From NCBI GenBank assembly GCA_030426085.1, contig JAUHYW010000096.1, positions 1 through 32,016 on the forward strand: a DNA stretch of 32,016 nt, written 5' to 3'. Origin of the DNA: a bacterium. Lineage in GTDB: Bacteria; Myxococcota_A; Bradymonadia; UBA7976; UBA1532. The notes under the pieces are model-generated. The model did no database searches and was not told the DNA's origin. It saw only the letters and a program-made list of their open reading frames with translations. Below, one piece after another: positions 1 to 32,016 of the stretch. The position numbers and the translations under genes are program-made. The number at the start of each line of letters is the position of its first letter. Position 1 is the stretch's first letter.

Positions 1-29
1 TTGGTCTGCCCGGCCGGCCCCACGCCCGG

Positions 30-147
30 GCCCCGAGAGCAGACAGATGACCGCCGGCGCCACCGACCGGCCCCTGGGGGCAGAGCTTTGCCGATCGACG
101 CCGCCGCCGGGCCCCTGCGGGCAGAGCTTTGCCGATCGACGCCGCCG
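30..147. repeat. GC-rich direct repeat downstream of the response regulator
   Basis: Two 38-bp copies at 69-106 and 110-147 (period 41) differ at one base; both contain the core GCAGAGCTTTGCCGATCGAC. A third, more decayed copy appears to lie at about 30-68 (starts GGCCCCGAG, ends CCGACCGG). The array begins near the window edge, so more copies may lie upstream. It sits 6 bp beyond the stop of the response regulator gene, so it may take part in its 3' end. No gene is credible in 1-153. Confidence 0.75.
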
Positions 148-153
148 ACCGCC

Positions 154-768
154 TCACTCGGTGAGCTGCATCCGGTGGGCGTAGGCGACGATCTCGCCGA
201 TGGTGCGCACGCCGAACGCGCGCTTGATGTGCCCGACGTGGGTGCTGACCGTGCTGCGGGTCAGGTCGAGCTGGGCGGCGATGTCGGTGACGCTCTGCCC
301 CTCGACGAGCAGGGTGAAGATCTGATGCTGCCGCGGGGTGAGCCCCGACGTCTGCGGGGCGCCCCCGCCCCGGGCCGCCTGCCGGCTGACGTAGAGCCCG
401 CCCCGGGCCACGGTTCGGATGGCCGCGATCAGCTCGTCCTCCGAGCGGTCCTTGGAGACATAGCCCGCCGCGCCCAGATCGATGAGCCGGCGGGCGTACT
501 GGTCCTCGGCGTACATCGACAGCATCAGCACCGGCAGCGCCGGGCGCAGGGTCGCCAGCCGGCGCAGCACCTCGATGCCGTTGACCTGGGGCAGCGAGAT
601 GTCGAGCACGAGCACGTCGACCGCCCAGTCGGCGCGCTCGGCGGCGAGCAGCACCTTGCGCCCGTCGACGGCCTCGCCGACCACCTCGATGTCGTCGGCC
701 ATGCTCAGCAGCGCCCGCAGGCCGGTGCGCACGATGGGGTGGTCGTCGGCCAGGAATACCCGGATCAC
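154..768 (-). CDS. NarL/FixJ-family response regulator
   Basis: A 204-residue two-component response regulator, expected to bind DNA once phosphorylated by the kinase next to it. The receiver domain covers about residues 1-120, with acidic pocket D8/D9, phospho-acceptor D56 (LVLDISLP), switch S84 and conserved K106 (GYVSKD). The C-terminus (about 135-200) is a LuxR-type helix-turn-helix starting LTPRQHQIF and running through STVSTHVGHIKRAF. The start is GTG at 768, with AGGAGG six bases upstream at 775-780; longer open frames upstream lie inside the kinase gene in another frame. GTGA overlap of 4 nt with the kinase stop indicates translational coupling. Targets cannot be told from the window. 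Confidence 0.93.
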   Translation of the reverse strand: MIRVFLADDHPIVRTGLRALLSMADDIEVVGEAVDGRKVLLAAERADWAVDVLVLDISLPQVNGIEVLRRLATLRPALPVLMLSMYAEDQYARRLIDLGAAGYVSKDRSEDELIAAIRTVARGGLYVSRQAARGGGAPQTSGLTPRQHQIFTLLVEGQSVTDIAAQLDLTRSTVSTHVGHIKRAFGVRTIGEIVAYAHRMQLTE

Positions 769-2144
769 GGCGCGCCTCCTCGGGCGTCTTCGGTCGCCTC
801 TTCGGTCTCGATCGGCAGCGTCAGCTCGATCGTCGCCCCCCGGCCCGGCGCGGCGCGCACGTCCAGCGCGCCGCCGCACATCCGGGCCCGCTCGATCATG
901 CCGGCCAGCCCCAGGCCGGCGGTGGGGCTCGCGGGGTCGAAGCCCCGCCCGTCGTCGGCCACGGTCAGCACCCGGCTCTCGCTCGCGCTGTCCCAGGTGA
1001 CGGTGATCCGGCTCGCCTCGGCGTGGCGCACGGCGTTGGTCAGGGCCTCTTGCAGCACCCGGAAGGCCGCCGTCGCCCGGGCGGCGCTCAGCCCGGCGTC
1101 GTCGGCCCGCGCCTCGAACGCGCACGTCAGGCCGGGCAGGGCGTCGGTGCGCTGCGCGAGCCACTCGGCGGCGGCCACGAAGCCCAGGTCGTCGAGCACC
1201 CGCGGCCGCAGGCGCACGAGCAGGTTGCGCACGGTCCAGCCGAGCTCCTGCATCATCTCGGCGATCTGGGCCAGGACCGGCGCCAGCGGGCTGCCGGCGC
1301 GCTCGGCCCGGGCCCGGGCGGCGCGCAGCACCAGCCGCATGCCGGTCAGCACCTGCCCCGTCTCGTCGTGCAGCTCGGCCGCCAGCTCGCGCCGCTCGTC
1401 CTCCCGGGCGGTCTCGGCCCGGTCGAGCAGCGCCTGGATGTGTTGCGTCTGCTCGGCGACCCGGGCCTCGAGCCGGGCCGACGCGCGCCCCGCGGCCCGG
1501 CCGTAGAGGAAGAGCCGCAGCCGGGCCCGGTCGAGGCCGAGGCCCACCGCCAGCACCAGCGCGGCGGTCAGGAGCAGGTGCACGATCGCCGAGCCGGCCA
1601 TCGGGTCGGCGAGGTAGGCCGGGTGGGGGCCGAAGTAGGCCGCGAGCACGCACCCGGTGAACGCCGTGACGATGGCCGCCCGGTGCAGCGGCGCGGCCCA
1701 GCCGAGCAGCGCCACGAAGAGGAAGGGGTAGGTCGAGTGGAACCACGAGGTGCTCGGCCCGCCGATGCGACCCATCGTGTAGGCGACGCCCCCGCACAGC
1801 GTGGCGCCGGAGAGCCACGCCAGCGCCACGGCGGCGCTCGGCGGCAGGTAGGACGCGCCGAGCACCCCCACGCCGAAGATCGTCATCGCGAAGCGGCCTT
1901 CGGCCATCGCGGGCTGCACCCCGGGCAGGGGGTCGAGCAGCCAGGGGTCGGTCAGCCAGGCGGCGCCGTTGAGCAGCATCAGCAGGACCGCCAGCCGGCG
2001 GATGCGCACGAGGCCGGCGCGCTCGTTCTCCCGGCGGAACGCCTCGACGTCGCCCGGCTGCGTGTCGATGTCGCCGACCACCCACGGGCCGGCCCCCGTC
2101 ACCAGCCACTGCGCCAGCGGTCGTCGCCCCGGGCTCCGGGCCAT
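765..2144 (-). CDS. membrane sensor histidine kinase, HisKA_3 type
   Basis: A 459-residue sensor kinase that should autophosphorylate and pass phosphate to the regulator it overlaps. About six hydrophobic segments lie between residues 50 and 205, with little periplasmic sequence, so the signal is probably sensed in or near the membrane. A coiled coil (about 220-250) leads to the dimerisation helix with phospho-acceptor H259 (AAELHDETGQ). The ATPase domain has the N box with N370 (LQEALTNAVRHA), the G1 box D397-D-G-R-G and the G2 box GLGLAGM (410-416). The ATG at 2144 is preferred over one 30 nt upstream because GAGGGGG lies a few bases before it. The combination is typical of NarX/DesK-type kinases; the sensory region is not recognised. 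Confidence 0.92.
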   Translation of the reverse strand: MARSPGRRPLAQWLVTGAGPWVVGDIDTQPGDVEAFRRENERAGLVRIRRLAVLLMLLNGAAWLTDPWLLDPLPGVQPAMAEGRFAMTIFGVGVLGASYLPPSAAVALAWLSGATLCGGVAYTMGRIGGPSTSWFHSTYPFLFVALLGWAAPLHRAAIVTAFTGCVLAAYFGPHPAYLADPMAGSAIVHLLLTAALVLAVGLGLDRARLRLFLYGRAAGRASARLEARVAEQTQHIQALLDRAETAREDERRELAAELHDETGQVLTGMRLVLRAARARAERAGSPLAPVLAQIAEMMQELGWTVRNLLVRLRPRVLDDLGFVAAAEWLAQRTDALPGLTCAFEARADDAGLSAARATAAFRVLQEALTNAVRHAEASRITVTWDSASESRVLTVADDGRGFDPASPTAGLGLAGMIERARMCGGALDVRAAPGRGATIELTLPIETEEATEDARGGAP

Positions 2145-2196
2145 GAGTGTCCCCCCTCGCCGCGAGCGTAGCACGGGGTCGCCCGCCCGGCCGGCG

Positions 2197-2214
2197 CCTC
2201 GAACTTTGTCGAGG
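2197..2214. promoter_or_regulatory. inverted repeat in the divergent intergenic region
   Basis: CCTCGA-ACTTTG-TCGAGG is a perfect 6-bp inverted repeat with a 6-nt loop, in the 162-bp gap between the divergent kinase gene (start 2144) and the secreted M19-like gene (start 2307). It could be an operator or a transcript hairpin. No convincing -35/-10 pair was found around it. Confidence 0.3.
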
Positions 2215-2306
2215 TGGATCTCGAACGGCGTCGATATCGGCGGCGGGGCCTCGATCCTACGCTGGGTGTGCTCGCCCCGGAGCGCGCCGCTTCATCGGAG
2301 GAACCC

Positions 2307-5198
2307 ATGAGATACGCCCTCGTCGCCCTCGCCGCGTGCGCCCTGTGCTGCGCCTTGCCGGCCCGCGCGGCCCCGCCCGATGGCTGCTATGCCATGCGGG
2401 CCGACTCGACCGGGCAGCTCATGTCCCACGGGGGGCCGGTCGTGCCGGGCTACTTCGCCAACCGCACCGACCTGGGGCCCTGGGAGCGCTTCTGCGTCGT
2501 CGGCACCCCCGAAGGCACCCACTTGATCCAGGGGGAGGACGGCAAGTACCTGTCGGCCCGCGGCGGGGGCGTCGTGCAGAAGGCCTGGGTGCCCGGCGAG
2601 TGGGAGCGCTGGCGCTTCGCGCAGGGGCCCGGCGGCACCTGGGGCCTGACCAACGTCGCCCACGGCGGCTGGCTGTCGGCGGACAAGGTGCTGGCCGGGG
2701 TGGTGACCACCAAGGGCGCGTTCGACGCGTGGGAGCGATGGCACTTCGAGGCCACCGATGGCTGCCCGTGCTCCTCGATGGCCGAGCCCGACATCGCCAC
2801 CGACGTCACGCCCGCGCCCCGCGGCGGGCCGCTGTTCGGGGTGGCCGACACCCACGCCCACCCGTTCAGCGACCTGGCCTTCGGCGGCACGACGCTGCAC
2901 GGGTCGGCGTTCGACGCGCTGGGGGTGCACGGGGCGCTGCATCAGTGTCACTTCACCCACGGGCCCGACTCGGCGACCGATCTGATCGGGCTGGCGGTCA
3001 ACCACGAGCAGCACGCCAACGGCGGCTACCCGAACATGGATGGCTGGCCGACCCACGCCAACGTCAACCATCAGCAGATGTATCACGCGTGGATGGAGCG
3101 CGCGTGGCGCGGCGGCATGCGGTTGCAGGTGATGCTGGCGGTGAACAACAAGCTGCTGTGCCATGCCAGCAAGATCACCGCCGCGGCGGCCTATGCCATG
3201 ATGGCGAGCACCGCCATCGTCGGCATCCACCCGCCGCCGCCGCCCGATCTGACCGCGAGCTGCGATGACATGGCGTCGATGAAGCGGCAGGTCGCGGCGG
3301 CCAAGGCGCTCGAGGCCTACATCGACCAGCGCAGCGGGGGGCCGGGCGAGGGCTGGTATCGCATCGCCTACAGCCCGGTCGAGGCCCGGCGCATCATCGA
3401 GCAGGGCAAGATGGCGGTGGTGCTGGGGGTCGAGGTGGACACCCTCTTCGGCTGCACCGCCACCGGGCCGTGTGACATGGCCGAGGTCGAGCGGCAGCTC
3501 GACGAGATGCACGCCCTGGGGGTGCGCCATGTGTATCCGATCCATGTCCTGGACAACGCCTTCGGCGGCGCGGCGCAGTACAACCCGATGTTCGTGGCGG
3601 CCAACGTGCTCGAGAACGGGCAGCCCTTCTCGATCACCGAGTGCGATGACGCCACCTTGAAGGCCCGCATGGAGTGGACCGATCTGGGCCCGGTGTGCGA
3701 CGTGCTGGACAAGGTGCCCGGGGCCGGCCCCGAGCTGGGGCAGATCTGCCGCGGCCGGCCGCCGCCGGGCACGGTGCCCCCCGGGGTGGACCGCCACTGC
3801 AACGCCCGCGGCCTGACCCCCCGCGGCGAGCAGCTCGTCAACATGCTGATGGATCGGGGCATGATCATCGACACCGATCACACCAGCGCCCGGGCCCTGG
3901 AGGGCATCCTGGCCATCGCCGAGGCCCGGGGCTACCCGCTGGTCTCGGGGCACGCCGGCCTCGTCGAGCGTATCCGGGTGCCGTCCGAGGCCCACATGGC
4001 CCACCGGGACATCACCCGCTTCAGGAGGCTGGGCGGCCTCGTCTCGCCGATTCTGCACAGCGGGCACACCCTCGACGAGGTGAAGCCCTTCGGCGAGCGG
4101 ATCCCTCACGCCTGCGCCGGCTCGACCACCTCGTGGGCCCAGAACTACCTGTACGCGGTCGACGCGATGGGCGGCCCGGACGTCGCGGCGGTGCCGCTGG
4201 GGTCTGATCTCAATGGCATGATCAGCCAGCCGGCGCCCCGCTTCGGCGAGCGCGCGTGCCATGGGCAGTCGACCCCGGCCAACCCCCGGAAGCGGGTCGA
4301 GTATCCGTTCCCCGCGCACGGGCAGAAGGGGACCTTCGGCCAGCTCCGCACCGGTCACAAGCTGTATGACTACAACGTCGACGGGCTGGCCAACGTGGGG
4401 CTCTTCCCCGACTGGGTGCAGGATCTCAAAGCCATCGGGCTGACCGAACGCGATCTGGCGCCGCTGTTCCGCTCGGCGGAGGGCTACGTGAAGCTGTGGG
4501 AGAAGGCAGACGGCAAGCCCGCGGGGTACACCCGGGTGCCGCTGAGCCAGGAGGCGTCGATGAGCTGGCAGGCCGCGGTCGATCACTGCGCGGCGCAGGG
4601 CAAGCGGCTGGCGAACCGGGCCGACGTATGCCCCGACGGCCCCGAGTCCGCGCCGCGCTACGGCCGGCCCGAGGGCGACGTGTGGATGGCGGTCGGCGAC
4701 ATGCCCAACGCCTGGATCTCGGTCGGCACCGCGTACACCGAGCGCCGCTGCAAATTCCACCGCCACGCCCACGGCGCGGCCCCCGCCTGGGGCACCGATC
4801 GGGGGCCGGAGCCGGTCACCGGCCAGCCGGCGGCCCTGCGCTGCGTGGACTACACCCGGCTGCCCCTGGGGCTCGGGCGGCCGGCCATGCGCACGGTGAC
4901 ATGGCGCGACGCGGAGGGCTATTGCGCCGCCCGGGGGCTGACGCTGGCGACCCGGGCCGATCTGTGCCCCGACGGGCCCGCGGGCGAGCCGCGCTACGGG
5001 CGGGTGCCGGGCGACGTGTGGCTGGCGGTGGGCGACGCCGAGAACGCGTGGCTGTCGGTGGGCGAGTCGTACGCCCCCGAGCGCAAGTGCAAGCTGCACC
5101 GCGAGGTCTACGGACGCGCGCCGCCGTGGGGCGGGCAGAAGGGGCCCGAGCCGGTCACCGGCCGGGAGCCGGCGGCGGTGGTCTGCCGGCCGCGGTGA
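2307..5198 (+). CDS. secreted M19-dipeptidase-like hydrolase with fascin-like N-terminus and duplicated C-terminal module
   Basis: A 963-residue exported protein. The ATG at 2307 follows GGAGG (2298-2302) and opens a signal peptide (RYALVALAACALCCALPARA). Residues about 25-150 have three beta-trefoil-like repeats (PWERF, EWERWRF, AWERWHF) as in fascin/ricin-type folds. The central part resembles the membrane dipeptidase (peptidase M19) family: H183-x-H185 in DTHAH, E376 in GVEVD, H525 in IIDTDHTS, H549 in VSGHAG and D634 in GSDLNG follow the order of the M19 zinc ligands, although the usual HxD is HxH here. The tail is a duplicated Cys-containing module of about 100 residues (752-855 and 864-963) sharing CPDGP, RYGR, GDVW and GPEPVTG; I do not recognise it. 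Substrate unknown; a dipeptide, lactone or amide is plausible. It lies 65 nt upstream of the ABC-type cluster and may be co-transcribed. Confidence 0.75.
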   Translation: MRYALVALAACALCCALPARAAPPDGCYAMRADSTGQLMSHGGPVVPGYFANRTDLGPWERFCVVGTPEGTHLIQGEDGKYLSARGGGVVQKAWVPGEWERWRFAQGPGGTWGLTNVAHGGWLSADKVLAGVVTTKGAFDAWERWHFEATDGCPCSSMAEPDIATDVTPAPRGGPLFGVADTHAHPFSDLAFGGTTLHGSAFDALGVHGALHQCHFTHGPDSATDLIGLAVNHEQHANGGYPNMDGWPTHANVNHQQMYHAWMERAWRGGMRLQVMLAVNNKLLCHASKITAAAAYAMMASTAIVGIHPPPPPDLTASCDDMASMKRQVAAAKALEAYIDQRSGGPGEGWYRIAYSPVEARRIIEQGKMAVVLGVEVDTLFGCTATGPCDMAEVERQLDEMHALGVRHVYPIHVLDNAFGGAAQYNPMFVAANVLENGQPFSITECDDATLKARMEWTDLGPVCDVLDKVPGAGPELGQICRGRPPPGTVPPGVDRHCNARGLTPRGEQLVNMLMDRGMIIDTDHTSARALEGILAIAEARGYPLVSGHAGLVERIRVPSEAHMAHRDITRFRRLGGLVSPILHSGHTLDEVKPFGERIPHACAGSTTSWAQNYLYAVDAMGGPDVAAVPLGSDLNGMISQPAPRFGERACHGQSTPANPRKRVEYPFPAHGQKGTFGQLRTGHKLYDYNVDGLANVGLFPDWVQDLKAIGLTERDLAPLFRSAEGYVKLWEKADGKPAGYTRVPLSQEASMSWQAAVDHCAAQGKRLANRADVCPDGPESAPRYGRPEGDVWMAVGDMPNAWISVGTAYTERRCKFHRHAHGAAPAWGTDRGPEPVTGQPAALRCVDYTRLPLGLGRPAMRTVTWRDAEGYCAARGLTLATRADLCPDGPAGEPRYGRVPGDVWLAVGDAENAWLSVGESYAPERKCKLHREVYGRAPPWGGQKGPEPVTGREPAAVVCRPR

Positions 5199-5263
5199 GG
5201 GGTCGGGTCGAGCGGGCGGGCGCGAAGGTTGTCAGCCGGGCGCAAAGGCGCTAACTACGGGGC

Positions 5264-6013
5264 ATGAGCCGATTCCTGCGTGCGCTGTCGAAGATGGGTC
5301 TCGTCGAGATGGACGACGTCGGGCGCCCCGCCGCCCCGCCCGAGTCCGAGCTGGACGACGATGAGCTGCTCGAGCTGCTCGGCCGCGACGGGCCCGACGA
5401 CGAGGCGGAGCCGTTCGAGCGCGCGATGCCCGAGACGGGGCCGATCGCCGACGCCCCGGCCCCGGCCGACGACGCTCCCGGCGGCGAGGGCCCGTCCGCG
5501 GTGCAGGAGGGGCGGCCCTTCGAGGCGATCTACGCCGAGGCGACCATCGGCGAGTCGCCGTTCCCCGCCGAGAAGATGCTGCGGGTGCTCGACGGCCTCG
5601 CGGCGATGGATCCGGCGACCCGCAAGGCGGCGGTCCTGGCGATGGACAGCGCCGACGACGCGTGGACCATCGATGATCCGCTGCTCGACGCCGACCGCAA
5701 GGCCCGCGCGCTGCACGGGGCCCAGGCCGCGTTGAGCCGCACCCTGAAGGACGCCGAGGCCCGGGCCGAGGTCGACATCCAGGCCCAGGACGAGGAGCAG
5801 GCGGCGGCGGTCGAGGAGATCCGGCGCAGCATCGCCGAGCTCGAGCAGACGATGGCCCAGGTGGTCGCCGACGCGACGACCCGCCGGGAAGAGATCAAGC
5901 AGCAGCTCGCGTCCACCCGCGGCGCCGTCGCCCGCGAGACGGCCCGCTTCGCCGCCGAGATGGAGCGGCTGGCCCTGCTGCGGCGCACGTTCGGCGAGAC
6001 AAGCAGCAACTGA
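5264..6013 (+). CDS. acidic coiled-coil protein, first gene of the tethered ABC cluster
   Basis: A 249-residue soluble protein of unknown function, with no signal peptide or membrane segment. Residues 20-80 are strongly acidic and Pro/Ala-rich (ELDDDELLELL), probably disordered. Residues about 85-140 are a small helical region, and 145-240 are a long predicted coiled coil rich in Glu, Gln, Arg and Ala (EEIRRSIAELEQ, RREEIKQQL). It ends 12 nt before the OmpA-fused binding protein, which argues for a shared transcript and a linked role, for example as a cytoplasmic scaffold or regulator of the transporter. No strong ribosome-binding site precedes the ATG. Family not recognised; codon use matches its neighbours. 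Confidence 0.8.
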   Translation: MSRFLRALSKMGLVEMDDVGRPAAPPESELDDDELLELLGRDGPDDEAEPFERAMPETGPIADAPAPADDAPGGEGPSAVQEGRPFEAIYAEATIGESPFPAEKMLRVLDGLAAMDPATRKAAVLAMDSADDAWTIDDPLLDADRKARALHGAQAALSRTLKDAEARAEVDIQAQDEEQAAAVEEIRRSIAELEQTMAQVVADATTRREEIKQQLASTRGAVARETARFAAEMERLALLRRTFGETSSN

Positions 6014-6025
6014 GGAGCGAGCGAG

Positions 6026-7729
6026 ATGGCGAAGCTGACTCCGGCGGGCAAGGGGCTCGTCACGATCACGATCCTGGCCGTCACCGCGGCCGCGGTGTGG
6101 CACCTGGGCCTGGGCGACATGATCGCCGGCGACGCTGAGGATCCGCCGGCCGGCGAGACCCCCACCGGTGAGGCCCCGAGCGGTGAGCCGGGCGAGGCCC
6201 CGGTGGCCGGGGAGCGCACCGGCACCGTGCCCGATGTGCCCCCCAGCGGCGCGCTGGGCAGCGCCGGCAACCCGCTGAAGGTGTCGATCGTCAGCTTCCA
6301 CGGCTACGCGCCGGCGCTGGTGGCCAACGGCAACGCGCTGAAGACGAAGCCGGGGTCGATCTTCGCCAGGCAGGGCGTCAACATCGAGTTCGTCATCCAG
6401 GATGACATCCCGACGCTGGCCACGGTCTTCACCAGCAAGGCGGCCCACTGCGCGTGGCGCACCAGCGACTTCTGGGCCCAGGAGCACCCCAACCTGCGCA
6501 ACGCGGGCATGGACGCCAAGGCGGTGGTGGTCGTCGACAACACCCAGGGCGCCGACGCGGTCATCGCCCGCGACCCGAACATCCGCCGCATCGAGGATCT
6601 GGTCGGCAAGAAGGTCGCCCTGCTCCAGTTCACCCCGTCCCACGGCATGATGATCGACGCGATCGAGAACAGCAGCCTCTCGGCCCGCAAGAAGAAGTCG
6701 GTCAAGCTGGTCTACATCAACGTCGACGAGGGCACCGCCGGGGTCCGGGCGGCCCTCGAAGGGGGCCACGTCGACGCCGCCGCGCTGTGGGATCCCGACC
6801 TGTCGCTGGCGCTCGAGAAGGTGCAGGGGGCCCACGTCGTCTACTCGACGAAGACCGCCACCAACCTCATCTACGACGTGATGGTCTGCGACAAGCGGGT
6901 GCTCGACGATCCGGCCAACGAGAAGACCCTCCAGGGCTTCGTGGCCGGCTGGATGGCGGGCGTCGAGGCGGCGAAGAAGGACCCCGACAACGCGGTCTCG
7001 GCGCTGGTCGAGACCCAGGAGTTCTTCTCGCTGCTCGCCAAGGAGGAGGGCCGCGACTTCGTCAAGGGGCTCTTCGCCAACCTGGTGTGGACCGGCCTCG
7101 CCGAGAACGCCCGCATCCTGGGCATGTCGGGCGGCACCAACCAGTACGAGCGGGTCTACAAGCGCTTCGACGTGATCTACCGGGCGGCGGGCGCGCTGGC
7201 CAACCCCAACTCGCCGGTCATCAACCCCGCGGATTCGTTCGATTATCGCTTCATCCGCAAGCTGGTCGAGGCCGACCAGAAGGCTCAGGAAGAGGCCAAG
7301 AAGCCCGAGTTCACCTTCACCGAGCAGGAGCGGGAAGAGGTGAGCAAGAAGGAGGCGGCGCTGACCAAGCCGGTGACGGTCAACTTCGAGACCGGCTCGG
7401 CCGAGCTCAACAAGCGCTCGCAGCGCACCATCGACGAGGAGATGGTGCCGATGATCGAGAACAATGGCTCGGCCTACTTCGAGATCTCGGGCAACACCGA
7501 CTCCACCGGCAGCCGGCGCACGAACATGCGGCTGTCGCAGGCGCGCGCGGAGAGCGTGCTCGACTACCTCGTCAAGCAGTGGGAGTTCCCCCGGACGCGC
7601 TTCAAGGTGGTGGGCTACGGCCCCGACCGGCCCATCTGCGACGAGAAGAACCCCGCCGAAGAGGGCGTGGATCTCGAGGCGTGCCGGGCGATGAACCGCC
7701 AGACCCGCCTCGCCATCTTCTCCCGCTGA
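6026..7729 (+). CDS. membrane-anchored NitT/TauT-type substrate-binding protein fused to an OmpA-like domain
   Basis: A 567-residue chimera. Residues 12-30 form an uncleaved-looking membrane segment (no lipobox or AxA site), followed by a Gly/Glu/Pro linker to about residue 78. Residues about 85-370 look like a periplasmic binding domain of the NMT1/TauA/SsuA type (KVSIVSFHGYAPALVANG, VGKKVALLQ, GHVDAAALWDP). Residues about 450-567 are an OmpA-family peptidoglycan-binding domain: NFETGSAEL, then GNTDSTGSRR with D492, LSQARAESV with R507, and a terminal NRQTR (557-561). D492 and R507 match the pair that holds diaminopimelate in this family. The binding protein is therefore probably tethered at both ends, to the inner membrane and to the wall. 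GGAG precedes the ATG. Permease and ATPase genes follow at once. The ligand is unknown; related domains bind sulfonates, nitrate or thiamin precursors. Confidence 0.88.
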   Translation: MAKLTPAGKGLVTITILAVTAAAVWHLGLGDMIAGDAEDPPAGETPTGEAPSGEPGEAPVAGERTGTVPDVPPSGALGSAGNPLKVSIVSFHGYAPALVANGNALKTKPGSIFARQGVNIEFVIQDDIPTLATVFTSKAAHCAWRTSDFWAQEHPNLRNAGMDAKAVVVVDNTQGADAVIARDPNIRRIEDLVGKKVALLQFTPSHGMMIDAIENSSLSARKKKSVKLVYINVDEGTAGVRAALEGGHVDAAALWDPDLSLALEKVQGAHVVYSTKTATNLIYDVMVCDKRVLDDPANEKTLQGFVAGWMAGVEAAKKDPDNAVSALVETQEFFSLLAKEEGRDFVKGLFANLVWTGLAENARILGMSGGTNQYERVYKRFDVIYRAAGALANPNSPVINPADSFDYRFIRKLVEADQKAQEEAKKPEFTFTEQEREEVSKKEAALTKPVTVNFETGSAELNKRSQRTIDEEMVPMIENNGSAYFEISGNTDSTGSRRTNMRLSQARAESVLDYLVKQWEFPRTRFKVVGYGPDRPICDEKNPAEEGVDLEACRAMNRQTRLAIFSR

Positions 7730-7737
7730 GTCGCACC

Positions 7738-8529
7738 ATGTGGAACCCCTACCGCCGGATCCCGGCGCTCCAGCGGCGTCTGCTCGGCGCGGGCGCGGTG
7801 GCGCTGGTGCTCGGGGCCTGGGCGCTCGTCTCGGGCGCGGGCTGGGTCTCGCCGGCCAAGCTGCCCACCCCGTGGGGGGTCGCCTCGGCCTTCGGGCGGC
7901 TGGCGATGCCCGATCAGAGCGGCGACAGCCTGCTGTTCGTGGCCACCAAGTGGTCGTTCCTGCGGGTCTTCGTCGCCGGGGTGCTCGTCATCGTGGTGGG
8001 CACGCCCATCGGCATCTTGATGGGCGCCTCGCCCCGCATCAACGCCGCGATCTCGCCGCTGGTGGATCCATTCCGCTCGGCGCCGATCGTGGCGGTCGTG
8101 CCGGTGCTGGTGATGTGGTTCGGCATCGGCGAGCTGACCAAGATCGTGTTCTTGTTCATGGGCGCGGTGGTCTACCTCATCCCGATGGTCAGAGATGCCA
8201 TCCAGGCGGTGCCCCGCACCTACTGGATCAGCGCCCGCGACCTGGGCGCGACCCCCTGGGAGGCGGTGCGCCACGGGGTCATCCCGATGGCCATGCCCCG
8301 CATCGCCGACGCCATGATCGTCTCGGTCTCGATCATGTGGACCTACATCACGGTCGCCGAGTACTACAACGCCGAGAAGGGCCTGGGTCAGCTCATCCAG
8401 AACGCCCGCCGCTTCTCGGCGATGGATCAGGTCTTCGTCGGCATCTTCGTCATCGTGGCCCTGGCGCTGGTGACCTATCAGGCGATGCGGGCCCTCAAGC
8501 GCGCGCTGTACCCGTGGGAGGCCGAGTGA
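7738..8529 (+). CDS. ABC transporter permease, NitT/TauT (SsuC/TauC) type
   Basis: A 263-residue integral inner-membrane permease with about six hydrophobic segments. The EAA loop that docks on the ATPase is clear (ARDLGATPWEAVRHGVIP, about residues 161-178). Motifs such as PIVAVVPVLVMWFGIGELTK and the preceding DPFRSAP are characteristic of the SsuC/TauC branch of binding-protein-dependent permeases. The ATG at 7738 is 8 nt after the stop of the binding-protein gene. The last base of its TGA is the first base of the ATPase start codon, so the two products are probably made in equal amounts and form the transport channel together. Confidence 0.92.
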   Translation: MWNPYRRIPALQRRLLGAGAVALVLGAWALVSGAGWVSPAKLPTPWGVASAFGRLAMPDQSGDSLLFVATKWSFLRVFVAGVLVIVVGTPIGILMGASPRINAAISPLVDPFRSAPIVAVVPVLVMWFGIGELTKIVFLFMGAVVYLIPMVRDAIQAVPRTYWISARDLGATPWEAVRHGVIPMAMPRIADAMIVSVSIMWTYITVAEYYNAEKGLGQLIQNARRFSAMDQVFVGIFVIVALALVTYQAMRALKRALYPWEAE

Positions 8530-9404
8530 TGGCCGACGAGATCCCCGAGGCCCCGGCCGCCGAGGCGGCCCACGCCCCCGACGCCGGCCTGCACTTGTCG
8601 CTGCAAGGGGTCGTGCAGCGGTTCCCCGCGCCCGATCACGACGGCGAGATCACCGTCATCGACGGGCTGGATCTCGAGGCCCGGGGGCCGGGCATCGTGA
8701 TGCTGCTCGGGCCGTCGGGCTGCGGCAAGTCGACGCTCTTGTACATGATGGGCGGGGTGCGGCCGTTCGACGTGCCCTCGCCGACCGAGGGGGTCGTGCT
8801 CGTCGGCGGTCAGCCGTGCGAGGGGGCCCACGACGACGTGGTGATGGTCTTCCAGCGCTACGGCAACCGGCCCGATCTGACGGTGCGGGAGAACGTCGCC
8901 TATCCGTTCCGCTTCAAGCTGTGGCGCGACCGGGTCGACCCGTCCGAGATCGACCGCCGGGTCGACGAGATGCTCGAGGCGGTGGGGCTGGCCGACAAGG
9001 CGAAGCTGCGCCCGTCCCAGCTCTCGGGCGGCCAGAATCAGCGGGTGGCCCTGGCCCGGTCGCTGGTGCTGCGGCCGCGCTACCTGCTGATGGACGAGCC
9101 GTTCGGCGCGCTCGACGCCCAGACCCGGGACGAGATGCAGCGGCTGCTGCACGACCTGCACCAGACCCACCCCTGCCTGGTGGTCTTCGTGACCCACGAC
9201 ATCACCGAGGCGCTGACCCTCGGCGACCGGGTGGTGGTGCTCTCGACCCGCCCGGCGCAGGTGGCGGCCGACTTCACCATCTCCGAACCGCGCCCCCGCT
9301 CGACGACGTGGCATCGCTCGACCGAGGCCCAGCGCCTCGAAGAGTCGATCCTCAAGACGCTGCACGGGGGCAGCGGCCACGGTCACCTGCGGGTGAGCGT
9401 GTAG
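8529..9404 (+). CDS. ABC transporter ATPase, NitT/TauT (SsuB/TauB) type
   Basis: A 291-residue cytoplasmic ATPase expected to power the permease encoded just upstream. All core motifs are intact: Walker A GPSGCGKST (61-69), Q-loop Q109, signature LSGGQ (165-169), Walker B LLMDEP with D189/E190, D-loop ALDA and switch H223 (VTHD). The first 20 residues are an Ala/Pro/Glu-rich extension lacking in most relatives. The ATG at 8529 shares its A with the permease stop codon. The family and neighbouring permease indicate import, though a transporter whose binding protein is wall-tethered could have a non-import role. Confidence 0.93.
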   Translation: MADEIPEAPAAEAAHAPDAGLHLSLQGVVQRFPAPDHDGEITVIDGLDLEARGPGIVMLLGPSGCGKSTLLYMMGGVRPFDVPSPTEGVVLVGGQPCEGAHDDVVMVFQRYGNRPDLTVRENVAYPFRFKLWRDRVDPSEIDRRVDEMLEAVGLADKAKLRPSQLSGGQNQRVALARSLVLRPRYLLMDEPFGALDAQTRDEMQRLLHDLHQTHPCLVVFVTHDITEALTLGDRVVVLSTRPAQVAADFTISEPRPRSTTWHRSTEAQRLEESILKTLHGGSGHGHLRVSV

Positions 9405-9439
9405 CCTCCAGACCGAGCCGAGATCCGAGGACGGGCCAC

Positions 9440-10375
9440 ATGGCCGAGCGCGAACATCGCTGGATCCACGACGAGCCGGAGGAGCCGAGCTACCTCGTCG
9501 AGATGCTCAAGACCCCGCCGAGCAAGTTCGGCGCGATCGGGGCGCTGGGGCTGGGCGCGATCCTGTCGATCCCGTTCGGCCTGGGGCTGGGCGCGGTGCC
9601 GCTGGTGGTCTACGCCGCGGGGGCGGCCATCGCCTCGATGTTCGTGCCCGGCTCGCCCGCCTTCCGGGACAAGGTCGACGCCCGCCGCCGGGCCGAGCGC
9701 CGAGGCGCGGTGCGGGCCCACCTGACCGAAGAGCTGCTGGCCCGGGTCGACGTGCACGCGCCCCACTGGTCGACCTACAACCGCATGCGGGAGCGGGTCG
9801 CCTCGCTGGAGTCGGTGGCCCGCAGCGCCTCGACCCGGCTCAACCAGCGCAACGTCGAGAGCCTCGACGACTCGACGGTGGACTTCCTCGGCCTGTGGCT
9901 CGCCGCGCTCACCATGTGGGAGCGGTGGGAGGAGATCGACGAGGACGCGCTGAAGCCGCGCATCGCCGAGATCGAGGACTCGCTCGAAGAGATGACCTCG
10001 GACGTCGACCGCAAGCACCTGCTCAAGGCCCGGGCCGAGCTGATGGCCCTGCTCGATCGCAAGAAGAGCCTGTGGAGCCGGGCGACGGCGGTCGACACCG
10101 CGATGATGACCCTCGCCGATCAGTTCGAGGAGATCTATCAGCGGGTCATCCGCAACCCCAACGCCAACAGCCTCGGCGAAGACGTGCGCAGCGCCATCGA
10201 CCGCATGCGGCTCGAGGAGGAGATCGACCTCGAGGTGGACGCCGATCTGGGGCCGCTGCTGCTGTCCCGGCGGGAGCGCGAGCGGGCGGAGCCCAGCGGC
10301 CTCGATCGGGCCCGGGCCAGCGCCGAGAAGGCCGGCCGCAGCCGGGGGCGCAGCCGCCGCCGCACCCGGGAGTGA
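9440..10375 (+). CDS. two-TM coiled-coil protein, last gene of the tethered ABC cluster
   Basis: A 311-residue protein of unknown function. Residues about 28-72 hold two adjacent hydrophobic segments joined by a short turn (FGAIGALGLGAILSIPFG, then VPLVVYAAGAAIASMFV), so both ends are likely cytoplasmic. Residues about 78-290 are helical and charged with coiled-coil character (ERVASLESVARSASTRLNQ, DALKPRIAEIEDSLEEM). The tail is very basic (RSRGRSRRRTRE), perhaps binding nucleic acid or lipid head groups. It starts 35 nt after the ATPase on the same strand, so it is probably part of that operon. The ATG at 9440 is the first start outside the ATPase reading region; a GAGG lies about 10 nt upstream. 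No family recognised. Confidence 0.82.
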   Translation: MAEREHRWIHDEPEEPSYLVEMLKTPPSKFGAIGALGLGAILSIPFGLGLGAVPLVVYAAGAAIASMFVPGSPAFRDKVDARRRAERRGAVRAHLTEELLARVDVHAPHWSTYNRMRERVASLESVARSASTRLNQRNVESLDDSTVDFLGLWLAALTMWERWEEIDEDALKPRIAEIEDSLEEMTSDVDRKHLLKARAELMALLDRKKSLWSRATAVDTAMMTLADQFEEIYQRVIRNPNANSLGEDVRSAIDRMRLEEEIDLEVDADLGPLLLSRRERERAEPSGLDRARASAEKAGRSRGRSRRRTRE

Positions 10376-10435
10376 CGCCGGCCGTCGGCGGCTGTCCGCC
10401 TGCGCGCGATGCCATCCGAGCCATGGGATGATGCC

Positions 10436-11299
10436 ATGAAGACCTACGACCCGAACCTCACCCTGTCGACCCTGAAGGCGGCCCACGACTTCGACGCCAC
10501 CGAGGCCCGGGTGGCCTCCATCGTCGACGCGGCGGCCGACGAGCCGGTCGCGCTGCTGCGCTTCTTGAGCCATTACGCGTCGTGGAACGGCTACTTCGGC
10601 GCCGGGGTGGCGACGCTGGCCGGCAAGATCGCCCGCAGCCGGCACCTGTTCGTCGACCCCGACGAGCCGGTGCACACCCTGGCCGACCGCAGCGTCTTCG
10701 TCGCCAGCTACTTCTTCGACGCCGCCCGAGACGAGTTCGACGATGGGTCCACCGGCCACCGGGACACCCACCGCTGCCTGGCGCAGGCCATGGTCGCCGG
10801 CGTCCTGGCCCATGTGCGGGCCGATGGAAGGCTGGTCGATCCCGCAGAGACCAACCGCGCGCTGGCCGCCCCCGAGTGGCTCCTCGACGTCGAGGCCCGG
10901 GTCGCCCGGGGCTACGGCGCCGGCGCGCCGGACGACGCGGCGTCGATCTTCACCGCGATGGGCTACCACCTGGGCAGCGAGGTGCTCGCCGACGCCGAGT
11001 TCTCGGTCATCGATCACGCGCTGAGCGAGAAGCGCCCGGCGCTGGTGAAGCACCTCAAGGCATACAGCCACCCGATCGGAGGCCAGACCCACAACGCGTG
11101 GCATTGGCTGCGGGTGCACAGCGGGCACGGCGGCGCGGTCGAAGAGATGCACTTCGAGTGGGCCGTCGAGGGCGTGCGGCGGGCGTTCGCCTACCTCGGG
11201 CCCGACGCCGATGCCGCGCTGCATCGGCAGCAGGTGCTCGATGGCTTCGCCCGCTTCGCCGCCGACCACGCGGCGTTCTTCGACGGCGTGTCTGCCTGA
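10436..11299 (+). CDS. probable haem-oxygenase-fold iron-containing redox enzyme
   Basis: A 287-residue, largely helical soluble protein. The pattern resembles the iron-containing redox enzyme / haem-oxygenase-like diiron families: an acidic helix with E100 followed by H108 and H112 (RDEFDDGSTGHRDTH), a middle helix with E182 (GSEVLADAEF), and a late helix HSGHGGAVEEMHFEWA with H228/H231, E236 and H239. These could supply metal ligands, but the spacing is not a textbook match. ATG at 10436 is chosen over one 27 nt upstream because homologous-looking sequence starts there. It follows the ABC cluster by 60 nt, a gap holding short GC hairpins (10376-10400), so linkage is uncertain. Substrate unknown. 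Confidence 0.6.
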   Translation: MKTYDPNLTLSTLKAAHDFDATEARVASIVDAAADEPVALLRFLSHYASWNGYFGAGVATLAGKIARSRHLFVDPDEPVHTLADRSVFVASYFFDAARDEFDDGSTGHRDTHRCLAQAMVAGVLAHVRADGRLVDPAETNRALAAPEWLLDVEARVARGYGAGAPDDAASIFTAMGYHLGSEVLADAEFSVIDHALSEKRPALVKHLKAYSHPIGGQTHNAWHWLRVHSGHGGAVEEMHFEWAVEGVRRAFAYLGPDADAALHRQQVLDGFARFAADHAAFFDGVSA

Positions 11300-11315
11300 C
11301 GCCGCGCCCCTGGGG

Positions 11316-12455
11316 TCAGGTCAGCTCGAAGTCGAAGCCATCGCCGGCCACGCCGTTGACCCGGATCTCGATGCGGTGGGTCCCCGGGTACAGCGTGCGG
11401 GTGCTCACCCGGCGGAAGTCATGGCTGCGGGCCACCGCCCGTCGCTCGCCCGGAGCCAGGGTCATGTCACCGACGCTGTACGCCTTCGCCGAGCGCTTCC
11501 CGCTCTTGAGCACCCGGTGCAGCAGGTAGTCGACCCGCAGCGGCGCCGGCGTCTGCTGGCGGTTGTGCAGGTCGAACGCAAACGGCAGCTTGTCGCCCCG
11601 GGCCACGGCGCCGTCGGCGGTCAGCCCCTCGACCGCGACGTCGGCCGGCGGCCGGCCGATGATCGTCAGCGCCCGGGGGTCGGCCGCCTTCAGCCGGGTG
11701 CGCAGGGCGTGGCGCACGACCCACGCCCGATCGGGTGAGACCCCCGCGGACCACCGCTCGGCCACGGTCAGCGCCCGGTCGGGGTGATCCTTGCTGACGT
11801 CGTTGAGGTGGTTGGCCACCGAGCGCCGCACGTAGAGTTGGGGGTCGTCCACCAGCCGCTCGATGACCTGGAGCCCGCGGGTGGGATCGGCCACCGACGG
11901 GGTCAGGCGCACGCCCCACGGCAGGCGAGGCCGGGTGCCCTCGCTCGCCAGCCGGCGGCGGTGCACGTCGGCGTGGGTCGACCAGCCATCGACCGCCTGC
12001 CACGCGATCTCGGGGTGGGTCAGCAGGAAGGGCCGCACCGCGAACTCGGCCGACATGCGCCCGGTCATCTCGCCCAGGGCGGGCAGCGCCCGGGATGGGT
12101 CGTCGATGCCATGGCGAGCGACGTAGCGCAGGAGGGGCCACGCGGCGAACCCCCGCAGGCCGCCGCCGTCATGCGCGGCGTCGGGGGCTTCGGGGTCGGC
12201 CGGCTCGCCGAGCGTGGCCAGCAGGATCGGGATCGCGCGCTCGAACGGGGGCAGGTGGGCGGCGAGCGTGTCGGCGACGTGCACCACCCGGGCCTTGAGC
12301 TCGAGCGCGTCGAGGCCGGCGAGCGCCGCCCGCCGGAAGTCATCGGCGGCGAAGGCGACGCCCTCGGCGGGCCAGGCGCGGGACACGGCCGCAGAGATCT
12401 GTTGGATGGCGTCGGGGCCGACGCGGTTCTTGAAGGGCTCCATGCGGCGGATCAT
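11316..12455 (-). CDS. alkC: AlkC-type DNA alkylation repair glycosylase
   Basis: A 379-residue HEAT-like-repeat DNA glycosylase, the AlkC/AlkD superfamily that removes N3-alkylated purines. Hallmarks are RRRLASEGTRPRLPW (about 166-180), the helix SVANHLNDVSKDHPD (212-225) and the N-terminal MEPFKN. After about residue 275 comes a beta-rich region (LPFAFDLHN to the C-terminus) that fits the Ig-like domain that distinguishes AlkC from AlkD. The first ATG at 12455 is reported, but the ATG at 12443 is equally likely since relatives tend to begin at MEP; neither has a clear ribosome-binding site. It converges on the preceding gene with a 16-bp gap and diverges from a small membrane protein gene across a promoter region with an inverted repeat. 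Confidence 0.85.
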   Translation of the reverse strand: MIRRMEPFKNRVGPDAIQQISAAVSRAWPAEGVAFAADDFRRAALAGLDALELKARVVHVADTLAAHLPPFERAIPILLATLGEPADPEAPDAAHDGGGLRGFAAWPLLRYVARHGIDDPSRALPALGEMTGRMSAEFAVRPFLLTHPEIAWQAVDGWSTHADVHRRRLASEGTRPRLPWGVRLTPSVADPTRGLQVIERLVDDPQLYVRRSVANHLNDVSKDHPDRALTVAERWSAGVSPDRAWVVRHALRTRLKAADPRALTIIGRPPADVAVEGLTADGAVARGDKLPFAFDLHNRQQTPAPLRVDYLLHRVLKSGKRSAKAYSVGDMTLAPGERRAVARSHDFRRVSTRTLYPGTHRIEIRVNGVAGDGFDFELT

Positions 12456-12476
12456 GCGCCCGACCGGAACGCATGT

Positions 12477-12505
12477 CCAGTGCCTAATTCGGATATCGAC
12501 ACTGG
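12477..12505. promoter_or_regulatory. inverted repeat, candidate operator between alkC and the small membrane gene
   Basis: CCAGTG (12477-12482) and CACTGG (12500-12505) are perfect 6-bp complementary arms around 17 nt containing the palindrome GATATC. The site lies in the 122-bp divergent gap and its right arm overlaps the candidate -35 box of the rightward promoter, which is where a repressor would act. Confidence 0.35.
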
Positions 12506-12526
12506 CCGCCGCGATAGACGTATAGG
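12496..12526 (+). promoter_or_regulatory. candidate sigma70-type promoter of the 61-residue membrane protein
   Basis: TCGACA at 12496-12501 (5 of 6 to TTGACA) and TATAGG at 12521-12526 (4 of 6 to TATAAT) are spaced 19 nt, slightly long. The gap is visibly AT-richer than the flanking genes. Weak by sequence alone. Confidence 0.3.
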
Positions 12527-12577
12527 CCTGTGGTTTGCAAATGGAGCGTCACGACCGAATCAAAACGGAGGATCTCC

Positions 12578-12763
12578 ATGAACTTTGCAGTCTCCATGGC
12601 AGGGCTCCTGGTGTGCGTCGGCGCGGGGTCGCTGGCTCTGGTCGAGGTCGGGCTCTCGGTGCGGTGGGTCGGCATGATCGCCACCGCGCTGGTCGGCCTG
12701 GGGGTCATCGCCGCGGTCGGCCGGGCCGCGCCCGAGCCCCGGGAGCAGGAGCAGCTCCCCTGA
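12578..12763 (+). CDS. small two-TM membrane protein
   Basis: A 61-residue protein with two hydrophobic segments (about residues 2-22 and 28-46) joined by a short turn containing VRW, and a charged Pro/Glu tail (APEPREQEQLP). It is likely an inner-membrane hairpin protein with both ends on one side. A clear GGAGG at 12568-12572 and ATG at 12578 fix the start, rejecting an upstream ATG at 12530. No family recognised. Its divergent neighbour is an alkylation repair gene, so a stress role is possible but speculative. Confidence 0.7.
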   Translation: MNFAVSMAGLLVCVGAGSLALVEVGLSVRWVGMIATALVGLGVIAAVGRAAPEPREQEQLP

Positions 12764-12766
12764 ACG

Positions 12767-12815
12767 ATCCGCCCCACCCCGGGTACCCGACCGCGGCATT
12801 CTGGGACGGGCGGAT
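12767..12815. terminator. candidate bidirectional terminator between convergent genes
   Basis: ATCCGCCC (12767-12774) and GGGCGGAT (12808-12815) form a perfect 8-bp stem around a 33-nt loop that itself contains the palindrome CGGGTACCCG. It fills the 62-bp gap between the convergent small membrane gene and trmB. No U-tract follows, as often in GC-rich genomes. Confidence 0.4.
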
Positions 12816-12825
12816 GGGCCAGAGG

Positions 12826-13524
12826 TCAGGGGCGCCAGGTCCCCCGATGCACCGGGATGCCCGCCCGGGCGCAGGTCCGCTCCCGGCGGGACGGGGTCGG
12901 GGCCGGCGGGGGGTCGTCCGCCGGCCGCCAGTCGGCCATGAGCCCCCGGACGTGCTCGAAGTAGGGCCCGACGTCGGTGGCGATGTGCAGCACGCCCTCG
13001 GGCGCCAGCGACCGCCGGACGTCGGCCACGAACCCCGGCTCGAGCAGCATCCGCCGGGCGCGCCGGCCCGGATGCCACCACGGGGTGGGGAAGAGCACGT
13101 CGACCCGGGCGAGGCGGCCGGGCGGCATCAGCCGGCGGAACACGGTCCGGGCGTCGGCCCGCCACGCCAGCAGGTTGGTCAGCCCCCGCTCTTCGACCCG
13201 CGCCGCCAGATCCAGCGCCCGCGCCCGCCTGACCTCCAGCCCCACCCAGCGCAGATCGGCCGCCTGCTCGGCCAGCGACAGCAGCCGCCGCCCGTGATCG
13301 AACCCCACCTCGACCGCCACCGGGCCCGGCCCCGCGATGAACGCCGCGAAGCGCGCCGCCTCGGCCCGGTATTGCGGCTGCTCGAAGAGCCGGCTGCCGC
13401 CCAGCGCCCCCGGCACGTCTGCCGGCGCGTCGATCGCCCGGTCCGGGGCGTCGGGCGCCTGCCAGCCGGCCACCCGGTCGTCGGGGTGGGGCGCGCCGGG
13501 CGTTGATCGGTCGGAGCGGCTCAT
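12826..13524 (-). CDS. trmB: tRNA (guanine-N7-)-methyltransferase
   Basis: A 232-residue SAM-dependent enzyme expected to make m7G46 in tRNA. The SAM-binding motif VEVGFDHG lies at 71-78, the second acidic residue in VGLEVRRA (94-101), and the catalytic loop reads LFPTPWWHPGRRARRML (144-160), where the usual motif is FPDPWPKxxHxKRR, so Thr replaces the first Asp. The C-terminal TPSRRERTCARAGIPVHR fits the family's end motif. The N-terminal 45 residues are a low-complexity Asp/Pro/Ala extension. ATG at 13524 is chosen over an ATG at 13590, whose extra 22 residues look like read-through. The catalytic Asp substitution occurs in some relatives, so activity is likely but unproven. Confidence 0.88.
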   Translation of the reverse strand: MSRSDRSTPGAPHPDDRVAGWQAPDAPDRAIDAPADVPGALGGSRLFEQPQYRAEAARFAAFIAGPGPVAVEVGFDHGRRLLSLAEQAADLRWVGLEVRRARALDLAARVEERGLTNLLAWRADARTVFRRLMPPGRLARVDVLFPTPWWHPGRRARRMLLEPGFVADVRRSLAPEGVLHIATDVGPYFEHVRGLMADWRPADDPPPAPTPSRRERTCARAGIPVHRGTWRP

Positions 13525-13631
13525 GGCCCCGAGGGTGGGGCAGGGGGGTCGCGGCGCGCAACGGTTGCGTCGACCGGGCGCCCGGTCCAAGCTGCGGCGG
13601 TGCCCCGACGCGCGCCCCCCGGAGCGAGGTC

Positions 13632-14441
13632 ATGCTGAACCGTCTCGTCAGCCCCACGGTCGCCGAGCGCCTCGAGCGCATCGACGTGCCGTTCAACCGC
13701 CTCGGGCTCGACCCGCTCGGCATCAGCCGGCGCCACCTGGGGCCGTTCCTCTCGGGCCTCGAGCTGCTGTATCGGCGCTACTTCCGGGTCACCGCGGTGG
13801 GCATCGAGCACGTCCCGTCCGCCGGGCGGGCGATGGTCGTGGGCAACCACTCCGGGGGGCTGCCGGTGGACGGCGGCATGGTGATGGCGTCGCTCTTCCT
13901 CGACCACGAGCCGCCTCGGCTGGTGCACGGCATGGTCGAGAAGTTCGCCAACAACCTGCCCTTCCTCAGCGAGTGGTTCAGCCGGGTGGGCCAGCTCACC
14001 GGCCTGCCCGAGCACGCGGTGCGCATGCTGGAGCGCGAGCGGGTGCTGATGGTCTTCCCCGAGGGGGCCCGGGGCACCGCCAAGCTCTACAAAGATCGCT
14101 ACACGCTGGTGCGCTTCGGCACCGGCTTCGTGCGCATCGCGCTGCAGACCGGCACCCCCATCGTGCCGTTCGCCTTCATCGGCGGGGGCGAGGCGCTGCC
14201 GGTGGTGTATCACTTCGACCTGCTGGCCAAGGTGTTCCGGGCGCCGTACTTCCCGGTCACGCCCTACGGGCTGCCGCTGCCGTTGCCGGTGCCCTGCCGC
14301 ATCCATTACGGCGAAGCCATGCGGTTCGAGGGGGATGGTACCGAGCCGGACGATGTCATCGATGGCTACGTGAAGCAGGTGCGTGATCGCATCGCCGCGC
14401 TCACCGAGGAAGGCCGCGCCGCGTGGGAGGCCGCCCGATGA
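13632..14441 (+). CDS. PlsC-type lysophospholipid acyltransferase
   Basis: A 269-residue acyltransferase of the 1-acylglycerol-3-phosphate type, expected at the inner face of the membrane, transferring an acyl chain to a lipid-like acceptor. The catalytic motif is NHSGGLPVD (72-80), with an H-x6-D spacing in place of the commoner H-x4-D; this form is known in a subgroup of the family. The phosphate-binding motif FPEGARG is at 142-148. A later conserved [12 protein letters not shown] (about 177-188) also fits. The ATG at 13632 follows GGAGCGAGG; an upstream in-frame ATG at 13503 lies in the trmB 5' region. The ATGA overlap with the next gene suggests the two enzymes act in one lipid pathway. 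Confidence 0.87.
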
Positions 14442-15349
14442 AGGTGCTCATCACCGGGATCAGCGGCAGCCTCGCCCGGGGGCTGGCCACCCGCCTGGCG
14501 TCGGCGGGGCACACCGTGATCGGCATCGACCGTCGCCCATGGCCCGACGCCCCCCGCGGCATCGACGTGTTCCGGGTCGACGTGCGCAAGCGCCCGGCGG
14601 AGGATGTCTTCCGGACCCACCGCCCCGACGCGGTGGTGCACATGGCGACGGTGACCTACTTCACCGCCCGCCGCGACGAGCGGACCCGCATCAACCTCGG
14701 TGGGACCCAGGCGGTGTGGCATCACTGCGCGCGGTATGGGGTGAAGCAGGCGCTGTTCATCGGGCGCCACACGGTCTACGGCGCCGCGCCCGACGCGCCG
14801 CTCTACCGCACCGAGGACGAGCCGCTGCTGGCCGGCACGACCTTCCCCGATCTCGCCGATCTGGTCGCCGCCGACCTGTGGGCCGGCAACGCGCTGTGGC
14901 GCTCCCCCGACGTGCGCACCGCGGTGCTGCGCATGGTCTACACCCTCGGCCCGTCGCGCCGGGGCACCCTGGCCAGCTACCTCGGCGGGGCCCGGGTGCC
15001 GATGGTGCTGGGCTATGACCCGCTGTTCCAGTTCATGCACGAGCACGACGCCATCTCGGCCATCGTCGCCGCGCTCGAGCATCAGGCCCACGGCATGTTC
15101 AACGTCGCCGGCCCCCAGCCGGTCCCGCTGTCGTTCCTCTGCCGGGCGACGGGCCGGACCGCGGTGCCGCTGCCCGGCCCGGTCTTCCCCCGGGTGCTGG
15201 GCCGCCTCGGCTTCCCCCGGATGCCCAGCGCCTCGATCAACCACGTCAAGTACCCGATCGTCGTCGACGACGCCGCCTTCCGCGCGGCGACCGGCTTCGC
15301 CCCGGAGTACGACGAGTCGAAGACGATGGACGCCTTCCGCTGGGCCTGA
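14438..15349 (+). CDS. extended SDR (NAD-dependent epimerase-like) lacking YxxxK
   Basis: A 303-residue Rossmann-fold protein of the NAD-dependent epimerase/dehydratase family. The nucleotide-binding motif is TGISGSLA (6-13), with Ala or Ser where the third Gly usually is, then D31 (GIDRR) as the ribose-binding acid. The HTVYG segment (111-115) corresponds to the usual catalytic Ser/Thr region. Where YxxxK is expected (about 139-150) the sequence reads [12 protein letters not shown], without Tyr or Lys, so classical dehydrogenase/epimerase chemistry is unlikely. It overlaps the acyltransferase stop by ATGA; such pairs recur in proteobacterial lipid loci. It may bind a cofactor or act as a non-canonical reductase. 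Confidence 0.85.
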
Positions 15350-15365
15350 GCGGCGGGCGGCGGCG

Positions 15366-16493
15366 TCAGAGCATCGGCAGCAGCGCCTCGAACGCGCGCC
15401 GGGGCAGGGTCGTCGACAGGACGAACCGGTCGACGTCCACCCGCAGCTCCGACACCCGCAGCGCGCCGGCGAGCAGCGGCCCGAAGCCGGCCGCCGCCCC
15501 GGGCAGACCTCGCTCGAAGGCCCCGACCATGCGCTGCCGCATCATCGGCCACGCGGCGGCCAGCATCGCCGGCGGCATCCGCAGGTCGAACAGCGCCGTC
15601 GGCGCCGCGAGCTGGAGGCCGACCCGCTCGCCCATGTCGAGCTCGAGCTCGATCGGCTCCGGGCTCTGGACCCGGGCGGTCAGCACCCGGTCGGCCGGCT
15701 GCGCCCGGGGCCTGGCCTGCGCCGCCGCCTCGACCCGCCGCAGGTGCCCCGCCAGCCGCCGGAGCGCGGTCGGCGGGTCGGCCAGATCACCGGTGATCCC
15801 CCGCTCGGCCATGAACCCCCCGGGCCACGAGAAGGCCCACATCGTCCACGCCTCGGGCGGCGCGCCGCCCCGGGCCGTCACCAGCCGGGTCTCCGAGCCG
15901 AGCGCGTAGGAGCGCACCCGCTGGGGGTCGTCCTCCATCACCCGGCGCACGGTCGCGAGCTGCCCCGGATCGAGCGCGGTGAACGCGGCCACGAACATGG
16001 CCCCGGTGTGGGGGTCGTCGTCTCCCTCGTCTTCGGCCGGCTTCGAGGTGGGGGTGCGCTCCATCCACGCGATCAGCTCGACCAGCGTCTCGCCGTCGAG
16101 GGCGACGAGCACTTCGGCCCGGGCCCGGGTCATCTCGTCGACCGTGGGCGCCGCCGACCAGAACAGCAGCCGGTCGAACGCCTCCAGCGCGGGTACGCCG
16201 CTCTCTGCCTCGAAGTCGCGCATCGCCGCCGCCAGATCGGCCGCCAGGATGGGCAGATAGCGCCCCAGCCCCGACTCGACGAGGCTGCCCGGCCGCAGGT
16301 CGAACCGCTGCGGCGCGTCGTCGGGCACCAGCGCGGCGATGTGCTCGGCGTCGAGGGTGGTGTCGAAGTCGGTGATGCGCGCCCGGTCGTCGTCGCTCAG
16401 GCCGTCGACCCCGCGCAGCACCGCCGGAGCACCGCCGCAGGCGCCGAGCAGCAGGGCGGCGAGGGCGAGCGCCGTGGGGCGGGGGGTGCGCAT
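15366..16493 (-). CDS. outer-membrane-type lipoprotein of unknown function
   Basis: A 375-residue protein with a lipoprotein signal (hydrophobic stretch to LLLGAC, acylated C19), so it should be lipid-anchored in the envelope. The rest is Ala/Asp/Arg-rich and without recognised domain; periodic Leu, and segments such as LIAWMERTP and LGRYLPILAADLAAAM, look helical. The ATG at 16493 is chosen because the signal peptide starts there; the longer open frame upstream adds 28 residues without signal features. It diverges from the phosphatase gene across 158 bp and meets the SDR gene with a 16-bp convergent gap. Confidence 0.75.
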   Translation of the reverse strand: MRTPRPTALALAALLLGACGGAPAVLRGVDGLSDDDRARITDFDTTLDAEHIAALVPDDAPQRFDLRPGSLVESGLGRYLPILAADLAAAMRDFEAESGVPALEAFDRLLFWSAAPTVDEMTRARAEVLVALDGETLVELIAWMERTPTSKPAEDEGDDDPHTGAMFVAAFTALDPGQLATVRRVMEDDPQRVRSYALGSETRLVTARGGAPPEAWTMWAFSWPGGFMAERGITGDLADPPTALRRLAGHLRRVEAAAQARPRAQPADRVLTARVQSPEPIELELDMGERVGLQLAAPTALFDLRMPPAMLAAAWPMMRQRMVGAFERGLPGAAAGFGPLLAGALRVSELRVDVDRFVLSTTLPRRAFEALLPML

Positions 16494-16651
16494 GCGGTGA
16501 CTGTAGCAGGCCGTCGGCCATCGGATCGCGGGGGTGCGCCCGTCGTGTGCCCGTCGAGCCGCCGGCCTCGTCACCACATCGTCACCCCGCCGCGGTGGAT
16601 CGCGCGCAGGCGCCTCTCCACAATGCGCCCGACGCTTGCGCCGGAGACGCC

Positions 16652-18247
16652 ATGACCCGCCTGCTCGCCCCGCTCGCCCTGCTGCTCGCCGCGACCGCCG
16701 CCGCCGCGCCGCCGCCGGCCCGGTTCGGCTCCGAGGCGCCGCCCCGGCTGGTGGTGGTGATCGTCGTCGACCAGCTCCGGGCGGATTACTTCGGGCGGTT
16801 CCGGGCGATGCTCGGCGACGACGGGCTGGGCGAGCTGCTGACCCGGGGCGCGTACTACCCGTACGGCGAGTACGACATCATCCAAGCGATGACCGGGCCA
16901 GGGCACGCCACCATCTCGACCGGCGCCTGGCCGGCGCACCACGGCATCGTGCTCAACTACTGGGTCGACCGGGGCGCGGCCGACAAGGCGTATTGCGTCG
17001 AGGATCCGAGCCATCGGCTCGTCGGCGCGCCGAGCACCTGGGATCACGCCGGCACGAGCCCGGCCAACCTGCGGGCGCCGACGCTGGGCGACGCGCTCAA
17101 GAACAGCGGGCAGCCGAGCCGGGTGGTCTCGATCGCGATCAAGGATCGGGCGGCCATCTTGATGGGCGGGCACCGGGCCGACGACGTGATCTGGCTCGAC
17201 AGCGAGCGCCTGCAATGGGTCTCCAGCGACTTCTACCGCGCCCGCGGCGGGCTGCTGCCGTGGCTCGCGCCGGTCAACGCCGGGCTGGGCCGGCGCCTGG
17301 GTGAGTCATTCGTCTGGCGGGCGAAGGGCGCGGCGCAGGGGCCGAGCGACGAGGGGACCGACGGCTGGGCCGAGACCTACGCCTTGGGATCGAAGTCCCT
17401 GGGCACCCCGTTCTCGCCGCCTGCGCTGGTGGACGCCGCGCTGGCCGCCGCCCGGGGGCACCGCCTGGGCGCCGACGAGACGCCCGACATCCTGTGGATC
17501 AGCTTCTCCGGCTTCGACAAGGCGGGGCACGCCCACGGGCCGAACCACCGCCGCATGGAGGCGATGCTGGCCGCGATCGACGGCGAGGTGGCCCGGCTGC
17601 TCGACGGGCTGGCCGCGGCGGTGCCCGGCGGGCGGGACGCCATCGCGGTCGCGCTGACCGGCGACCACGGCGTCGCGCCCCGCCCCGAATACGGCGCCCG
17701 CCACCGGCTGAAGACCGGGCGGCTGGACTTCGACGCGGTGCCCGATCAGGTCGAGAAAGCCCTGAGCCACCGCTTCGGCGCGGCGCCCGGGGGCAAGTGG
17801 GTCGCCGGCTTCCGCGAGCTGAACCTCTTCTTGCGGCCCGGCGCGGGCGCCGAGCACCGGGCGGCGGCGGCCGAGGTGCTGCGGGCGATGGCCCCGGTGC
17901 GATTCGCGCTCACCCGGGAAGACATCCAGGCCGGGCGCCTGCCGCCGCCGCCGCTCGACCGGCGGGTGAGGCATCAATTCGATCCCATCCGCAGCGGCGA
18001 TGTGATGGTCATCCTGAAGCCGTATCACATCTACGCCCACGCGCCGGCGAGCCACCTGACGGGCTACGCCTACGACCGGCTGGTGCCGCTCGTGCTGATG
18101 GGCGCGCCGTTCCGGGCCGGGGTCTACGGGCAGCCGGCGCAGATCGTCGATCTGGCGATGACGCTGTCGTTCGTGCTGGGCATCCAGCCCCCGGCGATGG
18201 CCGAGGGGCGGGTGCTGCACGAGGCGCTCGAAGGCAACCCCCGGTGA
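16652..18247 (+). CDS. pafA: PafA-type alkaline phosphatase, exported
   Basis: A 531-residue exported metal-dependent phosphomonoesterase of the alkaline phosphatase superfamily. A signal peptide (MTRLLAPLALLLAATAAAA) precedes the domain. Metal ligands fit D40 (VVDQLRADY), D289 and H293 (SGFDKAGH), D338 and H339 (TGDHG), and H468 (SHLTGYAYD). T81 in TGPGHATI is the likely nucleophile, with N102 (LNYW), and K164-D-R166 (IAIKDR) matching the Thr, Asn, Lys and Arg set of the PafA phosphatase from Elizabethkingia. This supports monoesterase rather than nucleotide pyrophosphatase activity. Together with the kinase and transporters it suggests scavenging of organic phosphate. The ATG at 16652 has GGAG about 8 nt upstream. 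The 4-bp gap to the next, convergent gene is notable. Confidence 0.85.
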   Translation: MTRLLAPLALLLAATAAAAPPPARFGSEAPPRLVVVIVVDQLRADYFGRFRAMLGDDGLGELLTRGAYYPYGEYDIIQAMTGPGHATISTGAWPAHHGIVLNYWVDRGAADKAYCVEDPSHRLVGAPSTWDHAGTSPANLRAPTLGDALKNSGQPSRVVSIAIKDRAAILMGGHRADDVIWLDSERLQWVSSDFYRARGGLLPWLAPVNAGLGRRLGESFVWRAKGAAQGPSDEGTDGWAETYALGSKSLGTPFSPPALVDAALAAARGHRLGADETPDILWISFSGFDKAGHAHGPNHRRMEAMLAAIDGEVARLLDGLAAAVPGGRDAIAVALTGDHGVAPRPEYGARHRLKTGRLDFDAVPDQVEKALSHRFGAAPGGKWVAGFRELNLFLRPGAGAEHRAAAAEVLRAMAPVRFALTREDIQAGRLPPPPLDRRVRHQFDPIRSGDVMVILKPYHIYAHAPASHLTGYAYDRLVPLVLMGAPFRAGVYGQPAQIVDLAMTLSFVLGIQPPAMAEGRVLHEALEGNPR

Positions 18248-18251
18248 GCGA

Positions 18252-20003
18252 TCACTGCCGGCGGCAGCGCCCGGCGTCGCAGTAGAAGAACGGCGACGAG
18301 CCCCGCCCGGGGTCGTCGCACGCCACGAGGCCGGCGCACTCGAGGTCGTCGGCGCAGGGCACCTCGGCGCACTCGCCGAAGTCGGCGGCGCAGAAGTCGT
18401 AGGCGCCGGGGCAGCTCTGGTTGGCGCACCCCTCGACGCACTGCACGTCGCCGCCTACAGGCGGATCGGGCGGCATCAGCCCGTCGCACTCGGGGCCGCC
18501 GAACCCGCCGATGGGCGCCCGGTCGATCGCGTCGAGCGTCAGGGCGTCCAGCCGGCCGTCGGCGGGCAGCGGCTCGGCCGCGCGGTGGGTATTCCACAGC
18601 GTCTGGAAGGCATAGACCCCCAGCGCCCGCAAGTCATCGCCCATGGGATACACCCACTCGCCCGGGCCGGACCCCGGCTCGAAGCCGGCGGCGGCCATGG
18701 CGTCCTGCACGGTGGGATCCAGGGCGTCGGCCGCGACCAGGGTCACCGCCCGGCCGCTGGGGAACGGCGCCGCCGAAGGGAAGGGGACCGCGTCGGGGCA
18801 GGTGAGGTTGCGCCGGGCGCTGTAGAGGAACCACGTCAGCGCGACGTCGCGCCCGGCCCACTCGACGCCCAGCGGGCGGTCGACGGCGGTCGACACCCCG
18901 ACCAGCGCGGCGTGGGTCGACGCCTCCAGCCACTCCGGCTTGGGCGGCCCGGCGATGGCCAGGCAGCCGGCGTCGCCGCACGGCTCGATCAGAGTCACCC
19001 GCGCGGGGTCGGCGCAGGCCATCGTCGCCGCCAGCTCGGCCGACAGCCCCTCGATGAGCGGGATGGGCGCCGCGCAGCCCCGCCACGCCGACTGGGCCAC
19101 GGTCGGGCCGGCGAAGGCCGGCGGCTCGGGCGGGGCCAGCCCCCCGTCGCACAGGCCCTCGGGGTAGCCCACCAGCGGGGCGTCGCTCAGCGCGCGCTCG
19201 GTGGCGGCGTCGAACTCCCCGGTCAGCGGGATGGCGTCGTCCGGTCGGTTGCGGTTGTGCAGCGCCTGGAAGGCGAACAGCGACAGCCGGGCCAGCCCCT
19301 CGTCCTCGGCGAGCACGTAGTCGAAGTGCGGGCGGTCGGTGGGCAGGTTGTCTTCCCAACCCCGGGCCCGCATCAGCGGTGACCAGTACTCCGGCTCGAC
19401 GACGTCGACGCTCAGCCCGTTCTGGTGGTTCGACAGGCCCGGCGGGGCGGCGAAGTCGCAGCTCTCGAGGGTCCACAGATAGAACAGGTGCTGCACCGCC
19501 ACATCGCGGTAGGCCCACTTGATCACCATCGAGCGGTCGCCGTCGGCCGCGGCGGCGAGCAGATCGTCGATCCCCCGGGCGTCGACCCGGATGGGGCGGA
19601 TGGGATCCCACGGGCTCCAGTTGCCGTCGGGCAGGTCGCTGAGGGTGCCCGGCCGCACGCAGTCGATGGCGTCGGCGAGCTGATCCGAGAGGCCCTCGAG
19701 CAGCTCGGGCGGGGTGTCGTCGCCCTCGATGAAGCAGGTGCGGGCGACATGCTCGGCGATGGAGCGCTCTTCGACGGGCAGGTCGTCCATGCCGCCGCCC
19801 ACCCCACCGCTGCCGCCCATGCCACCCCCACCACCCACGCCGCCGCTGCCGCCCAGGCCCGCCATGTCGGGGAGCCGGGCGTCGTTCGGATCGCCCGGCG
19901 CCGGCTCGTCGTCGCAGCCGAGCGCCCCGAGCGCCAGGGCGCAGGCGAGAGAGAGCCGGATCAGCCGGCGGGTGTGGTCGGGCAGGGGTCGCGCGGTTCG
20001 CAT
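18252..20003 (-). CDS. lipoprotein with intact plus degenerate M15/VanY-like halves, PG-binding-like repeats and Cys-rich tail
   Basis: A 583-residue lipoprotein (LGALGC, acylated C30) with a Gly/Met/Ser linker (49-72, GGSGG repeats). Two homologous halves follow. Half one (about 80-295) has the M15 peptidase metal set H193 and D200 (SNHQNGLSVD) and H226 (DRPHFDY), then a peptidoglycan-binding-like helical segment (FAFQALHN, GEFDAATERAL). Half two (about 300-512) has the same order (VYAFQTLWN, GRLDALTLDAI), but the ligands are gone: F414 and T421 at the H193 and D200 positions, Gly/Glu at H226. A Cys-rich tail (about 522-580, some ten Cys) closes it. The first half could cleave peptide cross-links in the wall, the second could bind. 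ATG at 20003 is set by the signal peptide; a much longer upstream open frame is antisense read-through. Confidence 0.82.
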   Translation of the reverse strand: MRTARPLPDHTRRLIRLSLACALALGALGCDDEPAPGDPNDARLPDMAGLGGSGGVGGGGGMGGSGGVGGGMDDLPVEERSIAEHVARTCFIEGDDTPPELLEGLSDQLADAIDCVRPGTLSDLPDGNWSPWDPIRPIRVDARGIDDLLAAAADGDRSMVIKWAYRDVAVQHLFYLWTLESCDFAAPPGLSNHQNGLSVDVVEPEYWSPLMRARGWEDNLPTDRPHFDYVLAEDEGLARLSLFAFQALHNRNRPDDAIPLTGEFDAATERALSDAPLVGYPEGLCDGGLAPPEPPAFAGPTVAQSAWRGCAAPIPLIEGLSAELAATMACADPARVTLIEPCGDAGCLAIAGPPKPEWLEASTHAALVGVSTAVDRPLGVEWAGRDVALTWFLYSARRNLTCPDAVPFPSAAPFPSGRAVTLVAADALDPTVQDAMAAAGFEPGSGPGEWVYPMGDDLRALGVYAFQTLWNTHRAAEPLPADGRLDALTLDAIDRAPIGGFGGPECDGLMPPDPPVGGDVQCVEGCANQSCPGAYDFCAADFGECAEVPCADDLECAGLVACDDPGRGSSPFFYCDAGRCRRQ

Positions 20004-20138
20004 GCGGGCCTCGAGTCGGTGGAGCGCCCCATGATGCCCATCGGCCGGGGGGGGGATCCACGGGCCATCCGTGTACGGGACTTGAACCGAACCGGTCAGG
20101 CCCAGAAGATGGCGCCGCCTGCCTGGAGGAAGTGTTCG

Positions 20139-22118
20139 ATGGCCCGGATCCGCTCCTTGTCGCTCCTGCTCCTGCCATTCGCCCTCGCCGCCTGCGACGA
20201 CGGCAGCGACAGCAACCCCGACGACCTGACGCCGCTGATGCCCGAGGCCGACGGCGGCGAGCCGGAGCCCGATCCCGACGCCGCGCCCGAAGCGTCCGTC
20301 TGGTGCGAGGGCGCCACCGCTCAGATGTACGATCCGTTCGTCAGCACCGAGGTGGACCTCTTCCCCGACGACGCGCTCACCCGCGAGGACGCCGACAGCC
20401 CCACCGGCCTGCGGCTCGACCTGGACCCCGAGCGGGTGCCGTGGGTCGGCAACATCCCCCGGCTGTTCGGCGACAGCGTGACCGACATGAGCCAGCTCTC
20501 GGGCTTCGGGCTCAACGGAGCGATCATCGTGCGCTTCACCGCGCCGGTCGAGCCCCTGCCCGACGGGTACGAGGCCTCGATGAGCAGCGAGGCGGTGATG
20601 CTCTTCGACCTCGACGCCGAGCCACCCACCCGCATCCCGTACACGGTGACCTACGGCGACGCCGGAGCCACCGCCATCGTGCAGCCGATGCACCCCATGC
20701 GGGCCGGCACCCGCCACGGGTTGATCATCACCAACGACCACCCGGCGGCCGATGGCGACTGCGTGGCGCCCAGCGAGACGCTCAAGGGCATCCTGGGCGA
20801 CGCCGCGCTCGACCCCCGGCTGGAGCGGGTGCGCCCGGGCTACGCCGCGCTGCTGTCGGCGGCGGGGGTCGAGGCCGGCGCGGTGAGCGCGGCGACGGTC
20901 TTCACGACCCACCGCGAGATGGACCTCTACGTCGACATCCTCGACGACATCCTGGCGCGGGACTACGCCTGGGACGGCCCGGCCGATTGCGAGGTCACCG
21001 AGCGCTGGCGCAAGTGCGAGGGCAGCTTCGAGGCGTGGGACTACCGCGACGATCTGGCGGCGACGACCCCCACCCCCAAGGCCCCGTGGACGCTGAAGGT
21101 CTCGATCTGGCTGCCCCTCGATCCGGCGGGGCCGGTGCCGACCCTCTTCGTGGGCCACGGCCTGGGATCGGGCCGGGGGCAGGCGGGCCAGCTCGCCGAT
21201 CTGTGGACCGAGGACGGCTACGCCATCGTGGCGATGGACGCCATGCGCCACGGCGATCACCCGCTCTCGGCGGGCGGCGACGGCTCGGACACCGCGCTGA
21301 GCTTCCTCGGGCTGAACCTGTCGGGGCTCAACGCCAACGGGCGCCAGCTCGTGGGCAACTTCAACCAGACCGTCGTCGATCGCTTGCAGGGCCTGCGGCT
21401 CATCCGCCAGAACCCGGACGTCGACGGGGACGGCACCATCGACCTCGACGTCGGGCGCATCGGCTACTACGGGGTCAGCCTCGGCGGCCTGCTCGGCCCG
21501 GGGCTCGCCGCGCTCGACCCCCACCTCGACATGGCCGTGTGGCAGGTGCCCGGGGGTCACCTCTCGACCTTCATCACCGCCAGCGAAGAGGTGGAGGGCT
21601 TCCTGCCGGCGCTGTCGGCGCTCGTCGGCGGTGAGGATCGCTTCTACCGGATGCTGCCGCTGCTCCAGGCGGCCATCGACCCCGCCGATCCGGCCACCTG
21701 GGCCCTGAACGTCATGCGCGATCGCCTCGGGGGCGGGGGCCCGCTCGACCTGCTCGTGGCCTGCTCGACCGGGGACAACGTGGTGCCGCCCCCGACCGGG
21801 GTCTATCTGGCCCGGGCGCTGCGCCTGAATCACATCGGCGCGGTGATCTTCGCCGACGACCTGCTGCCGTGGGCCGAGGCGCCGGCCGCGGGCAACGCCT
21901 GGGACGGGGAGAGCACCGCTGGCTACACCCAGTTCGACCGGGTGACCAACAACGACGTCCTCGAGCTGAGCGAGCACGCCAACATGCCGCTGTCGCTCGA
22001 AGCCCAGTACCAGGCGCGGGCCTTCATCGAGCCGTGGGTCGAGGGCGGCGAGCCGCAGATCATCGACCCCTACGCCGAGTTGGGCACCCCGGCGCTCGAG
22101 CTGCCGCTCGAGGAGTAG
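20139..22118 (+). CDS. lipase/esterase-like alpha/beta-hydrolase lipoprotein
   Basis: A 659-residue lipoprotein (lipobox LAAC, C19). After an acidic linker, residues about 50-220 look like a beta-sandwich bacterial Ig-like region (RFTAPVEPLPDGYEAS). The hydrolase domain has a GxSxG nucleophile, S447 in YYGVSLGG, with D546 (STGDNVV) and H613 (SEHANMP) as triad candidates. A calcium-loop-like motif DVDGDGTIDLD lies at 427-437. This matches lipase-like proteins common in myxobacteria. ATG at 20139 has GGAGGA eight bases upstream. Its last 17 codons before the stop are nearly repeated 1.7 kb downstream. Substrate, lipid or polyester, is unknown. Confidence 0.83.
   Translation: MARIRSLSLLLLPFALAACDDGSDSNPDDLTPLMPEADGGEPEPDPDAAPEASVWCEGATAQMYDPFVSTEVDLFPDDALTREDADSPTGLRLDLDPERVPWVGNIPRLFGDSVTDMSQLSGFGLNGAIIVRFTAPVEPLPDGYEASMSSEAVMLFDLDAEPPTRIPYTVTYGDAGATAIVQPMHPMRAGTRHGLIITNDHPAADGDCVAPSETLKGILGDAALDPRLERVRPGYAALLSAAGVEAGAVSAATVFTTHREMDLYVDILDDILARDYAWDGPADCEVTERWRKCEGSFEAWDYRDDLAATTPTPKAPWTLKVSIWLPLDPAGPVPTLFVGHGLGSGRGQAGQLADLWTEDGYAIVAMDAMRHGDHPLSAGGDGSDTALSFLGLNLSGLNANGRQLVGNFNQTVVDRLQGLRLIRQNPDVDGDGTIDLDVGRIGYYGVSLGGLLGPGLAALDPHLDMAVWQVPGGHLSTFITASEEVEGFLPALSALVGGEDRFYRMLPLLQAAIDPADPATWALNVMRDRLGGGGPLDLLVACSTGDNVVPPPTGVYLARALRLNHIGAVIFADDLLPWAEAPAAGNAWDGESTAGYTQFDRVTNNDVLELSEHANMPLSLEAQYQARAFIEPWVEGGEPQIIDPYAELGTPALELPLEE
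22065..22115 (+). repeat. 51-bp direct repeat, copy A (3' end of the lipase gene)
   Basis: The last 17 codons of the lipase, reading DPYAELGTPALELPLEE. Copy B at 23789-23839 is 45 of 51 identical in the same orientation. The two copies flank the peroxidase gene and its upstream region. Confidence 0.85.
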
Positions 22119-22124
22119 GCGCCG

Positions 22125-23570
22125 TCAGCCGCGCTCGACGAAGCGCACCACGTCGGCCAGCTCGAAGGGGAAGGCGTCGTCGGTCGCCAGGGCGTCGCGG
22201 TCGAGCACGACCCCGTCGGCGAGGCCGGCGACGCACGGATCGGGGCTCCACTTCGGCGCGTGGATGAAGCTCGTCTCGCAGAAGCGCAGCATGGCCCCGA
22301 AGACCTCCATGAGGATGGCCGACCCCACCGGGCCCAGCCGCTGCCCGCCCGCGCGCCGCTCCGACTCGCGCAGGATGTAGTAGAACAGCGGCGTCTCCTT
22401 CTCCAGCCCCTCCAGCCCGGGCACCCCGATGTCCGGGGCGAAGCCGGGATCGATCGCGGGGTAGACCCCGGCCAGCGCCGCCGCCACCGCCTGCCCCGAC
22501 GGCAGGCTCAGCGCGTTGCCCCGCAGCACGTTGCGGAAGGCCAGCGCCCGATTGACCGGGTTGCGGCTGTCGACCACCGGCAGATCCTGAAGCTCGTCGG
22601 CCAGCAGCGGATCGACCGCCTTGCAGCGCCGGGGCTCGACGCAGCGGGCCACCGGCAGCAGGTAGCGCCAGTCGACGGCCAGCTCGGCCGGGATCCGATC
22701 GAAGCCGCGCAGCCCGAAGGCCGGGTCGAACAGCTCGAGGTCGAGGTGATCCCGGTTGACGGCGTAGGTCGAGCGCACGAGCGTGTGCCCCACCCGGAAG
22801 GCGGCCACCGAGAACTCGACCGGCATGCACAGCCCCTTGCACGGGTCCGGTCGGTGGAAGAACGGGAAGGCCGCATCGCCGGCGACCAGCTTCGCGGCGG
22901 CGAAGGCGAAGACCTCGCGGTCGCACAGCCGCTTGAGCAGATCGAAGAGCACCAGCCACTGGTAGTGGAACCGGGTCTCGCGCTGGGCCAGTTCGAAGCG
23001 GGCGTCGTGGGCCCCGCCGTTCGGCACCACCCGCTCGTCGTACAGCCGGTTGTGGAACCGGTGGAAGAGGAGCTGGAGCTGCGAGACGAACAGGTTCTCG
23101 TCGTTGCGCGGGTCGCCGATGAGCGCGCCCCCGCCCGGCGCCCGAGCCAGATCGTGGCCCTCGGGCCCCACGGCCAGCCGCCCCGGGCGCTCGGCGTCGT
23201 AGAGGTGGGGGCTCGCCTCGGGCCCGAAGCCGTACACGCAGTCGAGGTCGAGGCTGACCGAGCGCACGTTGGGCAGCGCGGCGATCCCGTCCGGGTCGAG
23301 CGGCTCGCCGCGCAGCTCGCTGGTGCCGTCGAGGGTGATGTCGTGGTCGATGAACTGCGCGAAGAAGATGTAGCCCGCCGGGATCGCGCAGTCGCCCGAC
23401 AGATCATCGAAGTCGTGCATCAGGCCGCCGGGGCCGCCGAGGCGCTCGGCCGTGGCCTCGCTGACCGGCAGCCCGGGCAGGTCGAAGAGCTTGCAGAAGC
23501 GGGACACCGCGAGGTGGGTGCAGCCGCGGGTGCGGGTGGCGCCGTGATGGCACATGCGGGGGTGGCTCAT
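22125..23570 (-). CDS. animal-type haem peroxidase
   Basis: A 481-residue protein of the animal haem peroxidase superfamily (relatives of myeloperoxidase, cyclooxygenase and linoleate diol synthases). The distal His is H76, in FAQFIDHDITLDG, with D75 before it, the proximal His is H262 in FRVGHTLV, and GDPRNDEN (152-159) followed by LQLLFHRFHN is the conserved calcium/haem region. No signal peptide is visible; the N-terminus is Cys/His-rich (CHHGATRTRGCTH). Substrate could be halides, phenols or fatty acids. ATG at 23570 follows GGGAG some 11 nt upstream. It converges on the lipase with a 6-bp gap and is flanked by near-direct 51-bp repeats. Bacterial homologs are patchy, so horizontal transfer is possible. 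Confidence 0.9.
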   Translation of the reverse strand: MSHPRMCHHGATRTRGCTHLAVSRFCKLFDLPGLPVSEATAERLGGPGGLMHDFDDLSGDCAIPAGYIFFAQFIDHDITLDGTSELRGEPLDPDGIAALPNVRSVSLDLDCVYGFGPEASPHLYDAERPGRLAVGPEGHDLARAPGGGALIGDPRNDENLFVSQLQLLFHRFHNRLYDERVVPNGGAHDARFELAQRETRFHYQWLVLFDLLKRLCDREVFAFAAAKLVAGDAAFPFFHRPDPCKGLCMPVEFSVAAFRVGHTLVRSTYAVNRDHLDLELFDPAFGLRGFDRIPAELAVDWRYLLPVARCVEPRRCKAVDPLLADELQDLPVVDSRNPVNRALAFRNVLRGNALSLPSGQAVAAALAGVYPAIDPGFAPDIGVPGLEGLEKETPLFYYILRESERRAGGQRLGPVGSAILMEVFGAMLRFCETSFIHAPKWSPDPCVAGLADGVVLDRDALATDDAFPFELADVVRFVERG

Positions 23571-23594
23571 GGGTCGTGTCTCCCTGTGGTGTGG

Positions 23595-23611
23595 GTCCCG
23601 CCCGTCGGGAC
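23595..23611 (-). promoter_or_regulatory. hairpin in the peroxidase 5' leader
   Basis: GTCCCG-CCCGT-CGGGAC is a perfect 6-bp stem with a 5-nt loop, 25-41 nt upstream of the peroxidase ATG. An alternative stem extends it through GGTGT/ACACC with a small bulge. It could modulate translation or protect the mRNA end. Confidence 0.35.
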
Positions 23612-23674
23612 ACCAGGAGACTATGAGAAACCGGGTGTCATCCGCCGTTTCAGGCGCATTTCAGAGTGATTGCA

Positions 23675-23694
23675 AGCCATTTCGAGCCATTTCG
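23675..23694. repeat. tandem 10-bp repeat
   Basis: AGCCATTTCG occurs twice head to tail at 23675-23684 and 23685-23694, in the unusually AT-rich stretch upstream of the peroxidase gene. It may be a regulator site or chance. Confidence 0.5.
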
Positions 23695-23705
23695 GCAGGC
23701 TCCGG

Positions 23706-23728
23706 CGAGTGATAAGTGATATCACTCG
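23706..23728. promoter_or_regulatory. inverted repeat with nested palindrome, candidate operator
   Basis: CGAGTGAT (23706-23713) and ATCACTCG (23721-23728) are 8-bp arms around 7 nt; AGTGATATCACT (23715-23726) is a perfect nested 12-bp palindrome. A further GAGTGAT half-site lies at 23664-23670. This cluster of four AGTGAT half-sites, about 140 bp upstream of the peroxidase start, looks like a transcription-factor binding region. Confidence 0.45.
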
Positions 23729-23757
23729 ACACGGTGGCGCCCGCCCCGCCGGCCCCG
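23728..23757. repeat. interspersed repeat starting CGACACGGTGGCGC
   Basis: A stretch starting CGACACGGTGGCGC and ending in C-rich sequence, closely matched at 24633-24662 with about four differences over 30 bp. The two lie on either side of the CHRD gene in the same orientation. Confidence 0.55.
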
Positions 23758-23788
23758 GAGGGACTGGCGGGCAGCCCGTTGTCCATCC

Positions 23789-23839
23789 GACCCCGACGCC
23801 GAGCCGGGCACCCCGGCGCTCGAGCTGCCGTTGGAAGAG
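23789..23839 (+). pseudogene. 51-bp direct repeat, copy B: orphan remnant of a lipase 3' end
   Basis: Seventeen codons reading DPDAEPGTPALELPLEE, 45 of 51 bases and 15 of 17 residues identical to the lipase C-terminus at 22065-22115. The stop is lost (GAG then CAT) and no upstream lipase sequence is attached. It sits 19 bp from the end of the CHRD gene on the other strand. It is either a duplicated gene end or the scar of an insertion. Confidence 0.75.
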
Positions 23840-23857
23840 CATCGCCGGCGACGGGCG

Positions 23858-24526
23858 TCACTCCGCCGGGTAGATCTGGCCCCGCATCTCGCCATAGAAG
23901 GTATGGGCCTTGGTGTGCAGGTTGAAGTAGAGCAGCCCCCGCCGGGCGATGTGATGCATGCCGGCGACGGTCTTGACCAGCGAGGGCGGCCCCGAGCCGA
24001 TGGGGCACGCCTCGGGCGGCCGCGGCGCCAGCCCCTTCGGCAGCCCGTCGAGGGTCTTGATGTCGGCGTTGGTCAGGGTCTTGCGGAACACGCCGTCCTT
24101 CACCGCCTTCGTCCAGTCCATCGCGTGGTCGCCGTGCCCCCCGCCGTGCGCGCCGAGGTCGACCAGGATCGGACCCAGCACGCCCGGCCGGCCGCAGTGG
24201 ATGTGGAACATCACGATCTCGGCCGGATCGACGCCGGTCATGCGGACCTCCACCTCGACCCGCCCCATGTTGCGGGTGAAGCGGAGCTGGCCCCAGCCGC
24301 GGCTCTCGCGCTGCGCCCGGGGGGTCGACGGCTTCGTATTGGCCAGGCCGGCCTTGGCGGCGAAGCCGGGCATCTCCGACTCGTCGGCCGGCTCCTGAGC
24401 CGGGCTGAGCCACGCTTCGAAGACGACGAATCCGGTGTCGCCGAGGGCGGGGTCTTTGGCCATCGCCGGCGCGGCGCAGGCGACGAGGGCGGCGAGGGTG
24501 AGCAGGGGCAGGGATCTGAATGGCAT
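23858..24526 (-). CDS. secreted CHRD-domain protein
   Basis: A 222-residue exported protein of the CHRD (chordin) family. A signal peptide (LPLLTLAALVACAAPAMA) is followed by one CHRD domain: FHIHCGRPGVLGPILVDL around residues 118-135 and LYFNLHTKAHTFYGEMRGQI near the C-terminus are characteristic. Members are beta-rich secreted proteins of unclear function. An insert rich in His/Gly (HGGGHGDH) after the first motif could bind metal. The ATG at 24526 is preceded by GGAGG; the longer frame from 24748 has no signal. It lies downstream of the glycosyltransferase start, in the opposite direction. Confidence 0.85.
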   Translation of the reverse strand: MPFRSLPLLTLAALVACAAPAMAKDPALGDTGFVVFEAWLSPAQEPADESEMPGFAAKAGLANTKPSTPRAQRESRGWGQLRFTRNMGRVEVEVRMTGVDPAEIVMFHIHCGRPGVLGPILVDLGAHGGGHGDHAMDWTKAVKDGVFRKTLTNADIKTLDGLPKGLAPRPPEACPIGSGPPSLVKTVAGMHHIARRGLLYFNLHTKAHTFYGEMRGQIYPAE

Positions 24527-24613
24527 CGGGGCCTCCGGAGGATGGGGTGACGACAGCGTACCCCGAGCCGCGTCATCGGGCCGCTGGAGCCGCACCCCGA
24601 GGCCTCCCGGCGC

Positions 24614-24662
24614 GCCCGACACGGTGGCCGCCCGACACGGTGGCGCTCGCCCCTCCGCCCCT
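24614..24662. repeat. interspersed repeat, two tandem GCCCGACACGGTGG units
   Basis: GCCCGACACGGTGG is at 24614-24627 and again at 24630-24643. The second continues into GCGCTCGCCCC, matching the site at 23728-23757. The copies lie in the 169-bp divergent gap before the glycosyltransferase. Confidence 0.6.
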
Positions 24663-24695
24663 TGTACTGTGCGCTGCCCTCGCCCCGGAGGAACG

Positions 24696-26759
24696 GTGAG
24701 CCCGGCCATCGAGTCCCGCACCACCCGCCTGCTGCTCGACGCGGCCATCGCCGGCGGGGTCGCCTACGCGGTGCTCTTCGTGGTGCTCGCCCTCGTCCGG
24801 GCCCCCTACGGCTTCGAGCTGGAGTGGATGGAGGGCGGCATGGTCTCCCACGCCGCCCGGCTGCTCGACGGCCAGCCGATCTACGCCCCGCCCGGGGCCG
24901 ACTTCGTGCCCTTCTTCTACACCCCGGGCTACCCGCTGACCCTCGCCGGGCTGGCCTCGATCCTCGGCGGGCTGACCCTGACCCTCGGCCGGGCGGTCTC
25001 TATCGGGGCCACGCTGCTGACCTTCGGCTTCCTCTTCCGGGTCGGCCAGCGGGAGGCCGGCTGGCGCTGGGGGCTGCTGGCGATGGGCCTCTACGCCGGC
25101 ATGTTCCGCGTCACCGGCGCCTTCTACGACCTCGCCCGCCCCGACGCGCTCTTCATCGCGCTCGTCGCCGCGGCGACCTACGTCGCGTACTACCACCGCA
25201 CATGGCGCGGCGCGCTCTTCGCCGGCGCCATCTTCGCGGTGGGCTTTCTGACCAAGCAGACGACCAGCGTCTTCGTGCCCGCGGTGGGTCTGTACCTGCT
25301 GTGGCGCGACTGGCGCCACGCCCTGATCTTCGGCGGCGCGGCCTTCGGGCTGGCCGCGCTGGGGGTCTGGATCGGGGTGCAGATGACCGACGGCTGGATG
25401 TGGACCTACATCTTCGAAGGCCACCAGGGGCACCTGTTCTACTGGAAGAACATCCTGCTCGAGTACTGGCGGGACGTGCTCTTCGTCGCGCCGCTGGTGC
25501 TGCTGCTGCCGCTGCTGTGGTTCGGGGGCAAGGTGCCGGTGCGCATCCTGAGCGTCGCCCTCGCCGGGTGGTGGACCTACGCCTTCGTCTTCCGGGCCAG
25601 CGGCTTCGGCGACTTCCCCCACATGTACTACCGCGACCTGTGGTACCTCGAACCCCGCTGGCTCTTCTTCGTGCCCCCGGCGCTCATCGCGCTGCTGCTC
25701 GGCGCCTTCCGGCTGGCCAACCGGGGCCCGATGTCACCCCCGACCCATGGCTTCTGGCTGCTGATGTTCGTCGCCGGCGCCGGGTCGAGCGGGCTGAATC
25801 ACTCCACCCAGTGGGCCTACAGCAACAGCCTCATGCCCATCGCCCTGTTCGCCGCGTGCCTCATCCCGCTCGCCGCGCGCGACCTGATGACCCACCGCGA
25901 AGGCTGGCGCCCGCGCTTCGCCGCGCTGGTGCCGATGGCCGTCCTCGTGCAGCTCGTCGCCTGGATCTACGATCCTATCGCCCAGGCCCCCAGCGCGGCC
26001 GACGAGGCGGCCCTCGCCCGGCTCGACGCCCGGCTGGCGCAGGTCGAGGGCCCGATCTTCTTCCCCGCGCACCCGCTCTACAGCTGGCACCGCGACGGCC
26101 GGGTGCACACCCACCAGATGGGGATCCAGGACGTCGCGTTCATGGGCGGCGTGCGCGACCTGAGCCCGCGGCTGCGGGCGAAGACCTGGGCCGCGGTGGT
26201 CGTCGACGAGCGCAACCGGGTGCCGGGGCTGGCCCGCAGCTACTACGTCGGCGAGCGCTTCCGCTACGCGGGCGACGCGCTGAAGACCAAGACCGGCTTC
26301 CTGGTGCGGCCGGGCGTGCTGTGGCTGGCCCAGGATCCCACCGAGCGGCGCCTCGCCGAGGGGCTGACCGCCAACTTCGAGGGCCGGACATGGCTCGGCT
26401 GGCAGGTCGGGGGCGACGCGTTCGGCGCGGCCCCCTCGACCCGCGGGCTCCAGGGCCGGCAGGGGCGGGCGGCGGCGTGGTCCAGCCGGGAGGGGACCGG
26501 CGCGCTGACCTCGATCCCGTTCACCGTCACCGCCGACCGCCTGACGCTGCTGGTCGCCGGGCAGGGCAGAGTCGAGGTGACCGTCGAGCAGGCGGGGCGG
26601 GTCATCGCCCGCCACCGGCCCCGGGGCGGCCGGCGGGCGAAGATGAAGCGGGTGTCGCTGGACGTGGCGGCCGCGCGGGGCGCGGCGGTGGTGGTGAAGG
26701 TGCACGACCGTGATCCGAAGGGCCGCGTCGCCATCGACGACCTGCGCCTCGTCGACTGA
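24696..26759 (+). CDS. GT-C-type membrane glycosyltransferase with C-terminal beta-sandwich
   Basis: A 687-residue protein. GTG at 24696, with GGAGG immediately upstream (24687-24691), sets the start; the longer frame is read-through. Residues about 10-480 have some ten membrane segments in the GT39/PMT-like (GT-C) pattern: an early acidic loop ELEWMEGGMVSHA, DLARPDALFIAL, and GFLTKQT. Such enzymes transfer sugars from a polyprenyl-linked donor outside the cytoplasmic membrane. Residues about 560-687 (NFEGRTWLGW, GDAFGAAP, GALTSIPFTV, VAIDDLRL) follow the pattern of the jelly-roll module at the N-terminus of planctomycete-type GH32 (levanase-like) proteins. That fusion suggests binding to glycan. 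Acceptor unknown. It abuts recX with no gap. Confidence 0.82.
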   Translation: MSPAIESRTTRLLLDAAIAGGVAYAVLFVVLALVRAPYGFELEWMEGGMVSHAARLLDGQPIYAPPGADFVPFFYTPGYPLTLAGLASILGGLTLTLGRAVSIGATLLTFGFLFRVGQREAGWRWGLLAMGLYAGMFRVTGAFYDLARPDALFIALVAAATYVAYYHRTWRGALFAGAIFAVGFLTKQTTSVFVPAVGLYLLWRDWRHALIFGGAAFGLAALGVWIGVQMTDGWMWTYIFEGHQGHLFYWKNILLEYWRDVLFVAPLVLLLPLLWFGGKVPVRILSVALAGWWTYAFVFRASGFGDFPHMYYRDLWYLEPRWLFFVPPALIALLLGAFRLANRGPMSPPTHGFWLLMFVAGAGSSGLNHSTQWAYSNSLMPIALFAACLIPLAARDLMTHREGWRPRFAALVPMAVLVQLVAWIYDPIAQAPSAADEAALARLDARLAQVEGPIFFPAHPLYSWHRDGRVHTHQMGIQDVAFMGGVRDLSPRLRAKTWAAVVVDERNRVPGLARSYYVGERFRYAGDALKTKTGFLVRPGVLWLAQDPTERRLAEGLTANFEGRTWLGWQVGGDAFGAAPSTRGLQGRQGRAAAWSSREGTGALTSIPFTVTADRLTLLVAGQGRVEVTVEQAGRVIARHRPRGGRRAKMKRVSLDVAAARGAAVVVKVHDRDPKGRVAIDDLRLVD

Positions 26760-27338
26760 TCACTCGACCCCGAGCGCCTCGGGATCGTCGGCGTCGATGA
26801 CCCGCCGGGCGACGCCATACGAGAAGCCCCGCCGGCCGAGCGCCGCCAGATCCTTCTCCCGCCGCTCGGCCCGCCGCTCGGCGCTGCGCTGAAAAGGCCC
26901 CAGCCGCCGCCGCCGGGCGTAGCGCACCGCCGCCTCCAGATCGGGATCACCCGCCGCCTCGGCCACGGCCGCCAGCGCCGCGGCGGTGTCGTCGTCGCCG
27001 ACCCCTCTCTGCCGCAGCTTCTGCCGGATGCCCCGCTGGGACTGCCCCCGCCGGTGCAGGCTCTCGGCCAGCGCCCGGGCGTACCGCCGATCGTCGAGCA
27101 GCGGCCCCCCGTCCAGCGCGGCGATGACCGCCTCGGCGGCGTCGAGCAGCGGCCCCTTGTCGTCGCCGTAGTGCCGCGCCGAGCGCCGGATCTTGCGCCG
27201 CATCACCCGCCGCAGGTGGGCCACCGAGCACGGGAAGCGCTGCAAGTGCGCCACCGCGACCCGCCGCAGGTCGTGGGCCGCCATGCGCCGGGGCTGGCGC
27301 TCACGGCGCTCGCCCGATGAACGATCACGCTCCCTCAT
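26760..27338 (-). CDS. recX: RecX-family regulator of RecA
   Basis: A 192-residue RecX protein, which binds RecA filaments and limits their activity. Helical repeats include LLDDRRYARALAESLHRRGQ (about 80-99) and GIRQKLRQRGV, then AVRYARRRRLGPF and REKDLAALGRRGFSYGVARRVI near the end. The N-terminal 50 residues are Arg-rich. recA is not in the window. The start at 27338 is the first ATG of the frame; another at 27284 is possible. Its stop abuts the stop of the convergent glycosyltransferase gene with no intervening base. Confidence 0.88.
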   Translation of the reverse strand: MRERDRSSGERRERQPRRMAAHDLRRVAVAHLQRFPCSVAHLRRVMRRKIRRSARHYGDDKGPLLDAAEAVIAALDGGPLLDDRRYARALAESLHRRGQSQRGIRQKLRQRGVGDDDTAAALAAVAEAAGDPDLEAAVRYARRRRLGPFQRSAERRAERREKDLAALGRRGFSYGVARRVIDADDPEALGVE

Positions 27339-27350
27339 GCCCGGGCGACC

Positions 27351-28394
27351 CTACCACGCGCCGCGCAGCGCGACCCCGTTGCCCGCGGGCACCCACCGCA
27401 CGGCGGTGTCGGTGCTCGGCTGGCCCGCAGCCCAGATCACGCCCGCGATGAGGGCCGCGCCGCCGACCCCGATCAGTCCGTAGCCCAGCACTCGAGCGGT
27501 CTCGCCGGAGTCCAGCGCGTCCTCGGCCTGCCCCCGCAGCCGCTCGGCGTCGCCCGGCGCGGTGGCCGCTTCATAGTCGGTGTGCAGCGCGGAGGCGTCG
27601 TCGAACTGCGCGCTCGCGATGCCCAACGAGATGCCCCCGCCGACCGCCACGAGCCCCCCGGCGATCATCATGACCAGCGGCGCAGCGGATGGCGACGTCG
27701 GCTCGATGTACCCGGCGATCCCCGGGCCGCCGTCCGGTGGCCGCTCGGCCCTTTCGGGGGGATTCACCCTGGCGCTCGATGGCGGAGGGGGGAACGCCAG
27801 CTCGATCGGGGCCACCTCACCGGGCGCCAGTCGCACCGAGCGCCGCGCGGTCCGGCCGTCCACGGTGACCCCGCTCACCGTGAGCAGACCGGCCGCGACC
27901 CGGGTCACGGTCGCCGGGCAGGGCCACGTCCGACCCGGCATCGACGTGACGCGCACCTCGGCGCCGGCCCCGTCGCACGACACCGCGAGGGCGCCGAACC
28001 AGCGCTCCTCGACCTCGGCGATCCGCTGGTCGACGCGGGCCAGCAGATCGGGTCGCACACCCGCCATGTCGCGGATCGACTCGAAGACCTCCAACGCCGA
28101 CTTCGGGCGCTCGAGCGCTTGCAGGCAGCGACCGATGTTGTAGCGCACGCCGGCCCGATCGGCGGCGTGGGGCTCGCCCGCGCGGAACTTCGCCAGCGCC
28201 TCTGCGACCCGCCCCGCGCGGTAGTGCACCACCGCTTGCGCGATCAATCGCTCGGACTCGGCTCGCTCGGCCGGCGTCTGGGCGCCGACGGGCGCCGGCA
28301 GCATCAGGGCCAGCAGCAACGGCACGCAGCGGCGCCACGGCGTACGGGGGGGTTCCATCGTCTCGGATGCCATATGACTCCCGGCGGCTCGCAT
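27351..28394 (-). CDS. TPR and PEGA-like membrane protein, kinase partner
   Basis: A 347-residue protein. A signal-like segment (about 25-39, VPLLLALMLPAPVGAQ) is followed by tetratricopeptide-like helices (about 40-130, LIAQAVVHYRAGRVAEALAKF) and a beta-rich PEGA-like stretch (about 140-195, PCPATVTRVAAG and VTVDGRTARRSVRLAPGE). A Pro-rich linker leads to two hydrophobic segments (about 238-263 and 300-322). It starts 3 nt after the kinase stop, so it is surely co-transcribed. This pairing is common in myxobacteria, where such proteins may scaffold or be phosphorylated. Starts at 28394, 28373 and 28358 are possible; 28373 has a GGGAG five nt away, and 28394 has AAGGGA nine nt away. Confidence 0.78.
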   Translation of the reverse strand: MRAAGSHMASETMEPPRTPWRRCVPLLLALMLPAPVGAQTPAERAESERLIAQAVVHYRAGRVAEALAKFRAGEPHAADRAGVRYNIGRCLQALERPKSALEVFESIRDMAGVRPDLLARVDQRIAEVEERWFGALAVSCDGAGAEVRVTSMPGRTWPCPATVTRVAAGLLTVSGVTVDGRTARRSVRLAPGEVAPIELAFPPPPSSARVNPPERAERPPDGGPGIAGYIEPTSPSAAPLVMMIAGGLVAVGGGISLGIASAQFDDASALHTDYEAATAPGDAERLRGQAEDALDSGETARVLGYGLIGVGGAALIAGVIWAAGQPSTDTAVRWVPAGNGVALRGAW

Positions 28395-28397
28395 CGT

Positions 28398-30143
<1,746 letters not shown>

Positions 30144-30202
30144 TGCTGCCCTGCCGGTGCGTTCATCGAGTCAACCTCACCACGGGCCGCCCGGGAACTC
30201 AA

Positions 30203-30248
30203 CCGTCATCGATCGCATTGATGGGTCACCGCTTCACGCCGATGACGG
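30203..30248. promoter_or_regulatory. 9-bp inverted repeat upstream of the kinase
   Basis: CCGTCATCG (30203-30211) and CGATGACGG (30240-30248) are perfect complementary 9-bp arms with a 28-nt loop containing ATCGCATTGAT. The site is 60-105 bp upstream of the kinase start, so an operator is plausible; it could also be part of the 3' end of the gene to the right. Confidence 0.4.
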
Positions 30249-30254
30249 GGGGTG

Positions 30255-30270
30255 TCCGGCAACCGCCGGA
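30255..30270 (-). terminator. hairpin just after the stop of the 30275-31213 gene
   Basis: TCCGGC-AACC-GCCGGA is a perfect 6-bp stem with a 4-nt loop, 5 nt beyond the stop. No U-tract follows (C-rich), so it may be an intrinsic-like terminator of a GC-rich genome. Confidence 0.5.
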
Positions 30271-30274
30271 GCCG

Positions 30275-31213
30275 TCAGCCCTCCTCGCTGCGGGGCAGCG
30301 GCCGCAGGGGCCGGGGCGCCGGCGACTCGGCGGCGCCCTCGCCCGGGGCCTGCTCGGCCGCTCCGGCGGGGTCGGCCGCCGCCTCGCCCCCGTCGGCGTC
30401 CAGCCCGTCGATCGCCTCGCCGACATCGCCCGGATCATCCCCGGCGCCGTCCGGCGCGCCCTCGGCGTCCCCCGGCCCGTCGTCCAGGCTCACCCCGTCG
30501 CCCCGGCGGCGCCCGGCGAGCAGATCGGCCATGCGCTGATCCTGATCGCGGATCGCCCGCAGCAGACCGTCCCGCTTCTCGACGTCCTCCAGCCGCCAGT
30601 AGCGGCCGAGCACGTGGGCCACCGCCGCGCACAGCGCGTGCTGCATGCGGCCGAACGCCTCGTTGACCTCGTCGATGGTGATCAGATCGTCGGGGGTGAG
30701 CGCCACCCGGTAGGCCGGCAGGACCTCGCCCAGATCCTCCAGCAGCCCGGCGATGCGCAGGGCCCGGCACCACGCGGCGTGCTCGGTGGTCAGGTGGTGG
30801 TGGATGTACTCGGCGACGACCAGCTCCTCCTCGTAGGGCAGGCTGGTGATGGCGTAGGCCCCGTCGGGGAAGTAGGTCGCCTTGAGCTGCGCGGCCCACG
30901 CGTGGCGCTCGGGGTGGTGGGGGTAGCGGCCGGGGGCCCGCTCCAGCGCCCGGTGGATGTCGCCGAGGAAGTTGTCGACCGCCCGATCGAGCCGCTTCGC
31001 CTCGCCGTCGGAGCGGGCGACCCGCTGCAGGCGTCGGCGGGCCCGGCGGGCGATGTAGGCGTCGACCCACTCCAGACCGTACTCGCAGATGGCGATCAGC
31101 TCGTCGTCGCGCTGCGCGAGGGCGGCCGCGTGGGTGCCGATGAGTGACTGCTTGGCCCGGCCCGGTGGCTGAGCGCGCAGGTTGACGGATGACGTGTAGC
31201 CCTTGATGACCAT
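30275..31213 (-). CDS. conserved-looking soluble protein of unknown function
   Basis: A 312-residue protein with no signal peptide or membrane segment. The first 245 residues are mostly helical (VDNFLGDIHRALERAP, AVAHVLGRYWRLEDVEKRDG) with a run of aromatics and charges; YIHHHL and CRALRIAGLLEDLGEVL are notable. Residues about 246-312 are an acidic, Gly/Pro/Ala low-complexity tail (DDPGDVG), probably disordered. I do not recognise the family. The ATG at 31213 has GGAGG 5 nt upstream and a plausible promoter 73 nt before it. It is the first of three same-strand genes but is separated from the kinase by 131 bp and a hairpin. Confidence 0.8.
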   Translation of the reverse strand: MVIKGYTSSVNLRAQPPGRAKQSLIGTHAAALAQRDDELIAICEYGLEWVDAYIARRARRRLQRVARSDGEAKRLDRAVDNFLGDIHRALERAPGRYPHHPERHAWAAQLKATYFPDGAYAITSLPYEEELVVAEYIHHHLTTEHAAWCRALRIAGLLEDLGEVLPAYRVALTPDDLITIDEVNEAFGRMQHALCAAVAHVLGRYWRLEDVEKRDGLLRAIRDQDQRMADLLAGRRRGDGVSLDDGPGDAEGAPDGAGDDPGDVGEAIDGLDADGGEAAADPAGAAEQAPGEGAAESPAPRPLRPLPRSEEG

Positions 31214-31285
31214 GTGGACCTCCAGAGAGGGCTGAATTTACGTGTCGGGCCGTGCCCGATGATACGGCGAATCCCGTGGCATCAA

Positions 31286-31314
31286 TGGATAGCGGGCGAT
31301 GACCGAAACGTCAA
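31286..31314 (-). promoter_or_regulatory. candidate sigma70-type promoter of the 30275-31213 gene
   Basis: On the minus strand TTGACG (31309-31314), 5 of 6 to consensus, is followed after exactly 17 nt by TATCCA (31286-31291), a moderate -10. It lies about 73 nt upstream of the start codon in a local AT-rich stretch. Confidence 0.42.
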
Positions 31315-31379
31315 ATCAGGGAGGGGCCGCGCTGCGTCAGAAACACGCCAAACGGCCGGAACACAACGAGAATAAATCT

Positions 31380-31670
31380 TGTGACAAACCCGCATCGGCC
31401 GGTGGCCGGCGCGACGACCTCGGGCCGCGGGGCGGCGCCGGGCCGGTCGACGGGAGCGGCCGACCGCGGGGCCGAGGCTCGATACGGGCGTCGACCGCGG
31501 CCCGCGGAGGGGGTCGCTCGCGGACATCACGCCGCCGGCGGACGCGCCCGCCGATGTCCACTCGGGCGTCGACCCGCCGCCGGTTCGCGGCCCCACCCGC
31601 TCGACGAGGCCGGCCCCCCGCCGCGAACGGCCGCCGAGGTCTCTGCGCAGACCCGCCGGTCCACCGGAGC
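31380..31670. other. gene-poor region with short inverted and direct repeats
   Basis: No convincing gene: the open frames here lack ribosome-binding sites and have low-complexity Arg/Gly/Pro products. GGACATC (31522-31528) and GATGTCC (31553-31559) form an inverted repeat, and CGGGCGTCGACC is repeated at 31485-31496 and 31563-31574. It probably leads into the tandem array to the right. Confidence 0.45.
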
Positions 31671-31671
31671 G

Positions 31672-32016
31672 ATGACCCGGGTGTGCGGCGAGACGGCCCC
31701 GCCGGGGAGAGCGGCGGCCGATCCGTGCGCGGACACCGGCGGGTCTCGGAGAACGCGGGGGCGGGTGTCCGGCCAGACCCGCTCGGGGCGTAGAACGCGG
31801 GGCGGGGTGTGCGGCCAGACCCCGTCGGGGCGTAGAACGCGGGGGGGCGTGTCCGGCCAGACCCCCTCGGAGCGTAGAACGCGGGGTGGGGGTGTCCGGC
31901 CAGACCCCGTCGGGGCGTAGAACGCGGGGGCGGGTGTCCGGCCAGACCCGCTCGGGGCGTAGAACGCGGGGTGGGGGTGTCCGGCCAGACCCCGTCGGGG
32001 CGTAGAACGCGGGGTG
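31672..32016. repeat. 42/43-bp tandem repeat array running off the window
   Basis: Six full units lie at 31751-31792, 31793-31834, 31835-31876, 31877-31919 (43 nt), 31920-31961 and 31962-32004 (43 nt), with a partial seventh to the edge. Each has the core GTGTCCGGCCAGACC (one copy has GTGTGCGG) and GCGTAGAACGCGG. Units differ by a few bases, and the C/T or G/C changes alternate. Two decayed units precede it from about 31672. The 42-nt period is 14 codons, but 43-nt units break any frame, so it is probably not coding. Confidence 0.85.

Follow-up and report, generated by a model that had tools for sequence, protein, structure and literature searches.

The last 17 codons of a lipase gene are repeated on the far side of a neighbouring peroxidase gene in the window, that is, in the whole stretch of 32,016 nucleotides of DNA that was analysed, and the reading that is mildly favoured from the sequence is that the second copy represents the decayed relic of a duplication or recombination across the junction of the lipase gene with a PMT glycosyltransferase gene. 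The evidence comprises two direct repeats, the undivided counterpart of the site in G001, the presence of the peroxidase elsewhere in G001, and a second tail copy devoid of a start codon. G001 (JAUHXC01, isolate 2_bin.46) is the one other species of the genus that was compared with the genome under study (G000). The features of the locus are collected in Table 1.

Table 1. Features around the lipase/PMT junction of G000 (window positions).
Feature	Position	Strand	Remarks
Lipase/esterase-like lipoprotein gene	20139..22118	+	Intact; source of tail copy 1
Tail copy 1	22064..22115	+	Final 17 codons of the lipase
Animal-type haem peroxidase gene	22125..23570	-	Pfam An_peroxidase PF03098, E 4e-10
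Peroxidase upstream region, AT-richer	23571..23726	.	58% G+C vs 72% in the gene
Degenerate PMT leader copy	23727..23787	+	Promoter-like block, Shine-Dalgarno region, first codons; about 24 nt with TTGTACTGTG missing
Tail copy 2	23788..23839	+	Lipase-tail relic without stop and without in-frame start
CHRD-domain protein gene	23858..24529	-	Profile match
Original PMT leader	24633..24712	+	CGACACGGTGGCG block, TTGTACTGTG, GGAGGA, GTG start at 24696, CATCGA at 24707-24712
PMT_2-type glycosyltransferase gene	24696..26759	+	Direct neighbour of the lipase in G001; 84% ortholog there

A repeat search of the window found the two tail copies as a direct repeat of 52 nt with a spacing of 1724, in which 46 of the 52 positions are identical (88%) and 25 nt form an exact run. 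This agrees with the first-pass annotation, which had described 45/51 identical positions (22065-22115 and 23789-23839) in the same orientation and codon phase. The repeat scored 74 against a maximum of 45 among 3,094 real control windows from the G000 genome, and none of 300 dinucleotide shuffles scored as high. Likewise, a search of the whole 10.1-Mb genome with the lipase end recovered tail copy 2 at 68 bits (E 2e-12) and a runner-up elsewhere at 46 bits. Both copies lie in the reading phase of the lipase and encode DP(Y/D)AE(L/P)GTPALELPLEE. The repeats had been said to bracket a single gene, and exactly one, the peroxidase gene, lies between them; the loss of the stop from the second copy was also borne out, with CAT at the place equivalent to the TAG (22116-22118) of copy 1. 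As the stop is replaced by CAT and no ATG, GTG or TTG occurs in its frame downstream of the preceding stop, tail copy 2 is a relic and not a gene; two of its four altered codons are non-synonymous. Further matches to the tail (C38) were weak, lay in unrelated sequence, one of them inside an HSP70-like gene, and were discarded. The sequences downstream of the two copies bear no similarity to each other (486 of 500 shuffles as good).

Tail copy 2 adjoins a second direct repeat, overlooked in the first-pass annotation, between 23727-23755 and 24633-24661 (26 of 29 positions identical). The score of this 29-nt block of the PMT leader (43) was reached by none of 2000 shuffles and by none of the 3,094 real windows. 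Beyond a 24-nt gap that removes TTGTACTGTG, the colinear likeness extends across the ribosome-binding region as far as the first PMT codons; for the residual 32 nt before tail copy 2 the score was 27 with the PMT leader and 18 with the sequence upstream of the lipase itself, and 28 of 11,174 control 40-mers scored as high as the PMT-leader match. Against the G001 PMT leader alone, 23727-23787 gave a weak match (47 of 3,094 control windows as good). The CGACACGGTGGCG block was considered as a dispersed repeat and rejected, since, of its four occurrences in G000, the two beyond the window resemble coding sequence and are ascribed to chance.

The order in G000 is therefore [lipase tail - peroxidase - PMT leader'][lipase tail' - CHRD - PMT leader] - PMT, which may be read as two diverged units of one layout. 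As in a tandem duplication, both ends of the unit occur twice in the same order and orientation, the second end being short and of moderate strength, and the right end abuts the left end in a novel joint of PMT 5' to lipase 3' sequence. The two units hold different contents, peroxidase in one and CHRD in the other. Several points count against a duplication or recombination across the junction: the PMT-leader repeat is short, weak against the G001 leader alone and dependent on the 24-nt gap, and no CHRD remnant was found in unit 1 and no peroxidase remnant in unit 2. The bases that follow tail copy 2 match the interior of the peroxidase over 13 nt, which is no more than chance would give (16 of 390 controls).

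In G001, the PMT glycosyltransferase gene comes 118 bp after the lipase ortholog (L027 14727..12754, minus strand), whereas 2,577 bp separate the lipase stop from the PMT start in G000. The G001 junction lacks the peroxidase and CHRD genes and holds a single lipase tail, and the locus is colinear with that of G000 through phosphodiesterase, VanY-like, lipase (74% amino acid identity), PMT glycosyltransferase and RecX genes. Searching the GTDB r220 contigs yielded G001 together with PMT relatives at a greater distance, and the junction was inspected within the family; in the stretches examined from other family members, some of them short contigs, neither a lipase nor a peroxidase lies beside the PMT gene, and among these relatives G001 alone has the lipase/PMT junction. 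The first-pass annotation had expected an undivided lipase/CHRD junction with a single repeat in relatives lacking the peroxidase. The undivided site and the single tail are indeed seen, but the junction is lipase/PMT, because G001 and all other relatives searched lack the CHRD gene as well (it is confined to G000 among 57 genomes, 0 of the 56 others).

Elsewhere in the window, 6026-7729 encodes an unusual-looking fusion of an NMT1/THI5-like substrate-binding domain with a C-terminal OmpA domain, placed before apparent ABC transporter genes, and 2307-5198 encodes a membrane dipeptidase (M19) domain and two DUF7495 stretches within one protein. About six 42-bp units are arrayed at the contig end (31750-32014), where the assembly probably broke.

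The bracketed peroxidase scored 39.3 bits with the An_peroxidase profile (PF03098), above the curated cut-off of 25, and is thus a member of that family. Its translation shares with the peroxidase-cyclooxygenase superfamily (PF03098; PMC4420034) the distal-His QFIDHD, the R-x-x-E RNDEN and a proximal-His-like RVGHT, although the peroxidase is here the cargo and not the finding; by sequence it has no close solved structure. The gene is convergent with the lipase, the two stops being 6 bp apart. CATTTC is repeated in its upstream region, similar motifs occur upstream of the G001 ortholog, and these are possibly regulator sites. Among the other genomes searched, the peroxidase was found in no relative but G001, where the ortholog (G001:C37; L067 9295-10728; 71% amino acid identity) occupies a locus different from lipase/PMT. 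There it immediately follows the end of a small gene, again convergent, at a synteny breakpoint relative to G000 (L098, G000:C173); the left synteny block of that small gene (RecQ, an M48-like protease and two others) is common to G000, while the right side differs. As the nucleotide identity between G000 and G001 is similar for peroxidase (78%), lipase (79%) and PMT (81%) and their GC3 is alike (0.96-0.97), the peroxidase seems to be a gene of the genus that has moved and not a foreign import, and the ortholog at another G001 locus argues for a move within the genus. The earlier proposal that the peroxidase entered at the lipase 3' end is thus reasonable as to the site, because G001 has an undivided lipase-PMT junction without it, but not as to an origin from outside. 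Plasmid-borne import was rejected as the plasmid homologs are all less than 60% identical (32-39% among the matches listed).

With the duplication or recombination across the lipase/PMT junction, the segment from the last lipase codons to the first PMT codons would have been doubled, probably by illegitimate joining at a short common sequence, as both ends contain CATCGA, the lipase tail at 22061-22066 (plus strand) and the PMT gene in codons 4-6. What counts against such microhomology is that CATCGA is merely 6 bp and that the present join (CATC/CGACCCC) carries it with a one-base insertion. Either a cargo-holding junction was duplicated and the cargoes were then lost differently, or two junction alleles, one with peroxidase and one with CHRD, may have been brought together when DNA received from a close relative recombined here. 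Later, selection would have kept just the outer copy of each repeat (lipase tail and PMT leader), and the inner copies would have drifted. We infer the joining step, the microhomology and the order of these events from the present arrangement. Tandem duplication, a single crossover with a circle and the merger of alleles give the same product and are inseparable here.

A simple insertion, in which a peroxidase cassette or circle bearing a relative's lipase tail recombined into the lipase 3' end, is a possible but distinctly less probable account. The tail repeat, the undivided site and the peroxidase elsewhere in G001 fit it equally well, and a single crossover with a circle gives the same layout. 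However, the likeness to the PMT leader would have to be accidental and the CHRD gene a separate matter, so that the PMT-leader-like 61 bp just before tail copy 2 are left unexplained. As the first-pass annotation had stated, no integrase is visible: the genes tested include neither an integrase nor a transposase, the window has no tRNA, and the genes between 22119 and 24695 are those of An_peroxidase and CHRD, with no integrase between them. Rather unlikely, too, is the broader proposal that the lipase/PMT junction serves as a small exchange site without an integrase, occupied by different single genes in different strains of the genus, and that the window holds a merger of two such alleles.

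It had further been suggested that a tandem lipase copy was lost around the peroxidase, leaving its last 17 codons. The lipase is an alpha/beta hydrolase, distantly VolA/Pla-1 like, with profile matches just below the cut-off for AXE1 (20.8 bits) and far below it for TIGR03502 (50.7 bits). Tail copy 2 encodes the C-terminus of a lipase in the correct phase, and G001 has a second lipase at another locus that is 50% identical, both of which would suit such a loss. However, no further close lipase remains in G000, the ALELPLEE of tail copy 2 equals that of copy 1 and not that of any paralog tail read, and the sequence before tail copy 2 is closer to the PMT leader than to the lipase. The last point argues against a lost lipase, which is improbable, and for the duplication from lipase tail to PMT leader. 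The tails read from relatives also bear on the possibility, raised earlier, that the motif is a common convergent sequence. (I)IDPYaeLgtPpL is the conserved C-terminus across much of the lipase family, which points to descent and not convergence, whereas the ALELPLEE ending is limited, among the tails read, to the two G000 copies, with their long exact run.

The two Leu codons of the tail, compared by eye, are CTG in G001, TTG and CTC (synonymous) in copy 1, and CCG and TTG in copy 2. At each of them tail copy 2 keeps the ancestral base lost by copy 1, the second case depending on the alignment of a 12-base extension. Because these ancestral bases are retained, tail copy 2 appears to be an old sister of the tail rather than a recent duplicate of its present sequence. 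As both copies carry the extension (ALELPLEE against a short end in G001), the copying would postdate the separation from G001 and belong to the G000 lineage or to a close relative, except if the extension was lost in G001. The cargo was presumably gained in G000, but part of the difference could be loss in G001, and gain and loss are not polarised since a single relative has the lipase/PMT junction. Retention of tail copy 2 for a function, for instance in termination or regulation at the convergent CHRD gene or the peroxidase promoter, would suit its position, with the promoter region of the peroxidase on one side and the stop of the CHRD gene on the other, but its want of an in-frame start, its non-synonymous changes and its absence from G001 make this very improbable. 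Chance or an assembly artefact is scarcely credible even for a contig of a fragmented, MAG-like assembly (178 contigs), since the repeat score is far outside the controls, six differences and ancestral bases in copy 2 are unlike the product of misassembly, and the flanks are colinear with G001.

The locus offers a readable pair, with and without, of a single gene changing place in a large Myxococcota-like genome in which no mobile element is visible. The relocation is bracketed between two species, and as ordinary genome remodelling it leaves the general picture unchanged. An integrase-type element would leave an identical att core that rebuilds the 3' end of its target; here the copies differ at 6 of 52 positions and, opposite to an att-type rebuilt end, the complete tail with its stop sits in the lipase and the far copy has none. 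Illegitimate recombination that needs short homology or none has been described as a source of tandem duplication in bacteria (PMC11111574, citing Reams and Neidle 2004 and Reams 2010). The G000 locus resembles such duplications in a segment doubled over a novel junction without long homology and in a possible short common sequence, but is old and eroded, with units that hold different genes. Homology-facilitated illegitimate recombination is also known to push older 3' ends and modules downstream (PMC5361080). For example, the T6SS immunity arrays of V. cholerae (PMC5361080, where Rhs orphan 3' ends are cited) share with this locus insertions that follow one another at a conserved gene's 3' end and the displacement of old 3' ends and downstream genes. 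They differ in that here there are no toxin or immunity genes, the lipase is complete and only a tail of 17 codons is repeated. The G000 locus is thus one more example of the kinds of recombination already described, in this instance without an integrase.
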